Origin: Aurantiacibacter rhizosphaerae
GTDB taxonomy: Bacteria; Pseudomonadota; Alphaproteobacteria; Sphingomonadales; Sphingomonadaceae
Direction: 5' to 3'
Assembly: GCF_009807005.1 (NCBI RefSeq)
Contig: NZ_WUBR01000001.1
Coordinates: 62,001-126,000, forward strand
Length of the DNA: 64,000 nucleotides
Below, piece by piece: positions 1 through 64,000 of this stretch. The first letter of the stretch is position 1. The number at the start of each line of letters is the position of its first letter. The position numbers and the translations under genes are program-made. The notes below the pieces were generated by a model. The model saw only the letters and a program-made list of their open reading frames with translations, did not search any database and was not told the DNA's origin.

Positions 1-337
1 CCAATTGCGCCAGCATCGCCTGCACGGCGCGTTTGAACAGCTTGCGATCCGCTTGAACGCGCGGACCCTGAACCGCGCTTCCCTTGGAACGGTTGAGCAT
101 GCGGTAGTGTATCGCGCCTGCGTCTGCTGCGCGACCGATCAGGCCGTCAAAAGCATCAACCTCCCGCACCAGGTGGCCCTTGCCCAGCCCGCCGATGGCC
201 GGGTTGCAGCTCATCGCACCAAGCGTCGCGGCGTCAAATGTGACAAGCGCGGTGCGCAGCCCGGTGCGCGCGGACGCCGCTGCAGCCTCGCACCCGGCAT
301 GTCCGCCGCCAATGACTATGACATCGAAATGGTTCAT
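1..337 (-). CDS. mnmG: MnmG (GidA), tRNA uridine-5-carboxymethylaminomethyl modification enzyme, N-terminal part
   Basis: Reading on the minus strand from the ATG at 337, the product begins [19 protein letters not shown], the FAD-binding Rossmann start of MnmG, followed by the family segment around [14 protein letters not shown]. MnmG works with MnmE to modify the wobble uridine of certain tRNAs, using FAD, NADH and methylenetetrahydrofolate. The gene runs off the left edge, so only about 112 residues are visible. An ATG five bases upstream reads into a stop after two codons, so 337 is the start. It follows mnmE on the same strand. In many alphaproteobacteria rsmG, parA and parB come next, which would lie just outside this window (inference). 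Confidence 0.95.
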
Positions 338-360
338 TGCATGAAAGCGTTTAGCCGATC

Positions 361-376
361 TGTTCCACGTGGAACA
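361..376. promoter_or_regulatory. parS-type ParB binding site 1
   Basis: TGTTCCACGTGGAACA is a perfect 16-bp palindrome with the CACGTG core and TGTT/AACA ends of parS centromere sites. It lies in the short gap between the mnmE stop and the mnmG start. ParB binds parS and spreads to form the partition complex moved by ParA. Only the match and the location are seen; ParB itself is not in the window. Confidence 0.85.
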
Positions 377-378
377 GG

Positions 379-1653
379 CTATTTCCCGATACAGAAGCGA
401 CCAAAAAGCGTGTCGAGCACGTCTTCCGTCGAAGTTCTGCCGACGAGCGCGTCAAAGGCCTGGCGCGCACGGCGAAGGTTCTCCGCGATAAGCAACGGAT
501 CGCGCTCGTCACGCGCGGTGGCCAAGGCTTCTGCGGCATCACTCAATCGCTCCCGCTGACGGGCATTCAGAACGGCGACGCCTGCCTTCGGCATCGCCGA
601 TCGAGCGACTTCAATCAATCTGGCGCGCAAGACCCCCATCCCCTCACCCGTATGGGCGGAGATTGAGATGTCAGGATTTGACTTTCGAATCAGGTCAGCC
701 CGGTCAATCTGCGCATCGATATTCCAGCTTCCAGCAGGAGCTGCGCACTCCTCACCCAGCCAGAGCACCAGGTCTGCCCTGGCGATCTCATCATGCGCGC
801 GTGCGATACCGATCGTCTCGATGGCGTCGTCGCCCTCTGCCCGCAGGCCGGCCATATCGGCGAAGGTAAAGGGTATGCCCGCAAGCGAGACGGATTGCGT
901 CAGAACATCACGAGTCGTGCCGGCTATATCCGCCGTAATCGCCGCCTCGCTCTCCACCAGCGCGTTGAACAAGGTCGATTTACCGGCATTGGGCGGCCCG
1001 GCCAGCGCCACACGAAAACCTTCTTTCAACGTCTCAGCATGCGGTGCGGCCATAGTCTCATGAAGGGAACCGTGGAGCGCAGCCAGCGAGTTTGCGAAGC
1101 TATCCGGCAAAGTCGACACATCGTCCTCGTCATCAAAATCGAGGACGGCCTCGCACAGAGCCGATAGCCGGAGCAACTCGACGCGCCATTCCTCGACTTG
1201 CCGCGATAGTGCGCCGCCTGCCATCGCCATGGCACTGCGCCGCTGAAACTCTGTTTCGGCTGATAGAAGGTCCGCCAGCCCTTCGGCCTCAGCCAGATCG
1301 ATGCGGCCATTTGCGAAAGCGCGGCGAGTGAACTCGCCAGGCTCTGCCCGCCGGCATCCGTCGATTTGACCAATCGCATGTTCCACAGCAGCGATAACTG
1401 CCCTGCCGCCGTGACAATGGAATTCGGCCAGATCGTCACCCGTCACGGAGTTTGGACCAGGGAAGTACAGCGCCAGCCCATCATCCAATGTTTCACGTGA
1501 AACACTGCGGAATGTCGTTCGCTTTGCCCGGCGCGGTGCAGGTATGCCGCCCGCGATTGTCTCCAAGACCGTGGTCACGGCCGGGCCGGTAATGCGGATA
1601 ACGCCTATGCCGGCAGGTGGCTGCCCGCTGGAGAGCGCGAAAATCGTGTCCAT
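379..1653 (-). CDS. mnmE: MnmE (TrmE), tRNA modification GTPase
   Basis: The 424-residue product is the GTPase partner of MnmG in forming the 5-carboxymethylaminomethyl group on wobble uridines. The N-terminal folate-binding region starts [20 protein letters not shown]. The G1 loop is GPPNAGKST near residue 217, the switch region reads AGTTRD, G3 is DMAGLR, and the protein ends FCIGK, whose Cys is the conserved C-terminal one. The G4 position, normally NKxD, reads DRAD here, so guanine recognition looks altered or relaxed. It is slightly shorter than the roughly 454-residue E. coli protein. The coding sequence also contains the second parS palindrome. mnmG follows at once on the same strand, presumably co-transcribed. 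Confidence 0.95.
1489..1504. promoter_or_regulatory. parS-type ParB binding site 2, inside mnmE
   Basis: TGTTTCACGTGAAACA is a perfect palindrome identical to the widely conserved parS consensus. It is embedded near the 5' end of mnmE, 1.1 kb from site 1. Two such 16-mers this close together are very unlikely by chance, which supports an origin-proximal partition locus. Confidence 0.93.
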
Positions 1654-1660
1654 GGAATGT

Positions 1661-1930
1661 TTATTCGGATGAACCCCTGGGCTTGTCGGTCGGAACGGCG
1701 CCCGCGCCCTTGGCCGCGTTCTCCATGAAGTTCTGGAACATCTTCATGCCCATCTGTCCCATCGGCGCGATCTGCTTTGCATATTGCTCAAGCTGATCGA
1801 TGTTGGACACGCCCTTCATCGCCTTGGAAATGGATTCGATATAGATCTCATTCGCCTGCTCCACATCGGGCAGGCCCATGAAACGCCGCGCCTCTTCTGG
1901 CGAGCAGTCGATCTCGATATTGACCTTCAT
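1661..1930 (-). CDS. small conserved protein, DUF6489-like
   Basis: This 89-residue protein starts MKVNIEIDCSPEEARRFMGL and resembles the small DUF6489 proteins found in Sphingomonadales; the function is unknown. It has no signal peptide or membrane segment, and the middle is helical with Met-rich stretches (QIAPMGQMGMKMFQNFM). I chose the ATG at 1930 because an AAAGG ribosome site lies 8 bases upstream. A GTG at 1939 is in frame but would overlap that site. It lies 7 bases upstream of mnmE on the same strand, so it is probably transcribed with it. The family assignment is from memory of the N-terminal pattern. Confidence 0.75.
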   Translation of the reverse strand: MKVNIEIDCSPEEARRFMGLPDVEQANEIYIESISKAMKGVSNIDQLEQYAKQIAPMGQMGMKMFQNFMENAAKGAGAVPTDKPRGSSE

Positions 1931-2000
1931 TGCGGACACCTTTCTCGATACGCGCGTAGTCTAAACACAAGACCATTTCTGACGCCCAGGAGAACCATAT

Positions 2001-2699
2001 ATGAGCGAGACAATGCGGATTACCACCCTGGATGGTGCCGAACCCTTCGATTGCTATGTCGCCCGCCCTGCGCAGGAGCCACAATCGGCGATCATCGTGA
2101 TACAGGAAATTTTCGGTGTAAACGCCGGTATTCGCCGCAAGTGCGACAAGCTGGCCGAGGAAGGCTATCTCGCCCTCGCCCCGGACCTGTTCTGGCGACT
2201 GCAGCCGAACGTCGAACTGGACCCCGATATCGAACCCGAATTTCAAACCGCGCTGGATCTGATGGGCAAGTTCAACCAGGATCAGGGTATCCGCGATATC
2301 GAAGCCGCGATCAAACACGCGCGCATTGTTGTGGCGAATGGCAAGGTCGGTGCGGTGGGTTACTGCCTTGGCGGCCGACTGGCCTATATGACCGCGGCGC
2401 GCACCGATATTGATGCCAGTGTGGGATATTACGGCGTGGGCATTGATGGTCTGCTGCGCGAGAAGAATTCCATCGCCAATCCGCTAATGCTGCATATTCC
2501 GACAGAGGATGGCTTCGTCGACAAGGACACGCAAAAGGCGATGCACGAAGGACTGGACGATCACCCCAAGGTGACGCTGTATGATTATGAAGGGCTGGAC
2601 CACGGTTTCGCCACCGAATTCGGTAAGCGCCGCGACGAGGAAGCCGCGACGCTGGCCGACAAGCGCACCGCGGAATTCTTTGCCAAGCATCTTGGCTGA
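2001..2699 (+). CDS. dienelactone hydrolase family protein
   Basis: The 232-residue alpha/beta hydrolase has the dienelactone hydrolase layout: QEIFGVN oxyanion region near residue 36, nucleophile Cys122 in GYCLGG, an acidic residue in the EDGFVD segment, and His in LDHGFA near residue 201. Family members hydrolyse dienelactones in aromatic degradation or act as general carboxyl-ester hydrolases. No aromatic-degradation genes lie nearby, so the substrate is open. An AGGAG ribosome site precedes the ATG. It is a single-gene unit, divergent from the mnmE operon, and ends at a shared terminator. Confidence 0.9.
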   Translation: MSETMRITTLDGAEPFDCYVARPAQEPQSAIIVIQEIFGVNAGIRRKCDKLAEEGYLALAPDLFWRLQPNVELDPDIEPEFQTALDLMGKFNQDQGIRDIEAAIKHARIVVANGKVGAVGYCLGGRLAYMTAARTDIDASVGYYGVGIDGLLREKNSIANPLMLHIPTEDGFVDKDTQKAMHEGLDDHPKVTLYDYEGLDHGFATEFGKRRDEEAATLADKRTAEFFAKHLG

Positions 2700-2711
2700 C
2701 GCTCGCTAAGA

Positions 2712-2739
2712 AAAAAGGGGGCCTCGCAGCCCCCTTTTT
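2712..2739. terminator. bidirectional intrinsic terminator
   Basis: A perfect 11-bp stem (AAAAAGGGGGC / GCCCCCTTTTT) with a 6-base loop sits between the convergent dienelactone hydrolase gene and rho. The A-run and T-run on either side give a U-tract in both directions, so it should end both transcripts. Confidence 0.92.
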
Positions 2740-2772
2740 CTTTTGTAATCAGACGCTTCGGCCAGAATTGGT

Positions 2773-4029
<1,257 letters not shown>

Positions 4030-4204
4030 TTTCTTTATATTCCAGATAGTTGGGATGCCGGCAGGTCATAAGGGCTTGGAGAAAGCAGACCCGGTTGCGC
4101 AGTTGTTTCGCACACCTTTTCGCCGTTTGAGACTTAAGCAGATATGGGTTTCGCCGATGCCGGTCAATTCGCAAATCGCGGGCAAGCGGAAACTCGCCGG
4201 AGAA

Positions 4205-4648
4205 TCAGAACGGCTTGACGATCACCAGCACCACGATCAGCGCCACGGCTATGCCGGGCACCTCGTTCAGCAGGCGCAGCTTCTTGCCGGAAAAGGGTCG
4301 CTCTCCGCGCGCCAGTTTCTTTGCATAGCCAGCCATATAGCCATGATAGCCGGAGAGAATGAGGACAAGCAGCAGCTTGGCATGCAGCCAACCTTGCGAC
4401 CAGGCATCCAGCGTAATCGCAAGCGCAATGCCCAGCACCCATACCAGGATGATTGATGGCAGCAGGATGATCTTCAGCAGCTTGCGCTCTCGGTCGACAA
4501 ACTTCGCAGCTTCGTCAGACCCCTCTGGCGCTTCCTGGTGATAGACGAACAGGCGGGGCAGCATGAACAGCCCGGCCATCCAGAAAATCACGAAGATGAT
4601 ATGGCCGGCCTTGAGCCAGAGATAGGTCATTGCGAGCACATTCTGCAT
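4205..4648 (-). CDS. hemJ: HemJ, protoporphyrinogen IX oxidase
   Basis: The 147-residue membrane protein with four predicted helices belongs to the HemJ (UPF0093) family. It oxidises protoporphyrinogen IX to protoporphyrin IX in heme synthesis in bacteria lacking HemG/HemY. Family marks are the first-helix His in LKAGHIIFVIFWMAG, the following LPRLFVYH, and the Lys in WLHAKLLLVL. It lies 52 bases downstream of hemE, another heme gene, on the same strand, and upstream of rho. This hemE-hemJ-rho order is common near alphaproteobacterial origins. Confidence 0.95.
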   Translation of the reverse strand: MQNVLAMTYLWLKAGHIIFVIFWMAGLFMLPRLFVYHQEAPEGSDEAAKFVDRERKLLKIILLPSIILVWVLGIALAITLDAWSQGWLHAKLLLVLILSGYHGYMAGYAKKLARGERPFSGKKLRLLNEVPGIAVALIVVLVIVKPF

Positions 4649-4700
4649 GGTGTGTATCTAGGGGCGGAAATTGTCTTCGTCATCCCCTCTTCCGCGCGCT

Positions 4701-5717
4701 TCAACCGCGGACGAGCTTCAGAAGATGTTCTACATGGGCGATAGGCGTTTCCTTGTCGATCCCATGGCCCAGATTGAAGATATGCGGACGCTCCGCAAAA
4801 GCGGAAAGGATGGTGCGAACGGACTCGTCCATCGCCTCCCCCCCGGACAGCAGCAGCATCGGATCGAGATTGCCCTGCACCGGCATATCGGCGGGCAGTT
4901 GTGCATTGATCCACGCAGGGTCGGTGGTTTCATCGATGCCCAGCGCATCAACTCCCGTTTCGCGGGCATAGGCCGGTAATTTCGCGCCAGCGCCCTTCGG
5001 AAATCCGATGACGGGGATGCCGGGCCGCTGTTCATGAATCGCGGCGGCGATACGGGCATTGGGTGCGATCACCCATTGTTCAAATTGCGACGGGCTGAGC
5101 GATCCGGCCCAGCTGTCGAACAGTTGCACAGCTTCTGCCCCTGCATCGATCTGGCCGATCAGATATTCGATACTGGCCGCCTCTATCGCGCCGATCAGCG
5201 ATGCGAAGGCCACAGGATCGCGATAGGCCAGCTTGCGCGCCGCGCCCTGGTCTTTCGAGCCCTGCCCCGCCACCATGTAGGTTGCCACCGTCCACGGCGA
5301 TCCTGCAAAGCCCAGCAAGGTGGTCTCTGGCCCCAGGCGAGCCTTCACTGCCGCCACGGTACGGTAGATCGCATCAAAGTGATGGAAGGCCCGCTCAAGC
5401 CCATCCCAGGCCCCATCCACCAATGGAGGCGCAAGCCGCGGGCCCTCGCCAGCCTCGAACCAGAGGTTCTGACCAAGGGCGTGCGGAACGATCAGGATAT
5501 CGGAAAACAAGATCGCGCCATCGAAGCCGAACCGGTCAATCGGTTGAATCGTAACCTCGGCCGCGGCTTCGCAATCATAGACCAGTTCCAGAAAACCGCC
5601 CTTCTGCGCGCGCAATTCGCGATATTCGGGCAGGTATCGACCAGCCTGGCGCATCAGCCAAACCGGCCGCCTTGCGGTCCGCTGGCCGGCAAGCGTTTCG
5701 AGGAGACAACCGGGCAT
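4701..5717 (-). CDS. hemE: uroporphyrinogen decarboxylase HemE
   Basis: The 338-residue cytosolic enzyme decarboxylates the four acetate side chains of uroporphyrinogen III to give coproporphyrinogen III. The signature PVWLMRQAGRYLPEYRE lies near residue 20, and later segments GFAGSPWTVATYM and FDSWAGSLS are also typical. I prefer the ATG at 5717 (MPGCLLETLAG) over an in-frame TTG at 5729. Its upstream region is the candidate chromosome origin, as in Caulobacter, where hemE borders the origin, so its promoter probably overlaps origin elements. Confidence 0.96.
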   Translation of the reverse strand: MPGCLLETLAGQRTARRPVWLMRQAGRYLPEYRELRAQKGGFLELVYDCEAAAEVTIQPIDRFGFDGAILFSDILIVPHALGQNLWFEAGEGPRLAPPLVDGAWDGLERAFHHFDAIYRTVAAVKARLGPETTLLGFAGSPWTVATYMVAGQGSKDQGAARKLAYRDPVAFASLIGAIEAASIEYLIGQIDAGAEAVQLFDSWAGSLSPSQFEQWVIAPNARIAAAIHEQRPGIPVIGFPKGAGAKLPAYARETGVDALGIDETTDPAWINAQLPADMPVQGNLDPMLLLSGGEAMDESVRTILSAFAERPHIFNLGHGIDKETPIAHVEHLLKLVRG

Positions 5718-5721
5718 CGAA

Positions 5722-5939
5722 GAGTCCAATCAAACAATAAATATATATTAATAGGATTTAGGACGTTGTTGGTCCTGTGGATATCGGGGATTGCGAGCCT
5801 GTGCCCGAATTCTCCCGCGTTGAGAACCCATTTCCAGCGTGGCGACTCATGCTTGGCGTTGAGTCAAACGAGTCTTCTCCCCGCTATCCCCAGACTGTTC
5901 ACAAACGGCTGCGAAGGCGCATGACTCGGCTCATGATTC
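5722..5939. promoter_or_regulatory. cluster of six GANTC (CcrM-type) methylation sites
   Basis: GANTC occurs at 5722-5726, 5844-5848, 5861-5865, 5870-5874, 5923-5927 and 5935-5939, with a seventh at 6047-6051 just inside ppsR. By base composition about one would be expected in this length. CcrM adenine methylation at GANTC links replication to the cell cycle in many alphaproteobacteria. The sites are seen; the methylation is inferred. Confidence 0.7.
5776..5784 (-). promoter_or_regulatory. DnaA box, one mismatch
   Basis: TGTGGATAT is the reverse complement of ATATCCACA and differs from the TTATCCACA consensus at the first base. It lies 16 bases from the AT-rich block in the hemE-ppsR gap, a sensible place for DnaA-driven opening. 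Confidence 0.6.
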
Positions 5940-6008
5940 CGGTTTGGATCGGGGGCTAACTTAACCGACAGCTTGTCCGCAGATCGATCCCGTGGTTTAT
6001 GCCTGTGC

Positions 6009-6017
6009 TTATCCACA
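6009..6017 (+). promoter_or_regulatory. DnaA box, perfect consensus
   Basis: TTATCCACA matches the DnaA consensus exactly. Its last base is the first base of the preferred ppsR start codon, so DnaA binding here would also cover the start of ppsR. Confidence 0.75.
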
Positions 6018-6871
6018 TGGCCAGACTTCACCTTCATCTTCTCTCTGACTCGACCGGCGAAACGCTGGAAATGCTTGCGAAAGCAGCGCTGGCGCAGTTC
6101 GGCGACGCTGATGTGCAGCGGCATTTCTGGCCGATGGTCCGGTCGGTTCAGCATCTTGAACGCATCATCGATGACTTCAAGACCAATCCCGGCCTTGTCC
6201 TCTATACGCTGAGTAACGAGGCCACGCGCGAACGGCTGGAGGAATGCTGCCGCCAGCTGGCCCTGCCCCATGTCGCCGCGCTGGACCCTGTGGTGGAAGC
6301 GCTGGAGGAACGGCTGGGCCAAGAAGCGCACGGCCGGCCCGGCGGCAAGAACAAGATGGACGCCGAGTATTTCGAGCGGGTGGATGCCATCCAGTTCACC
6401 ATCGCCCATGACGACGGCATCAGCTGGGACGATTGGGAAGAGGCGGACATCGTCCTTGCAGGCGTATCTCGCACATCGAAAACGCCGACCAGCATCTACC
6501 TGGCCAATCGCGGCTACAAGGTGGCGAATATTCCGCTGGTGGTGGAAAGCCCGCCGCCAAAGCTGCTGTTCGAATTGCGCAATCCCATGGTCGTGGGCCT
6601 GACTACCGCACCGGCCCGCCTGATCCAGATCCGGCGCAATCGCCTGCTGTCGCTGAACGAGAAGACCGAGACCGCCTATGTCAATGAAGACAGGGTCAGT
6701 CAGGAAGTGGCGTTTGCCCGGCGCATGTTCGCCGATAATGGCTGGCCCGTTATCGACGTGACCCGCCGATCGATCGAGGAAGCGGCCGCTGCCATCATCA
6801 AGCTTTATCAGGAGCGTGAGGGCCGCCGCGAAGAGAACCGCCCGCCGCAGACCGGTCCCAAGCCGATATGA
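6017..6871 (+). CDS. ppsR: pyruvate,phosphate dikinase / PEP synthase regulatory protein (PpsR/PDRP, DUF299)
   Basis: The 284-residue bifunctional kinase/phosphorylase family switches PEP synthase or pyruvate,phosphate dikinase on and off by reversible threonine phosphorylation. It starts MARLHLHLLSDSTGETLEML, the family opening, and carries the P-loop GVSRTSKTPTS near residue 146. I prefer the ATG at 6017 because family members begin right at the HLHL-SDSTGET strand. An in-frame ATG at 5999 would add six residues; neither has a clear ribosome site. It is the homologue of the gene called RP001 beside the Caulobacter and Rickettsia origins, and begins the ppsR-maf-aroE-coaE-dnaQ run. Confidence 0.93.
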   Translation: MARLHLHLLSDSTGETLEMLAKAALAQFGDADVQRHFWPMVRSVQHLERIIDDFKTNPGLVLYTLSNEATRERLEECCRQLALPHVAALDPVVEALEERLGQEAHGRPGGKNKMDAEYFERVDAIQFTIAHDDGISWDDWEEADIVLAGVSRTSKTPTSIYLANRGYKVANIPLVVESPPPKLLFELRNPMVVGLTTAPARLIQIRRNRLLSLNEKTETAYVNEDRVSQEVAFARRMFADNGWPVIDVTRRSIEEAAAAIIKLYQEREGRREENRPPQTGPKPI

Positions 6872-6881
6872 TTGCTGCGCT

Positions 6882-7460
6882 ATGATCGTTCTGGCGTCGA
6901 AATCAGCTTCGCGCCGCGCCATGCTGGAGGCCGCAGGCGTAAATTTTGAAGCGCGGCCAGCCGATGTGGACGAGCGCGCCCTGGAATCCGCCATGGAAGG
7001 CGCGCCGCCTGAAGAGGTGGCGCTGAAGCTGGCGGAGGCGAAGGCTCTCGCCGTGCGCGAGAATACGTGGCCCGTACTGGGCAGCGATTCCCTCGTCGTG
7101 GTGGATGGCCAGCGTTTTGACAAGCCTGCCAGTCGTGAAGAGGCCGCCGCTCATCTGCGCGCCTTTTCCGGCCGCACCATGCAGCTTCATTCTGCCGCCG
7201 CATTCGCGAAAGGCGGCAAGATCGTGTGGCGTCATGCCGCAAGGGCCGATTTGACAGTCCGCGATCTGTCGGAAGCTTTTATCGAAAGCTATCTTGGCCA
7301 CGAATGGCCCGAAGTCGGCTATTGCGTTGGCGTGTTTCGTATAGAGGCGCGCGGCCCGCAGCTCTTCACCAGCATCGAGGGCGATCAGTTCACTGTTCTT
7401 GGCATGCCCCTGCTGCCGGTGCTGGAAGCGCTGCGAGAACTGGGGGAGCTGCCGCGATGA
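6882..7460 (+). CDS. maf: Maf family nucleoside triphosphate pyrophosphatase
   Basis: The 192-residue Maf/YceF-type protein hydrolyses non-canonical or modified nucleoside triphosphates, a house-cleaning role sometimes tied to division control. The family start is MIVLASKSASRRAMLEAAG, with the catalytic Asp region LGSDSLVVVDGQRFDKP and the later YLGHEWPEVGYCVG segment. I chose the ATG at 6882 because the Maf signature begins there; the frame is open further upstream, inside ppsR. It is 10 bases after ppsR and its stop overlaps the aroE start by four bases (ATGA), indicating translational coupling. Confidence 0.93.
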   Translation: MIVLASKSASRRAMLEAAGVNFEARPADVDERALESAMEGAPPEEVALKLAEAKALAVRENTWPVLGSDSLVVVDGQRFDKPASREEAAAHLRAFSGRTMQLHSAAAFAKGGKIVWRHAARADLTVRDLSEAFIESYLGHEWPEVGYCVGVFRIEARGPQLFTSIEGDQFTVLGMPLLPVLEALRELGELPR

Positions 7461-8326
7461 CGCTTCATGCCGGCGATTATGCCGAGGTGATCGGCGATCC
7501 GATATCACAGTCCAAATCCCCCTCCATCCACCGCTACTGGCTGCAACAGCTTGGACGAGTTGCGGACTACAAGGCCTGCCCGGTCTCGGCAGACGATCTG
7601 GCGGACTATATCGCTGAGCGACGGCAGGATGCGGATTGGGCGGGTTGCAACGTCACCATGCCGCATAAACAGGCCGTAATGCCCCTGGTGGACACGCTTG
7701 ATGGGCAAGCCGAATCGATCGGCGCGGTGAACACTATCGTTCCTGATGGCGATGGAAACCTTACCGGTTTCAACACGGATGGTGCAGGCTTTCTTGAACC
7801 GCTACGCGCAGATATTGCCCAGCGCCACCTGTTCCGCATGGCGCGCGTGATGGGCACAGGCGGCGCGGCACGGGCCATCGTTCGGGCGCTGGCCGATGAA
7901 GGGTTCACCATCGTGCTGTCGGGGAGAGATCCGGAAAAAGCGCGCGCATTGCTGGATGAACTTGATCCGGGCCGGGAACATCATGTCGCCCCGCTCTCGC
8001 ATTTTGCCCAGCCCACCGATTTCGAGTTTGATGATCGGGAGGGCTGCCTTGATCTGGTGGTGAATGCCAGCCCGCTGGGCATGCAGGGACAGCCGCCACT
8101 GGATTTCGATTTTAGCCACGTTCCGCCCGGCAGCATCATCTATGATATCGTCACCACGCCGATGGAAACGCCGTTCCTGCAGGCGGCGCGGGCTAAAGGC
8201 TTTCGCAATATTGATGGGCTATCCATGCTGATCGGGCAGGCCGCCGTCGCGTTTGAAAAATTTTTCGGCATCGCCCCGCCGCGAGAGGAAAACGATGTGG
8301 AACTGCGCAGGATGTTGACCCGGTGA
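7457..8326 (+). CDS. aroE: shikimate dehydrogenase AroE
   Basis: The 289-residue NADPH-dependent enzyme reduces 3-dehydroshikimate to shikimate in aromatic amino acid synthesis. Substrate-binding VIGDPISQSKSPSIH is near residue 13; the catalytic Lys is in NVTMPHK near residue 68; GFNTDG and the nucleotide-binding GTGGAARAI follow. The start is the ATG overlapping the maf stop, because the reading frame upstream is maf antisense noise and the AroE fold begins here. The coaE GTG overlaps its stop. Confidence 0.95.
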   Translation: MTLHAGDYAEVIGDPISQSKSPSIHRYWLQQLGRVADYKACPVSADDLADYIAERRQDADWAGCNVTMPHKQAVMPLVDTLDGQAESIGAVNTIVPDGDGNLTGFNTDGAGFLEPLRADIAQRHLFRMARVMGTGGAARAIVRALADEGFTIVLSGRDPEKARALLDELDPGREHHVAPLSHFAQPTDFEFDDREGCLDLVVNASPLGMQGQPPLDFDFSHVPPGSIIYDIVTTPMETPFLQAARAKGFRNIDGLSMLIGQAAVAFEKFFGIAPPREENDVELRRMLTR

Positions 8327-8931
8327 GCACTACGAAACCCCTCATCATCGGACTGACCGGCTCCATCGCCATGGGCAAGAGCACCGTAGCGCAGATGTTC
8401 GAAGGCGCCGGCGTTCCCGTGTTCGATGCCGATGCCGAGGTGCGCCGGATGCAGGGGCCAGGCGGCGCGCTGCTGCCCGCTATCGAGGCGGCTTTTCCCG
8501 GCAGCACCGGACCCGAAGGCGTTCGGCGCGAGGAGCTGGGCAGCATCGTGTTCGGTGATGCGGATGCCCTCGCCCGGCTGGAAACGATCGTGCATCCCGC
8601 CGTGGGGGTGCGCAGAGAGCAATTCCTCGAAACCAATGCCGATGCACCGATGGTGGTTTTCGACATTCCGCTGCTGTTTGAAAAGGGCGCGGCGCAACTG
8701 GTGGATGTGGTGGTGGTGGTTTCCGCGCCTGCCGAGGTTCAGCGTGACAGGGTGATGGCGCGCAAGGGCATGACGGAGGAGAAATTCGAGCAGATTCTCG
8801 CCATCCAGATGCCCGATGCGGAAAAGCGCAGCCGCGCCGATCACGTGATCGATACCGGCACTCCGCTGGAAGAAACCCGCGCGCAGGTGGAGGCTCTGGT
8901 GGACAAGCTGAAAGCCGACTTGCACAAGTAA
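8323..8931 (+). CDS. coaE: dephospho-CoA kinase CoaE
   Basis: The 202-residue kinase phosphorylates the ribose 3'-hydroxyl of dephospho-CoA in the last step of coenzyme A synthesis. The P-loop GSIAMGKST is near residue 12, the FDADAEVRR region near residue 34, and VVFDIPLLFEKG is the usual core. It begins with GTG overlapping the aroE stop (GTGA), a tightly coupled junction. The length is normal for the family. Confidence 0.95.
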   Translation: MSTTKPLIIGLTGSIAMGKSTVAQMFEGAGVPVFDADAEVRRMQGPGGALLPAIEAAFPGSTGPEGVRREELGSIVFGDADALARLETIVHPAVGVRREQFLETNADAPMVVFDIPLLFEKGAAQLVDVVVVVSAPAEVQRDRVMARKGMTEEKFEQILAIQMPDAEKRSRADHVIDTGTPLEETRAQVEALVDKLKADLHK

Positions 8932-8955
8932 ACCGGATCGCGCGATAGGGTGACC

Positions 8956-9642
8956 ATGCGCGAGATCATATTCGATACAGAGACGACAGGCCTGGACCCC
9001 CGGACGGGTGACAGGATGGTGGAAATCGGCTGCATTGAGATGGTCAATCGCGTGGCGACAGGCCGCAGCTATCACGAATATTTCAACCCGGACCGGGATA
9101 TGCCGGCAGAGGCGGAGAAGGTGCACGGTCTTTCCGCCACCTTCCTCTCCGACAAGCCGCGTTTTCGCGACAAGGTGGAATCGCTGCTGGAATTTATCGG
9201 CGATTCTCCGCTGGTGGCGCACAATGCGCAGTTCGATTTCGGCTTTCTGAATTTCGAACTGGAGCAGTGCGGCCTGGGCGAAATCGGCACTGACCGGATG
9301 ATCGATACGCTGGTGCTGGCCCGCCGCCGCCATCCCGGCGCAAAGCATTCACTGGATGCGCTGTGCTCCAGATATGGCGTCGATCGCAGCCACCGTACCC
9401 TGCACGGGGCGCTGCTGGATGCCGAATTGCTGGCGCAGGTCTATGTCGAGCTGACCGGCGGCCGCCAGATCGGCCTGCAGCTTGCCGTGGACAACACATC
9501 CTCTGAAAGCTCTGCTCCGACGTTGTTCGTCCCGAAGACGGGGGAATATCGCGCGCCCAGGCCGCATACTGCAAGCGCCGCAGAAATCGCCCGGCACAAA
9601 GCATTTCTGGAATCATTGCAAACTCCCCTCTGGAACTCGTGA
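8956..9642 (+). CDS. dnaQ: DNA polymerase III epsilon subunit (proofreading 3'-5' exonuclease)
   Basis: The 228-residue DnaQ/DEDDh exonuclease proofreads within the replicative polymerase core. ExoI motif is [10 protein letters not shown], ExoII is HNAQFDFGF near residue 95, and the ExoIII region [18 protein letters not shown] holds the catalytic His and Asp. After residue 180 a low-complexity linker leads to a short C-terminal segment for binding the alpha subunit. I prefer the ATG at 8956 to the GTG at 8950 because an AGGG ribosome site fits it. In Caulobacter secB follows dnaQ next to the origin; here hpf follows instead. Confidence 0.94.
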
Positions 9643-9698
9643 TACAAACGTCCCACATGGGGTAGAGAAGCGAACGATAAGAAAAGGAGCATCGCCTC

Positions 9699-10268
9699 AT
9701 GGATATTCGCGTGTCGGGACACCAGGTCGATACAGGAACTGCACTGCAGGAGCATGCATCGGACAGGCTTGAAACAATTGTCGAAAAGCATTTCAAGCGC
9801 GCGATTTCTTCATCTGTTACCTTCGGGAAGGCGCCCGCCAGCGGCTTTGCCGCCGATATCGTTCTGCATGTGAATCACGGACTTATCCTGAAAAGCCACG
9901 GACAGGCGCAGGATGCGCACCTGGCGTTCGATCAGGCTGCCGAGAAAATTGAAAAGCAGCTGCGCCGCTACAAGCGCCGCCTGAAGGACCGGCATGAGCA
10001 ATCCGCCCATGCCGCGAAGGAGGAGGAGGCAGCTTACACCATCTTCGCCTCAGAAGAGCCTGCGACCGAGGAAGAGGCCGGCGAAGAATCGCCCCCCATC
10101 ATCGCGGAAACCCGCATCGATGTGCCCGAAGTCAGCGTTTCGGACGCCGTTATGCTGCTGGATCTGCGGCATACGAATGCGCTGTTCTTCAAAAATGCTG
10201 GAACTTCGCGCCATAATATGGTGTATCGCCGCGAAGACGGTTCGATTGGATGGGTCGAACCGTCCTAA
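9699..10268 (+). CDS. hpf: long-form ribosome hibernation promoting factor HPF
   Basis: The 189-residue protein has the N-terminal S30AE ribosome-binding domain (MDIRVSGHQVDTGTALQEHA, residues 1-100), an acidic linker rich in Glu and Ala (about residues 107-130), and a C-terminal dimerisation domain ending in MVYRREDGSIGWVEPS. Long HPF dimerises 70S ribosomes into inactive 100S particles in stationary phase. An AAAGGAG ribosome site precedes the start. It sits upstream of ptsN, a pairing usual around rpoN, though rpoN itself is absent here. Confidence 0.93.
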   Translation: MDIRVSGHQVDTGTALQEHASDRLETIVEKHFKRAISSSVTFGKAPASGFAADIVLHVNHGLILKSHGQAQDAHLAFDQAAEKIEKQLRRYKRRLKDRHEQSAHAAKEEEAAYTIFASEEPATEEEAGEESPPIIAETRIDVPEVSVSDAVMLLDLRHTNALFFKNAGTSRHNMVYRREDGSIGWVEPS

Positions 10269-10384
10269 TCGCCACCAGCGCATCAAGCAGACTGAGGCGG
10301 TATTTCCAGGAGGGGTGTTCGCACTGGCGTTGCGCCGCATGGCGTTGCGTATCTCCGACAGGATAATACGAGTTTTCTGAAGCT

Positions 10385-10846
10385 ATGGAATCAATCTTCT
10401 TGATGAAACCCGAGTCGGTCTGCGTAACGCAGGCCGACGGTAAGGAAGATATCCTGCGCAGCCTCGGCGATCTGTTTGCCAATGCGTTCGAACTTGATGG
10501 CGGCCTGGTCCTCGAACAGCTTGAGGAGCGGGAGAAGCTGGGCAGCACCGGATTTGGCCGCGGCGTGGCCATGCCGCACGCGCGTATGCCTGGTATCAAG
10601 CGCCCGATTGCCGCGCTGATGAAACTGCATCGCCCCGTTGACTTCGCATCCGCAGATGGATTGCCGGTAGACCTTGTCTTCGGACTGCTTTCCCCCGCCA
10701 ACAGCGGCGCCACACACCTGCATGCCCTCGCCGCAATTTCACGACTGGTGCGTGATGAGGGCGTACATGATGCCTTGTGCGATGCCCCCGATGCAGAGGC
10801 GCTTTACGGCGTGTTGACCAATGCGACGGACCGTGACGCTGCCTGA
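10385..10846 (+). CDS. ptsN: nitrogen-PTS EIIA protein (PtsN)
   Basis: The 153-residue EIIA-Ntr domain receives phosphate from NPr and regulates potassium transport, nitrogen and stress responses rather than importing sugar. The phosphorylated His is His65 in GRGVAMPHARM, and the VDFASADGLPVDLVFGLL core follows. It is separated from hpf by 116 bases with no clear terminator, so a shared transcript is possible. Its stop overlaps the start of the next gene. Confidence 0.92.
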   Translation: MESIFLMKPESVCVTQADGKEDILRSLGDLFANAFELDGGLVLEQLEEREKLGSTGFGRGVAMPHARMPGIKRPIAALMKLHRPVDFASADGLPVDLVFGLLSPANSGATHLHALAAISRLVRDEGVHDALCDAPDAEALYGVLTNATDRDAA

Positions 10847-11330
10847 TCCCGCCCGTTCGGCAGATGGCAGCGCGCAGGACGGCCATTTCCGTGCCCTGGA
10901 AAACCTATATTCCTGCGCCCCTGTAAACAAGCTGTTCGAATCGCAGCTGGAAATCATGGAAGCGGGCCGCGCGCGGATCACGTTTCAGACGCAGGAACGG
11001 TATTTCCATGCCGCCGGTGCCACCCACGGCACGCTGTATTTCAAGATGCTGGACGATGCCGCGTTCTATGCGGCCAATTCGCTGGTGTCGGATCGCTTCC
11101 TGCTCACCACCGGGTTCAACCTGCATTTCACCAAGCCCCTGCGCACGGGCCGCGTAATTGCCGAAGGCCGATGGATCAGCGGCAAGCGGCGCGTTTTCAT
11201 CGCAGAGGCGCATTTGATGGACGAGGAAGGCGACGAGATCGGCCGCGGCACCGGCACCTTCATGCGATCCCACATCGCGCTGTCCGGCCTAGACGGGTAT
11301 CGCCAGCCCGGCCCTTCCGATGACGGATGA
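10821..11330 (+). CDS. PaaI-type hotdog-fold thioesterase
   Basis: The 169-residue hotdog-fold protein resembles PaaI/YdiI acyl-CoA thioesterases. The helix-loop AGATHGTLYFKMLDDAAFYA (about residues 66-85) is the typical HGG-like catalytic stretch, and LTTGFNLHFTKPLRTGRVIAEG follows. Its acyl-CoA substrate is unknown. An ATG at 10821 overlaps ptsN by 26 bases; a GTG at 10833 is an alternative start. Its end overlaps the next gene by 11 bases, suggesting a ptsN-thioesterase-DUF1491 unit. Confidence 0.85.
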   Translation: MRRTVTLPDPARSADGSAQDGHFRALENLYSCAPVNKLFESQLEIMEAGRARITFQTQERYFHAAGATHGTLYFKMLDDAAFYAANSLVSDRFLLTTGFNLHFTKPLRTGRVIAEGRWISGKRRVFIAEAHLMDEEGDEIGRGTGTFMRSHIALSGLDGYRQPGPSDDG

Positions 11331-11664
11331 CCGTCTTCCCGCGCACCTGGAAGTAAGCGGTTTGATCCGCGCGGTAGAGGCCGCGGGCGGTTTCGGCATG
11401 GTGCTTTCCAAGGGAGAGCGGACGGCTGGAACACTGATGGTAGTGTGTTGTAATCGCGCAACTTTATCCCGCGCTTACGAGCGTATGCCGCAGCTGGATG
11501 GCACTCGAAAATGGACGCTTACCAAGCAGCAAGATACTGAAAACCCGATGGAATTTTCCGACTACTGCCGGCGACGCGGGCAGCAGGATCCGGATCTGTG
11601 GGTGGTTGAGCTGGACATCGAAAATGCAGAACGCTTCATCGATGTTGCAGTGCACAATAGTTGA
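11320..11664 (+). CDS. DUF1491 family protein
   Basis: The 114-residue protein matches the alphaproteobacterial DUF1491 family: AHLEVSGLIRAVEAAGGFG near the start, a central GTRKWTLTK strand, and a C-terminal QQDPDLWVVELDIENAERFI. The function is unknown. There is no signal peptide or membrane segment. The start codon lies 11 bases inside the thioesterase gene, so translation is probably coupled. The 200 bases after it (11665-11867) hold two short hairpin-forming repeats but no gene I can support. Confidence 0.85.
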   Translation: MTDDRLPAHLEVSGLIRAVEAAGGFGMVLSKGERTAGTLMVVCCNRATLSRAYERMPQLDGTRKWTLTKQQDTENPMEFSDYCRRRGQQDPDLWVVELDIENAERFIDVAVHNS

Positions 11665-11867
11665 CTCTGATCCTTAATCGACTATCTGGCAGCCAACTTT
11701 CCGACAGCGTAGGTTGTTAGTCATCGCATTCCGGCGATGGTTTTCAGCGCGCAGACGGGGGGATGACCGGCAGGTCCGTTTGATGACGGACGCGGGCGAC
11801 AGACGGTAAGATTACACCGCGTTCGCAAGCCTGCTCAGGTCTCTCACCGCCTTAAGTAACGGGATCA

Positions 11868-12560
11868 ATGAAGTTCATTAGCAAGCGAGTTGGGGCAAGC
11901 GCCCTGGCTGCAATCTTTGTTGTCTCCAGCTTTGGCGCCTCTGGTAGTAACGCCGTCGCACAGGACAAGGCCCCGGCCCAGGCAGAGCAGACAGTGCTCG
12001 AATCGGACCAGACCCAAACAGCACCCGCCTTCGCAGTGCCCGCCGCCCAATCCGAAGTACGCTTCGTGATGAACGAGGTAGTGCAGGAACTGCCCGAAAA
12101 GGCTGAGGTTCCCGAATCCACCATCGAAACTCAGAGCGACGCAGTATCGCTGCGCGAACTCGTGGGCGATGTTGATACCAGCGGCGAATTGTCCCGCGAG
12201 ATGATGTGCTTGGCCAAGGCCGTGTATTTCGAATCGCGCGGCGAATCGCTGGATGGTCAGCTGGCCGTTGCCCGCGTGATCGTGAATCGCGCTGAAAGTC
12301 AGCGCTTCCCCGATGATTACTGCTCGGTCGTGACCCAGCGCTCGCAATTCTCCTTCGTGCGCGGTGGCCGCATTCCGGATCCCAAGCGCGGTACACGCGC
12401 GTGGACGAAGGCCAAGGCCATCGCCCGCATCGCACATCGCGACATGTGGGACAGCCCTGCCCATGATGCCCTGTTCTTCCATGCAACGCATGTCCGCCCT
12501 CGCTGGGCCGGTCGGCTGACGGCACGCGCCACCATCGAGAACCACGTTTTCTACAAGTAA
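11868..12560 (+). CDS. SleB/CwlJ-type cell wall hydrolase
   Basis: The 230-residue exported protein has a signal peptide (residues 1 to about 31, ending near SNAVAQ), a linker rich in Ala and Glu, and a C-terminal hydrolase_2 domain. CLAKAVYFESRGESLDGQ contains the predicted catalytic Glu122. Members cleave peptidoglycan, in spores for SleB and in growth or remodelling for Gram-negatives. Other marks are LAVARVIVNRAESQRFPDDY and the terminal VRPRWAGRLT. It is a lone gene convergent with xth. Confidence 0.9.
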   Translation: MKFISKRVGASALAAIFVVSSFGASGSNAVAQDKAPAQAEQTVLESDQTQTAPAFAVPAAQSEVRFVMNEVVQELPEKAEVPESTIETQSDAVSLRELVGDVDTSGELSREMMCLAKAVYFESRGESLDGQLAVARVIVNRAESQRFPDDYCSVVTQRSQFSFVRGGRIPDPKRGTRAWTKAKAIARIAHRDMWDSPAHDALFFHATHVRPRWAGRLTARATIENHVFYK

Positions 12561-12602
12561 GGGCGCGCGCCGCTGCGGCCACGGCGCTGTGTCAGGCTGA
12601 CG

Positions 12603-13388
12603 CTACTCGCGCAGATCTACCCAGACGGGCGTATGGTCGCTGGATTTCTCGCGCCCGCGATATTCCTTGTCGACACCGGCTGTGATCATGCGATCCGCAG
12701 CTTCGGGTGACAGCAGCAGGTGATCGATCCGAAAGCCGTGGTCTCGCTGCCACGCGCCGGCCTGGTAATCCCAGAAGGTCCACACGCCGCCGCGCGGATT
12801 CAGCGTGTCTATGGCGTCGGTCCAGCCATCGCCCAGCATGCGGGCGTAGGCATCGCGCGATTCGGGCTGCATCAGCGCATCATTCGCCATGGCCCGCACG
12901 GACCAGACGTCCTTGTCCTCGGGAATAACGTTGAAATCGCCCAGCACGACGGTCGGCTGCTCCAGCGCGGACAGTTCTGCCATGCGTGCGCGCAGCAGCT
13001 TCATCCACGCCAGCTTGTAATCGAACTTGGGGCCCGGCTGCGGATTGCCGTTGGGCAGATAGAGATTGCAGATGCGCACGCCGTTCACCTCTGCCTCCAG
13101 ATAGCGAGACTGCTCTCCCTCGTCTTCCTTCGGTCCATCAATGCCCAGTCCGCGCTGTGTTTCTACAGGCGTCTGTCCATCGGCAAGGATGGCCACGCCG
13201 TTGAAGCTTTTCTGGCCGTGCCAGATGGCATGGTAACCGATGTCCTCGAACTCGGAAGCCGGGAAATTCTCGTCCTGGCTCTTGGTTTCCTGCAGGCAGG
13301 CGACGGCTGGCCGGGTTTCTTCCAGCCATTCTTTCAGGCGTGGCAGGCGGGCCTTGATGCCATTGATGTTGAAGCTGGCAATCCGCAC
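12603..13388 (-). CDS. xth: exodeoxyribonuclease III (Xth family)
   Basis: The 261-residue AP endonuclease/3'-exonuclease acts in base excision repair. It shows ASFNINGIKARLPRLKEWL near the start, the metal-binding CLQETK Glu, the NLYLPNGNP loop, GDFNVIPEDKD with catalytic Asp and Asn, and the terminal SSDHTPVWVDL. I place the start at the GTG at 13388 (VRIASFNING), 10 bases after the erpA stop. The frame stays open upstream inside erpA but without homology. Likely co-transcribed with erpA. Confidence 0.93.
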   Translation of the reverse strand: MRIASFNINGIKARLPRLKEWLEETRPAVACLQETKSQDENFPASEFEDIGYHAIWHGQKSFNGVAILADGQTPVETQRGLGIDGPKEDEGEQSRYLEAEVNGVRICNLYLPNGNPQPGPKFDYKLAWMKLLRARMAELSALEQPTVVLGDFNVIPEDKDVWSVRAMANDALMQPESRDAYARMLGDGWTDAIDTLNPRGGVWTFWDYQAGAWQRDHGFRIDHLLLSPEAADRMITAGVDKEYRGREKSSDHTPVWVDLRE

Positions 13389-13398
13389 GGGCGCGCGC

Positions 13399-13728
13399 TC
13401 AGATGCCGAAGGAGCTGCCGCAACCGCAACCGGCCGCAGCATTGGGGTTTTCCACTCGGAAGGCCGCACCGCCCAGCGATTCGACGTAATCCACGGTGCA
13501 CCCGGCCACCAAATCCAGGCTGACGGGGTCTACCACCAGCTTCACACCGTCTGTTTCGCTCACGGCATCATCTGCCTCTGCCGCGTCATCCAGATCGAAC
13601 TTGTACTGGAAGCCGGAACAGCCGCCCCCTTCCACCGAAAGACGCAGGATCGCGGGCTTGCCCTGTTTCTGGGCAATCATGCCAACGCGCGTGGCGGCGG
13701 CTTCGGTTAGGGTCAGAGAGCTGGTCAT
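13399..13728 (-). CDS. erpA: ErpA, iron-sulfur cluster insertion protein
   Basis: The 109-residue A-type carrier delivers iron-sulfur clusters to target enzymes. The three ligand cysteines are Cys37 in GGGCSGF and Cys101/Cys103 in AGCGCG near the C-terminus. The family core AILRLSVEGGGCSGFQY is intact and the length normal. It lies between the CBS gene and xth on the same strand. The SUF machinery that builds the clusters is at the right end of the window, 47 kb away. Confidence 0.94.
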   Translation of the reverse strand: MTSSLTLTEAAATRVGMIAQKQGKPAILRLSVEGGGCSGFQYKFDLDDAAEADDAVSETDGVKLVVDPVSLDLVAGCTVDYVESLGGAAFRVENPNAAAGCGCGSSFGI

Positions 13729-13785
13729 GCCACAGATGTAGTGCCCCTGCGCCCACTCCTCAAGGAAACTCCTGCGCCGCGGCCT

Positions 13786-14214
13786 TTATGCGGTGGTGAT
13801 ATATTCGCGCATTTGCTGCGCCTCCGCCTCGATCAGTTCCATCCGGTGCTTCACCAGATCGCCGATGGAAACGAAGCCGACCATCTTCGCGCCATCCACC
13901 ACCGGCAAATGGCGAATGCGGCGGCGTGTCATCAGGGACAGGGCCTTCAGCACATCGGTGCTGGATTCAATCGTGATGGCAGGTGAAGTCATGACGTCGC
14001 CAACCGAGCGGGACAGAACATCGGCCCCGTCACGCGCAATGCAATAAAGCAGGTCACGTTCGGAGAAGATGCCTGCGATACCCTCCCCATCCATCACCGG
14101 CAGTGCGCCGATCTTCTTGTCTGCCAGCAATGTTGCCGCCAACTGGACACTGTCCTGCGGTGTGCAGGAAACGATCGTATGATCACGGTTGGCGATGATA
14201 CTGGCGATGCTCAT
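13786..14214 (-). CDS. two-CBS-domain protein
   Basis: The 142-residue protein is built of two CBS motifs (about residues 8-62 and 72-128), for example DKKIGALPVMDGEGIAGIFS and TRRRIRHLPVVDGAKMVGFV. Tandem CBS pairs bind adenine nucleotides and act as energy sensors, usually by controlling a partner protein. The partner cannot be told from the sequence. It is 57 bases upstream of erpA on the same strand, so it may head a CBS-erpA-xth unit. Confidence 0.9.
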   Translation of the reverse strand: MSIASIIANRDHTIVSCTPQDSVQLAATLLADKKIGALPVMDGEGIAGIFSERDLLYCIARDGADVLSRSVGDVMTSPAITIESSTDVLKALSLMTRRRIRHLPVVDGAKMVGFVSIGDLVKHRMELIEAEAQQMREYITTA

Positions 14215-14330
14215 TCATGCTCTCCTTACGCGCTACTTTTATCCGAAGCCCGGCGTGATTGTGCCACGACAGGCCGAGTCTGGGCAAATCATGGCCCAAT
14301 GGACCGTTGCAACCAAGCCTGTGCACGGGC

Positions 14331-14687
14331 ATGGCACGGGATATGGCCAGTCCTTCACCCCTCGATGATCCTGAAAACGCCGCATTCGCATGGGCGCGAT
14401 ACCGGCGTCTGATGCGATTGATGATGGGCATAACGCTGGCCACCGTGGTGATTGCCATGGCCATCCTGTACAAGCAGGTGGAGGAGGTTTCGGCCCATTT
14501 CTTCATCGCCACGGCGCTGGGCATAGGGTTTTCGATGCTGCTGATGAGCGCGCTGATGGGGCTGGTGTTCCTGTCCAGCGGTACCGGGCATGACAACTCG
14601 GTAGAACACAATCTGGATGATCTGGACCCGGATGCGAAGCCGAAAGATCGCCGCAAGCTGGGCTGGAAAGAAGGCGCAGAGCGTTAA
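14331..14687 (+). CDS. small two-helix membrane protein, unknown function
   Basis: About 118 residues with two membrane helices: [18 protein letters not shown] (about residues 32-49) and [20 protein letters not shown] (about residues 61-80). The C-terminal tail is charged ([19 protein letters not shown]). I recognise no named family, although such proteins are common in Sphingomonadales. Starts at 14331 and 14343 are both in frame; neither has a strong ribosome site. It converges with the ferredoxin gene, overlapping its end by four bases. Confidence 0.75.
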
Positions 14688-15067
14688 GCGTTCGGCGCGC
14701 GCAGCCGGAATTCTTCAACCGGTGCGCCGCCAATCAGGTGTTCCTGGATAATCCGTTCCAGCACATCTTCCGTGCAGGAATGATACCAGACCCCGTCTGG
14801 CCAGACGACGGCCACCGGCCCGGCCTCGCACACCTGCAGGCAATCGGCCTTGGTGCGCTGCACACCGCCCTTCCCGGCGATGCCTAGCTGCTTCATCCGC
14901 TTTTTCAGATATTTCCACGCACGTTCGCCAACCTCCCGGTTGCAGCACTTCGCCTTCTCGGCCATCGCGCAGATAAATATGTGACGTTCAATCGTCTCTC
15001 CGCCAATCTTGGCAAGAGCGCGCTCGGCCTTGGCAATATCCCGCTGAGTGCTCAGGGGAGTGCTCAG
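14684..15067 (-). CDS. [2Fe-2S] ferredoxin-like protein, unusual start
   Basis: The product has the thioredoxin-like [2Fe-2S] ferredoxin pattern: [14 protein letters not shown], then [20 protein letters not shown] and WYHSC, giving four candidate cluster cysteines. The start is a problem. The frame contains no ATG, GTG or TTG between the popZ stop and the first conserved strand. Candidates are CTG at 15067, which overlaps the popZ stop, CTG at 15055, or an ATG at 15145 lying 82 bases inside popZ. I list the CTG at 15067 as a working boundary. The popZ-ferredoxin junction also carries a 12-bp tandem duplication. Redox partner unknown. Confidence 0.75.
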
Positions 15068-15069
15068 GG
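15046..15069. repeat. perfect 12-bp tandem duplication at the popZ/ferredoxin junction
   Basis: GAGTGCTCAGGG occurs twice head to tail (15046-15057 and 15058-15069). Read on the minus strand, each copy holds CCCTGA, the end of popZ, and, in the ferredoxin frame, a CTG-AGC-ACT triplet set. The duplication is 12 bases, so it keeps the ferredoxin frame. Confidence 0.9.
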
Positions 15070-15651
15070 CTTTTTCCCGGCGATGCGGGCGATTTCCGCC
15101 TTTACCAGCCGTTCCACGATGTCCGGCAAATTGGCATCCAGCCACTGGGCCAGCATCGGGCGCATCATTTCGCGCACCATGCCTTCCAGCGATGTTTCGC
15201 CGGACCGCACGATCTGCGGCTTTGCTGGCGGATCGGCCAGCATGGCAAGCGCGGCAAGCGATTGGCGCATGGCATCGGCGGCGCGATCAGTGGTGAGTTG
15301 CTCTCCGAGCTCGTCGCTCTCGTCGAACATTTCGCTTTCGTATTCGCTTTCTTCTTCTGACTCGGCCACGTCACCAGTCTCAGGCTCGGTTTCGGCCTCG
15401 ATCTCAAGTTCGCTCTCGTCCTCAGCTACTTCATCGCTGGCCCGTTCGGACTCGTCCTCGTTGAGGGCGGAGCCGACCTCGCCAAGATCGAGAATATCCT
15501 CGTCCTCGGTTTTTTGCGGCTCCTGTTTGGAGACAAGCCCCTCTCGCCGGCGCGCCTTGCTGGACCGCGCAGCTTCGCTGGCATCGCGAGCGATCACTCT
15601 CTTGATCGAATCGAGTATCTCTTCGACCGACGGTTCGCCTTCCTGCCGCAT
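15064..15651 (-). CDS. popZ: PopZ-type pole-organising protein (DUF2497)
   Basis: The 195-residue protein has the two conserved ends of the PopZ/DUF2497 family: an N-terminal helix [18 protein letters not shown] (residues 5-22) that binds partners, and a C-terminal oligomerisation region, [20 protein letters not shown] to the end (about residues 155-195). Between them is a strongly acidic, Glu/Ser/Asp-rich linker (about residues 45-115). In Caulobacter PopZ forms a polar matrix that tethers ParB-parS and recruits cell-cycle kinases. It lies directly after tolC without a gap. Two parS sites are 14-15 kb away. The assignment is firm on the ends, but the localisation here is inferred. Confidence 0.88.
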
Positions 15652-17175
15652 TCAGTCCCCCTGGAGATCCAGTTCTGGTGGTGCCGTATCCGCGTAATCG
15701 ATGATTTCGGTATCGAATTGCTCGATCGGCGCGTTGCCTTCAATTTCCCCGTCGGGAGCCATGATGTCAACGGTGCGCGAACTGGTGGCCACGGGATCGG
15801 GATCGCGCTGCCAATCCCAGATAATGCCGCGAACACGGTCATAATTGTCGATGGGATCGTACAGCACGCCCTCATCGCCCAGCCCAAGATCGCGGGCCTC
15901 GGCCTTGCCCATCGCGGCCAGCAGGGAGAAGCCAGCGACATAGGCGTTGCGCCGCGCGGTGACGAGCTGCACCTGCGCGCGCAGCAATTCCTGCTGGGCA
16001 TCCAGAATATCGAGAACGGCGCGGTTACCCACGGTGTTTTCCGCACGCACACCCTCCAGGCTAAGTGCTGCGGCATCGACGGCCGCCTGGCTGGATGCGA
16101 TGATGGCGCCAGCGGCCCGCCAGCTGGAATAGGCGGCGCGGACCTGCGCGATAACATCGCGTTCTACAGCAATCACCTGCTCAAGCTGGGCCTGCGCCTG
16201 CGCGGTGGCCTGTCGCTGCTGTGCAGCAACGCGGCCACCCTGGAACAGCGGCAAGGTCATGCGGATGCCGGCGGTGGCGCTGGTGGCCGTCTGGTCTGCC
16301 GAAGCGCCGGGAACCGCGCCCAGCGTGCCGAGGAAATTCTGGTAGCCGCCATTGGTAAATGCGCTGAAAGTCGGCAGGCGGCCTGCGCCTGCAACCTCTA
16401 TATCATAGCCCGCCGCCACGGCGCGTTCCTTTGCCGCAATCAGATCGGGATTGTTTTCAAGCGCCACATCCACCGCCATGTTGGGGCTGTTCGGTAGGCC
16501 GGGAAGCGGCGGTGGTGGCTGCAGATCGGTGGGCGCTTCGCCGACCAGAGCGATATAATTCTCCCGCGCGGAAAGAAGGTTGGCCTGCGCCGTGCGCAAG
16601 TCACCGCGCGCCAGCGCCAGCCGGCTTTCGGATTGCGCCACGTCGGTGCGGGTAAGATAGCCGATTTCGAAACGGTCGCTGGTGGCTTCCAGATTGGTGG
16701 CCAGCACGCTGACATTGTTGGCCGAAAGGCTGACCAGCGCCTCGTTCAAGATCACGTTCATATAGGCAGCAACGACCTGCGTGAAAATCGCGCTCTCGGT
16801 GCCGCGAAGGTCTGCCCGCCCTGCGTCCACGCGGTTTTCCGCCGCGAGGATGCCGTTCTTCACCGCGCCGCCCTGATACAGCGGGACGGAAAGATCCACG
16901 CCCACATTCAGCTGCCGATCCGGCGCGATGAAGCTGGTGGAGTTTTCTACCAGGAATTCAGAATAGGTCGTGGTGGTGTTGACCGAGGGCAATCCGCGCG
17001 ACTTCTGGATCACCACGTTCTCATCCGTCGCGCGCTGCTGCGCCCGCGCGGTTTCCAGCGTGGGATTATCGAAATAGGCCTGCGTCAGCGCTTCCTTCAG
17101 CGTATCAGCCGAGGCAGGCGATGCAAGCAGGCCGACGCCCGCAAAAGCAGTAGCCAGCCGAAGGGCTGCACGCAT
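15652..17175 (-). CDS. tolC: TolC family outer membrane efflux/secretion channel
   Basis: The 507-residue exported protein has a signal peptide ending near PASADTLKEAL and two OEP repeats typical of TolC, which form the trimeric outer-membrane beta barrel and periplasmic alpha tunnel for type I secretion and RND efflux. Helical repeats such as AYFDNPTLETARAQQRATDE and VLDILDAQQELLRAQVQLVT are visible. The tail past residue 450 is acidic. It sits two bases after the methyltransferase-like gene and abuts popZ; this gene-tolC-popZ order recurs in alphaproteobacteria. No transporter partner is nearby. Confidence 0.93.
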   Translation of the reverse strand: MRAALRLATAFAGVGLLASPASADTLKEALTQAYFDNPTLETARAQQRATDENVVIQKSRGLPSVNTTTTYSEFLVENSTSFIAPDRQLNVGVDLSVPLYQGGAVKNGILAAENRVDAGRADLRGTESAIFTQVVAAYMNVILNEALVSLSANNVSVLATNLEATSDRFEIGYLTRTDVAQSESRLALARGDLRTAQANLLSARENYIALVGEAPTDLQPPPPLPGLPNSPNMAVDVALENNPDLIAAKERAVAAGYDIEVAGAGRLPTFSAFTNGGYQNFLGTLGAVPGASADQTATSATAGIRMTLPLFQGGRVAAQQRQATAQAQAQLEQVIAVERDVIAQVRAAYSSWRAAGAIIASSQAAVDAAALSLEGVRAENTVGNRAVLDILDAQQELLRAQVQLVTARRNAYVAGFSLLAAMGKAEARDLGLGDEGVLYDPIDNYDRVRGIIWDWQRDPDPVATSSRTVDIMAPDGEIEGNAPIEQFDTEIIDYADTAPPELDLQGD

Positions 17176-17177
17176 GA

Positions 17178-17795
17178 TCAGAAGCTCCAGCCTTTGGGCT
17201 TGTCGAATTCATGCAGCTGCGGGATGCCGATATCGAATACGGGCATCAGCGAAACGCCACCGCTGTCCTTGCGGCCCACGGCGATGCGGGTAACGCCGTT
17301 GCTGACCATGCCGGTAACGATGCGCGCACCATCGGCCAGACGCTTGGCCAAGGCAGCCGGAATTTCCTCAACCGCACCATCGATCAGCAGCAGGTTTGCG
17401 CCCTTGCCCTTCGTGCCTTTGCCAACGGCCTCTCCCGGAGAAATCACAGTAAGCGATGCCACCATCGGGCGCAGCAATTCGGCCAGATAGCCGGAGCCTG
17501 CATCAACCACGATGGCCGTTTCCTTGCCGGTGGGCGCCGCCTCTTCCAGCATCTTGCCCTGCACCAGCGGTGCTGGCAGCCAGGCACCGTTTTCCAGCCG
17601 GATTGCGCGGTCCACATAGGCCACGCCCTTGCTGGCGGCGGGCACGTGATCCTCTCGCGAAACCTGCGACATGCGGCGGATAACGGCAGGCGCGTTTACG
17701 CCACTGGTGCGCAATTGGCTGTCAATCATCGCGCGGCGTGCGGGATTGCTGGCAATATTGGCTGCTTCTGCAGAATCGAGCGGGTCGGAAATCAC
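17178..17795 (-). CDS. protein-L-isoaspartate O-methyltransferase-like protein
   Basis: The product resembles the PCMT family: ARRAMIDSQLRTSGVNAPAV near the start, SREDHVPAASKGVAYVDRAI, and a Rossmann-like strand VVDAGSGYLAELLRPMV in place of the SAM-binding GxGSGY. Such proteins upstream of tolC in alphaproteobacteria are shorter than classical PCMT and may not repair isoaspartate. The start is uncertain. I use the GTG at 17795, which has a GAGAG site upstream; a TTG at 17858 would extend it by 21 residues. Its substrate is unknown. Confidence 0.8.
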   Translation of the reverse strand: MISDPLDSAEAANIASNPARRAMIDSQLRTSGVNAPAVIRRMSQVSREDHVPAASKGVAYVDRAIRLENGAWLPAPLVQGKMLEEAAPTGKETAIVVDAGSGYLAELLRPMVASLTVISPGEAVGKGTKGKGANLLLIDGAVEEIPAALAKRLADGARIVTGMVSNGVTRIAVGRKDSGGVSLMPVFDIGIPQLHEFDKPKGWSF

Positions 17796-17980
17796 AGCGT
17801 CAAACTCTCGTGCTTGATGGACGAAAATGGCCTTAGGGGTTGGCGGGGCCACGGGCAATGCCCGCGTTGTCGCAATTCGTCACACCGATTTGAATATGCG
17901 CGACATTGGACATGAAACGCTTTTGACGACAAAGGGCGGCAAAGCCTATGGGCAACTCGACCAAAAGGAGTGCAGGAACG

Positions 17981-19507
17981 ATGAGCGACATGATCACCAT
18001 TCGGGAAGAGGACCTGATCGAAACGATCGCCGACGCGCTGCAATATATCTCCTACTACCACCCCATGGATTACATCCAGGCGCTGGGCGAAGCGTACAAG
18101 GCCGAGCAAGGCCCCGCGGCAAAGGATGCCATCGCCCAGATCCTCACCAACAGCCGCATGTGCGCAGAGGGGCACCGCCCGATCTGCCAAGACACCGGCA
18201 TCGTGAACGTGTTCCTGAAATGGGGCCAGAACTGCCGCCTTGAATCGAGCAAGAGCATGCAGGACGTGGTCGATGAGGGTGTGCGCCGCGCTTATAACAA
18301 CACCGATAACAAGTTGCGCGCATCCATCCTGGCCGATCCGGCGTTCACCCGCCGCAACACGCGCGACAACACGCCTTGCGTGCTATCGGTGGAAATGGTG
18401 CCCGGCGACACGGTGGAAATCGACGTCGCGGCCAAGGGCGGCGGCAGCGAGAACAAGTCCAAGTTCAAGATGATGAACCCCAGCGACAATATCGTTGACT
18501 GGGTGCTGGAACAGATCCCCTCCATGGGTGCTGGCTGGTGCCCGCCGGGCATGCTGGGCATCGGTATCGGCGGCACGGCGGAACATTGCGTAAAGCTGGC
18601 CAAGCAATCGCTGATGGACCCGATTGACATGGCGCAGCTGAAACAGCGCGGCGCACAGACCGATATCGAGCAGCTGCGAATCGACATTTTCGACGCGGTG
18701 AATGCGCAGGGCGTGGGTGCGCAGGGGCTTGGCGGCCTCTCCACCGTGCTTGACGTGAAAATCTACGACTGGCCTTGCCATGCAGCGGGCAAGCCTGTTG
18801 CCATGATCCCCAACTGCGCCGCCACCCGCCATGCGCACATCACGCTGGACGGCAGCGGCCCCACCTATCTTCCTAAGCCCGATCTGGACGCCTGGCCCGA
18901 TGTGCATTGGGAACCCGATGCAGAGGCAAAGCGCGTCGATCTGGACAATCTCACGCCGGAGGAAGTGGCCAGCTGGAAGCATGGCGATCGCCTGCTGCTG
19001 AACGGTGCCATGCTGACAGGCCGCGATGCTGCGCACAAGAAGATCAAGGACATGCTGGACGCTGGCGAGGAGCTGCCCGTCAGCTTCAAGGGCCGCGCCA
19101 TCTATTACGTTGGCCCGGTGGACCCGGTGATGGGCGAAGTCGTCGGCCCCGCAGGCCCCACCACGGCCACCCGCATGGACAAGTTTACCGAGATGATGCT
19201 GGATCAGGGCCTGCTGGCCATGATCGGCAAGGCGGAGCGCGGCGCGGACGCAGTAGAGGTCATCAGCCGCTTCAAGGTCGCCTATCTGATGGCGACGGGC
19301 GGTGCTGCCTATCTGGTGGCGCGCGCCATCAAGGAATCGAAAGTCGTCGCTTTCGAGGAGCTGGGCATGGAAGCCATTTACGAGTTCACGGTGAAGGATA
19401 TGCCGGTAACCGTGGCCGTCGATGCGGAAGGCAACAACGTGCACACGCTGGCCCCGATGCACTGGCGCGAGAAGATTCGCAAAGAAAGCCTCCTGCCCAC
19501 GGGATGA
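17981..19507 (+). CDS. fumA: class I (iron-sulfur) fumarate hydratase
   Basis: The 508-residue enzyme interconverts fumarate and malate in the TCA cycle with an oxygen-sensitive [4Fe-4S] cluster, as in FumA/FumB. It has the N-terminal alpha-domain pattern (NSRMCAEGHRPICQDTG), the TRRNTRDNTPC segment, GAGWCPPGMLGIGIGGTAEH, and the C-terminal beta-domain motif YYVGPVDPVMGEVVGPAGPT. I prefer the ATG at 17981 to one at 17948 because AAAGGAG and AGGA sites precede it and the family starts near DMITIREEDLIE. It is monocistronic and divergent from the tolC operon. Confidence 0.94.
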   Translation: MSDMITIREEDLIETIADALQYISYYHPMDYIQALGEAYKAEQGPAAKDAIAQILTNSRMCAEGHRPICQDTGIVNVFLKWGQNCRLESSKSMQDVVDEGVRRAYNNTDNKLRASILADPAFTRRNTRDNTPCVLSVEMVPGDTVEIDVAAKGGGSENKSKFKMMNPSDNIVDWVLEQIPSMGAGWCPPGMLGIGIGGTAEHCVKLAKQSLMDPIDMAQLKQRGAQTDIEQLRIDIFDAVNAQGVGAQGLGGLSTVLDVKIYDWPCHAAGKPVAMIPNCAATRHAHITLDGSGPTYLPKPDLDAWPDVHWEPDAEAKRVDLDNLTPEEVASWKHGDRLLLNGAMLTGRDAAHKKIKDMLDAGEELPVSFKGRAIYYVGPVDPVMGEVVGPAGPTTATRMDKFTEMMLDQGLLAMIGKAERGADAVEVISRFKVAYLMATGGAAYLVARAIKESKVVAFEELGMEAIYEFTVKDMPVTVAVDAEGNNVHTLAPMHWREKIRKESLLPTG

Positions 19508-19606
19508 GGCTTCAACAGCATTCCTGATCGACCAAGAGCACATCGGTTTCGATGGAAACCGCTATGCGGTCTGGTTGCGTTTACCCGGCTGGAGTAACCT
19601 TGCCGG

Positions 19607-20797
19607 ATGGATTCGACTGCAAAACCTGAAAACCATACGTCGCGATTGCCATTCAAGACGGTGCTCGCCTCGGTTGTCGGCCTGTGGGCGACATACTTCA
19701 TCCTGGTGTCCACGCGTTCCGAATTGCTGGAAATGCCCAAGGCGGACGAGCTTTTGTGGCTGCGTCTCGTCTCTGTGGCTGTTGGTATCCTCATCACGCT
19801 GGGCCTGTGGGTGATCCTGCGCGCGTTTGACGGCAAGCCATTGTGGATGAAGATCGTCGCCGCGCTGGTCTTCGCCCTGCCGGCGGCCTTGCTCAGCGCG
19901 CAGGCGAACCGCGTGATCTTTGCCGATGCGCAGGCTGCGCTGGACGAGAAGGTGCTGCAGGAATTCGTGCAAACGCGCGGCATCAGGCCTGACGAGGACG
20001 ACGGCTCCGAGTTCTTCGAAGGCCTGTCCGAACTCGTCACCGTCAGCGCCCGCACGCAGCTGATCGAGATTACCTACAGCCGTTATTTCATGCTGCTGGC
20101 CTGGTGCGCCCTGTATCTGGCGCTGCTGACCGGCGAAAAGGCCCGCAATGCGGAGCGGCGAGAACAGCAGTTCCGCAATGCGGCCAAAGCGGCGGAGCTG
20201 CAATCGCTACGCTATCAGGTGAACCCACACTTCCTGTTCAACACGCTCAATTCCCTGTCTGCCCTTGTGCTGACCGGCAAGACGGACATGGCTGAACGCA
20301 TGATCCAGATGATCAGCACATTCTATCGCCGCAGCCTGGCCGACGATACGACGTCCGACGTGCCCCTGCGCGACGAGGTTCACCTCCAGAAACTCTATCT
20401 GGAGATAGAGGCCGTGCGCTTCCCACTGCGCCTGCATGCGAATTATGATGTGCCCCACGATCTGGAAAATGCGCTGATTCCGGGCATGATCCTGCAGCCG
20501 CTGATCGAAAATTCGGTGAAGCATGCCGTTGCGCCCTCTTCGGGTCAGGTCACCATCACACTGTCGGCGCGGGAAGAGTATGATCGGCTGGTCGTCACCA
20601 TCTCGGACGACGGGCAAAGCACGGCGGACCGCGATGACACGCGCCCCGGTTTCGGGATCGGCCTCACCAATGTTCGTGAACGGCTGGAAGCGCGCTTCGG
20701 CAATGAGGCGACCGTCGTATCCGGCCAGGTGCCCGGCGGCTATGCCACGCACCTGCGCATGCCGCTGCGCCGTATCAAGGAAAGGGCGGCCGCATGA
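19607..20797 (+). CDS. LytS/YehU-type membrane sensor histidine kinase
   Basis: The 396-residue sensor has about four N-terminal membrane helices (residues 20-185, for example LRLVSVAVGILITLGLWVIL), then a His_kinase domain with the phospho-acceptor His208 in RYQVNPHFLFNTLNSL, an N-box LIENSVKHAV, and a G-box GFGIGLTNVRERLEARFG. This is the LytS-type kinase architecture without a PAS or GAF sensor, so the signal is probably sensed by the membrane part. It is 40 bases upstream of a LytTR response regulator, its evident partner. Confidence 0.92.
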   Translation: MDSTAKPENHTSRLPFKTVLASVVGLWATYFILVSTRSELLEMPKADELLWLRLVSVAVGILITLGLWVILRAFDGKPLWMKIVAALVFALPAALLSAQANRVIFADAQAALDEKVLQEFVQTRGIRPDEDDGSEFFEGLSELVTVSARTQLIEITYSRYFMLLAWCALYLALLTGEKARNAERREQQFRNAAKAAELQSLRYQVNPHFLFNTLNSLSALVLTGKTDMAERMIQMISTFYRRSLADDTTSDVPLRDEVHLQKLYLEIEAVRFPLRLHANYDVPHDLENALIPGMILQPLIENSVKHAVAPSSGQVTITLSAREEYDRLVVTISDDGQSTADRDDTRPGFGIGLTNVRERLEARFGNEATVVSGQVPGGYATHLRMPLRRIKERAAA

Positions 20798-20837
20798 TCA
20801 TTCGGCAATTGCAGGGAAACAAGGAGCGTGAAACGCC

Positions 20838-21578
20838 ATGAACGATAACGATAATGGCACGCTGCGAACCCTGATCGTGGATGATGAGCCGCTGGCCATC
20901 GAACGAATGCAGGTGCTGTGCTCCGAAATCCCCCGCCTCACCGTGATCGGCACCGCCAGCGATGGCGAATCCGCTCTGCGATTGTCTGAAAAGCTCAATC
21001 CCGATCTGCTGCTGCTGGATATGACCATGCCTGGCAAGGATGGGCTGCAAGTCGCCAGCGAAGCGGGCAAGATGGCATCGCCGCCCGCCGTGATCTTCGT
21101 CACTGCGCATGAAAACTTTGCGGTCGAGGCTTTCGACCTCGAAGCCATCGATTACGTGCTGAAACCTGTCGGTACGGAGCGGCTGGAGCGCGCGATTGAT
21201 CGCGCCTTCGCTCGCAAGAACCGCAGCCCTGATGGCGGCGGGGATGAATGGCTGGGTGAATTCTGGGTGCCGCACCGGTCAGAATTGCTGCGCATCGATG
21301 CCAGCGAAGTTTTCCGCATCGATGCAGAGCGTGATTATGTTCGGCTGCATGTGGGGGAGACGAGCTATCTGCTGCTGCAGACGATTGCCGGCCTGGAGGA
21401 GAAGCTGGACCCGGAAAAGTTCATCCGCATCCACCGCTCCACCATACTGCGCCGCGATTTCATCACCGGGCTGAAACATGAAGGCCTGGGCGTGTGGTGC
21501 GCGGAACTTGCCGATGGCGAGGAAATGCGGATCGGGCGGACGTATTTGAAAAAGGTGAAGGCGATGGCGGGCCGCTGA
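20838..21578 (+). CDS. LytTR-type response regulator
   Basis: The 246-residue regulator has an N-terminal receiver (VDDEPLAIERM acid pocket, phospho-Asp61 in LLLLDMTMPGKDG, Thr/Lys switch FVTAHEN and LKPVG) and a C-terminal LytTR DNA-binding domain (RIDAERDYVRLHVGETSYLL, IHRSTILRRDFI). It should be phosphorylated by the kinase just upstream. LytTR targets are often cell-envelope or competence functions; the targets here are not visible. A GGAG site precedes the ATG. Confidence 0.93.
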   Translation: MNDNDNGTLRTLIVDDEPLAIERMQVLCSEIPRLTVIGTASDGESALRLSEKLNPDLLLLDMTMPGKDGLQVASEAGKMASPPAVIFVTAHENFAVEAFDLEAIDYVLKPVGTERLERAIDRAFARKNRSPDGGGDEWLGEFWVPHRSELLRIDASEVFRIDAERDYVRLHVGETSYLLLQTIAGLEEKLDPEKFIRIHRSTILRRDFITGLKHEGLGVWCAELADGEEMRIGRTYLKKVKAMAGR

Positions 21579-21612
21579 TACGCGGCCCTGCTCATCCTGA
21601 GTAAAAGCGCGC

Positions 21613-21945
21613 CTAGCCGCCGCGTTGCGCCTCGTTCACAAGCTGGGCGAACTGGCGATCAAGCTGGCGCTTGGCGTCGCGATAGCACTGGCGCCCTTCG
21701 CGGGTGCGCGCCCGTGTGCCGACCTCGACCTCGTTAAAACCGCACACGTCCTTTGCGGCGCGATCGATGCGGCGTTCCAGCTCTTCCACGCCCTCTTGCG
21801 TCGACAGGTCCAGATCGGCGTGGGTGATGCTGGTCTGGCGGTCTACCGTTTCCTTGGCCGAGACAGCCGGGGCAAATGCAAGGCTGGCCGATGCCAGCAC
21901 CAATGCGCCAGCGTTCAACAGATGCGTGAATGATGTGGATCTCAT
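21613..21945 (-). CDS. UrcA family protein
   Basis: The 110-residue exported protein has a signal peptide (MRSTSFTHLLNAGALVLA to about residue 30, ending PAVSA) and the UrcA pattern VSITHADLDLSTQEGVEELERRI-like region followed by AAKDVCGF and RQCYRDAKRQLDRQF, with two cysteines. The family is widespread in Sphingomonadales and its function is unknown. I chose the ATG at 21945 because a strong GGAGGAG ribosome site sits just upstream. It converges with the LytTR gene. Confidence 0.88.
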   Translation of the reverse strand: MRSTSFTHLLNAGALVLASASLAFAPAVSAKETVDRQTSITHADLDLSTQEGVEELERRIDRAAKDVCGFNEVEVGTRARTREGRQCYRDAKRQLDRQFAQLVNEAQRGG

Positions 21946-22187
21946 GACGGTTCTCCTCCTGAAGTCCCGTATATCTAGATCATTTTTTGAAGGTCGCACC
22001 GCAGCCGGTGGGACTGGAACAGCTGCGGTGCGATTACTGATGTAGTCCAGACAATTGCCCCGCGCCGCAACTGGTCGACTTGCGCCTCTCGCGTGTCGAC
22101 AGAATGCGCTGCGCGTCGACGAAGGGGGCACCACGATCCACCAACGACCGTTTGCGCAGGCCGCGCCAATCGTGCAGGGGCACGGGC

Positions 22188-22454
22188 ATGGCGCTGATCT
22201 TCACCTTTTTGTTGGGCATGGGCAATTTCGCCTGCCATCAGGCCGTGATCGTCAGTGGCCACCGCATGCTGACGCAGGTTCCCCCACGCACCTTGCGAAT
22301 TGCCCGCGCGTCCAGCCTTACGCTGGAATTCGCGCTGCTGTGCGGCGCGCTTTACGCGGCGCGGGCAGACGCCCTGCACTGGATCTGGCTGTATGGCGGA
22401 TATTTCCTCATCAATCTGGCGGCGGCATGGTCCATCGTAACGCGGCGGATATGA
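22188..22454 (+). CDS. small membrane protein, unknown function
   Basis: The predicted 88-residue product has about three hydrophobic helices: MALIFTFLLGMGNFACHQAV, SSLTLEFALLCGALYAA, and WIWLYGGYFLINLAAAWSIV. I recognise no family. The ATG at 22188 follows a GGGG-containing stretch; the frame is open further upstream but looks non-coding. It lies 36 bases upstream of the lipid-kinase-like gene on the same strand and may be co-transcribed. Confidence 0.65.
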   Translation: MALIFTFLLGMGNFACHQAVIVSGHRMLTQVPPRTLRIARASSLTLEFALLCGALYAARADALHWIWLYGGYFLINLAAAWSIVTRRI

Positions 22455-22490
22455 TGGGAACTGCCTGCCTGTCCCGTTGATTTCAACATC

Positions 22491-23372
22491 ATGGCGCAAG
22501 CAAGAGCCCTATGGCTGGTACACAATGACGCAAGCGGATCGAACGATCGTGAGGCGTTGGAGCGGATGAGCGAAAGCTGCGCCGATTGCGGCCTGCGCGT
22601 TGCGTTCAGTACCAGTTTCCCCACCGATGACCTGCCCACGCCCGATATGCTGGACGCAGCGGGCCTCGATCTGGTCGCAATCTTTGCCGGGGATGGCACG
22701 GTGAATGCCGCCCTTGGCGCATTGAGCGGCTGGAATGGCGAAGTGCTGGTATTGCCCGGCGGCACGATGAACCTTCTCTACCATCGCCTGTTTGGCGACA
22801 TGGAATTGGAGGAGGTGCTGGCTCAGGCTGGCGGCGGCACGCTTTCCGCGCGCCGCCCCGCAGTGATCAGCAGCCCGCTTGGCATCGCCTATGCCGGATT
22901 GCTGGCTGGCCCCGGCACAAGCTGGAACGACGTGCGAGAGGCCATGCGCAACACCGATGTGCTGGCCATGGCAACGGAAACGCGGGAGGCATTTGCCCGC
23001 ACCTTGCAGGATGAACCGCTACGCTGTGCGGACCCGGACCTTGGCCGCGCGGAAGGCTATCCCCTGCTGCTGCTGGAACCGCGGGAAGGCGCGATCGACA
23101 TCTACGCATACCATGCGGAGACCACGGCCGAGTTCATCGACCAGCTGATGGCACTGGCAAAGCATGATTTCCGCGAAGGACCGCATGAGAAACTTGGCGA
23201 CGAGCAGGCGGTGACGCTGTCCGGCGTGAAAGACGGCGATTTTGGCGTCTTGCTGGATGGGGAACCATCCAAAGCCAAGGGAGCGATGCGGTTCGAACTT
23301 TCGACATGCGAAGTGGACCTGCTGGCCATGCCCGCTGCAAATTCATCCCATACCCAGAGAACCGATGCCTGA
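22491..23372 (+). CDS. diacylglycerol kinase-like catalytic domain protein
   Basis: The 293-residue protein has the DAGK catalytic core: an N-terminal strand with NDASGSND, FAGDGTVNAAL (GDGTxN phosphate-binding motif near residue 68), and LPGGTMNLLYHRLFG. Family members phosphorylate diacylglycerol, sphingosine-type bases or related lipids. In sphingolipid-making Sphingomonadales a sphingoid substrate is possible, but nothing here proves it. The C-terminal half is less conserved. Its end overlaps the phosphoesterase start by eight bases. Confidence 0.88.
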   Translation: MAQARALWLVHNDASGSNDREALERMSESCADCGLRVAFSTSFPTDDLPTPDMLDAAGLDLVAIFAGDGTVNAALGALSGWNGEVLVLPGGTMNLLYHRLFGDMELEEVLAQAGGGTLSARRPAVISSPLGIAYAGLLAGPGTSWNDVREAMRNTDVLAMATETREAFARTLQDEPLRCADPDLGRAEGYPLLLLEPREGAIDIYAYHAETTAEFIDQLMALAKHDFREGPHEKLGDEQAVTLSGVKDGDFGVLLDGEPSKAKGAMRFELSTCEVDLLAMPAANSSHTQRTDA

Positions 23373-24222
23373 CACGAAACTGCTTTTCCACCTTTCCGAC
23401 ATTCACTTCGGCCTGGAGGACAACCGCGCGCTGGACTGGGTGAAGCAGGAAATTGCAGAGCGCAGGCCGGATGCAGTCGCAGTCACCGGCGATCTGACCA
23501 TGCGCGCCCGCCACCGGGAATTCGACGCGGCGACCGCCTGGATCAAATCGCTGGAAGCGCCGGTAACGGTGGAAGTGGGCAATCACGATCTGCCCTATTT
23601 CAACCCGATTGAGCGGTTCTTCGATCCCTACAAACGCATCCGCGCCATTTCCGACAAGGTGGAGCGCGAAATCGATTTGCCCGGCATCGCCATCGTACCG
23701 TTGAAAACGGTGCGGCGCTGGCAGCCGCGTCTGAATTGGTCAAAGGGCTGGGTCACCGACGCCGCGCTTGAGCGGTGCCTTACAACGCTGGATGCCATGC
23801 CCAAGGGCCAGCAGGCGCTGGTGACGGTGCATCACCCCTTGCGCGAAGTGGGCACGCAGGGAACTGCGTTAACGAAGCATGGGCTGAAGGCGCTTGGCGA
23901 ACTGGCGCAGCGTCCTGTGCTGGCCGTACTGTCCGGCCATGTGCACGATGCGTTCGATATCATGGAAGAAACGGTGCACGGCAAGGTGCGGATGATCGGC
24001 GCGGGCACATTGTCGCAGCGCGTTCGATCCACCCCGCCCAGCTTCAATGAATTGCACTGGGACGGCACCGATTTGCACGTAAAGGTCCGTAATCTCGAGG
24101 ATATTACCACATCGGACATGATGATAAGGGATGTTCCTGAAGACGCCTTGCCTCCGCGTGACCCGAAAGAGCCCGTTGCGCCCGTGGGCAGAGTGCCACG
24201 AACAGACCCGCCGGTGCATTGA
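23365..24222 (+). CDS. metallophosphoesterase
   Basis: The 285-residue calcineurin-like phosphoesterase shows the full metal-ligand series: HLSDIHFG at residue 9, VTGDLTMRAR, VGNHDLPYF, VHHPLREVG and SGHVHDAFD. It hydrolyses a phosphate ester, but the substrate cannot be told. The start overlaps the lipid-kinase-like gene, so the two are probably made together and may act on the same lipid or nucleotide pathway (inference). The C-terminus is Pro-rich and charged. Confidence 0.88.
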   Translation: MPDTKLLFHLSDIHFGLEDNRALDWVKQEIAERRPDAVAVTGDLTMRARHREFDAATAWIKSLEAPVTVEVGNHDLPYFNPIERFFDPYKRIRAISDKVEREIDLPGIAIVPLKTVRRWQPRLNWSKGWVTDAALERCLTTLDAMPKGQQALVTVHHPLREVGTQGTALTKHGLKALGELAQRPVLAVLSGHVHDAFDIMEETVHGKVRMIGAGTLSQRVRSTPPSFNELHWDGTDLHVKVRNLEDITTSDMMIRDVPEDALPPRDPKEPVAPVGRVPRTDPPVH

Positions 24223-24379
24223 TTATGCCCGTGCTTTTGCGTGAAATTCGGTGTTTTCATGAGTGTAAGCACGTATAATTTCGCGATTATTACGTTAAAA
24301 TTACCATTCTATCGCCTAATCAAGCCATTTGGTCGCATCACCAGGATCGAAAGATCCATTTTCAGGGTAGATGGGCGGA

Positions 24380-24757
24380 ATGGTTACCAAAATCCTCATC
24401 GTGGAGGACGACCTGTTGAACCGCATGTTCTACGAGGCCGTCTTCAACCAGCGCGGTTACGAGCTTTTGCTTGTGGACGATGGTGCGCGCGTGCTGGATG
24501 CGGTGGAAAGCTTCAGGCCTGACCTGATCACCATGGATATCCACTTGCCCAACATTTCGGGCCGCAAGCTGATCCGTTCGATCAAGCGCAACCCCGAAAC
24601 CGCACATATCCCGATCCTGGCCATCACGGCATATGCCGGCAAGCGTGACGAGGAAGGCATTCGCCGCGCGGGCGCCAGCGGATATCTGGCAAAGCCCTTG
24701 TCGATTGATCAGCTGCTTGGCGAAGTGGACGCTTTGCTGAGCGAGCCTGTCCATTAG
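24380..24757 (+). CDS. divK: single-domain response regulator, DivK-like
   Basis: The 125-residue stand-alone receiver starts KILIVEDDLLNRMFYEAVFN and has phospho-Asp53 in DLITMDIHLPNISG and the Thr/Lys switch ITAYAGKRDEEG and AKPLSI. With the ATG at 24380 the numbering matches Caulobacter DivK (Asp53), including the PELSG-like loop and GDEERIR-like helix. An ATG at 24371 is also possible. DivK relays cell-fate signals between PleC/DivJ kinases and the CtrA pathway. Those partners are not in this window, and pleD does not follow. The AT-rich 24223-24370 gap upstream is its likely promoter. Confidence 0.75.
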   Translation: MVTKILIVEDDLLNRMFYEAVFNQRGYELLLVDDGARVLDAVESFRPDLITMDIHLPNISGRKLIRSIKRNPETAHIPILAITAYAGKRDEEGIRRAGASGYLAKPLSIDQLLGEVDALLSEPVH

Positions 24758-24851
24758 GGCCGCAAGCACGCATTAGGGCGCAGGCTCCGCCGGGGACCTT
24801 ACCGACTCGAAACCTATCCCGCTGCCATCACCAATCAAAACCGCATGCAAA

Positions 24852-24880
24852 AAGGGCGACCCCTCGTGGGAGCCGCCCTT
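24852..24880 (-). terminator. intrinsic terminator after rpsI
   Basis: The stem AAGGGCG / CGCCCTT has inner CCC/GGG pairing and is followed on the minus strand by a run of five T. It lies 54 bases after the rpsI stop, between rpsI and the convergent divK-like gene, and should end the rplM-rpsI transcript. Confidence 0.8.
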
Positions 24881-24933
24881 CGCATTTTCCTCCGTCGAGG
24901 AAACTCTTGAGAAGCGCCGTAGCGCCTTGATAA

Positions 24934-25467
24934 TTAGCGCTTGCTGAACTGGAAGCTGCGACGTGCCTTGGCGCGGCCGTACTTCTTACGCTCAACAACG
25001 CGGCTGTCGCGGGTGAGGAAGCCAGCGGCCTTCACCGTTGCGCGCAGCGCGGGTTCGTAACGGGTCAAAGCCTGGCTGATGCCGTGCTTTACCGCACCGG
25101 CCTGGCCGGAAAGACCGCCGCCGGAAACCGTGGCAACCACGTCATACTGGCCTTCACGGTCAGAGATCGTGAACGGCTGGTTGATCACCAGGCGCAGCGT
25201 CGGACGGGCGAAGTAAACTTCCTGGTCCTTGCCGTTGACGGTAACCTTGCCGGTGCCGGGCTTCAGCCAAACGCGAGCGGTGGCATCCTTGCGGCGACCG
25301 GTGGCGTAGGCACGGCCCTGCGCGTCGATTTCCTGTTCGCGCAGCGGCATGGTGGGTGCAGCAGGAGCCGCAGTTTCACCATCGGCAGCATCTGCTGCGG
25401 GCGCATCGCCAACCACGTCCTTCAGGTCGGCAAGATCGGTTGCGGTGTTGTTTTCTTCGGTAGCCAT
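24934..25467 (-). CDS. rpsI: 30S ribosomal protein S9 with N-terminal extension
   Basis: The C-terminal 130 residues are ordinary S9 ([20 protein letters not shown], then the RRSFQFSKR tail that reaches the P-site tRNA). The first 50 or so residues form an acidic, Ala-rich extension ([20 protein letters not shown]) not found in E. coli S9 and apparently disordered. It is co-transcribed with rplM; the rplM stop and the rpsI ATG overlap (TAATG type). Confidence 0.97.
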
Positions 25468-25946
25468 TATGCGGACACCTTGTTCTTGCGGTTCATCGAG
25501 GCAACGTCGAGCACTTCAGGCTTCTGGCCATCATGCGGGTGCTCGGTGCCATTATAAAGGTGCAGCGCCTTCATCTGCGCGCGGCCAAGCGGACCCGTGG
25601 GGATCATGCGCTCAACAGCCTTTTCCAGCACGCGCTCGGGGAAGCGACCGTCGAGAATCTTCTCGGCAGTGGTTTCCTTCAGGCCACCGGGATAGCCGGT
25701 GTGCTTGTAGTAAATCTTCTTGGCAGCCTTGTTGCTGGTGAACTTCACCTTGTCGGCATTGATCACGATGACATGATCACCGCAATCGACGTGCGGGGTG
25801 AAGCTCGGCTTGTGCTTGCCGCGCAGGATGTTGGCGATGATCGAAGCAAGGCGACCGACGACGAGCCCTTCGGCGTCGACGATGTGCCACTTCTTTTCGA
25901 CCTCGGCCGGCTTGATCGACCGGGTGGTCTTGCTCAGAGCCTTCAT
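25467..25946 (-). CDS. rplM: 50S ribosomal protein L13
   Basis: The 159-residue L13 begins with the family segment [20 protein letters not shown] and continues [20 protein letters not shown] and [14 protein letters not shown]. It is an early assembly protein of the large subunit. It begins a two-gene operon with rpsI, the usual arrangement. The 205-bp gap upstream (25947-26151) holds its promoter region; I see nothing else there. Confidence 0.98.
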
Positions 25947-26151
25947 GGCTTAATTCCTCAAAAATCAGTGCGAATGGATCGCCACTGTCCGAATCGCAGG
26001 TTTGCTACCCGCTCTCGAACCAGCGAAGGCGCGGCATTTGTCGCTTTAGGCTCCGCAAGTCAAGCAAATCCGGGCCTTTCGGGAGAGGTAAAATAATACC
26101 GTGGGTCGTTTCGCAAGCACCAATGGCCGGATGTGGGAAGATGCCGCAGCA

Positions 26152-26802
26152 TCACCCCTCGCCCTTGCTGCGCACAAACTTGAGCCAAGGATTGAGATCG
26201 GCCTCTGCAATCTTCGTCATCCGGTTGCTGTCGTGATGATCGAACGGCTCACTCTGGCCCTGCACCGTCAGCGTCGTATTCTGGGTGTAGGTCCAAGTGC
26301 CGTCTTCGTGAAACTCTATCTCCAGGCGGTAGCTGTCTGTGCGGAAGGCCTGTTCCAGAAAGGCCGTGGAGCAGATGCCGTTCTGCGTTTCGCCGCGCTT
26401 TGCCTCCACCACGATCCGGCGCGCATCCGCACCGGCATGGCCTGTGGCCAGCGCCACCTGCCCGCGCGGGATGGCCAGCGTCTGCATCACAAGCCCGGTT
26501 GCCGGTTCCCATAGCCAGTAGCCGATCTGATCATGGAAGGTGATCTGTTCTTCCGGCGTGTTCACATGGATGTGATAGCGCAGGCCATAGAGCAATTGCG
26601 GCCCGTTGGACTGCGGGTCGATTGGCTGGAACTCGGCCCGCTCGATCAGTGGCTTGCTTTCCGGGCCGGCAGCTTTTGGTGCGGTGTCGCTGCCGGTTGT
26701 GCCCTCCCAGATACCGGCCAGCCGCCGCAGCGGGCCCATATTGGCAAGCGCATCGGGATCGATCGGATCCTGTTCGGTGAAGATATCGTTGCGCTTGTCC
26801 AT
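26152..26802 (-). CDS. nitrobindin-like heme-binding beta-barrel protein
   Basis: The 216-residue protein has the FABP-like barrel pattern of the nitrobindin/THAP4 family: GPLRRLAGIWEGTTGSDTAP near residue 22, LLYGLRYHIHVNTPEEQ, DQIGYWLWEPATGLVMQTLA, PRGQVALATG. Members bind heme and may act on nitric oxide or peroxynitrite. I chose the ATG at 26802, which follows an AGGGG site. It is divergent from the YdeP-type molybdoenzyme, separated by a 309-bp gap. Confidence 0.82.
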   Translation of the reverse strand: MDKRNDIFTEQDPIDPDALANMGPLRRLAGIWEGTTGSDTAPKAAGPESKPLIERAEFQPIDPQSNGPQLLYGLRYHIHVNTPEEQITFHDQIGYWLWEPATGLVMQTLAIPRGQVALATGHAGADARRIVVEAKRGETQNGICSTAFLEQAFRTDSYRLEIEFHEDGTWTYTQNTTLTVQGQSEPFDHHDSNRMTKIAEADLNPWLKFVRSKGEG

Positions 26803-27111
26803 GCCCTTGTGGCCCCTTCTGTTTGTGCAAATTGCCCTGACAATCCGCGTGCACACGGCAGATATAATCTTCGCTGCGATTGCCAATAGGGTGACGAAAT
26901 TTTCCGCTCTACGCCCATTCCCATCTCCCCGTGCGCCGGACTTTTTTGCCCATTGAATAACCAGGTGTTGCCAATCTGGATGGTCGCGGTCAGGCTTTGC
27001 AATTGCCGGGCAACACAGTCGATTCCCGTTCGCCGGGATCACTTGCGAGAACGATCCGTTTCTCCTCCTGTAGTGCCTTGGCGGGCACGAAGCACGAGAC
27101 TGGAATTCACG
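26803..27111. other. divergent intergenic region, 309 bp, no gene
   Basis: The gap between the nitrobindin-like gene and the YdeP-type gene must hold both promoters. The reading frame upstream of the YdeP ATG is open but shows no family homology. There is one short hairpin (TCCCG/CGGGA near 27024-27038). I see no clear operator or small gene. Confidence 0.6.
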
Positions 27112-29415
27112 ATGGCAAACGATACCCCCAAAAACGCAAATGACCTTCCCCATTCGCCCGGCCCTGCCGGTGGCTGGGGATCAATGAAGGGTATCGCCAG
27201 CATCTATGGCGAGACATGGGCCTCGCCCGGCGCGCTGGACAGCTTGCGCCGCCTGAACAAGCCCAAGGGCGTGATGTGCGTATCGTGTGCCTGGCCAAAG
27301 CCGGCGAATTACTCTGCCTTCGAATTTTGTGAAAACGGCGCCAAGGCCACGCTGTGGGAGTTGACGAAGGACCGCTGCACGCCCGATTTCTTCGCAGAGG
27401 ACGGCCACACGGTCACCCAGCTTCGCGAATGGTCCGATCATGAGCTGGAGATGACCGGACGCCTGACTCACCCGATGCGATATGACGCGGCGTCGGACCG
27501 TTACGTGCCTGTTGAATGGGACGAGGCCTTTGCCGGGATCGGTGCGACCTTACGCGAGCTGCCGCGAGAGGACGTGGTGTTCTATGCATCCGGCCATGCC
27601 GGGCTGGAAGCGTCGTACCTCTACGCCCTGCTGGCGCGCGCATATGGCAACAACAATCTGCCGCAAAGCTCCAACATGTGCCACGAAACGACTTCGGTGG
27701 GCCTTACCAAGGTGATCGGATCGCCGGTGGGCACGGTTACGTTTGACGATCTGGCAGAGACGGACTGCTATTTCTATTTCGGCCAGAACCCCGGCACCAA
27801 CAGCCCGCGTTTCCTGCACAATTTAAAGGCCTTGAAAGATCGCGGCGGCAAGATCGTCACCTTCAATCCGGTGATCGAGCAGGGCCTTGTCTCCTTCGTC
27901 GATCCGCAGAACCCGCTGGAAATGCTGACCGGGGAGGAAACGATCATTTCCGATCAATACCACCAGGTGCAATCGGGCGGCGATGTCGCGGCGATCCTCG
28001 GCCTGTGCAAGGTGGTGGTGGAAGCCGATGACAGGGCGCAGCAAGACGGCGCGCAAGAGGTGATCGACCACGCCTTCATCAAGCAGCACACCACGGGTTT
28101 CGACGATTTCATCGCCTGCTGCCGCGATGCGGACTGGGCCGATATCGAAAAGGCCAGCGGATTGACGGAAAGCGCGCTGCGCGAAGCGGCGCAGGTCTAT
28201 ATCGATGCTGAAAAGGTGATCGGCGTTTATGGCATGGGCTTTACGCAGCACACGCATGGCGCCCTGAACATCGCCATGCTGGTGAACCTGCTACTGCTGA
28301 AGGGCAATATCGGGCGGCCCGGAACCGGCTGTTGCCCTGTGCGCGGCCATTCCAACGTGCAGGGACAGCGCACGGTCGGCATTGCGGAAAAGGCGCATTT
28401 GGTGCCGATGGACAAGCTGAAGAAGCTGTTCGATTTCGACCCGCCAACCAAGGACGGCATGCACGTGGTGGACGCGGTGCAGGGCCTGATCTCAGGCAAG
28501 GTGCGCGGCTTTATTTCGCTGGGCGGCAATTTGGTGCGCGCGGTGCCCGATCAGAAGCGCATGGAGGAAGGCTGGGCCAATCAGGACCTTGTCGTGATGG
28601 TGTCTACCAAGCTTAACCGCAGCCATCTTTATCCCGGCAAGTCTGCCTATATCCTTCCCTGCCTCAGCCGCAGCGAGAAGGACGAGCAGGCGAGCGGCAA
28701 CCAGGCCGTGACGAGCGAGGACAGCTTCTCCATGATCAACGGCTCCATCGGGCATCGTGATCCATCGTCCGAACATCTGAAAAGCGAACTCGCCATCGTG
28801 ACAGGTATCGCCAAGGCAACGCTGGATCCGCATCCCAAGCTGAAGTGGGACGAGTGGACGGGCGATTATTCGCTGGTACGCGATCTGATCGAAGCGACCT
28901 ATCCTGACGACTTCCACGATTTCAACAAGCGCATGTTCCAGCCGGGCGGCTTCTGGCGCGGCAATCCGGCGGCAGAGCGTATCTGGAAGACGGACAGCGG
29001 CAAGGCCGTGATCACCACCCCGCCCCAGCTCACCTCGCTTGGTTTTGCAGACAAGCCGGGCCGCTATCGCCTGCTGACGATGCGATCAAACGATCAGTTC
29101 AACACCACGATCTACGGCTATTCAGACCGTTTCCGCGGTATCGAGGGGACGCGCGACGTGGTGCTGATGAACCCGGATGACATTGCCGAGGCCGGAATGA
29201 GCGATGGGGACACGGTCCGCCTGGTCACCGATTACGACGGCGATGATGTGGAGCGCCATCTGGGCGGGCTGAAGCTGGTGGCCTACAAACTGCCGCGCGG
29301 CACCATCGCCAGCTATTATCCTGAATGCAACGTACTGGTGCCGATCACGCATCATGACGAGATTTCCAAGACCCCAGCCTCGAAATCTGTGCCGGTGCGC
29401 GTGGAAGCGGACTGA
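27112..29415 (+). CDS. FdhF/YdeP-type molybdopterin oxidoreductase
   Basis: The 767-residue protein is a molybdopterin oxidoreductase of the YdeP branch. The N-terminus has GGWGSMKGIASIYG, then VMCVSCAWPKPANYSAFEFC, a short Cys cluster rather than a full four-Cys iron-sulfur site. The Mo-proximal stretch is SSNMCHETTSVGLTKVIGSP near residue 191, and the C-terminal pterin-binding domain includes MRSNDQFNTTIYGYSDRFRG. YdeP homologues are linked to acid resistance in E. coli, but their reaction is not established, so formate dehydrogenase activity should not be assumed. There is no Tat signal, so it is probably cytoplasmic. A DUF4396 membrane gene follows 11 bases after. Confidence 0.88.
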   Translation: MANDTPKNANDLPHSPGPAGGWGSMKGIASIYGETWASPGALDSLRRLNKPKGVMCVSCAWPKPANYSAFEFCENGAKATLWELTKDRCTPDFFAEDGHTVTQLREWSDHELEMTGRLTHPMRYDAASDRYVPVEWDEAFAGIGATLRELPREDVVFYASGHAGLEASYLYALLARAYGNNNLPQSSNMCHETTSVGLTKVIGSPVGTVTFDDLAETDCYFYFGQNPGTNSPRFLHNLKALKDRGGKIVTFNPVIEQGLVSFVDPQNPLEMLTGEETIISDQYHQVQSGGDVAAILGLCKVVVEADDRAQQDGAQEVIDHAFIKQHTTGFDDFIACCRDADWADIEKASGLTESALREAAQVYIDAEKVIGVYGMGFTQHTHGALNIAMLVNLLLLKGNIGRPGTGCCPVRGHSNVQGQRTVGIAEKAHLVPMDKLKKLFDFDPPTKDGMHVVDAVQGLISGKVRGFISLGGNLVRAVPDQKRMEEGWANQDLVVMVSTKLNRSHLYPGKSAYILPCLSRSEKDEQASGNQAVTSEDSFSMINGSIGHRDPSSEHLKSELAIVTGIAKATLDPHPKLKWDEWTGDYSLVRDLIEATYPDDFHDFNKRMFQPGGFWRGNPAAERIWKTDSGKAVITTPPQLTSLGFADKPGRYRLLTMRSNDQFNTTIYGYSDRFRGIEGTRDVVLMNPDDIAEAGMSDGDTVRLVTDYDGDDVERHLGGLKLVAYKLPRGTIASYYPECNVLVPITHHDEISKTPASKSVPVRVEAD

Positions 29416-29426
29416 ACCGCGCCAGC

Positions 29427-30110
29427 ATGATCGCGCCCTGGGTAGAGACGGTGGCCATCGCGCTATTGAGCCTTGGCGTGGTCTGCGCGCTTATCATGGC
29501 GTGGGAAATGCAGCGTCATCCGCCCAAAATGGCGGTGATGCGTTTCGTCTGGCCGCTGTGCGCGCTGTTTTCCGGGCCGCTGCTGATCTGGTTCTATCGC
29601 CGATATGCCGGACCGGATGCAGAAGACGCTCCATTCGCGGCAAAAGTGGCGAAGGGCACTCTGCATTGCGGGGCGGGCTGTTCACTGGCCGATTTGATTT
29701 GCGAGAACGCCGCCCATTTCGCGCCCGGCGTGCTTACGTTTTTTGGCTTGGGCACACTGTTCCAGACCGAGATCTTCGCCCAGTGGACGATGGATTACGT
29801 TTTCGCGCTCCTGATCGGGATCGTGTTCCAGTATTTCGCCATCACCCCGATGAGAGACCTGACGCTGGGCGAAGGAATCGTGGCCGCCACCAAGGCCGAT
29901 GTCCTCTCGCTCACCAGCTGGCAGGTAGGCATGTACGGGTTTATGGGGCTGGCCCATTTCGTGCTGTTTCCGGCTTTCTTCGAAACAACAATCGACGCGG
30001 GCAGCCCGGTGTTCTGGGCGGCGATGCAGGCCGCGATGCTGGCAGGTTTTGCCACCGCTTATTTCCCCAACTGGTGGCTGATCCGGTCGGGGCTCAAGGA
30101 AGAGATGTAG
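29427..30110 (+). CDS. DUF4396 membrane protein
   Basis: The 227-residue protein has about six membrane helices (for example VAIALLSLGVVCALIMAW, FVWPLCALFSGPLLIWFY, LLIGIVFQYFAITPM). The motif TLHCGAGCSLADLICE near residue 78 identifies the DUF4396 family. The function is unknown. The HCGAGC stretch holds His and two Cys that could bind a metal at the membrane face. It follows the YdeP-type gene after 11 bases, so the two probably work together. Confidence 0.85.
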   Translation: MIAPWVETVAIALLSLGVVCALIMAWEMQRHPPKMAVMRFVWPLCALFSGPLLIWFYRRYAGPDAEDAPFAAKVAKGTLHCGAGCSLADLICENAAHFAPGVLTFFGLGTLFQTEIFAQWTMDYVFALLIGIVFQYFAITPMRDLTLGEGIVAATKADVLSLTSWQVGMYGFMGLAHFVLFPAFFETTIDAGSPVFWAAMQAAMLAGFATAYFPNWWLIRSGLKEEM

Positions 30111-30140
30111 GGCCTGAAGCGGCCCTGGAGCGCTATCCCC

Positions 30141-30533
30141 TCAAGGCAGCTTGCCCGTCACATATTGCGCCTCGCCATCGGCAAAGCTCCAGTCTTCGTC
30201 ACGGTTGGTGAAGACGGAGATAAACAGATCCTTGGGATCGAGGCCGCATTTAGCGCCAAGCCTGTCGGCCAGCAATTTGAACACCGTCATTTTCTCGACA
30301 TGGGTGCGCGGGCTGGTGAAAAACTGGATCGCCACCACGCCATCGCTGCGTTCGAAACCCAATCCGGTGTCGAGGAATACCATCCGGCCCTTCTTGTGTT
30401 CATGCACGATCTGGTAGCGATCCTGCTTCGGCACGCCGAACGCTTCGACGACGCAGTCCTGAATGGTATCAAGCAGTAGCGTGATATCCTCGTCGGAACG
30501 GCCTTCCAACATGTCGATACGAACCAGCGGCAT
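30141..30533 (-). CDS. tautomerase family protein
   Basis: The 130-residue protein starts Met-Pro (MPLVRIDMLEGRSDEDI) after the preferred ATG at 30533, leaving the N-terminal Pro that acts as the base in 4-oxalocrotonate tautomerase/MIF enzymes. The strand pattern GRMVFLDTGLGFERSDGVVA and the length match the larger tautomerases of about 130 residues, which act as a fused double motif. The substrate is unknown. A start at 30545 would bury the Pro and is less likely. It converges with the DUF4396 gene. Confidence 0.85.
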   Translation of the reverse strand: MPLVRIDMLEGRSDEDITLLLDTIQDCVVEAFGVPKQDRYQIVHEHKKGRMVFLDTGLGFERSDGVVAIQFFTSPRTHVEKMTVFKLLADRLGAKCGLDPKDLFISVFTNRDEDWSFADGEAQYVTGKLP

Positions 30534-30646
30534 AAACATCTCCAAAATGGTGGATCAGGCGCGAGGATGCGCGTCTGAAGTTTTGAACGACTACCTTTAG
30601 TGGCAGTTCCGGCACGCTGTTTATGGCATGCTTGCGACGGAGGGGC

Positions 30647-31396
30647 TTATCCGTGCATGCTCAACATCGGGGGGTGGCCGTCCCGGGGATCGCGGGATGC
30701 CTCAAGCCAGCCGATCCCGTTGGCCGCTGCCAGAAGGATCACGGCCAGGGCAGGCACGGCCAATCCGACGAACAGGCCGACTTTCAGCGTCATGAGCCCG
30801 CCCACCCCTGCGCCAAACAGGATCGATCCCCAGATGCTGAGCGGTAGCAGCGCCTGCTTCCACGGCCCGCGGCCGGAAATCGCATCGGCAATGTCTGATC
30901 CGATCGTCACCACGGCGCCGCTGATGAAGGTGTGCACCGTGTATCCGTCCTTCCCCTGCAACGCGCGGTTGATGGAACCCATGGCAAAGGCCAGCAACAG
31001 CAGCAGCGCATTCTTGCTCCACCCCATCGCGGCCCCTGCCGCAGTTACACCCAGGCATACCGCCACGCATATCAGCGCCGCGGTTTCTCTGCGGCGCGAC
31101 CCATCGTTCAACAGGCGTGCGAAAATGGTGCCGATAATGAACGCAAGCACCACCCCTCCAATGGCAGCAGCCGTCTGGAATTTTCCCGAAACGATATCGG
31201 TGACGAATTTGGTGGAATTGCCGCTCATGAAAGACGGGAAGGCCTGCACCGTTCCGACAAGGGCAAGGAAGCCCACCCCGTCGACCCAGCCGGCCACGAA
31301 ATTCAGGAGGAAGACGGCCCGCCTTCTGGAGATCAAGGTCTGCGCACCATCAGCGATCGGGCATCGCGTGGGCGGCGTGACCCGCCTCCCCGCCAT
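30647..31396 (-). CDS. DUF1275 (YoaK-type) membrane protein
   Basis: The 249-residue protein has about six or seven helices and the DUF1275 core: FLLNFVAGWVDGVGFLALVG, FPSFMSGNSTKFVTDIVSG, and GSINRALQGKDGYTVHTFIS. Function unknown. The ATG at 31396 overlaps the end of cyoD by 46 bases. A second ATG three bases upstream is equally possible, and a later TTG would remove the overlap. It lies last on the cyo strand and may be part of that transcript. Confidence 0.85.
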   Translation of the reverse strand: MAGRRVTPPTRCPIADGAQTLISRRRAVFLLNFVAGWVDGVGFLALVGTVQAFPSFMSGNSTKFVTDIVSGKFQTAAAIGGVVLAFIIGTIFARLLNDGSRRRETAALICVAVCLGVTAAGAAMGWSKNALLLLLAFAMGSINRALQGKDGYTVHTFISGAVVTIGSDIADAISGRGPWKQALLPLSIWGSILFGAGVGGLMTLKVGLFVGLAVPALAVILLAAANGIGWLEASRDPRDGHPPMLSMHG

Positions 31397-31730
31397 CATG
31401 CATGCGCCCTCCAAGATCGGACATGATGTACCATGTGCCGCCCGCCATGATAGCCAGCAGGGAGACGGAGAACAGCACCAGCAACAGGTCTTCGCGCGAT
31501 TGCCCGCCCGAAAAGCTGAGATGCAGGAAATTGCGCAGATGCGTGATGATCTGCAGCAGCGCGGCGATGCAGATGCAGATGATCGCCCATGTTGATGGCA
31601 GGTCCGCCAGCACGGCGGCAAAGGCGCCCACGGTCAGCAGCAGGCTGACGATGAAGCCGATGGCATAGCTTCTCACTTCGCTGGCCGCGTTATCCTGCGG
31701 ATCGAGTTCACCAGTGTTGGGCTTGGTCAT
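31350..31730 (-). CDS. cyoD: cytochrome bo3 quinol oxidase subunit IV
   Basis: The 126-residue protein has three helices: RSYAIGFIVSLLLTVGAFAA, WAIICICIAALLQIITHLRNF, and LLLVLFSVSLLAIMAGGTWY. The His in ITHLRNFLHL is conserved in CyoD, the small subunit thought to stabilise the binuclear centre. Its ATG overlaps the cyoC stop by four bases. The hydrophilic ends are acidic and His-rich. Confidence 0.92.
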   Translation of the reverse strand: MTKPNTGELDPQDNAASEVRSYAIGFIVSLLLTVGAFAAVLADLPSTWAIICICIAALLQIITHLRNFLHLSFSGGQSREDLLLVLFSVSLLAIMAGGTWYIMSDLGGRMHDGGEAGHAAHAMPDR

Positions 31731-32356
31731 GCGAGAGGCACCAGGAATACGAAGCTGAAGATACCGACCCAGACAAGATCGAGGAAATGCCAGAAAACGC
31801 CCAGCATCGACAGGCGAACCTTCAGCACCTCGTCCAGCCCGCGGATGGCGATCTGCGCCACCATGGCAAGAATCCAGAGGATACCTGAGAATACGTGGAC
31901 GCCGTGCAGGCCCACCAATGTCCAGTAGGAACTGAGCCAGCCGCTGACCTGCGGCGTGCCGCCCTTGCCGGCCTGGGTGATGAAATCCTTCACCTCGAAA
32001 AACAGGAAGCCCGCGCCCAGCGCGGCGCACACCAGCAGCCAGCCGATCACCCTGGCGCGGCCATGCTCGTACTTCATCGCCAGAGACACGCCGCCATAGG
32101 CAACGCCGCCCAAAAGCAGGAAACCCGTCTGGATCGCCACGCTCTTGATATCGAACAGGTCTTGCGGTCCTGGCCCGCCCGCCATGCCGACAGGATCGAG
32201 GTAGGATGCATAGGACGCGAACAGGATGCCGAAGATGATGAGATCGCTCATCAGGAAGACCCAGAAGCCGAAAACGGTGCTTTCGGCCTGTTCGTGCGCC
32301 TCGCCATGTCCATCGCCCAGGTTCAGGCCGGGGTAGAGGTTTGAATTGTTGCTCAT
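31727..32356 (-). CDS. cyoC: cytochrome bo3 quinol oxidase subunit III
   Basis: The 209-residue, five-helix subunit III has TVFGFWVFLMSDLIIFGILF, WTLVGLHGVHVFSGILWI, and FWHFLDLVWVGIFSFVFLV, the family pattern of CyoC/COX3. It is non-catalytic and supports proton delivery. The ATG overlaps the cyoB stop by four bases (ATGA), so translation is coupled along cyoABCD. Confidence 0.95.
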   Translation of the reverse strand: MSNNSNLYPGLNLGDGHGEAHEQAESTVFGFWVFLMSDLIIFGILFASYASYLDPVGMAGGPGPQDLFDIKSVAIQTGFLLLGGVAYGGVSLAMKYEHGRARVIGWLLVCAALGAGFLFFEVKDFITQAGKGGTPQVSGWLSSYWTLVGLHGVHVFSGILWILAMVAQIAIRGLDEVLKVRLSMLGVFWHFLDLVWVGIFSFVFLVPLA

Positions 32357-34458
32357 CCGGCGAACTCCGAAATGTCGGGCACGCCGCGATTGCGCTCCGT
32401 CTCCTCATCCGCGCGGGTTGCGGGGGCAAGGCTCGCCACCTGCTGGCGGAAACGCTGATCGGCCTCTTCCACCTCTGCTGCCGTGATGATCTTGGGTTCG
32501 ATCACGCGCAGTCCGCGAAGGGCAATAAGGCCGGGGATGGCCAGGAAGCTGAGGATGGCCAACCACCAGATATGCCACACCATCGCAAAGCCCAGCCCGG
32601 TTGCTGCGGCGGCGATCAGCAGGCCGTGGGCAGTGTTGGCGGGCATTTCGATATCGCAATATCGCTCCGGCGCTTTCCACGGATCGCCAGCGCGCTTCGC
32701 CTCTCCCCAATCATCCCGCGCCGTTACCTGCGGAATGCGCGGAAAGCTCCACTCGGGCACCGGTGCGGGGGAGGACCATTCCAGCGTGGAACCGTTCCAC
32801 GGATCGCCGCCGGGCACCGCCAGGCTCAGGCGATTGCGGTAGCTGGTCCAGAACGTCCAGAACAGGCTGGCGAGCGCGCACAGCATCAGCACCGCGCCGA
32901 CTGCGGCAATATACATCCACGGCATGTAATCAGGGTTCTGGAAGGTGGGCGAACGGCGCGGCATGCCCATCAGGCCCAGCACATACAGCGGCATGAAGGT
33001 GAAGATGAACCCGCCCACGAACAGCAGCGCGGTGCGCCGCCCCCATGTCTCGCAAAGCCGGAAGCCGAAGGCCTTGGGAAACCAGTAATGGATGCCCGCC
33101 AGCATGCCGTACAGCACGCCGGGAATGATCACGTTATGGAAATGCGCCACCAGGAAGGTGGAATTGTGCACCTGGTAATCGATGGACGGGTTGGCGAGGA
33201 TGATGCCGGAAAGCCCGCCGATCACGAACAGCAGGAAGAAGCCCGTCAGGTAAACAATCGGCGCGGTTATGCGCACGCGGCCGCGCCACATGGTGGCCAT
33301 CCAGTCGTAGATCTTCACGCCCGTGGGGATGCCGATAATCATGGTGGCGATGCCGAAGGCGATGTTCACGCCCGCGCTTTGCCCCATGGTGAAGAAGTGG
33401 TGCAGCCACACGGTGAAGCTGATCACCGCGATGCTCATGCTGGCGATCACCAGCGAGGTGTAACCGTACAGCCGCTTGCCAGAGAAGGTGGAGCTGATTT
33501 CGGAGAATACGCCAAAGGCCGGCAGGATCAGGATGTAGACTTCCGGATGGCCGAACATCCAGAAGATGTTGGCGTAATTCATCATGTTGCCGCCGCTGGC
33601 ATTGGTGAAGAAGTGGAAATCGGCATAGCGATCCAGCACCAGCATCAGGCTGGACACTGTCAGCGCGGGCATGGCGTAGATCAGCATGATCGCCACGCAC
33701 AGGCTGGTCCAGCAGAACAGCGGCATGCGCATCATGTGCATGCCCGGCGCGCGTTCCTTGAAGATGGTGACGGCGAAGTTCATGCCTGTCAGCGTGGAGC
33801 CCATGCCCGATATCAGGATCGCCCACAGCCAGTAATCCACGCCCTCCCCCGGACTGAAGATCTTGCCGGTATAGGGCGGATACATGGTCCATCCGCCGGT
33901 GCCGAACTTGCCGATCAGCAGGGAAACCATCACCAGCGCAGCGCCTGCGGCGGTAAGGCCAAGGCTGACCTGATTGAGCACCGGAAACGCCATGTCGCGC
34001 GCGCCAAGCTGTTGGGGCAGCACGAAATTGATCAGTCCGATCAGCAGCGGCATGGCCACGAAGAAAATCATGATCGTGCCATGCGTGCTGAACAATTGCG
34101 CAAAGTGATCGGGCGCCACAAGGCCGCTTTCCTGCGCGGTCAGCGTGCCCAGCGCCGTGGCCTGGTGCGCGCGGATCACGAAGCCTTCGATAATACCGCG
34201 CGCCAGCATCACCAGCGCCAGCACGATATACATGACGCCGATTTTCTTCGCGTCCGGCGATGTCAGCCAGTTGCGATAAAGCGGCCCCCACCAGCGCATG
34301 TAGGTGAGGAAAGCCACACCAGCGATGGCACCCAGCACCAGCACGCTGGCTGCCCCTGCGCCCACGATGGTGCTGCTGTTCACATCGCGCAGCAGATCCG
34401 TGTACGGGGTGACGTTCCAGTTCAGATTGCCAAATATGGGGCTGGTCTGGCCGCTCAT
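32353..34458 (-). CDS. cyoB: cytochrome bo3 quinol oxidase subunit I
   Basis: The 701-residue catalytic subunit holds the low-spin heme, the high-spin heme and CuB, and reduces O2 to water while pumping protons. Visible marks are WMFGHPEVYILILPAFGVFS with the CuB His and the crosslink Tyr, the HH pair in WLHHFFTMGQSAG, and LVAHFHNVIIPGVL and GVHV-type heme-ligand regions. It is slightly longer than E. coli CyoB (663). The start at 34458 (MSGQTSPIFGNL) overlaps the cyoA stop. Confidence 0.97.
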   Translation of the reverse strand: MSGQTSPIFGNLNWNVTPYTDLLRDVNSSTIVGAGAASVLVLGAIAGVAFLTYMRWWGPLYRNWLTSPDAKKIGVMYIVLALVMLARGIIEGFVIRAHQATALGTLTAQESGLVAPDHFAQLFSTHGTIMIFFVAMPLLIGLINFVLPQQLGARDMAFPVLNQVSLGLTAAGAALVMVSLLIGKFGTGGWTMYPPYTGKIFSPGEGVDYWLWAILISGMGSTLTGMNFAVTIFKERAPGMHMMRMPLFCWTSLCVAIMLIYAMPALTVSSLMLVLDRYADFHFFTNASGGNMMNYANIFWMFGHPEVYILILPAFGVFSEISSTFSGKRLYGYTSLVIASMSIAVISFTVWLHHFFTMGQSAGVNIAFGIATMIIGIPTGVKIYDWMATMWRGRVRITAPIVYLTGFFLLFVIGGLSGIILANPSIDYQVHNSTFLVAHFHNVIIPGVLYGMLAGIHYWFPKAFGFRLCETWGRRTALLFVGGFIFTFMPLYVLGLMGMPRRSPTFQNPDYMPWMYIAAVGAVLMLCALASLFWTFWTSYRNRLSLAVPGGDPWNGSTLEWSSPAPVPEWSFPRIPQVTARDDWGEAKRAGDPWKAPERYCDIEMPANTAHGLLIAAAATGLGFAMVWHIWWLAILSFLAIPGLIALRGLRVIEPKIITAAEVEEADQRFRQQVASLAPATRADEETERNRGVPDISEFAG

Positions 34459-35417
34459 TTGCTGCCCCCCTTCGCCCTTTGGTCGTCGTTCTCCGGCATT
34501 CCGGTTCCGCCCCAGCCCTTTGCGCGCGCGGGCTCGGCAGCATCGTCCTGATATTTTGCCACGATCTGTTCGAACATGTCCGCTTGGCCCAGCGTCATCA
34601 CGATGGGCTCGGCGCCCTTGTCCAGCCCCAGGTCCACGCGCGCATCGGCCAGCACCGTCTGCCGGCGCAGCGTGGCATAGGTATCTTCGTTCAGCACGAT
34701 CCCGCTGTTTCCGCGCGTCTGCCACGAAGCGTAATCCGCCGGGCTGAGCGCGCGGACGGTGAATTTCTGGCGGCCAAAGCCATCGCCGTTGAATTGCGTG
34801 TTCTCGCCCTCTGCCTCCCCGGTGCGATCGGCGGCGAAGTTCAGCTTCGTTGTCATGCCGGGCATGGCGTAAATCTGCCCGGTGAGGGAGGATATCAGCA
34901 GGCTTTGCATCACGGTGTCCGTGGTCAGCGTCAGCTCCACCGGACGCCCGACCGGCACGGCCAGTTCATTAACCGTGGCGATCCCTTCTTCGGGATAGAT
35001 AAACACCCATTTCCAGTCGAGCCCGATGGCCTGCACTTGCAACGGATCGGGGCCAAGTGGCTTGTACGGATCAAGCTTCTGGGTGGAGTACCACAGCCAG
35101 CTGGCCAGCACGATCACCACCACAATGGGCACACCCCACAGGGCATATTCCAGCTTTTTCGAAAATTCCCATTCCGGCGTGTATTCGCCGCGCGGCCTGG
35201 AATAGCGATAGCGCCAGAGGATGAAGGGCACGCCGATCAGCACCGGCAATATCACCACCATGGTGATGCCGATCACGCGCAGAAGGTGAGAGGATTGCTC
35301 CTGCGCCACCGGCCCCATCGGCTGCAGGAAGCTCTGCTCCAGCGAGGAGGACGCTATCGCGGGATCGATGGCGACAAGCGCCAGCACGGATCCCGCAATC
35401 AGTTTAGCCCACACCAT
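34455..35417 (-). CDS. cyoA: cytochrome bo3 quinol oxidase subunit II
   Basis: The 320-residue subunit has an N-terminal signal, two helices (about residues 40-65 and 85-105), and a C-terminal periplasmic cupredoxin-like domain. That domain, for example TDTVMQSLLISSLTGQIYAM, lacks the Cys and His that bind CuA in cytochrome c oxidases, so this is a quinol oxidase. The N-terminus has no clear lipobox. I chose the ATG at 35417 over a TTG at 35432. It begins the cyoABCD operon on the minus strand. Confidence 0.95.
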   Translation of the reverse strand: MVWAKLIAGSVLALVAIDPAIASSSLEQSFLQPMGPVAQEQSSHLLRVIGITMVVILPVLIGVPFILWRYRYSRPRGEYTPEWEFSKKLEYALWGVPIVVVIVLASWLWYSTQKLDPYKPLGPDPLQVQAIGLDWKWVFIYPEEGIATVNELAVPVGRPVELTLTTDTVMQSLLISSLTGQIYAMPGMTTKLNFAADRTGEAEGENTQFNGDGFGRQKFTVRALSPADYASWQTRGNSGIVLNEDTYATLRRQTVLADARVDLGLDKGAEPIVMTLGQADMFEQIVAKYQDDAAEPARAKGWGGTGMPENDDQRAKGGSK

Positions 35418-35449
35418 ACAAAGCCGTCCCAATAGGCCAGAGCATCAGC

Positions 35450-35499
35450 GGCGGGGCGCCATCACCGTGAAGAAATCTCCGGGATGAAGGCGCCCCGCC
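35450..35499 (-). other. long-loop inverted repeat between the lipoprotein gene and cyoA
   Basis: GGCGGGGCGCC (35450-35460) and GGCGCCCCGCC (35489-35499) form a perfect 11-bp stem with a 28-base loop. There is no T-run on the minus strand after it, so it is not a textbook terminator. It may be a partial terminator or an mRNA-stabilising hairpin upstream of cyoA. Confidence 0.65.
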
Positions 35500-35505
35500 A
35501 GAGAG

Positions 35506-35952
35506 TTATTCTGCCGCAGCAGCAGTATCCGCAGTCGCGGTGGAATCCGCCCCGGTAATCCGGTTCTCGATCTGCGCGGCGGCTTCTGCAACGCCCTGCA
35601 TGTAATCGGATTCAAGAGCGGACTGGGCCGATTCAATATCCTGCGTCAGGTTCACGCGCGTTTCGGCTGGGAAATCGCCGATGTGATCGTTGATCAGGGT
35701 GGAAAGGTCGTTCAGCACGATTTCCGCTTCCGAAACGCTCAGGTCGCCGGCTGCCAGGTGACCGGCCAGCTCCAGCGCTTCCGTACGGGCCTCTTCGGGC
35801 GTGGCGGGAGTGCCATCGAAGCCCGGCTGTTCAAGCGTGGCGGCTTCGGTCTGCGCTTCCTGGTTTTCCTCTGTGTGATCGGCGCCGCACGCAGAAATTG
35901 CGAGGGCCAGAGGCAGGGCGAGCAGTGTGTAATTCATAAGGCGCATTGTCAT
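35506..35952 (-). CDS. predicted lipoprotein, unknown function
   Basis: The 148-residue exported protein has a lipobox LAISAC, lipidated Cys22, and an acidic body rich in Glu, Ala and Thr with helices (EARTEALELAGHLAAGDLS, SAQSALESDYMQGVAEAAAQ). I recognise no family. The ATG at 35952 follows a good AGGAAG site. It lies upstream of cyoA and downstream of the poxB end on the same strand; the hairpin at 35450-35499 separates it from cyoA. Confidence 0.75.
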   Translation of the reverse strand: MTMRLMNYTLLALPLALAISACGADHTEENQEAQTEAATLEQPGFDGTPATPEEARTEALELAGHLAAGDLSVSEAEIVLNDLSTLINDHIGDFPAETRVNLTQDIESAQSALESDYMQGVAEAAAQIENRITGADSTATADTAAAAE

Positions 35953-36014
35953 TCACTTCCTGTTTTCAAAGGCGTTGCCGCCCTCATATTCTCGATTGAA
36001 CGATCTGCAAAATG

Positions 36015-37730
36015 TCATCGCAGAAAATTGTTTCTCAGCAGGTCCACCACTTCCCGCGTTCTTCCGTCCAGCACGGCCCTGACTCCGAACAGGGCGGTGC
36101 TGGCAACCTGCGATGCCTCGATCTTGGGTGGCATAACCAGTTCCATCTGGTTCACCTTCACATCCAGCAGCGCAGGGCCATCATGTCGCAGCCAGGCATC
36201 CATGGCAGGTTCCAGCTGGTCGGCATTCTCCACGTGCCAGCCTTCGATCCCGCAAGCCTCGGCCAGCTTGGCGAAATCCGGGTTGTGAAGCGTGGTGAAG
36301 TGATCCACCAGCCCTTCGACGCGCTGCTCCATCTCCACAAAACCCAGGGTGTTGTTGTGGAACACCACCACCTTCAGCGCGATCTTCTCCTGAACCAGCG
36401 TTAGCAGATCGCCCATCAGCATGGTCAGGCCGCCATCGCCGCACATCGCGATCACCTGTTTGTCGGGATAGGCCAGCTTGGCACCCATTGCAGAGGAGAA
36501 GCCGTTTGCCATGGTGCCGTGCAGCAAGCTATTGAGAAAGCGGCGTTTTCCATTGGCCTTCAGGTGGCGCAGCATCCACACCATCGATGTACCCACATCG
36601 GACACGAAGATGGCATCGTCATCCGCTTTGCCATCCATCATGTTGGCCACGTATTGCGGGTGGATCAAATCCTTGTCGTGCTCCTCACCCTGCTTTTGGT
36701 AGCCTTGCAGATCCTTCTGCCACTGTTTCTGTTGCGCCTGAAGATGATCCCCGCTGGATTTCGCAGCCACCAGCGGCAGCAGGGCTGCCATCGTGGTTTT
36801 AGCATCGCCGACAAGGCCAAGGTGGATGGCAGAGCGCCGCCCCAGATGCGTTGGATCGATATCGATCTGCACGATCTTCTTCGCGTCTGGATAGAACTGC
36901 GTATAGGCAAAGTCGCAGCCCAGCGAGATCACCAGGTCCGCATCTTCCAGCGCTTCCACACCGGCCTTGTTACCCAGGATGCCGTTGACGCCCACGTTGT
37001 AGGGATTGCTCGGCTCCAGAAATTCCTTCGCGCGGGTGGTGTGCACCATGGGTGCCTTCACCTTTTCGCAAAAGGCCATGATCTCTTCGCGCGCATCGCG
37101 GGCGCCGATCCCGGCATAGACCGATACCTTGCCCGCGGCGTCCACCAGCGCGGCCAATTCCGCCATTTCGGCATCGTTGGGGCGGCAGATCGGCTGCGGG
37201 CGGTAAATTTCCCAGTCCATCGCATCATCATCGGTCTCTGTGAACATGTCGCCATTGACGATGACGACGGCCACGCCCTTTTTGGTCAGCGCGGTTTGTG
37301 CTGCCTTGGTAACGATGCGGCGTGCCTGCGACGGATGGGAGATATATTCGCAGAAATGGGAGTGCTGCTCGTAAATCTTCTTCTGATCCACTTCCTGCGG
37401 GAAGTTGAAACCGCTTTCCGTGCGCGCCACGTCCGATGCGATGAGCAGCACCGGCGCGCCATTGCGATGGCATTCGTAAATGCCATTGACGAAATGCAGC
37501 GATCCCGGCCCGCAAGTGCCTGCGCATACCGACAATTCGCCCGTCATGTAGGATTCCCCGCCCGCCGCGAATGCGCCGGCTTCTTCGTGGCGGACGCCGA
37601 CCCAGCGCAAATTGCTGTCGGCAACGGCGGTGGTGAAATGATTGATGGTATCGCCCGGAATGCCGTAGACCCGCTTGGCTCCGGCCTTCTCAATGGCATC
37701 GACTACGATTTGCGCCACTGTCTTTGACAT
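36015..37730 (-). CDS. poxB: PoxB-type pyruvate:quinone oxidoreductase
   Basis: The 571-residue thiamine-diphosphate flavoenzyme closely follows E. coli PoxB (572 residues): RHEEAGAFAAGGESYMTGEL with the catalytic Glu, VCAGTCGPGSLHFVNGIYEC, CHRNGAPVLLIASD, and the ThDP/Mg motif MCGDGGLTMLMGDLLTLVQE ending HNN. PoxB oxidises pyruvate to acetate and CO2 and passes electrons to ubiquinone at the membrane. Acetolactate synthase-type relatives are possible, but the CHRN and CAGTCGPG segments fit PoxB. It lies upstream of the lipoprotein gene and the cyo operon on the same strand; the quinol it makes could be the substrate of CyoABCD (inference). Confidence 0.9.
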   Translation of the reverse strand: MSKTVAQIVVDAIEKAGAKRVYGIPGDTINHFTTAVADSNLRWVGVRHEEAGAFAAGGESYMTGELSVCAGTCGPGSLHFVNGIYECHRNGAPVLLIASDVARTESGFNFPQEVDQKKIYEQHSHFCEYISHPSQARRIVTKAAQTALTKKGVAVVIVNGDMFTETDDDAMDWEIYRPQPICRPNDAEMAELAALVDAAGKVSVYAGIGARDAREEIMAFCEKVKAPMVHTTRAKEFLEPSNPYNVGVNGILGNKAGVEALEDADLVISLGCDFAYTQFYPDAKKIVQIDIDPTHLGRRSAIHLGLVGDAKTTMAALLPLVAAKSSGDHLQAQQKQWQKDLQGYQKQGEEHDKDLIHPQYVANMMDGKADDDAIFVSDVGTSMVWMLRHLKANGKRRFLNSLLHGTMANGFSSAMGAKLAYPDKQVIAMCGDGGLTMLMGDLLTLVQEKIALKVVVFHNNTLGFVEMEQRVEGLVDHFTTLHNPDFAKLAEACGIEGWHVENADQLEPAMDAWLRHDGPALLDVKVNQMELVMPPKIEASQVASTALFGVRAVLDGRTREVVDLLRNNFLR

Positions 37731-37787
37731 AATCTTTCACTTCCTTTGCCGTGCTGCAGGTCTGTTTAATCGACCGACTTCAGATAA

Positions 37788-38594
37788 TCAGCTTGCCACT
37801 TCGGACAGGATTTCCCCGTCCTTCAACACCATGGCCGTACCCCGCGGCAGCGGTTTCCAGCCCTCCGGGTCCAGCGGCACCGATGCGAACAGGTGCAGCG
37901 GGCCGTCAATTCTCTCGATAGTTGCGCCGCGCGACTTCCAGCGATCCCCGCTGTCCTTCGTATCAAATGTGCGGATGTTCAGCCCCGGCTCGCGCGGTTC
38001 CGTCAGCCCGTCCTCCGTTTCGAAGCGGCGCCTGTCAGCGTGCACCAACAGGTGTTCGCCATCGAAGAACAGGAAGTTGGAACTACCCAACTCGCGCATT
38101 TCGGCAGCGAAACGCGCAAAAACCTGAAGCCGTGCCTCCGTCTCTGTGGCCTTGGCCGTGTGCAGCCGATCCAGCAGCATCAGGAAGGCCAGTTCGGAAT
38201 CGGTGTCGCCAATCCGGTGAGGGATAAAGGCACGCGCATCCTCGCGATTCTCTATGCCGGGCAGATCGCCATTATGGGCAAATGCAAAGCGCCTGCCGTC
38301 CACCACCCGATCGAACGGATGGGTGTTTGCCAGCGCAGGCTTGCCTGACGACGCGCGGCGAACATGGGCTATCAGATGTTTCGAAACCGGCGCATCGCGA
38401 ACGACCATTTTGGCCAGTTCACTGGTGGATGCAGGGTCCGGCTCCCGAAACAGGTAGGCATCGCGATCCTGCGCGAACAGGATGCCCCAGCCATCCCGAT
38501 TGCGGTGGCGTTCGCCACCCTCGGCAGCAAACAGATCAAGCTCATACCGCACGGTGTGCGGCACCGACGCGCTCATCGCAAAAAGTTCACACAT
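37788..38594 (-). CDS. class II glutamine amidotransferase, YafJ-like
   Basis: The 268-residue Ntn-type amidotransferase starts MCELFAMSASVPHTVRYE with the nucleophile Cys2, and shows NRDGWGILFAQ, LIAHVRRASSGKPALANTHP and FAHNGDLPG, the glutaminase-site pattern of YafJ/EgtC relatives. No synthetase domain is attached, so the acceptor is unknown. I chose the ATG at 38594 so that Cys2 is exposed; a start at 38603 would bury it. It is followed by poxB on the same strand. Confidence 0.88.
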   Translation of the reverse strand: MCELFAMSASVPHTVRYELDLFAAEGGERHRNRDGWGILFAQDRDAYLFREPDPASTSELAKMVVRDAPVSKHLIAHVRRASSGKPALANTHPFDRVVDGRRFAFAHNGDLPGIENREDARAFIPHRIGDTDSELAFLMLLDRLHTAKATETEARLQVFARFAAEMRELGSSNFLFFDGEHLLVHADRRRFETEDGLTEPREPGLNIRTFDTKDSGDRWKSRGATIERIDGPLHLFASVPLDPEGWKPLPRGTAMVLKDGEILSEVAS

Positions 38595-38636
38595 CCGCGC
38601 CATTCTCCCGCTGAAAAGACCGCTTCAAAACCTGCA

Positions 38637-39587
38637 TCATTCGCCCTTCTCACCATCGTCAAGCGCGCCGCTCAGCACCACGTTCTGATAGGCATAGGGG
38701 ATTTCGATCCCCTCCTTATCGAACCGCTTCTTGATCTGTTCCAGCAGGTCGAATTCCACCTGCTTCGCCGTGGCCGAATCCGCGCACCATGCGCGCAGGG
38801 AAAGGTCCACGCTGGAGCCGCCAAGGTTCACCACCGGGCAGCCCACCACCTCGGAAACATTGTCATGCGCCCGCGCCAGTTCCAGCACGATGGCGCGCGC
38901 CTTGTCGATATCGGAATCATAGCCGATGGAGATCGTGGGCGAGATCATCACCCGCAGATCGACAGAGGAGAGGTTGATCATGATCTGGTTGGCGATCGTT
39001 CCGTTGGACAGCACGATGCGCCGGTTATCGAACGTGCGCAGCACCGTGTAGCCTAGCGAAAGATCCTCCACGATGCCGGTTTCCAGGCCCGTGGGCGTGG
39101 TGAGTTGCAGCCGATCGCCGCGGCGAAACGGCTTATAGATCACCAGGCTGATGCCTGACACCAGATTGCCCAGCGTCGATTGCGCGGCAAAGCCGATCAC
39201 CACCGATACGATGCTGACGCCCGCCAGCAGCGATGTCGTCAACTTGTTGAGTGATGGAACAACGTGAGAGAATATCAGCGCCAGCACGATCCACATGATA
39301 AAGGTGCCAAGATGCTGGATGAAGCTGATGGTCATCCGGTCGATCCGTTCGTTCGGATCGTGATCGACCAGCGTCTTGATCGCGCGGCGGATCACCCAGC
39401 TCAGCAGAAAGCCGATGATCAGGAACACGACGGCGAGCCCCACCGATCCCCAGAAATGCGTGGGATCGAGATATTGCGTCAGTTCGCGCAGCCATTTCCA
39501 GGATGCTTCGCTGGTGGCGGCGGTGGGCGTGGCGGACGGTGTGGGAGAGGGGGAGGGAGAGGAAACGATCGCCTCCAGCGCCATCAT
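38637..39587 (-). CDS. mscS: small-conductance mechanosensitive channel (MscS family)
   Basis: The 316-residue protein has an N-terminal Ser/Pro/Thr-rich stretch, then about three helices (SVGLAVVFLIIGFLLSWVIR, GTFIMWIVLALIFSHVV, SLLAGVSIVSVVIGFAAQST) and the MscS beta domain GFAAQSTLGNLVSGISLVIY, FRRGDRLQL, and RTFDNRRIVLSNG. It opens under membrane tension to relieve hypo-osmotic shock. The start ATG overlaps the stop of the glutamate-synthase-like gene, so the two are translationally coupled, an uncommon pairing. Confidence 0.93.
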   Translation of the reverse strand: MMALEAIVSSPSPSPTPSATPTAATSEASWKWLRELTQYLDPTHFWGSVGLAVVFLIIGFLLSWVIRRAIKTLVDHDPNERIDRMTISFIQHLGTFIMWIVLALIFSHVVPSLNKLTTSLLAGVSIVSVVIGFAAQSTLGNLVSGISLVIYKPFRRGDRLQLTTPTGLETGIVEDLSLGYTVLRTFDNRRIVLSNGTIANQIMINLSSVDLRVMISPTISIGYDSDIDKARAIVLELARAHDNVSEVVGCPVVNLGGSSVDLSLRAWCADSATAKQVEFDLLEQIKKRFDKEGIEIPYAYQNVVLSGALDDGEKGE

Positions 39588-41209
39588 GCGACCGGGTTGA
39601 ACGTATCGGCATCCGCCATGCGCCAGTATTCGGCGAAGGGCGTATCGTCCGGCTCGTGAAGCAGCTTGCCCGGCTCCACCTCGTTCACGATCTGTGACCA
39701 CGGGATCATTTCCGCGTTGTTCTTCCACTGGCGCAGGTGCCGCGGCGTGAATTCGTCCGGAGAGTTCAGCCCGCAGGCCACCACGATGTCATGCAGACTG
39801 TCCAGCGTCTTTGACTGGAAATTGGCCACGCGCTCCGCCTTTTCAGGGATCACCAGGCCGCGCTGGCGGGCGGGAGAACTGGTGGCGACGCCCGTGGGGC
39901 AGGTGCCGGTGTGGCAGCGCAGCGATTGCACGCAGCCCAAAGAGAACATGAAGGCGCGCGCCGCGTTGCACCAGTTCGCGCCCAGCGCGGCATTCATCGC
40001 GATGGAAGAGCCGGAATAGACCTTCTCCGAAGCGGCCAGCTTCACCTTGTCTTTCAGGCCGGTGCCCACCAGCGCGTTGTTCACGTAATAAAGGCCGATG
40101 CGCAGCGGCAGGCCAACATGGTCTGATAGCTCCAGCGGGGCCGCGCCCGTGCCGCCGCCGCCGCCATCCACCACGATGAAATCCAGCGTGATGCCGCTGT
40201 CCAGCATGGCCTTGCAGATGGCGAAAACCTCGTGCGGCATACCCACGCACAGCTTGATGCCCACAGGCTTGCCGCCCGAAAGATCACGCATCTTCGCAGC
40301 AAATTCCAGCATTTCCCGCGGGGTGGAAAAGGCGGAGTGGCCGGGAGGCGAAAGACAATCCTCGTTCGCGGGCACTTGCCGCGTCCTGGCGATCTCGTCT
40401 GTTACCTTGGCGGCTGGGAGCAATCCGCCATGGCCCGGCTTCGCGCCCTGGCTCAGCTTGATCTCGGTCATCTTTACCGAATCGTGCTGCGACTTGTCGC
40501 GGAAGCTTTCCGGATCGAAATTGCCATCGTCATCACGCGCGCCGAAATAGCCGGAGCCTATTTCCCACACGACATCGCCGCCGTGCTTCAGATGATAGGG
40601 AGAAAGCCCGCCTTCGCCCGTATCGTGATAGAAATCCCCCATCTTGGCGCCCATGTTCAGCGCCTCGATCGCGTGATTGCCCAGCGCGCCGAAACTCATC
40701 GCGCTGATGTTCAGGCGTGCAGCGTCATAGGGCTTGCTGCACTGGTCCGTGCCCACCTTTACGCGCGTCCGCTTGGGCGCCTTGGGGTTGGGATTGATCG
40801 AGTGGCACAGTGCCTCGTATTCCTCGGAATAGACGTCCAGCTCCGTGCCGAAGGGGTGGGCGTCTTCCTGCTTCTTGGCGCGGGCATACACCAGCGATCG
40901 GGCCACCCTGTCATACGGGCGGCCTTCCAGCGGACCTTCCACGATATAGCTGCGCAGGAACGGGCGAAGATCTTCAAACAGCCAGCGGAAACGCGCGGTG
41001 AGCGGGTAATTGCGGCGCAGCGAATGGCTGGTTTGCACCATGTCCCACAGGGCGATCAGCAACAGCGGGCCGAGAATTACAAGGCCCCAGAAAAAGTGCG
41101 GGGAAACCAGCAGTCCCAGTGCGATGATGGCCAGCGTGAGCGCAAGTGGCACCCAAAAGCCCAGATTTCTTTCCAGACCCTTGTCTGCGAACAACCCGCG
41201 TACCAGCAT
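39584..41209 (-). CDS. FMN-binding glutamate synthase family protein
   Basis: The 541-residue protein has two N-terminal helices (about residues 14-50), then a glutamate-synthase-like FMN barrel: FGALGNHAIEALNMGAKMGD, HDTGEGGLSPYHLKHGGDVV, KLSQGAKPGHGGLLPAAKV, VDGGGGGTGAAPLELSDHVG, and CHTGTCPTGVATS with Cys ligands for an iron-sulfur cluster. The amidotransferase domain of true GltB is absent, so it may use ammonia or an unknown substrate; relatives include archaeal-type GOGAT and alternative methylamine or glutamate enzymes. I chose the ATG at 41209. It is a membrane-tethered version coupled to mscS. Confidence 0.85.
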   Translation of the reverse strand: MLVRGLFADKGLERNLGFWVPLALTLAIIALGLLVSPHFFWGLVILGPLLLIALWDMVQTSHSLRRNYPLTARFRWLFEDLRPFLRSYIVEGPLEGRPYDRVARSLVYARAKKQEDAHPFGTELDVYSEEYEALCHSINPNPKAPKRTRVKVGTDQCSKPYDAARLNISAMSFGALGNHAIEALNMGAKMGDFYHDTGEGGLSPYHLKHGGDVVWEIGSGYFGARDDDGNFDPESFRDKSQHDSVKMTEIKLSQGAKPGHGGLLPAAKVTDEIARTRQVPANEDCLSPPGHSAFSTPREMLEFAAKMRDLSGGKPVGIKLCVGMPHEVFAICKAMLDSGITLDFIVVDGGGGGTGAAPLELSDHVGLPLRIGLYYVNNALVGTGLKDKVKLAASEKVYSGSSIAMNAALGANWCNAARAFMFSLGCVQSLRCHTGTCPTGVATSSPARQRGLVIPEKAERVANFQSKTLDSLHDIVVACGLNSPDEFTPRHLRQWKNNAEMIPWSQIVNEVEPGKLLHEPDDTPFAEYWRMADADTFNPVA

Positions 41210-41355
41210 GCAATGCGACCTTTGTAACGTTAACAATCGCTCGATAGGACGCGATATAACAGTGTGTAAAGGTTGATTTGGAAACCGGCCGTTTCTGCAC
41301 ATGTGGGCCGGGGCGTTAGTGACAAATAACCCCCGGAAACCACTAAGAAAATGCC

Positions 41356-42804
41356 TCAGAACAGCGCGGCAACCATGGTCAGCAGATTGTCGGCAAATCG
41401 GCGAACCAGCGGCCTGCTGGTGGCCCTGTCGTGATCGATTTCGATGGAGTCGGCCAGCCAGTCACGCTGGCGCTGCTGCACTTCGCCTGCCAGCGGCGCG
41501 GATTCGCACAGCATGTTGTTTTCAAAATTCAGATCCAGACTGCGCCGATCCATGTTGGACGATCCGATCAGGACCAGCCCATCATCAACCACGATGGTTT
41601 TGGCGTGCAGCAAGCCGCCGCAAAATTCGAAGATGCGCACGCCTGCCCGTGCAAGCTCCGGGTAGTAGGCGCGGCTGATCGCGCCCACCACACGGCTGTC
41701 ATTGCGGCGGGGAAGGATAAGCTGCACCTCCACACCGCGCCGCGCCGCTGCGATAAGCGCGCTTAGCAATGGTGGATCGGGCGCGAGATAGGGTGTCGTG
41801 ATCGTCACGCGGGCCTGCGCTGCGGCCAGTACGGATACGAACATATGCGTCATCGTACCGCGGGGTGAAAGCGGGCCGGTGCCGGTGGCGATGACCTTGA
41901 ACCCATTGGGGGAGGGCGCTGGTGCCTCTTCTTCGAAAGCCGTGCGGCAATCCTCTCCTGTCTCGAAAGTCCATGCGGAGGCGAACATGATCTCCGCCTG
42001 CCGTGCCACCGGCCCTTCGAACCGGATGAGAATATCGACCCATGGCGCGAAACTCTCCTTCACCAAAAACGCCGGATCGGCGCAGTTCTGGCTGCCGCAA
42101 TAGGTGATACGACCGTCGATCACGGCGATCTTGCGATGATTGCGCAGGTCCAGGCGGTGGCCCACCAGAAACCCCAGGCCCAGCGGCGCCTCCAACGAGC
42201 TGCACAGGCGCGCGCCGGCCTCCTCCATCGCGCTCCAGTGTTCGGACCGGATGAGCGAATGCGAACCTATCGCGTCGGCGGCGATGCGGCAGGTCACGCC
42301 GCGCCGGGCTGCGCGGCATACGGCCTCCACCACTTTCGTGCCGTTGTTATCGTCCAGCCAGATATAGAAGGATAGATGCACCCTCGTCGTCGCTGCATCG
42401 ATATCGGCCACCAGCATGGTGATTGCGGTATCGGAATCGGGCGCCAACTGCGCGGTGTTGCCGGGTGCGGTGGGCCAGCAGGATGCGGCTTCGAATGTCT
42501 TGAAGGCATTGTTGGTGAGGCCATCCGTCTCGCCATCGGGTGCAGCAGCGGGCGCGAATGGCAGCAAATCCTGATAGGTGGTGCGACCGCGCTCCCGGAA
42601 ATCCTTTGAAATCCACCGCTCTCCAAAGAGCAGGTACAGGACCACGCCCACCACGGGCAGGCCGATCAGCAACAGCAGCCATGCTGCCCGTGCCGAGGAA
42701 TCGCGCCCTTCCAGCAAGGTGGCGCGAAAAATCACGGCAAGCTGGAGTGCCGCCATGATCAGCCAGGGAATTGTGCCAGTCTCTAGCAAGCCGGCTTCTG
42801 GCAA
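41356..42804 (-). CDS. cls: cardiolipin synthase (ClsA type, phospholipase D superfamily)
   Basis: The 482-residue protein has two N-terminal helices (about residues 14-30 and 43-61) and two HKD motifs: HRKIAVIDG near residue 221 and HAKTIVVDDGLVLIGSSNMD near residue 398. The enzyme joins two phosphatidylglycerols into cardiolipin and glycerol. The first helix begins before any ATG, so I keep the TTG start at 42804, although there is no clear ribosome site; an ATG at 42756 would cut the first helix. Length normal for ClsA. Confidence 0.9.
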   Translation of the reverse strand: MPEAGLLETGTIPWLIMAALQLAVIFRATLLEGRDSSARAAWLLLLIGLPVVGVVLYLLFGERWISKDFRERGRTTYQDLLPFAPAAAPDGETDGLTNNAFKTFEAASCWPTAPGNTAQLAPDSDTAITMLVADIDAATTRVHLSFYIWLDDNNGTKVVEAVCRAARRGVTCRIAADAIGSHSLIRSEHWSAMEEAGARLCSSLEAPLGLGFLVGHRLDLRNHRKIAVIDGRITYCGSQNCADPAFLVKESFAPWVDILIRFEGPVARQAEIMFASAWTFETGEDCRTAFEEEAPAPSPNGFKVIATGTGPLSPRGTMTHMFVSVLAAAQARVTITTPYLAPDPPLLSALIAAARRGVEVQLILPRRNDSRVVGAISRAYYPELARAGVRIFEFCGGLLHAKTIVVDDGLVLIGSSNMDRRSLDLNFENNMLCESAPLAGEVQQRQRDWLADSIEIDHDRATSRPLVRRFADNLLTMVAALF

Positions 42805-43113
42805 CGCTGCTGTGCGGGCTTCAGCATCTCAATATTGGTCCCCTGCATGGTTCGATTGCACAATATCCAACACCGATTGGGCGGCAACGGCAAACAAATA
42901 TTCGCATTGCCCTTTCTCCGTGTCGCAAAGGCCAGCCCACTATCTGACTGATAACTAAGACCCTGTGGCGCATCCCAGTAACCAAGCAAGCCACAGCGCG
43001 CCCGCAGGGAAAGAATATCTGCCACTGCTGTTGATAATGATAATCCTTCGCATTAGTGCGGTTGAGAATGATTCGCAAAAAGCTGCGGACAGCCGAATTA
43101 ATGAGGGATTTTC
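42805..43113. other. divergent intergenic region with iron-regulation boxes, 309 bp
   Basis: The gap between cls and the TonB receptor gene contains no gene I can support. Its right third holds two Fur-like boxes (listed separately) and the receptor's GAGGG ribosome site. The left part is ordinary sequence with the cls promoter. Confidence 0.65.
43033..43080 (+). promoter_or_regulatory. two Fur-like iron boxes upstream of the TonB receptor
   Basis: GATAATGATAATCCTTCGC at 43033-43051 matches the first 13 bases of the Fur consensus exactly. A second site, GAGAATGATTCGCA at 43064-43077, resembles a Fur/Fur-like palindrome. They lie 34-81 bases before the receptor start, so iron-replete repression is likely (inference). 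Confidence 0.75.
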
Positions 43114-45228
43114 ATGAAACTTACCGTGTCGCTCCTGATCGCCAGCAGCGCTCTTGTCACCAATGTCGCCTATGCGGAGGAAACGCTGGCCGAGGATGGG
43201 ATGGCCGAACGCGAACGCATCATCGTGACCGGAAAAAGGGTGCAAAGCGAAGGCGCAACCAAGACTGCCGTCCCCGCGATCGAGGTGCCGCAGCCCATCA
43301 CGGTAATTCCAGACGAGCTGTACGAGGCGCAGGGCGCCATCTCCATTTCCGATACGCTGAACTATGTCGCAGGCGTTCATTCAGATCCCTATGGCGCGGA
43401 TGGCCGTGTGGATGGCGGCTTCGTGCGCGGCGTGAATGCGCTGCAATTCCGCGATGGCATGCGCGATATCTTCAGTTTCTATGCCAGCATTCGCGCCGAC
43501 CCCTATAATTTCAGCCAGGTGGAGGTCATTCGCGGACCGTCGTCCGTGCTGTTCGGTTCAGGCTCTCTGGGCGGTATCGTGAATCTTGTCTCCAAGACGC
43601 CAGAATTCTCTCCTGCCGGCGAAATTTCCGTCCGCTATGGTTCGCATGATCGGGTGGAGGCGCTGGCCGATTTTACCGGACCCGTATCAGACACTGTGGC
43701 AGCGCGCTTGGTGGCGCGGGTGCGCGACAGTGACACGCAGACCGATTACGTTTCCGATGATCGCGTTCTCGTCTCCCCCTCGCTCACCTGGGCGCCGGGC
43801 ATGGATACCGAGCTTACGCTGATCGGCCTTTATCAGGAGGATGACGGTGGTTCGACCTCGCAATTCCTGCCGCTGGTGGGCACGCTGCTACCCAATCCCA
43901 ATGGTCAGCTGCCGCAGGATCTCTTCATCGGCAAGCCGGGCTATGATCGCTATGACGGACGACTGGCGCAGGGCACGGCGCTGTTCCGGCAGAATTTCTC
44001 TGAAAGCGTGCGCCTCAATATGCGGGGCCGCTATATCGACAGCGATCTCACCTATTTCACGCATTATCCCAACAGCTACTCCATCCCGGCAAACCCCTAT
44101 CTCGATGCCGATCAGCGCATCATCGGCAATTACGCTAGCGGCAGCTATGCCAGGATGGAAATCGCCTCCAGCGACAACAATCTGCAAATCAACTTCAACA
44201 CCGGCGATAATGTGGAGCACATCCTTCTGGCGGGTGTCGATTACTCCTGGAACAGGGTGCGCAAGGAGGATGGCCTCGCACTGGAAACCATCGATATCTA
44301 TGACATCGATTATGCCGCGTTGTCCGATTTCGGCTTTGACATCCCGCGCGCGGGCGATGCAGGCTTCCTGTTCGGCAGCACGCAGGACACGAGGACCAGG
44401 CAGCTTGGCGTCTACGTGCAGGATCAGATCCGCTTCTTTGATCGGGTATCCCTGGTGCTGGGCGCGCGGCGGGACAATGTGACGGTTCGCAGCTTCGACA
44501 CCGAAACCATCGATTCCAGCGCCACGTCCTTTCGCGCAGGCGCGATTGCCGAGATCGTGCCCGGCGTATCCCCATTCGTCAGCTATACGGAGAGTTTCGA
44601 ACCCATCGCCGGGGCCACCAGCGATGGCTCCTCCTTCGTGCCCAAGCGCGGCAGGCAATGGGAAGCAGGTGTGAAAATCCATCCGGCAGACGATGTGCTG
44701 GTGACGGTGACGGCCTATGACATTCGCGAAACGGGCCGCGCCATCAGCGACGACTCCACGCCCGACCCAGCCGACCAGGTGCAGGCCGGCGAATCCTTCT
44801 CACGCGGGATCGAATTCGCGGCGAGCGCGCGCTTGCCGGGCGATCTGACGGTGATCGCCAATTACAGCCACAACCAGGCAGAGATCGAGGGCACCGGACA
44901 GCAGCTGGACAATGTGCCGAAAACCAACGCCTCCCTCTGGCTGACGCGGCCATTCGATCTGGGCGGCGATATATCGCTAATGCTGGGCGGCGGCGTGCGC
45001 CATGCGGGCAAAAACCGGTCTTACGGCCCGGCCTTTCCCGATGGCATCGTGACGCCATCACACACGCTGGTGGATGCCGTTGCCGAAGTCTCATGGCTGG
45101 ACTGGAGCCTAGCCGTGAATGCGACGAACCTGCTGGACAAGGAGTTCTATTCCGCATGCCTGGCCCGCGGCGATTGCTTCCACGGCGCCGATCGCAACAT
45201 CTCCGCCACGCTGACGCGCCACTTCTGA
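43114..45228 (+). CDS. TonB-dependent siderophore receptor
   Basis: The 704-residue outer-membrane protein has a signal peptide (MKLTVSLLIASSALVTNVAYA), a TonB-box region, a plug domain (EVPQPITVIPDELYEAQGAI, then VEVIRGPSSVLFGSGSLGG) and a 22-strand barrel ending in the terminal aromatic ISATLTRHF. This is the FhuE/FecA-like ferric-siderophore receptor pattern. Its cognate siderophore is unknown. Fur-like boxes precede it, and the following two genes overlap or nearly abut, so the three form one iron-regulated unit. Confidence 0.93.
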   Translation: MKLTVSLLIASSALVTNVAYAEETLAEDGMAERERIIVTGKRVQSEGATKTAVPAIEVPQPITVIPDELYEAQGAISISDTLNYVAGVHSDPYGADGRVDGGFVRGVNALQFRDGMRDIFSFYASIRADPYNFSQVEVIRGPSSVLFGSGSLGGIVNLVSKTPEFSPAGEISVRYGSHDRVEALADFTGPVSDTVAARLVARVRDSDTQTDYVSDDRVLVSPSLTWAPGMDTELTLIGLYQEDDGGSTSQFLPLVGTLLPNPNGQLPQDLFIGKPGYDRYDGRLAQGTALFRQNFSESVRLNMRGRYIDSDLTYFTHYPNSYSIPANPYLDADQRIIGNYASGSYARMEIASSDNNLQINFNTGDNVEHILLAGVDYSWNRVRKEDGLALETIDIYDIDYAALSDFGFDIPRAGDAGFLFGSTQDTRTRQLGVYVQDQIRFFDRVSLVLGARRDNVTVRSFDTETIDSSATSFRAGAIAEIVPGVSPFVSYTESFEPIAGATSDGSSFVPKRGRQWEAGVKIHPADDVLVTVTAYDIRETGRAISDDSTPDPADQVQAGESFSRGIEFAASARLPGDLTVIANYSHNQAEIEGTGQQLDNVPKTNASLWLTRPFDLGGDISLMLGGGVRHAGKNRSYGPAFPDGIVTPSHTLVDAVAEVSWLDWSLAVNATNLLDKEFYSACLARGDCFHGADRNISATLTRHF

Positions 45229-45809
45229 TGGTGGACGGCCTGCTTTTCACTGCGATGGCTGCGGCGGCAGCGGGGATTGGATTGCTGCGCTGGTCGTGGT
45301 CGCTTGACCGCCGCTCTGCCATCGCAAATCTGGCTGCATGGGCAATGCTGCTGACGGCATGCATCATCGGCGGCGCGGCGGCTGGCGCATGGGGCATTGC
45401 CGCGGTGTCGCTGGTGGCGATGGGGGTAGCGGGAGTGCTGCTGGGCTGGGCGGCGGCCACGTCCCCTGCGGGTCCGACAAAATCCAAGGACAGGGCCGAA
45501 AACAGGAGGGCGCACATATTGCCTGAAAGCGGCGGACCGCTGGGCATGGGGCGTCGGATCGTCACCTTTGTGCTGGTTGTCTTGGCGGGCTTTGCCGCAT
45601 CCATCGCGCTTGCCATTGCCCTGCGCGCAATCGCCACGGCCATTGACTGGGCGGAGGCGGATGCAAATGCCGTCGCGCTTCTCGCCGTCCCCGTGGTGTG
45701 GGGCATCTTGGCCACGGTGCTGCTGATGCTTGGCACAAGGCGACAGCAGATCATCGCCCTTCTCGCCGCAAGCCTGCCGCTTGTTCCCGCACTCCTCATC
45801 TCAGGCTGA
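45228..45809 (+). CDS. hydrophobic protein in the siderophore-uptake operon, unknown
   Basis: The 193-residue protein has about five membrane helices (for example AIANLAAWAMLLTACIIGG, IVTFVLVVLAGFAASIALAI, ANAVALLAVPVVWGILATVL) split by a polar linker near residue 85-105. I recognise no named family. The ATG overlaps the receptor stop (TGATG) and the PepSY gene follows four bases after, so it is part of the operon. It could assist the PepSY protein in iron release or export at the inner membrane (inference). Confidence 0.75.
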   Translation: MVDGLLFTAMAAAAAGIGLLRWSWSLDRRSAIANLAAWAMLLTACIIGGAAAGAWGIAAVSLVAMGVAGVLLGWAAATSPAGPTKSKDRAENRRAHILPESGGPLGMGRRIVTFVLVVLAGFAASIALAIALRAIATAIDWAEADANAVALLAVPVVWGILATVLLMLGTRRQQIIALLAASLPLVPALLISG

Positions 45810-45813
45810 CCTG

Positions 45814-47139
45814 ATGACGCTTTCCATCGATCCCTCCACCGTCAAACGCGGACTTTCCGCACATGCCGCCCTCGGCCTGATCGGGGGGGCGCTGCTCTAC
45901 CTCGTCTGCCTGACGGGCACGGTCTTGGTCCTGTACGAGGAATGGCAGCGTTTCGAACAACCCGATGCGCCGGAGATGAGCGAAATCAGCCCCGCCGCCG
46001 TGCAGCGTGCAGTCGAATCCGTGCTTGCTGCGGAGGATGAGCCGACCACGCATCTGTACGTCCACATGCCCACCGCCGAATTGCCAAGAACCACGATCAC
46101 CACCGATACCCAGGCCGTGCATATCGATGCAGGCGGGTCTGCCGTGCTGCCGGAGGAGAACGCATGGTCGGAATTTCTCTACGCGCTGCACTATACGCTG
46201 AACCTGCCCATGATCGTGGGGATCACCATCGTCGGCCTGCTGGGGGCGATGATGCTGGCGCTGGCCATTACCGGGGTGATCGCGCTGCCCCGGATCTTTC
46301 GTGACGCTTTTCGCCTGCGCTCTCGCAAGACAGGCGGCATTGCCATGGCCGACTGGCACAACCGGCTGAGCGTGTGGACCTTGCCCTTCACGCTTGCCAT
46401 CGGTCTGACGGGGGCGGCGATCGGGCTGGCCATCGCATCCGCCTATGGCGTGGCGATGGCGAGTTATGACGGCGATACCGATGCGCTGTTCGCCAGTCTT
46501 TTCGGCGACGAGCCTGAGATGGCTTCGGCCACATCAACGGCCGTGCCAGACGTGGCGGGTGTGCTGAATTACATGAGCGATACCTATCCAGAGGTGGAGG
46601 TAACCTATGCGATCCTGCACGATCCGGGCACGACGGGGCAGCATGTGCAGATCGTGGGGGAGCACAGCCGCAGGCTGATCTTTGGCGAATATTACAATTT
46701 CACCGCCGACGGTGCCATTGTTGGAACCGCTGGGTTATCCGATGGCTCGCCCGGCCAGCAGGCAGCAGCCTCCACCTATAATCTGCATTTCGGCAATTAC
46801 GGCGGGTTGATTGTCAAGATTGCCTATATCGCCTTTGGTCTTGCGATGACGGTGGTCTGCGCGACGGGCACATTCATCTGGCTGGGCAAGAGGCGCCGCC
46901 GCGGCATTCAGGAGCCGCGCCTCAGGGCCGCCTGGCACGGCGTGGTGTGGGGCGCGCCCGCGGCCCTTGGTCTGACGCTGATCGTGCGGCTGGCGGGCGG
47001 AAATGATGCGCCATTTGCCGCGATATTCTGGATCGGGCTTTCGCTTAGCGTGGCAATCGCTGCCTGGCGGGCCAAGTCATTCGGGACTGGAACGCGTGAT
47101 AGCGAGTTTTCAACTGCGCCAATCAAAACAGGTGCCTAG
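45814..47139 (+). CDS. PepSY-associated transmembrane protein
   Basis: The 441-residue inner-membrane protein has the PepSY_TM layout: helix 1 (HAALGLIGGALLYLVCLTGT), a periplasmic domain with EFLYALHYTLNLP, then helices GITIVGLLGAMMLALAITGV, TLPFTLAIGLTGAAIGL, IVKIAYIAFGLAMTVVCATG and two at the end. Conserved His residues in HAALG, LHYTLN, DWHNRLSVWT and YNLHFGNYGG probably bind heme or metal. Such proteins accompany ferric-siderophore receptors and are proposed to act as ferric reductases. It ends the receptor operon and converges with the next gene. Confidence 0.88.
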   Translation: MTLSIDPSTVKRGLSAHAALGLIGGALLYLVCLTGTVLVLYEEWQRFEQPDAPEMSEISPAAVQRAVESVLAAEDEPTTHLYVHMPTAELPRTTITTDTQAVHIDAGGSAVLPEENAWSEFLYALHYTLNLPMIVGITIVGLLGAMMLALAITGVIALPRIFRDAFRLRSRKTGGIAMADWHNRLSVWTLPFTLAIGLTGAAIGLAIASAYGVAMASYDGDTDALFASLFGDEPEMASATSTAVPDVAGVLNYMSDTYPEVEVTYAILHDPGTTGQHVQIVGEHSRRLIFGEYYNFTADGAIVGTAGLSDGSPGQQAAASTYNLHFGNYGGLIVKIAYIAFGLAMTVVCATGTFIWLGKRRRRGIQEPRLRAAWHGVVWGAPAALGLTLIVRLAGGNDAPFAAIFWIGLSLSVAIAAWRAKSFGTGTRDSEFSTAPIKTGA

Positions 47140-47203
47140 CGTGGGAAAATGACAGTGATCGCGTAAGGGAAGGGCACGGTCTTTTCCAAAGTCGCGCCAA
47201 ATG

Positions 47204-47965
47204 TCAGATCGCCGTCAGGCTCCAGCTTTCGAAAGTTGCGCGGCGGGTGCTGTCCACATGCGTCAACACGTCCCGGCGCGCCTGTTGCATCAGCCCGGTG
47301 CCGCTGTCCCAATCGCATTCGAAAACGGTTTCCACTGTGCCCAGCAATCCATCCGGAAACGCGATGTCCTGCGCATCCCGGCGGGACCGTGTGACAGGGG
47401 CGAAAAGGTCTGTTGGCAGATAGGCGGTAACATTCTGCCCTGCCTGCTGCATCGCGCTGAAAAAGCGGGAGAACTCTGCCCGCTCGTCTGTCCCGATTGG
47501 CTGAGCGGAGAGCCTGTCGAGAGCCATTGCCACGGCCTGGCGCAGCGCATTTTCAGGCGAATTGGCAATCGCGGCGGACACGATCTGGCCGAAGGGATCG
47601 AGAGCGATGGGGAACATGCCGCTTTCATCGCGCCCCTCTTCCAGCGCGGCGAATTCTGCAAGCTTTGCAGGCGCGTCCACACTGGCGCCGGTTTGCTGGC
47701 CGTGCAGCATGAAACCGCCAGCGAAACCGGTGAAGTAAACCCTGAATTCCCGCGTGACCGAGAAAAACGCGCCATCCACAAGCTCCCGCGCCACGGAGCG
47801 GGTGTAACGCATGGGAACAGGTGGGGGGGCGATCAGTCGGCCGGGCAACTGACCAGCCAAATCACCGGGCGTGGCGCCCTGCGCGCCACTGGCAACAAGC
47901 GCCGGTGTGACCGCGGCGGCAATGGCCAGCTGCAAGACCCTGCGCCTGTCGACCGGCCCTGTCAT
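47204..47965 (-). CDS. exported protein of unknown function downstream of ctaA
   Basis: The 253-residue protein starts with a Tat-like signal (DRRRVLQLAIAAAVTPALVA then SGAQG) and has a soluble mature domain with no Cys pair or repeat (ARELVDGAFFSVTREFRVYF, DPFGQIVSAAIANSPENALR). I recognise no family. Its ATG overlaps the ctaA stop by four bases (ATGA), so it is coupled to heme A synthase and may serve oxidase assembly or the envelope (inference). The 64-base gap to the PepSY gene has no feature I can support. Confidence 0.75.
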   Translation of the reverse strand: MTGPVDRRRVLQLAIAAAVTPALVASGAQGATPGDLAGQLPGRLIAPPPVPMRYTRSVARELVDGAFFSVTREFRVYFTGFAGGFMLHGQQTGASVDAPAKLAEFAALEEGRDESGMFPIALDPFGQIVSAAIANSPENALRQAVAMALDRLSAQPIGTDERAEFSRFFSAMQQAGQNVTAYLPTDLFAPVTRSRRDAQDIAFPDGLLGTVETVFECDWDSGTGLMQQARRDVLTHVDSTRRATFESWSLTAI

Positions 47966-49029
47966 GAGACTGTTCCCGTGCTCCTGCCCAGCACATGCGC
48001 GCCCCATGCAAAGGATGCCACCAGCAAGGCGCCCACCAATTGGTGCGCCACGGCAATCCACAGGGCAACCCCGGTGATCACGGTGGCGATGCCCAGCAGG
48101 ATCTGGATGCCCAGCGCCAGGTAAATGGCGCTGGCGGCGCGGCTTTCCATCGGTTGCACGCGCAGGGCCATCACCACCAGTGCGCCCACGGCCACCCAGG
48201 CCCACCAGCGATGCAGGAAGTGGATGAAGAAAGGATCATGGGTGAAAGTCCACCACACGCCGCGTGACCAATCCGCCTCCGGCACGATCTGTCCCTGCAT
48301 CAGCGGCCAGGTGTCCGAAGCAAGGCCGGCATTCAGGCCCGCCACCCACGCGCCCAGCAGCAGTTGCAGCACCAGCACGATGCCCACCGCCAGCGTAAAC
48401 GTGGTGAGACGGGCAGATATACCCCGGCCCGCCGCATTCAGCTGGCGCAGGTCCAGCGCGGTCCAGATCAATCCGCCAAGGGTGAAAAACGCCGTCAGCA
48501 GGTGAATGGAAAGCCAGAAGTGGGAGACATCGGTCATCTCGCTGCCAAGGCCGGAGCGGACCATGAACCACCCGAAAGCCCCCTGCATGCCGCCCAACGC
48601 CAGCAGCGCAACGAGGCGCGGCTTGTAACCGGCAGGGATCTCCTTGCGCAGCCAGAACCACGCCAGCGGCACCGCGAACACCAGGCCGATCACGCGGCCC
48701 AGCAGGCGGTGAAACCATTCCCAGAAATAGATGAACTTGAATTCGGACAGGTCCATTCCGGCAGGGCCGGTGACGTTCTGATATTCACCCGTTTGCTGGT
48801 ATAGATCGAACTCTGCCTGCCAGTCCGCCTGGCTGAGCGGGGGGAGCGCGCCCGTCACCGGCTTCCACTGCGTGATGGAAAGGCCGCTTTCCGTCAGCCG
48901 GGTGATGCCGCCCACGGCCACCATGATCAGCACCAGCGTCGCCACGATGAACAGCCAGCCCGCAATCGCGCGCGGGCGAGCGCGCGTGATGACGGGCGGT
49001 GAAGCTGCGGGAATTGCTGTTGCGACCAT
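47962..49029 (-). CDS. ctaA: heme A synthase (COX15/CtaA)
   Basis: The 355-residue membrane protein has eight helices. It hydroxylates and oxidises the C8 methyl of heme O to give heme A for aa3-type oxidases. Family marks are GGITRLTESGLSITQWKPVTG near residue 43, EFKFIYFWEWFHRLLGRVIG with the heme-ligand His, HFWLSIHLLTAFFTLG, and HFLHRWWAWVAVG. I chose the ATG at 49029. No aa3-oxidase structural genes are in this window; the nearby cyo oxidase uses hemes b and o, so another oxidase must exist elsewhere in the genome (inference). Confidence 0.95.
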   Translation of the reverse strand: MVATAIPAASPPVITRARPRAIAGWLFIVATLVLIMVAVGGITRLTESGLSITQWKPVTGALPPLSQADWQAEFDLYQQTGEYQNVTGPAGMDLSEFKFIYFWEWFHRLLGRVIGLVFAVPLAWFWLRKEIPAGYKPRLVALLALGGMQGAFGWFMVRSGLGSEMTDVSHFWLSIHLLTAFFTLGGLIWTALDLRQLNAAGRGISARLTTFTLAVGIVLVLQLLLGAWVAGLNAGLASDTWPLMQGQIVPEADWSRGVWWTFTHDPFFIHFLHRWWAWVAVGALVVMALRVQPMESRAASAIYLALGIQILLGIATVITGVALWIAVAHQLVGALLVASFAWGAHVLGRSTGTVS

Positions 49030-49101
49030 AGGCCTAGCGATTTGCAACTTTGGCAGGCAAATCGCAAGCATCCCTTTGGATTGCGCAGCACCGGCGTGGC
49101 A

Positions 49102-49144
49102 AATGTTGCAACATTACCTCTTGCGCAATGTTATGACGTTACAT
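49102..49144. promoter_or_regulatory. two palindromic operator-like sites, possibly Zur-type
   Basis: AATGTTGCAACATT at 49102-49115 is a perfect 14-bp palindrome. AATGTTATGACGTTACAT at 49127-49144 is an imperfect inverted repeat whose left half, AATGTTAT, resembles alphaproteobacterial Zur half-sites. Both lie in the ctaA-merC gap, the second only 11 bases before the merC start. The factor is not known. Confidence 0.5.
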
Positions 49145-49155
49145 ACATGGTTTGC

Positions 49156-49524
49156 ATGGCTTCGATCACCCCCTGGATTCGCGGTCGCCTTGATCGCGCC
49201 GGCGTTATGCTTTCCGCGCTGTGCCTCGTGCATTGCGTGCTTGGGCTGGTGCTGGTTGCTGGTCTGGGTATTGGCGGCACCTTTCTGCTTGATCCTGATC
49301 TGCATCGCTGGGGCCTACTTCTGGCCACCATCGTGGCAGGCGTTGCCATCGGCCTTGGCGCGATACGCCATCGGCGGGCCATGCCCTTTGTCGTGGCGAT
49401 GACGGGCCTCACCTTCATGGGCGGCGCGCTGGCCGTGGGCCATGGCTTTGAAGAGGCTATTCTGACCATGATCGGTGTCACCCTTGTGGCCGCCGGGCAC
49501 ATCCTCAACTTGCGCCACGCCTGA
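49156..49524 (+). CDS. MerC-domain membrane protein
   Basis: The 122-residue, four-helix protein has the MerC mark [14 protein letters not shown] near residue 19 (Cys-Leu-Val-His-Cys), then helices [18 protein letters not shown] and [19 protein letters not shown]. MerC proteins transport mercury in mer operons, but stand-alone copies such as this one are thought to handle other metals. The ATG at 49156 is one of two in-frame options (also 49147); neither has a strong ribosome site. The palindromes just upstream suggest metal-linked control. Confidence 0.83.
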
Positions 49525-49546
49525 CAGGGCTTATGTGGCGCTGGTG

Positions 49547-50542
49547 ATGACCCAGCTAAAATCCCTTACCGTCAACGGTGAAACCCGCCGTTCCCCCGCA
49601 GCCACCATCGCCGATCTCGTGCGCGAACTGGGCCTGAAGCCCGAAAAGGTCGCGGTGGAGCACAATGGCGAAATCGCGCCGCGCTCCACTTTGGAGGAGG
49701 CTGCCCTGGCAGAGGGGGACCAGCTGGAGATCGTGCATTTCGTGGGCGGCGGATCCGGCGCGGATAGTGCGGATGATGATAGCTGGGAAGTTGCCGGGCA
49801 CCGGTTCAACAGCCGGTTGATCGTGGGCACGGGCAAGTACAAGGATTTCGCCCAGAATGCCGCCGCGGTGGAGGCTGCCGGAGCCGAGATCGTAACGGTG
49901 GCCGTGCGCCGCGTGAATATCTCCGACCCGAACCAGCCCGTGCTGATGGATCATATCGATCCCAAGAAGGTCACCTACCTGCCCAACACCGCAGGCTGCT
50001 TCACTGCCGACGATGCGATTCGCACGCTGCGACTGGCAAGAGAGGCCGGTGGCTGGGATCTGGTGAAGCTGGAAGTGCTGGGCGAAGCGAAAACGCTGTA
50101 TCCCAACATGGTGGAAACCCTGCGCGCCTGTGAAGTGCTGGCCAAGGAGGGGTTCAAGCCGATGGTATACTGCACGGATGATCCCATCGCGGCACAGCAG
50201 CTGGAACAGGCGGGCGCCGTTGCCATCATGCCGCTTGGCGCGCCTATCGGTTCCGGCCTTGGCATTCAGAACCAGGTGACCATTCGCCTGATCGTGGAAG
50301 GCGCCAATGTTCCCGTACTGGTGGATGCAGGCGTCGGCACCGCGTCCGATGCGGCCGTGGCGATGGAGCTGGGCTGTGACGGCGTGCTGATGAACACCGC
50401 CATTGCAGAGGCGAAGGATCCCATCCGCATGGCCCGCGCCATGAAGCTGGCGGTGGAAGCAGGGCGAGAGGCCTACAGGGCCGGGCGCATGGGCCGCCGC
50501 AAATATGCCGATCCCAGCTCTCCGCTGGCGGGCCTTATCTGA
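49547..50542 (+). CDS. thiSG: ThiS-ThiG fusion: sulfur carrier protein plus thiazole synthase
   Basis: The 331-residue protein joins an N-terminal ThiS-like ubiquitin fold (residues 1 to about 66, [20 protein letters not shown], ending [10 protein letters not shown]) to ThiG (from about residue 80), including [20 protein letters not shown], the substrate Lys in [17 protein letters not shown], and the DXP-binding [19 protein letters not shown]. ThiG makes the thiamine thiazole from DXP, dehydroglycine and ThiS-thiocarboxylate. ThiS must normally end in free Gly-Gly; here Gly-Gly continues into ThiG, so cleavage or a changed mechanism is required. Fusions of this type are known. I see no TPP riboswitch upstream. 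Confidence 0.92.
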
Positions 50543-50655
50543 CGCGGTGAATCTCCTGCCTCGGCAGGCTTGCGAAACAATCACCTCCCGATGCACACGA
50601 TAAATTAACCATAGGCGCGCAAACCTCCTTGCATATCCGCAAAGGAAGGGTCGCA

Positions 50656-51186
50656 ATGGGGTACGAGTCGAAGACATTTTCGCTGACGATCGCAGAGATG
50701 CGGGAGTTTGCAGGCTTTGCCGAACATGAGCAGCGTTTTATCGAGCGATCACTCGATATCGCGCTGGCCCGCAACGATGCCTTCAAAAGCTGGAGCGGAT
50801 CGCCCGCAGATCAGCGCGCCATTCGCGGCCAGTACCTGGCCTATCGCGAACTGCGCCAGTTGCGCGGCATGATCCCTGCCGGCGATGGTTTTGATGGGCT
50901 GGAAGGCCTGATGGGCCCGCTGATGCGTATCTCCGCGCAGGATATTGCGCTGGAACAGATCGATTGCTTTTCCGCCTACCGTTTCCTTTACGAGCGCCTG
51001 CTGGGCGCTGCGGTGCGCCCTTTCCTTCCGGCAGCATTCTGCGCTGCGGCCGCATTGCCCCAGATCCGCCCTGAACGCCGACGCATGCTGCTGCAAAGCC
51101 TTAGCGAGGCTGCGGCCACGGCGCCTGCATGGTCCGGCAAGGAACCGGCCTTCTACCCCGAAAAGGTGGAAGTCGAAGCCGCCTAA
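50656..51186 (+). CDS. helical cytosolic protein, unknown
   Basis: The 176-residue, mostly helical protein (for example MREFAGFAEHEQRFIERSL, QYLAYRELRQLRGMIPAGDG, and RRMLLQSLSEAAATAPAWSG) has no signal peptide, membrane segment or Cys motif. I recognise no family. An AAAGGAAGGG site supports the ATG at 50656. The 113-bp gap before it holds a 14-bp palindrome (CCTGCC-TC-GGCAGG near 50555-50568) and a possible promoter. Confidence 0.7.
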   Translation: MGYESKTFSLTIAEMREFAGFAEHEQRFIERSLDIALARNDAFKSWSGSPADQRAIRGQYLAYRELRQLRGMIPAGDGFDGLEGLMGPLMRISAQDIALEQIDCFSAYRFLYERLLGAAVRPFLPAAFCAAAALPQIRPERRRMLLQSLSEAAATAPAWSGKEPAFYPEKVEVEAA

Positions 51187-51201
51187 AGCTCTAAAAAGCG
51201 T

Positions 51202-51231
51202 GGGGCCCGCCCTCATCAGAAGGCAGGCCCC
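51202..51231 (-). terminator. intrinsic terminator between convergent genes
   Basis: GGGGCC/GGCCCC pairs, with a further GCC/GGC three-base stem inside, sit in the 56-base gap between the unknown gene and the porin-like gene. On the minus strand the stem is followed, after four bases, by a run of five T, so it mainly ends the porin-like transcript. Confidence 0.7.
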
Positions 51232-51242
51232 GGCCCATTCGA

Positions 51243-52925
51243 TCAGAACGCTACCTGTGCGCCTGCCAGGATCACGTTCGTATCCACGCCCTGCTCTGAC
51301 CAGGTGCTGCCATCCGGGAAGTTGCCGCCGGACAGGAAGTTGAGCGGCACGAACCCGTCCACATGCACGAACTCGCCAAACAGGTTGACGTTCGCCATGG
51401 GGAACCACGATCCGCCCAGCACGATCTGGTTCTGGCGTTCCCAAGGGGCACCGTCTTCGCCAGAGATGAACTTGGAGAATTCCGCCGAAAGCGCGAAGGC
51501 GCGGCGCTGTGCGCTGGCCACTTCCTCGCCAAAGCCCACGCGGCCACCAAGCGTGAAGGATTCCGCCTTCACCGCGCTGAACTGGCTCAGCGGGTTGGTG
51601 GGAATGGGGACCGCCGTACCGGCCCATTCATCGGTGGTGGTGGCATACTCACCCAGCAGCGTAACCGGCCCGTAAGTCAGGCGGCCATAGGCGGCGACAC
51701 CGGGATTGTTGTCCGCACACGGGTTGAAGTGGAACACCGGATAGCCCTGGCAATAGGCGGTGCCGTGCTGATAGCTGGCGCCCACCATCACGGCATTGCC
51801 TTCTCCGCCAAGATCAACCGTGTAGCGTCCGTCCACGGCGAAGTTGTTGGCGCGTGAAGGGACAGAGCTACCCAGCACCGGGTTGTTGGCCGCGCGGAAC
51901 TGCGAACCGCCCTGGATCAGCATGCCGCGCACGTGCAGCCCGCCCGAAACGAAGCCTGCCTGCGCACCGTAGGCGAGGCCGGCAAAGGCGTGCCAGTTGG
52001 TGGAATTGGTGAATGGGCTGACCGTGTCGTTCAGGCCGAAGGGCACATCCATCTTGCCCAGCAAAGCGTAAACGGGAAGCGCATCCAGATCGCCATACAT
52101 CACCCAGCCGCGGCGCAGCTGCACCTGGTTGCGGGTGAGCGCGGTGATCGTGCCCTGGCCAAAGCTTTGCTGCGGATCATAGAGAAATTCCGCAAAGGCC
52201 GTAACACGCGGTGCAACGCGGGCCGTCACTGCCAACGATGCAGAGTGCAGCACCACTTCGGAGACATGATCGCCCAGCTGGTTGGCGCTGGTGGGGTGGC
52301 GCATCAGATAGCCGAACTTGTCGTCCGTATCGGTCCACTGGTAATTGGCGATTGCGGTAACTTGGCCCGACAGAGTTACGCGATCCGACAGCTCCCCTTC
52401 CTGCAGCGCGGCAAGCTGGATCAGCGGCTTGGTGTTCACATTCTCCGCATGGTCCAGGATGCGATAGGCATAGGTGGGGTTCGTACCCACGAAGTTCTCG
52501 GAGCCTGCAACCTGCATTTCGCGCGGATCGTCAACCTCCGTCACCGTGTCCACCGGACCGCGCGAGGCGCTGGTGTTGGCGGCCACCACGGTGCCGCCGG
52601 GAATGCCATCCTGTGCGGTGGCTGCGGGGGTATCGGCCCCTGCTGCGGATGCACCGGGTGCGGAAAGGGCGAACGCGCCATTCTCGTTTGCGGCGATATC
52701 GCCCTGCACCGCATTGTCCTGCAGCGCATCCACTTGTGCGCGCAATTGTGCGTTTTCGGTTTCCAGCTGCTGGAAGCGTGCCTCCAGTGCTTCAAGCCGC
52801 TCCAGCATCGCTGCATCCTGCGCGGCGGCAGGCATGGCGATGGCAACCGATGCACCCGCCAGCAGGCAGGCGACACGCATACGCAAACGGCCATGCATCG
52901 CATGGTCGCGAATAAACGAACTCAT
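51243..52925 (-). CDS. outer-membrane beta-barrel protein with N-terminal coiled coil (porin-like)
   Basis: The 560-residue protein has a signal peptide (cleaving near AMPAAAQDA), a coiled coil MLERLEALEARFQQLETENA (about residues 39-68), an Ala/Gly-rich linker, then a long barrel of short strands ending in the terminal Phe (LAGAQVAF), the assembly signal for BamA. The coiled coil plus barrel is typical of DcaP-like or sugar-type porins, some of which trimerise via the coil. The substrate is unknown. The ATG at 52925 is the longest option; one at 52898 would trim nine residues. Confidence 0.8.
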   Translation of the reverse strand: MSSFIRDHAMHGRLRMRVACLLAGASVAIAMPAAAQDAAMLERLEALEARFQQLETENAQLRAQVDALQDNAVQGDIAANENGAFALSAPGASAAGADTPAATAQDGIPGGTVVAANTSASRGPVDTVTEVDDPREMQVAGSENFVGTNPTYAYRILDHAENVNTKPLIQLAALQEGELSDRVTLSGQVTAIANYQWTDTDDKFGYLMRHPTSANQLGDHVSEVVLHSASLAVTARVAPRVTAFAEFLYDPQQSFGQGTITALTRNQVQLRRGWVMYGDLDALPVYALLGKMDVPFGLNDTVSPFTNSTNWHAFAGLAYGAQAGFVSGGLHVRGMLIQGGSQFRAANNPVLGSSVPSRANNFAVDGRYTVDLGGEGNAVMVGASYQHGTAYCQGYPVFHFNPCADNNPGVAAYGRLTYGPVTLLGEYATTTDEWAGTAVPIPTNPLSQFSAVKAESFTLGGRVGFGEEVASAQRRAFALSAEFSKFISGEDGAPWERQNQIVLGGSWFPMANVNLFGEFVHVDGFVPLNFLSGGNFPDGSTWSEQGVDTNVILAGAQVAF

Positions 52926-53082
52926 AATTTGTATTCCCCTATTTGCCCCGCCGCGCCCAATGCGGCGGAACAGTCCATTAGTCCCGGCAGCGCGATGGTG
53001 CGCTGCAGCGGGGCCGGTTACTTAGGGAAGGTGGTTTTAATAGAGTGCTAACGCAGTTATACACAACAATTGCAGAGTGGAT

Positions 53083-54879
53083 TTAGTATAAATCGTCCAG
53101 CTGGTCCTGATAGTTTTCACGAATCTGCATGCGGCGAATCTTCATCGTCGGCGTCATCATGTTGTTATCGACTGTAAAAGCTTCATCCGCCAGCACGAAC
53201 TTGCGGATTTTCTCGATTACCGACAGATCCTGATTGGTGCGATCGATGGCGGTTTTGATTGCAGACCGAAACGCGGGAAGTTCTTGCAGTGCCGCCATAT
53301 CGAAGGGCTCGCCGTTCTCTCTTGCCCATTGCACGGCCCATTCAGGATCCGGCACCACCAGCGCCACCATGTAGGGCCGCTTGTCGCCTGAAACCATCGC
53401 CTGGCTGATCTCCGGCTGCAGGGTCAGCATCCCTTCCAGCTTTTGCGGCGCGACATTATCGCCCTTGTCGTTGACGATGATGTCCTTCTTGCGGTCGGTA
53501 ATCTTGATGCGGCCCTTGCTGTCGATATGGCCGACATCGCCTGTATGCAGCCAGCCATCGCGAATGGCGTTCTCCGTATCTTCGGGCCGCTGCCAGTAGC
53601 CCAGCATTACCAGCTCTCCGCGAACCAGGATTTCGCCGTCATCGGCAATCTTCACCTCGACCCCGCGCAGCGGCGGGCCGACGGTGTCCAGCTTAATCCC
53701 GGCGCTGGGATAGTTGCAGGCGATCACCGGCGCGCTTTCGGTCTGCCCGTAACCTTGCAGCATGGTGAGGCCCATCGCTTGGAAGAAGCCGCCCACTTCG
53801 GGGTTGAGCGGCGCGCCGCCCGATACCAGCGCCTTTACCCGGCCGCCAAAGCGCTGCTTTATCTTGGGGCGCAAAGTGGCCGACAGCAGCATCTCGTCCG
53901 GCTTGGTGAGCAGACCGTCCCTGCCGGAAACCTGCTTTTCCCCCAGCGCGAAGGCGCGGCCCAACAGGAAGCGGGCGAGGCCGCCCTGCTTCTCGATCGC
54001 CTTGATCATCTTGCCGCGCAGCACTTCGAAAAGGCGCGGCACCACCACCATGACGGTGGGGGATGCTTCCTCCAGATTGCTGGAAAGCTTGTCCAGCCCT
54101 TCGGAGAACCAGATATCCGCGCCCAGGCCCAGCGGAAGGTAAAAGCCCGCCGTGTGTTCGAAAGCATGGCTCAGCGGCAGGAAGGAGAGGAAGCGTTCCT
54201 CTTCCCATCCCAGGTCGTGCTCGATCACATGCGCCGCCGCGCTGACGTTGGAGAGGATGGCGCCGTGGTGCAGCATCACCCCGCGCGGGGCGCCGCTGGT
54301 GCCGCTGGTGTAGATGATGCAGGCCATGTCGCGGCGCGTGAAACCGGCGATCCGCGCATCCACGGCCTTGCGCGCCGCTGCCGCATCGCCCGATGTCATC
54401 TCTGCCCATTGGTGGATCTCGATGGAGCCGGATTGCGAGGATGGCACGGATTCAATCGCGATAACCTGCTGGCCGCGCCCCGTTTTCATGATTGCGGGAA
54501 ACAGCGCCTTGGTCAGCTTGGCATTGCCCACCACCACCGCGCTGGCGCCTGAATCATCCAGCACGTGGCTGTGATCACGCTCTGTATTGGTGGTGTAGGC
54601 AGGGGTGGTGATGCAGCCTGCCGCCATGATGGCAAGATCGGCGATGCACCATTCGGGGCGATTTTCCGCAACCACCATCACCCGGTCACCATCGCGCAGG
54701 CCTATGCTGCGCAGCTTTTCAGCCAGCAGGCACACTTGCTCTGCCGCCTCGGCATAGGAGGTGGAGGTCCATTCGCCGTCGATCTTGGCGGTCAGGAAGG
54801 GTTTGTCTCCACGCTCGCCCGCGCGCTGGAGAAACAGCGCGACGAGGCTGGTGGCGTTGTCGATATCGACGAGTTGCAT
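53083..54879 (-). CDS. fadD: long-chain fatty acid--CoA ligase (AMP-binding)
   Basis: The 598-residue ANL-family enzyme activates fatty acids to acyl-CoA via an acyl-adenylate. Motifs are the P-loop YTSGTSGAPRGVMLHHG near residue 190, the A4/A5 regions MLQGYGQTESAPVIACNYPS, and the C-terminal DGWLHTGDVGHIDSKGRIKI followed by TDRKKDIIVNDKGDNVAPQK. The length and the domain order fit bacterial long-chain acyl-CoA synthetases; specificity cannot be told. It is monocistronic and divergent from ggt. Confidence 0.9.
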   Translation of the reverse strand: MQLVDIDNATSLVALFLQRAGERGDKPFLTAKIDGEWTSTSYAEAAEQVCLLAEKLRSIGLRDGDRVMVVAENRPEWCIADLAIMAAGCITTPAYTTNTERDHSHVLDDSGASAVVVGNAKLTKALFPAIMKTGRGQQVIAIESVPSSQSGSIEIHQWAEMTSGDAAAARKAVDARIAGFTRRDMACIIYTSGTSGAPRGVMLHHGAILSNVSAAAHVIEHDLGWEEERFLSFLPLSHAFEHTAGFYLPLGLGADIWFSEGLDKLSSNLEEASPTVMVVVPRLFEVLRGKMIKAIEKQGGLARFLLGRAFALGEKQVSGRDGLLTKPDEMLLSATLRPKIKQRFGGRVKALVSGGAPLNPEVGGFFQAMGLTMLQGYGQTESAPVIACNYPSAGIKLDTVGPPLRGVEVKIADDGEILVRGELVMLGYWQRPEDTENAIRDGWLHTGDVGHIDSKGRIKITDRKKDIIVNDKGDNVAPQKLEGMLTLQPEISQAMVSGDKRPYMVALVVPDPEWAVQWARENGEPFDMAALQELPAFRSAIKTAIDRTNQDLSVIEKIRKFVLADEAFTVDNNMMTPTMKIRRMQIRENYQDQLDDLY

Positions 54880-55008
54880 TGCGCGATGCTCTCCCTAGGT
54901 GCCGGACCGCCTTGTCTTATCGTCCGGGCATTGGTTCGTTAGCGGGAGTTAGGCGGCAGGGGCGCAGGGGGCAAGCCTGCTTCATTGCCAGCAGGGGTAG
55001 AGGTGGAT

Positions 55009-56751
55009 ATGGCCATTGGCATGTCGCTCTCTCGAATTTGCGCCGCTGCTGCCGCACTCGCTCTTGCTTCCTGCACCACGCCGACGGCTGAAACTGCGGT
55101 CGAAACCTCGGCAGAGGTCGCCGCCGAGCAAAACGAGGTCGCGCCCTTCGTGGTTGCCGCCAATCCGCTGGCAGCGCGCGCCGGGATGGATGTGCTGGAA
55201 CGCGGCGGCAATGCGGCAGACGCGGCGCTGGCGGTGCAGGCGATGCTTTCCCTGGTGGAGCCGCAAAGCTCCGGCATGGGCGGTGGCGCATTCCTGAACT
55301 ACTTCAATGCCGAGGATGGCAGCGTCACCATCTACGACGGCCGCGAAACTGCGCCGGCGCAGGCCAGCCGCACGATGTTCCTCGATAGCAATGGCAAGCC
55401 GCTGGGCTATCGGGAAGCCGTGGTGAGCGGGCGCGCAACGGGCGTTCCCGGCGCTGTCGCCGCGCTGGCCATGCTGCATGAAGAGCACGGCGCCTTGCCG
55501 TGGAATGGCCTGTTCGACGATGCCATTCGCACGGCGGATGAAGGCTTCGTCATCAGCCCACGTTTGGGCAATTTCCTGTCGCGAGACTTTGCACAATTGT
55601 CCCAGCCCGATGCCGCTGCCTATTTCGCGCGACCCGATGGCACGCGCATGCAGACGGGCGATCTGTTGCAGAACCCCGCCTATGCCGATTTTCTTCGCCG
55701 CCTGTCGGCCCATGGCATTTCCGCCCTGTATGAAGGCAGCACGGCGGCGCAGATCGTGCAGCGCACGCGCGCCGCGCCGCGCGGCGGCACCATGACGATG
55801 GCCGATCTTGCGAATTATCGCCCGATAAAGCGCCAGCCGGTGTGCAACCCGTGGCGCGAATTTCGCGTCTGTGCCCCGCCGCCCCCTTCCAGCGGGGCTG
55901 CGCTGCTGCAATTGCTGGCCCTGCTGGAACACACCGATATCGCCGCGCGCGGGCCGGACGATCCGCAGGCCTGGTTCCTGTTCGCAGAGGCCAGCCGCCT
56001 GATGTATGCAGACCGCGATGCCTATTTCGGAGACGGGGACTTCGTGAATGTCCCGGTGGCAGGCCTGCTGGATGCAGATTACGTGGATGCGCGCGCCGCG
56101 CTGATCGGGCCGCGTGCGGCAACAAGCGTGCAGCCGGGCAATCCGGCGGGGGCAGGGCAGGTGTTGGACGATCTGACGCAGGAGCCTGCGGGCACATCGC
56201 ATTTCATCGTGCGCGACGGGCAGGGCAATGTCCTGTCCATCACCACCACGGTGGAATCCATTTTCGGCACCGGGCGCATGGTGGATGGCTTCTTCCTCAA
56301 TAACCAGCTGACCGATTTTGCCTTCAACCCCCTGCAACCCAATGGGGACGAATCGCCCAATGCCGTGGCACCGGGCAAGCGTCCGCGATCATCCATGTCG
56401 CCGCTGATCCTGCTTGATGAGGACGGGCACTTCGCTGGTGCCATCGGTTCTGCCGGGGGCAATTCGATCCTTGCCTATGTGGCCAAATCGCTGGTGGCCG
56501 CGGTGGACTGGGGTCTGCCAATGCAGACCGCGCTGGCGCAGCCCAACCTTGTGGCGCGCGGCGATCGGCCTGGCGGAGAGGTGGGCGCATTCGATCCGGC
56601 AATCCTTGAAGGGCTGGCGGAACGCGGGATAGACCTTGCGCCCGGACAGGGAGAGGATTCTGGCGTTCACGCCGTGCTGATCCGCAATGGCGAAGTGGAC
56701 GGCGGATATGATCCGCGCCGCGAAGGCGTTGTGCTGGTGGGTGAACGCTAG
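55009..56751 (+). CDS. ggt: gamma-glutamyltransferase
   Basis: The 580-residue periplasmic lipoprotein has a lipobox ALALASC with Cys22 as the lipidated residue. It autocleaves at the Thr near residue 395 (GTSHFIVRDGQGNVLSITTT), which becomes the N-terminal nucleophile of the small subunit. The large-subunit region has VEPQSSGMGGGAFLNYF and YDGRETAPA. Gamma-glutamyltransferase hydrolyses or transfers the gamma-glutamyl group of glutathione. I chose the ATG at 55009, which follows an AGGTGG site. Its stop overlaps the pyrD end by four bases (convergent). Confidence 0.92.
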   Translation: MAIGMSLSRICAAAAALALASCTTPTAETAVETSAEVAAEQNEVAPFVVAANPLAARAGMDVLERGGNAADAALAVQAMLSLVEPQSSGMGGGAFLNYFNAEDGSVTIYDGRETAPAQASRTMFLDSNGKPLGYREAVVSGRATGVPGAVAALAMLHEEHGALPWNGLFDDAIRTADEGFVISPRLGNFLSRDFAQLSQPDAAAYFARPDGTRMQTGDLLQNPAYADFLRRLSAHGISALYEGSTAAQIVQRTRAAPRGGTMTMADLANYRPIKRQPVCNPWREFRVCAPPPPSSGAALLQLLALLEHTDIAARGPDDPQAWFLFAEASRLMYADRDAYFGDGDFVNVPVAGLLDADYVDARAALIGPRAATSVQPGNPAGAGQVLDDLTQEPAGTSHFIVRDGQGNVLSITTTVESIFGTGRMVDGFFLNNQLTDFAFNPLQPNGDESPNAVAPGKRPRSSMSPLILLDEDGHFAGAIGSAGGNSILAYVAKSLVAAVDWGLPMQTALAQPNLVARGDRPGGEVGAFDPAILEGLAERGIDLAPGQGEDSGVHAVLIRNGEVDGGYDPRREGVVLVGER

Positions 56752-57785
56752 GGCGCTTCGCTGCCCACGGCCTGTGCGATTGAGGTAAAGCCGTCGCGCT
56801 TCATCAGTTTTACCAGCCCCTTGGTAAGCTGCTTGGCAATGCCGGGGCCGCGATAGGTCATGGCGCTGTACAGCTGCACGAGGCTGGCGCCTGCCCGGAT
56901 GCGCTCCCACGCATCTTCCGCCGTCGCGATGCCGCCAACGCCCACCAGCGGCACCGCACCGCCGGCGGCCTTGCGAAAGGCGCGCAGCGTTTCCAGCGCC
57001 AGGGGCTTTAGCGGTGCCCCCGAGAGACCGCCGGTTTCGCGTGCTGCGGCAGAGGCGAGTTCTGGCCGTGAAATCGTGGTGTTGGCCACGATCAGCGCGC
57101 CCAGTTTCTTGTCCATCGCGATGCGGGTGATCGCATCCACATCCGCCGGTTGCAGATCAGGCGCCACCTTCAGGAACACGGGCGGACCTGTCTCGCCGCG
57201 CGCTTCCAGCACACCGTCCAGCAATTCCACCAATGCCCCCTCGTCCTGCAGGGCGCGCAGGCCGGGCGTGTTGGGGCTGGAAATGTTGACGGCCAGATAG
57301 GTGGCGTCTGGCGCCATGATGCGCGTCATCGCGGCGTAATCGGCAATGCGATCCGCGCTGTCCTTGTTGGCGCCGATATTGATGCCGAGCACACCCGGCC
57401 TGTCTCCGCGCGCAGCGACTCGCACCGCGGCAGCCTCTGCCCCGCCATTGTTGAATCCCATGCGATTGATCACCGCGCGGTCTTTTTCCAGCCGGAACAG
57501 GCGCGGCTTCGGATTGCCCGACTGTGGCAGCGGCGTGATGGAGCCGACCTCCACGAAGCCGAAGCCCAGCCCCAGCAGCGCGTCTGCCACCTCAGCATCC
57601 TTGTCGAACCCGGCGGCCATGCCAACCGGATTGGGAAAGGTAATCCCGGCCACCGTGGTTTCCAGCGGACCGCCGGGACGCGCGGGTTTCCCGGCGGGCA
57701 GCGCCTTCAGCGCCTTTATCGCGATGGTGTGCGCGCGCTCTGCATCGAGCGTGAAAAGGGCAGGGCGGATAAGCGAATAGAACAT
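56748..57785 (-). CDS. pyrD: dihydroorotate dehydrogenase (quinone, class 2)
   Basis: The 345-residue membrane-associated flavoenzyme oxidises dihydroorotate to orotate in pyrimidine synthesis, passing electrons to ubiquinone. The N-terminal helix MFYSLIRPALFTLDAERAH anchors it; the FMN barrel includes NPVGMAAGFDKDAEVADALL, the class 2 catalytic-Ser loop VNISSPNTPGLRALQ, and GVGGIATAEDAWERI. I chose the ATG at 57785, which follows an AAGGGGG site. The frame stays open upstream but lacks homology. Confidence 0.95.
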   Translation of the reverse strand: MFYSLIRPALFTLDAERAHTIAIKALKALPAGKPARPGGPLETTVAGITFPNPVGMAAGFDKDAEVADALLGLGFGFVEVGSITPLPQSGNPKPRLFRLEKDRAVINRMGFNNGGAEAAAVRVAARGDRPGVLGINIGANKDSADRIADYAAMTRIMAPDATYLAVNISSPNTPGLRALQDEGALVELLDGVLEARGETGPPVFLKVAPDLQPADVDAITRIAMDKKLGALIVANTTISRPELASAAARETGGLSGAPLKPLALETLRAFRKAAGGAVPLVGVGGIATAEDAWERIRAGASLVQLYSAMTYRGPGIAKQLTKGLVKLMKRDGFTSIAQAVGSEAP

Positions 57786-57924
57786 GTCGCCCCCTTGGCA
57801 GCATGGCGCACTGTCGCGCAATCCCCTGCTCTCTACCACCACCATGAATTAACAAATGCTATTGCGGATTATTATTAAAATTGACGTGATTCACGTAAAA
57901 TGACGCCTTCTTACAATTGCTGAG

Positions 57925-58037
57925 CGCAAGAATCGCGTAGCTGGTTCTTGCGACCCGAAGGGCTCGAGGCGCTTATTGCCATGAGTTCTCTACTTGAACA
58001 GGGCGGCTCACCTTTCGAGGGGAGCCGCCCTTTTTTT
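57925..58037 (+). ncRNA. candidate small RNA or 5' attenuator with two hairpins
   Basis: On the plus strand a first hairpin (CGCAAGAA / TTCTTGCG, 8-bp stem, 57925-57952) is followed by a perfect intrinsic terminator. No gene lies upstream on this strand within the gap, so the terminated transcript must start inside it. Either it is an independent small RNA, or the terminator is a transcription attenuator for the DUF885 gene 67 bases downstream. The transcript start is unknown; 57925 is only the first structured base. A TTGACG -35-like element is at 57881 but has no good -10. Confidence 0.55.
58001..58037 (+). terminator. strong intrinsic terminator
   Basis: GGGCGGCTC / GAGCCGCCC is a perfect 9-bp stem with a 12-base loop, followed by seven T on the plus strand. 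It is the best terminator in the window, yet no gene precedes it on this strand nearer than ggt, which ends 1.25 kb earlier and is convergent with pyrD. Confidence 0.9.
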
Positions 58038-58104
58038 GTGGGCTTCCGGTAATCGCCCGCATCCTCTAGGTCTGGCGCACCAATAAAGAGGACGCAGCCC
58101 CCCA

Positions 58105-59910
58105 ATGATCCGCCAGACATTTCGACTCGCACTGACATTTTCCAGCGCGCTTGCCCTTGCCGCCTGCGCCACCACCGCGGACATGGGCAATGGCGATATG
58201 GCCGCGGCGCAACCGCAGGTGCCAGCCGATATCGGCACGTTCTTCGAACAATATAACGAAGCGCAACTGGCGCTTTCGCCTGAGACGAAGGCCTATCGCG
58301 GCATTCGCGATGTGGATTACAGCAAGTGGAACGACCGCAGCGAAGCGGCAGACGAGGCGCGCGATGCCCTGCGCGATGAATGGCTGGAACGGATGCGCGC
58401 AGGCTATGATCTTGCCAGCCTCTCGCCAGAGGATCAGCTGTCCTATCGCCTGTTCGAAGCGACGGCAGAACGATCGGCCCTGCTTGATCCCTTCCAGGAC
58501 TACGGCTGGTTCTTCGATCAGATGAATGGCGAGCAGAGCGGTATTCCCGCTTTCCTGATCAACACCCATGCCGTGCAGGATGTGAGCCAGGCGCGCGATT
58601 ACATCGCCCGGATCGAGGGGATTGCCCCGCTGCTGAACACGCTGATCGCCCGTTCCGCCCTGCGCGCCGATAATGGCGTGATGCCGCCGGACTGGGTCTA
58701 TCCCTATGTCCTGTCCGATATTCGCAACATGCTGGATGCGGGCACGGACAACGCCGTGCTGGAGGATTTCCGCAGCAAGGTGGCTGAACTGGATATCGAC
58801 GATGCCCAGCGCGCCGCACTTGTTGCCGATGCGCAGGCCGCCTGGCGTGACAATGCGGCCCCGGCCTACGCCCGCCTTCTCACAGAAATGCAGCGCCAGC
58901 AGGCGATGGCACCGGACAAGGACGGGATCTGGCGCTTTCCCGAAGGCGCGGCCTATTATGATGCGCTGCTGGAATATTACACCACCACCGAACTGACCGC
59001 AGACGAGATCCACAATATCGGCCTGCGCGAAGTGGAGCGTATTCACAATGAAATGCGCTTCATTATGCAGGAGGTTGGCTTTACCGGCACCCTGCAGGAA
59101 TTCTTCGAATTCACCCGCAGCGATCCGCGTTTCTATCACACCAGCCGGGAGGATTACCTTGCGGAGGTGAGCGGCGTGATGGACGCGATGGAAGCGCGCC
59201 TGCCCGATTATTTCATCACCCTGCCGGAATATGAATTGCAGGTAAAAGCCGTGGAGGCCTTCCGCGAACAGAGCGCGGGCAAGGCCTTCTACCAGTCGCC
59301 CGCCACCGATGGATCGCGGCCCGGCACCTATTACGTGAACCTGTATGACCTCAACTCCATGAGCCGGAACGAGCTGGAGGCGCTGGCCTATCACGAGGGT
59401 CTGCCCGGCCATCACTTGCAGCGCGGCATCCAGACAGGGCTCGGCGATCTGCCGCCCTTCCGCCGCTATGGCGGCTTCACCGCCTATACCGAAGGATGGG
59501 GCCTCTATTCGGAGGAATTGGGCAAGGACATGGGCTTCTACACCGATCCCTATTCCGATTTTGGCCGCCTGCAGATGGAACTGTGGCGCGCGGCGCGGCT
59601 GGTGGTGGATACGGGCCTCCATTCCAAGCGCTGGAGCCGCGAGGAAGCCATCGCCTATCTGCAAGAAAACACGCCCAATCCCGAAGGCGATATCCGCAAG
59701 GCCATCGAACGGTATACCGTCTATCCCGGACAGGCGACTGCCTATATGATCGGCAAGCTAAAGATCATGGAATTGCGCGAACGGGCGCGCGAGGCATTCG
59801 GGGAGGATTTCGACATTCGCCAGTTCCACGAACTGGTGCTGGCCAACGGACCTGTTCCCCTGTCCATACTGGAAGAACAGGTCGACGCATGGATTGAAGA
59901 GAAGAGCTGA
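58105..59910 (+). CDS. DUF885 family lipoprotein, putative metallopeptidase
   Basis: The 601-residue lipoprotein has a lipobox LALAAC with lipidated Cys21. The catalytic-like motif AYHEGLPGHHLQRGI near residue 430 carries the HExxxxHH arrangement seen in DUF885 proteins, which look like zinc metallopeptidases with a helical fold. Other family segments are YTEGWGLYSEELGKDMGFY and PGQATAYMIGKLKIMELRE. Substrate unknown, probably peptides in the periplasm. Its leader contains the candidate attenuator. Confidence 0.88.
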   Translation: MIRQTFRLALTFSSALALAACATTADMGNGDMAAAQPQVPADIGTFFEQYNEAQLALSPETKAYRGIRDVDYSKWNDRSEAADEARDALRDEWLERMRAGYDLASLSPEDQLSYRLFEATAERSALLDPFQDYGWFFDQMNGEQSGIPAFLINTHAVQDVSQARDYIARIEGIAPLLNTLIARSALRADNGVMPPDWVYPYVLSDIRNMLDAGTDNAVLEDFRSKVAELDIDDAQRAALVADAQAAWRDNAAPAYARLLTEMQRQQAMAPDKDGIWRFPEGAAYYDALLEYYTTTELTADEIHNIGLREVERIHNEMRFIMQEVGFTGTLQEFFEFTRSDPRFYHTSREDYLAEVSGVMDAMEARLPDYFITLPEYELQVKAVEAFREQSAGKAFYQSPATDGSRPGTYYVNLYDLNSMSRNELEALAYHEGLPGHHLQRGIQTGLGDLPPFRRYGGFTAYTEGWGLYSEELGKDMGFYTDPYSDFGRLQMELWRAARLVVDTGLHSKRWSREEAIAYLQENTPNPEGDIRKAIERYTVYPGQATAYMIGKLKIMELRERAREAFGEDFDIRQFHELVLANGPVPLSILEEQVDAWIEEKS

Positions 59911-59937
59911 CGCAACATTAGCCGAGGGGGTCGCGCG

Positions 59938-60831
59938 ATGAAACGGGAAATCATGCCGGGCGGAGAGCTTACTCCGCCCAACCAGATTGAAATCGATTAT
60001 TTCGAGACTGAAGGCGACATCGCCAAGCTGGTTACCGTTTTCTATCACTTCCGCTGCGATGATCCGGTGGTGCGGGATATCCAGCCCGCTGCCATCGGCC
60101 ACCTCTCGCTGTTTCCCAGGGGCAAGGGCAAGATGTTCCTGCCCGATGGCGGGCATGACACCTCGCAGGAGGTGAACCTGCTCACCCCGCTCTCCTGCGC
60201 CTTGCCGATCGAGGTGGACGGCCCGTTTCACGCTGTGGGCGCCGCGCTTTCTCCGCTGGGCTGGGCAGCGCTGACCGGGCTGCATGCGCAGGGTCATGCG
60301 AACCGGCTGTACAAGGCCGCCGACTGGATGGATCCGGAGATCGAGGATATCGGCACCGGCCTGTGCGCCGCCTATCGCGACGGAACGGCCAGCGCGGCCG
60401 ACATGGTTGAGGCGCTGACCGGCTTCATCCTCACACGTGCCAAGCTGCCGCGTCCGCGCCATTTGCAACTGATGGCAAGCGTGGGTGATTGGCTGGCGGG
60501 ACAGATGCTGCCCGCTGTTGAAGACCTTTATGCCGCAAGCACCTTCTCCCGCCGTCAGACGCAGCGGCTGGTGGAGCAGTATTTCGGCGTGCCGCCTGTA
60601 ACCCTGCGCCGCAAATACCGCGCCCTGCGCGCTGCCGCAGCACTGTCCCGGCCTGTTCTTTCGGCAGAGGAGGAGGCGGTGATCTATGACGCGTTCTACG
60701 ATCAGCCGCACATGATCCACGAAATCCGCGAATTCGTGGGCCGCACGCCTGCGCGGCTGTGCGATGACGGGTCTCCCTATCTGAAAGAACTGATCGACAA
60801 GAAGAACCTGCGCGAACTGGGCAGGGGCTGA
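59938..60831 (+). CDS. AraC family transcriptional regulator
   Basis: The 297-residue regulator has an N-terminal sensor-like domain and a C-terminal double helix-turn-helix: DLYAASTFSRRQTQRLVEQY then FGVPPVTLRRKYRALRAAAA (about residues 200-240), which is the AraC/XylS DNA-binding part. The ligand and targets are not evident. A GAGGGGG site precedes the ATG. It lies 27 bases after the DUF885 gene, so they may share a transcript. Confidence 0.88.
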   Translation: MKREIMPGGELTPPNQIEIDYFETEGDIAKLVTVFYHFRCDDPVVRDIQPAAIGHLSLFPRGKGKMFLPDGGHDTSQEVNLLTPLSCALPIEVDGPFHAVGAALSPLGWAALTGLHAQGHANRLYKAADWMDPEIEDIGTGLCAAYRDGTASAADMVEALTGFILTRAKLPRPRHLQLMASVGDWLAGQMLPAVEDLYAASTFSRRQTQRLVEQYFGVPPVTLRRKYRALRAAAALSRPVLSAEEEAVIYDAFYDQPHMIHEIREFVGRTPARLCDDGSPYLKELIDKKNLRELGRG

Positions 60832-60911
60832 TCAGGCCGCTCGAAGGTGCAAATCGCTAACGACTCGCAACAAGCGGAAATGGCTTGATTACGTAGGTTT
60901 TACGCATAGGT

Positions 60912-60938
60912 GACCAATCAGAACAATTTGGTCTGATT
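60912..60938. promoter_or_regulatory. overlapping inverted repeats upstream of rrf2
   Basis: AATCAGA-ACAATTTGG-TCTGATT (60916-60938) is a 7-bp inverted repeat, and GACCAA...TTGGTC (60912-60933) is a second one sharing bases with it. The pair ends eight bases before the rrf2 ATG, so it is a good candidate for the operator used by Rrf2 to autoregulate the suf operon. Confidence 0.6.
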
Positions 60939-60945
60939 AGAAACA

Positions 60946-61362
60946 ATGCGCCTTTCGAACCTTGCAGATTACGCCGTCGTCACGATGAGCCAGGCTGCCC
61001 GCCATTGCGGCGGTGGGCGCACAAGTGCGGCTGAACTGGCCGAACAATCGGGCCTGCCTGTCCCCACCGTGCAAAAGGTGGTGAGCAAGCTGACGGCGGC
61101 TGGCCTGCTGCGCTCCACCCGCGGCACCGGCGGTGGGCTGCAACTGGCGCGCCCGGCGGCGGCTATTAGCCTGGCTGACATTGTAGAGGCGGTGGAGGGG
61201 CCGATTGCGCTCACCTCCTGCGTGGATGGCGGACGGCATGATTGCGCGCTGGAGGGCAGCTGCGCGGTGCAGCCGCACTGGCCGATCGTGAACACAGCTT
61301 TGCGCAGCGCACTGGCGGATGTCTCGCTGGTGCAGCTGGCAAGAACGGAAGAAATGGCATGA
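60946..61362 (+). CDS. Rrf2-family iron-sulfur regulator of the SUF operon
   Basis: The 138-residue regulator has an N-terminal winged helix ([40 protein letters not shown]) and a cluster-binding loop with Cys92, Cys100 and Cys106, spaced like the IscR cysteines (92, 98, 104). It should sense cellular iron-sulfur status and repress or activate the suf genes that follow. Its stop overlaps the sufB ATG (ATGA). The family is the IscR/SufR branch; which is uncertain. Confidence 0.93.
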
Positions 61363-62855
61363 ACGAACAAGTCGAACTGAAGGCCAAGCCCGAACGGGAT
61401 GCCGAGGCACGCGAGGCAGCCGACAAGGCCGCCGAGTACGAGCATGGCTGGTCCTCCGATATCGAAACCGAATTTGCGGAGAAGGGTCTGAACGAAGACA
61501 CCGTCCGCTTCATCTCGGCCAAGAAGAAAGAGCCGGAATGGATGCTGGACTGGCGCCTGAAGGCCTTCCGTCTGTGGCAGGAGATGGAGGAGCCGAACTG
61601 GGCCAAGCTCGGCTACCCGGAAATCGATTACCAGGATGCCTATTACTACGCTGCGCCCAAGAAGAAGGAGCAGCTGGAATCGCTCGACGAACTCGATCCG
61701 GAGATCAAGTCCGTCTACGACAAGCTGGGCATTCCCTTGGCAGAGCAGGAAGTGCTGGCCGGCGTGAAAGGCGCGCGCAAGGTTGCCGTGGACGCGGTGT
61801 TCGACTCCGTATCCGTCGCCACGACTTTCCGCGAGGAATTGAAGAAGGCGGGCGTCATCTTCCTTTCCATCAGTGAGGCCCTGCAAGAGCATCCTGACCT
61901 GGTGAAGAAGTGGCTGGGCAAGGTCGTGCCCACGCGCGACAACTATTTCGCCTGCCTCAACGCTGCGGTCTTTTCCGACGGCACCTTCGTCTACATCCCC
62001 GAGGGCGTTCGCTGCCCGATGGAACTGTCCACCTATTTCCGCATCAATGCGGAGAACACCGGCCAGTTCGAACGCACGCTGATCATCGCCGAAAAGGGCA
62101 GCTACGTCAGCTATCTGGAAGGCTGCACCGCGCCCATGCGTGACGAGAACCAGCTGCACGCCGCAGTGGTGGAACTGGTCGCCATGGAAGATGCGGAGAT
62201 CAAGTATTCCACCGTGCAGAACTGGTATCCCGGCAATTCCGAAGGCGTGGGCGGGATCTACAACTTCGTGACCAAGCGTGGCCTCTGCCAGGGCGCACGG
62301 TCCAAGATTTCGTGGACGCAGGTGGAAACCGGCAGCGCGGTGACGTGGAAATACCCGTCCTGCGTGCTGAACGGGGTGGACAGCGTGGGCGAGTTCTACT
62401 CCGTCGCCGTGACCAACAATCACCAGCAGGCCGACACCGGCACAAAGATGATCCACAATGCCAGCGGCACCCGCTCCACCATCATCTCCAAGGGGATTTC
62501 GGCTGGCAAGAGCAACAACACCTATCGCGGCCGCGTGGCGATTGCCGCCAATGCCGACAATTGCCGCAATTATACCGAGTGCGACAGCCTGCTGCTGGGC
62601 AGCGAATGCGGCGCGCACACCGTGCCCTATATCGAGGTGAAGAACCCCACCGCCCAGATCGAGCACGAGGCAACCACCAGCAAGATCAGCGACGATCAGC
62701 TGTTCTACGCCATGCAGCGCGGCTTGGGTGAGGAAGAGGCCGTGGCGCTGATCGTCAACGGCTTCGCCAAGGAAGTGCTGAAAGAGCTGCCGATGGAATT
62801 TGCGGTCGAAGCGCAGAAGCTGCTGGCGATCTCGCTTGAGGGGAGCGTGGGGTGA
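61359..62855 (+). CDS. sufB: SufB, iron-sulfur cluster assembly scaffold
   Basis: The 498-residue scaffold of the SufBCD complex assembles clusters from persulfide sulfur and iron. Typical stretches are [76 protein letters not shown], and [20 protein letters not shown] with conserved Cys. I chose the ATG at 61359 because it overlaps the rrf2 stop and matches the family start; the length is close to E. coli SufB (495). Confidence 0.97.
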
Positions 62856-63412
62856 CCGAACGCAAGAAACTGCAACTGCGCGATCCTTCCGAAACCGCCG
62901 AAGCCCCCGCGATCAAGAAGCGTGGGCGCGGTTGGGAAATCAGCGACAAGCGGCTCGACAATTTGCATGAGCAGGCGCGCAAGATGCGGCGTCATGCCTC
63001 CGAGGCGCACAAGGCGCTGGCGGAGCGCTTTTCCAAGGCGGCTCTGGGTCGCCACACCTTCAAGCGGTTCGCCGTGGTGGGCAGCGCGATCGTCGACTTC
63101 AATTGCCACACGCTCGGCATGGCCATCGTGATTGACGAGGAAGGCGACGACGAGAAGCTTAATCGCCGCCGCGACAAGTCACTGGAAGCCGTAGGCGTGA
63201 AGGTGATGCACATCAAGGCCGCCGATATCCTTGAAAATATGGACGATGTGCTGGCCCGCATCACCGCCGGAATGCGCCTGCGCATTGCCGACAAGGGCGA
63301 GGCCCGCCGCCGCCACGAGTCCGAACATCCGCGCCAGTCCCGCCCCCGCTACGATCGCGACGGCAACGGCCCGCCGCGCGGCGATCGCGGCAACAGGGGC
63401 GAGCGAGGGTGA
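62852..63412 (+). CDS. DUF559 (VSR/endonuclease-like) domain protein in the suf operon
   Basis: The 186-residue protein has a basic N-terminus, a central restriction-endonuclease-like fold ([20 protein letters not shown], then [20 protein letters not shown], with the Asp and Glu pattern of DUF559), and a C-terminal tail rich in Arg, Gly and Asp that may bind RNA or DNA. GTG start overlapping the sufB stop (GTGA). Nuclease activity is only predicted. Presence between sufB and sufC suggests a link to cluster assembly, function unknown. Confidence 0.8.
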
Positions 63413-63415
63413 CGC

Positions 63416-63682
63416 ATGAGTGCATCGATCGACAGGCTGGTCGCCATGGCGAAGGGTGAGGGCATGACCGGCGAACTGGTCCACTGGACCAAGGCCGACG
63501 TGTGGACCTTCCAGGGCCCCATGCCGGACGCCATCATGGCGGCAGGCACGGCAGACCCGGCGGTCGACTATTACTGGCAGGCCGCCAACGGCCCGCATCG
63601 GGAAGACACAGGATTTATCGACGGCGCGGCAAAAATCGCGATCTCGTTTGACAAAAAGAAAGACGACAATGCTGAAAATTGA
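63416..63682 (+). CDS. small protein in the suf operon, unknown
   Basis: The 88-residue protein (starts MSASIDRLVAMAKGEGMTGE, includes HWTKADVWTFQGPMPDAIMA) has no membrane segment, signal peptide or Cys. I recognise no family. It lies between the DUF559-like gene and sufC and its end overlaps sufC by 14 bases, so it is translated as part of the suf operon. Confidence 0.7.
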   Translation: MSASIDRLVAMAKGEGMTGELVHWTKADVWTFQGPMPDAIMAAGTADPAVDYYWQAANGPHREDTGFIDGAAKIAISFDKKKDDNAEN

Positions 63683-64000
63683 AAACCTCCACGCCGAAAT
63701 TGACGGCAAACCGATCCTCAAGGGCCTTTCGCTCGAAGTGAACGCGGGCGAGATCCACGCGATCATGGGACCGAACGGCGCGGGCAAATCCACGCTGGCC
63801 TATGTGCTGGGCGGCAGGCCCGGTTATGAGGTTACGCAGGGCAGCGTCACCTTCAACGGCAAGGACCTGTTCGAAATGGAGCCGCATGAGCGCGCTGCTG
63901 CCGGCATGTTCCTGGGCTTCCAGTATCCCGTTGAAATTCCCGGCGTTTCCAACGTGCAGTTCTTGCGCGAGGCGCTGAATTCCCAGCGCAAGGCGCGCGG
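63669..64000 (+). CDS. sufC: SufC, SUF system ATPase (partial at right edge)
   Basis: The visible 110 residues are the N-terminal part of an ABC-type ATPase: MLKIENLHAEIDGKPILKGL, the Walker A GPNGAGKSTL near residue 38, and the SufC-typical LGFQYPVEIPGVSNVQFLRE. SufC energises the SufBCD scaffold. The gene runs off the window end, so the signature motif and Walker B are not seen. sufD and sufS probably follow. Confidence 0.95.
   Translation, partial: MLKIENLHAEIDGKPILKGLSLEVNAGEIHAIMGPNGAGKSTLAYVLGGRPGYEVTQGSVTFNGKDLFEMEPHERAAAGMFLGFQYPVEIPGVSNVQFLREALNSQRKAR

What the first reader, a model, noticed from the sequence alone, without database searches (positions are those of the whole stretch)
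5718..6017. Candidate chromosomal origin between hemE and ppsR
The gap has the neighbours of the Caulobacter origin (hemE on one side, the RP001/DUF299 gene on the other), an 88% AT block at 5728-5760, a perfect DnaA box TTATCCACA at 6009-6017, a one-mismatch reverse box at 5776-5784, and a GANTC cluster. The gene order is established in Caulobacter and Rickettsia; the boxes and AT block are seen here; origin function in this organism is inferred.
Basis: partly seen in the sequence, partly recalled or inferred. Interest (0 to 1): 0.75.

Follow-up and report, generated by a model that had tools for sequence, protein, structure and literature searches.

The report
Chromosome start site between hemE and ppsR
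This 300-base gap is almost certainly where this bacterium starts copying its chromosome, at the place already known for its relatives; beside the melting zone it carries a three-base rhythm that resembles, but does not match letter for letter, the signal known from Bacillus.

Summary
The 88% AT block and six GANTC are unmatched in 13,046 sampled background windows; two near-perfect DnaA boxes flank the gap. All four parS matches of the draft lie 4-8 kb away. GC skew and KOPS turn near the locus, sharply or roughly, in five sampled relatives, two of them from a genus that lost ppsR but kept hemE and the box. The gap is 297-317 bp in 39 congeners. Such origins are known (Caulobacter, Rickettsia, Sphingopyxis): a new member of a known kind, but without CtrA consensus sites (0 of 39). 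New lead: between AT block and DUE-proximal box, alphaproteobacterial origins carry phased [T/A]NG triplets (28 of 35 anchored; shuffles 3.5), whereas the Bacillus-type middle-adenine rule fits 10 of 35 (shuffles 4.5). Alphaproteobacterial DnaA never has Asn/Gln where B. subtilis Asn187 reads that adenine (0 of 60), but 15 of 27 other members of the phylum lack it too: the protein link is only suggestive.

The parts
5718..6016 (.). oriC: intergenic region between divergent hemE and ppsR
   Evidence: Gap of 297-317 bp in 39 of 39 congeners extracted; skew, KOPS and parS context
4701..5717 (-). hemE, uroporphyrinogen decarboxylase
   Evidence: TIGR01464, 381 bits
6017..6871 (+). ppsR (DUF299/RP001/COG1806), PEP synthase/PPDK regulatory kinase-phosphorylase
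   Evidence: NF003742, 323 bits
5728..5760 (.). AT-rich block (29/33 A/T), candidate duplex unwinding element
   Evidence: Direct read; 0 of 13,046 background windows reach it
5760..5771 (+). Triplets AGG-ACG-TTG-TTG: four in-phase NNG triplets, candidate relaxed DnaA-trio (3'-GTT-GTT-GCA-GGA-5' read away from the box)
   Evidence: order- and class-wide triplet periodicity
5776..5784 (-). DUE-proximal DnaA box ATATCCACA
   Evidence: CCTGTG at this place in 39 of 39 congeners
5785..5793 (-). Abutting second DnaA-like site CAATCCCCG (TCCCC core, 9 bp from the first)
   Evidence: TGTG followed by GGG in this register in 39 of 39 congeners
5844..5848 (.). GANTC (GACTC) within the conserved CGANTC block
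   Evidence: 39 of 39 congeners
5722..5726 (.). GANTC
5861..5865 (.). GANTC
5870..5874 (.). GANTC
5923..5927 (.). GANTC
5935..5939 (.). GANTC
5875..5883 (+). DnaA-like site TTCTCCCCG (TCCCC core)
   Evidence: Core listed
5884..5892 (+). DnaA-like site CTATCCCCA; core TCCCCA equals the Caulobacter W-box consensus
   Evidence: W-box consensus from PMC4285127 (passage); 39 TCCCCA in 39 congener gaps against 11.4 (sd 3.2) in Markov controls
5895..5903 (+). Weak DnaA-like site CTGTTCACA
   Evidence: Direct read; core listed; variable among congeners
5973..5981 (+). DnaA-like site TTGTCCGCA (two mismatches); its TTGTCC also sits where a -35 element would
   Evidence: CTTGTCC in 37 of 39 congeners
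5996..6001 (+). TTTATG, 17 bp after TTGTCC: candidate -10 of a ppsR promoter (short or no leader)
   Evidence: GTGGTTTAT in 39 of 39 congeners, fixed distance in 37 of 37; not called by the sigma-70 scan; restricted to part of the family
6009..6017 (+). Perfect DnaA box TTATCCACA, overlapping the A of the ppsR ATG
   Evidence: core TCCACA 39 of 39
362..375 (.). parS GTTCCACGTGGAAC
1490..1503 (.). parS GTTTCACGTGAAAC, inside mnmE

Best explanation
Window 5718-6016 is the chromosomal replication origin. Inferred mechanism: DnaA binds the abutting pair of reverse sites at 5776-5793 and, with help from the forward array at 5875-5903, 5973-5981 and 6009-6017, spreads onto the single strand of the G-phased triplet run (5760-5771). 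It thereby opens the AT block beside hemE, where helicase is loaded for bidirectional replication. ParB bound at parS 4-8 kb away segregates the new origins. GANTC methylation by a CcrM-like enzyme may mark replicated origins. ppsR and hemE are expressed outward from promoters in or next to the origin. Shown here: anatomy, conservation, parS/skew/KOPS context, presence of dnaA and of a RAMA-domain protein. Inferred: every protein-DNA step.
For: Motif content unmatched in background for AT block and GANTC. Fixed-length, block-conserved gap in 39 of 39 congeners extracted. All parS matches within about 4-12 kb of the locus in 8 of 8 genomes. On sampled stretches, GC skew and KOPS turn between 1.82 and 1.93 Mb in G020 (locus 1.925 Mb), GC skew turns between 1.49 and 1.505 Mb in the ppsR-less G178 (hemE ends at 1.501 Mb), and G016, G004 and G167 agree more roughly. 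On the window's contig, sampled KOPS are 0 forward: 8 reverse left of the window and 57: 4 to its right. hemE and ppsR are divergent neighbours in 39 of 40 fetched regions of the order outside the genus, 20 of 24 ppsR loci in the rest of the class and 76 of 80 loci of genome contigs. Published precedent at the same place: Sphingopyxis (PMC4741004, passages), Caulobacter and Rickettsia (PMC1914354, passages). RAMA domain (as in CcrM) found once in each of 4 genomes; of 14 control genomes only Caulobacter rings.
Against: Skew is weak and stretches were sampled, not the whole chromosome. Inside the window KOPS polarity turns only between about 15 and 39.5 kb, right of the gap, and 4-kb skew bins are noisy. 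G016 has almost flat GC skew and its KOPS turn only between 1.33 and 1.65 Mb (locus 1.307 Mb); in G004 the turn is only roughly placed; in G167 GC skew is already positive 12-32 kb before hemE and KOPS there rest on one site on each side. Contigs C4-C6 (about 208 kb) were not sampled. By count of sites with up to two mismatches the gap is not extreme. Conservation of a divergent promoter region could account for part of the block pattern. No experiment on this organism is known to me.
Confidence: 0.93

Rival explanations
1. The gap is only a divergent hemE/ppsR promoter region; the conserved blocks are promoter and leader elements and the DnaA boxes regulate these genes.
For: TTGTCC-17-TTTATG has fixed spacing in 37 of 37 congeners where both parts were found and ends just before ppsR. 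It is absent in the 10 ppsR-less genomes, though it is equally absent from 10 of 20 family regions and 22 of 22 regions of other families, most of which have ppsR, so its loss cannot be tied to loss of ppsR.
Against: 10 of 10 ppsR-less g12 genomes keep hemE, an AT block and a TTWTCCACA box in front of maf. parS lies beside the locus in the two of them tested and skew turns there in G178. The triplet run and paired sites recur across the class.
Confidence: 0.03
2. The true origin lies elsewhere in the ori-proximal region (for example nearer the parS cluster or around window 15-40 kb) and this gap is a passenger of conserved synteny.
For: KOPS polarity in the window turns between 14.9/33.8 kb and 39.5 kb, not at 5.9 kb.
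Against: KOPS are sparse there (13 in 64 kb). No sampled background window reaches the gap's AT or GANTC values. In G178 GC skew turns between 1.49 and 1.505 Mb with hemE at 1.500-1.501 Mb.
Confidence: 0.04
3. A CtrA-gated Caulobacter-type origin.
For: Same gene neighbours (PMC1914354, passages), a TCCCCA W-type site, GANTC cluster.
Against: No exact TTAA-N7-TTAA in any of 39 congener gaps and no TGATCCACA G-box in the window's gap or the other gaps listed; ctrA is dispensable in Sphingomonas melonis according to PMC8116508 (passage). Degenerate CtrA sites were not assessed.
Confidence: 0.05

Closest known systems
Caulobacter crescentus Cori (hemE/CC0001)
   Same: Gene neighbours, AT-rich block, strong plus weak (TCCCCA) DnaA sites, parS within about 8 kb (PMC1914354, PMC4468827, PMC4285127; passages); GANTC in Cori is recalled
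   Different: No exact CtrA consensus site and no TGATCCACA G-box found; IHF site not assessed
Predicted Sphingopyxis/Sphingomonadaceae oriC (PMC4741004, passages)
   Same: Same locus, conserved DnaA boxes and DUE; also computational
   Different: In Sphingopyxis loci L292 and L301 a TTGGC...GCCAACA element stands where this genus has the DUE-proximal CCTGTGGA box
Basal unwinding system of Bacillus subtilis (DnaA-boxes 6/7 + DnaA-trios; PMC8287927, PMC10721633; passages)
   Same: Order AT-rich, triplet run, DnaA sites; guanine-phased triplets of the same polarity; DnaA Glu228 kept and Arg202 replaced by Lys in 60 of 60 parsed alphaproteobacterial DnaA
   Different: Middle base of the triplet is T, A or G instead of a conserved A (here T, T, C, G); residue 187 is Y/F/V/L/I/H instead of Asn

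Membership tests
Alphaproteobacterial hemE/ppsR-type oriC | Intergenic between divergent hemE and COG1806/ppsR | tested here: met
   order- and class-wide
Alphaproteobacterial hemE/ppsR-type oriC | Cluster of DnaA boxes and AT-rich DUE beyond chance | tested here: met
   (near-perfect boxes and AT block; the count of weaker sites alone is not extreme)
Alphaproteobacterial hemE/ppsR-type oriC | Replication polarity turns at the locus | tested here: met
   on sampled stretches of relatives, some only roughly; own contig consistent; kilobase precision not reached in the window
Alphaproteobacterial hemE/ppsR-type oriC | parS/parAB region close by | tested here: met
   parS: 8 of 8 genomes; parAB genes not searched
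Alphaproteobacterial hemE/ppsR-type oriC | Autonomous replication or marker-frequency maximum | not testable with these tools
   Needs culture or sequencing reads
CtrA-gated Cori (Caulobacter, Rickettsia) | TTAA-N7-TTAA CtrA sites in the origin | tested here: not met
   0 of 39 congener gaps, exact consensus
CtrA-gated Cori (Caulobacter, Rickettsia) | G-box TGATCCACA | tested here: not met
CtrA-gated Cori (Caulobacter, Rickettsia) | IHF site | not tested
   Too degenerate for a useful scan here
Basal unwinding system (BUS) as defined in PMC8287927 | DnaA box next to the trios, with or without a second box | tested here: met
   Abutting sites 5776-5793; same register in 39 of 39 congeners
Basal unwinding system (BUS) as defined in PMC8287927 | At least three NAN triplets within 16 bp of the box | tested here: not met
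   Window: none within 16 bp; by my own count a TAT-TAA-TAG-GAT run ends 18 bp away inside the AT tract. 5 of 39 congeners meet the rule
Basal unwinding system (BUS) as defined in PMC8287927 | DnaA-dependent strand separation needing the triplets | not testable with these tools
   In vitro assay needed

The most novel reading that the evidence does not exclude
Alphaproteobacterial origins, this one included, use a relaxed DnaA-trio in which guanine is fixed at every third base and the middle base is free (T/A-N-G, i.e. 3'-GNT/A-5'), read by a DnaA whose Asn187-equivalent is an aromatic or aliphatic residue while the guanine-contacting residues are kept. This would be the deviant trio whose existence PMC8287927 only suspected.
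Probability: 0.5. Interest if true: 0.66.

Novelty: new member of a known kind. Interest (0 to 1): 0.45.

Why it matters
It places the origin of a genus for which the paper searches made here showed no experimental origin, and shows through a natural ppsR loss that the origin does not need its usual neighbour. If the relaxed trio is real, the single-stranded code by which DnaA opens origins differs between bacterial classes, can be tested with one strand-separation assay, and would explain part of the 15% of genomes in which no trio was found (figure from PMC8287927, passage).

Tried and rejected
A first script stopped on a regular expression for the ppsR start; it was corrected. The sigma-70 and terminator scan found nothing, so the ppsR promoter rests on conservation and spacing only. 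I first took the absence of GTGGTTTAT in ppsR-less genomes as support for that promoter; a recount shows it absent also from 10 of 20 family and 22 of 22 other-family regions, so that argument is dropped. Rfam found nothing in the window. The G-phase test fails in the window's own genus as a group (lag-3 z -0.1): the run is degraded there; 15 of 39 congeners carry at least three phased triplets. The idea that loss of the amide at position 187 is peculiar to Alphaproteobacteria was rejected as stated: 15 of 27 other members of the phylum have A, T or S there; only the bulky Y/F/V/L/I/H residues were confined to the alphas in this sample. A CtrA-gated origin was rejected on the exact consensus. 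The relaxed triplet rule was formulated after viewing the order-level set; the class-level set was fetched afterwards and is the nearer thing to an independent test (11 of 14 anchored, 6 of 20 not anchored; by eye L258, L267 and L273 were anchored at the wrong place; one search also misplaces several class windows). Two family gaps (L126, L127) were dropped from the lag test. The single scan of genome contigs named sphingomonad neighbours but does not tell which genus the window is from.

Full report
Observation. The gap 5718-6016 lies between hemE (minus strand, ATG at 5717) and ppsR (plus strand, ATG at 6017). In 661,841 sampled bases of the same genome, no 300-bp window of 13,046 (overlapping, 50-bp steps) has six GANTC or a 33-mer with 29 A/T, and 0.061% have two DnaA boxes with at most one mismatch; counting sites with up to two mismatches, 0.29% of windows reach the gap's four. 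Five perfect TTATCCACA occur in the whole draft.

Context. The window is C1:62001-126000 of a 3.42-Mb draft in six contigs; the titles of its nearest relatives in genome contigs are Erythrobacter, Novosphingobium, Sphingomonas and kin. All four matches to GTTNCACGTGNAAC in the draft lie at C1:59923-63503, 4-8 kb from the gap; in seven other genomes every match also lies within about 4-12 kb of the hemE locus. Sampled GC skew on C1 is negative in three of three stretches left of the window and positive in 14 of 16 to its right. KOPS (GGGNAGGG, recalled motif) are 0 forward: 8 reverse on the left and 57: 4 on the right; contig C2 holds the opposite, terminus-type turn. In the complete relative G020 the turn lies between 1.82 and 1.93 Mb with the locus at 1.925 Mb. 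G016 shows it in KOPS only, between 1.33 and 1.65 Mb (locus 1.307 Mb), and G004 only roughly. Against precision: inside the window the reverse KOPS continue to 33.8 kb and forward ones start at 39.5 kb. dnaA is at C1:818418, about 750 kb away; PMC8116508 (passage) reports that dnaA is not conserved near ori in Sphingomonadales.

Conservation. ppsR was found in 40 of 40 genomes of the genus; the gap could be extracted from 39 (in G029 the match starts at a contig edge; it was not fetched) and is 297-317 bp long. Present in 39 of 39: CCTGTG beside the AT block with a GGG-type core 9 bp further, CGANTC, TCCACA at the ppsR start and GTGGTTTAT. The perfect box TTATCCACA is in 8 of 39. TCCCCA, the Caulobacter W-box consensus (PMC4285127, passage), occurs 39 times in 39 gaps against 11.4 (maximum 22) in Markov controls. 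[quoted passage not shown]

Wider synteny. ppsR was found in 136 of 147 genomes of the order, some of the genus included. Of 40 regions fetched outside the genus (20 of the family, 20 of other families), 40 have hemE and 39 show the divergent pair (in L127 the piece held too little of ppsR). In the rest of the class 24 of 39 genomes have ppsR, and 20 of those 24 have hemE divergent within 1.5 kb. Of 80 loci from genome contigs, 76 show the pair, three do not and one is too short.

Natural experiment. Ten of ten genomes of genus g12 in the search lack ppsR but keep hemE. Their hemE upstream regions keep an AT block (18-20 of 22) and one TTWTCCACA box each, and maf (46-58% identity to the window's Maf) follows directly, as also in L321 and L336 (Sphingomonas sp. 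BN140010). GC skew turns at hemE in G178; in G167 the support is weaker (skew already positive at 2.04-2.06 Mb, hemE at 2.071 Mb; one KOPS on each side). parS is beside hemE in both. So the origin does not depend on ppsR. GTGGTTTAT, with TTGTCC at a fixed 17-bp spacing, is best read as a ppsR promoter of this clade; it is absent in g12 but also in 10 of 20 family and 22 of 22 other-family regions, so its absence in g12 proves nothing.

The triplet run. Between the AT block and the DUE-proximal box the other-family gaps of the order show a three-base rhythm of G (lag-3 z 5.9, lag-6 4.9, lag-9 4.5; n 22) and of T (lag-3 6.6); the family gives 4.1 (n 18) and g12 2.8 (n 10) for G; in the window's genus the G rhythm is absent as a group statistic (-0.1, n 39). 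In 42 gaps of the order and class the lag-3 z for G is 9.8, against a control mean of -0.27 and maximum of 3.34 for random windows of the same gaps; shuffling ignores relatedness. With the box as anchor, at least three phased [TA]NG triplets within 16 nt occur in 17 of 21 order-level and 11 of 14 class-level gaps (shuffle means 1.8 and 1.7; one of 22 and six of 20 could not be anchored). The published middle-adenine rule fits 6 of 21 and 4 of 14 (shuffle means 2.2 and 2.3). In the window's genus the figures are 15 of 39 (shuffles 2.7) against 5 of 39 (1.1), and the window itself has AGG-ACG-TTG-TTG. In runs of three or more the middle base is T 41, A 38, G 24, C 0. Polarity agrees with PMC10721633, where T16-A17-G18 of trio 1 is followed by G19 and G20 toward the duplex (passage; my inference).

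The protein side. In PDB 8BTG (B. subtilis BUS complex) Asn187 contacts the middle adenine and Arg202/Glu228 the guanine (PMC10721633, passages). The window genome's DnaA has Val, Lys and Glu there (alignment). In the 60 of 63 alphaproteobacterial DnaA loci that the script could parse, position 187 is never N or Q: Y 27 and F 2 of 29 in the rest of the class; Y 10, F 8, L 2, H 1 of 21 in other families of the order; V 7, Y 1, F 1, I 1 of 10 in the window's family. Glu228 is kept and Arg202 is Lys in 60 of 60. Result against a simple reading: in 27 non-alpha members of the phylum (30 loci were fetched for 60 genomes, best scores first, three of them alphas) position 187 is N 8, Q 4, A 7, T 6, S 2. 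PMC8287927 (passage) itself suspected trios without the middle adenine. In the held library, searches for DnaA-trio with Alphaproteobacteria (1 paper), with Caulobacter (15 of 16 listed) and with basal unwinding system or origin (20 of 43 listed) showed no title that reports this; only passages of the named papers were read, and figures and supplements were not seen.

Mechanism and verdict. The best explanation is a DnaA-dependent bidirectional origin, built as AT block, triplet run, abutting reverse DnaA sites and a forward array, near parS. CtrA gating is unlikely: 0 of 39 congener gaps hold the exact consensus. GANTC enrichment and a RAMA-domain protein in 4 of 4 genomes (of 14 controls only Caulobacter rings) suggest methylation marking, inferred only. 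As a locus this is ordinary; PMC4741004 (passages) made the same case for Sphingopyxis. The relaxed trio is the part worth an experiment.

Noticed in passing
Genus g12 genomes (L096-L105); L321, L336: ppsR is missing from 10 of 10 genomes of one genus (and next to hemE in two further loci) while hemE and the origin box stay; maf now abuts the origin.
   Followed up: yes
L289, L292, L301, L302, L321, L336 and others (22 of 80 loci of genome contigs); g12 7 of 10; family 3 of 20: In sister groups (Sphingopyxis, Sphingobium, some Sphingomonas, g12) a TTGG...TTGCCAACA inverted-repeat element stands where the DUE-proximal CCTGTGGA box is in this genus; whether TTGCCAACA is a DnaA site is unknown.
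   Followed up: partly
DnaA loci of family f1 (L188-L190, L216-L219, L221-L224) against other families: DnaA of the window's family scores about 462-526 bits against TIGR00362 while most other families of the order and most class genomes score 534-584; several other alphas are as low (413-498). The initiator seems to evolve fast in this family, where the triplet run is also weakest.
   Followed up: partly
L256 (gap, near the ppsR side): A parS-like GTTTCACGTGAAAC lies inside the origin gap itself in one genome of the class outside the order.
   Followed up: no
L345 (titled Microvirga sp. SRT01) and L353 (titled Bacillus sp. 2B10): Both records carry sphingomonad-like hemE (66% and 63% identity to the window's), so their titles look wrong or the records are contaminated.
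   Followed up: no
L120 (G103): One family member has a 976-bp gap between hemE and ppsR instead of about 300.
   Followed up: no
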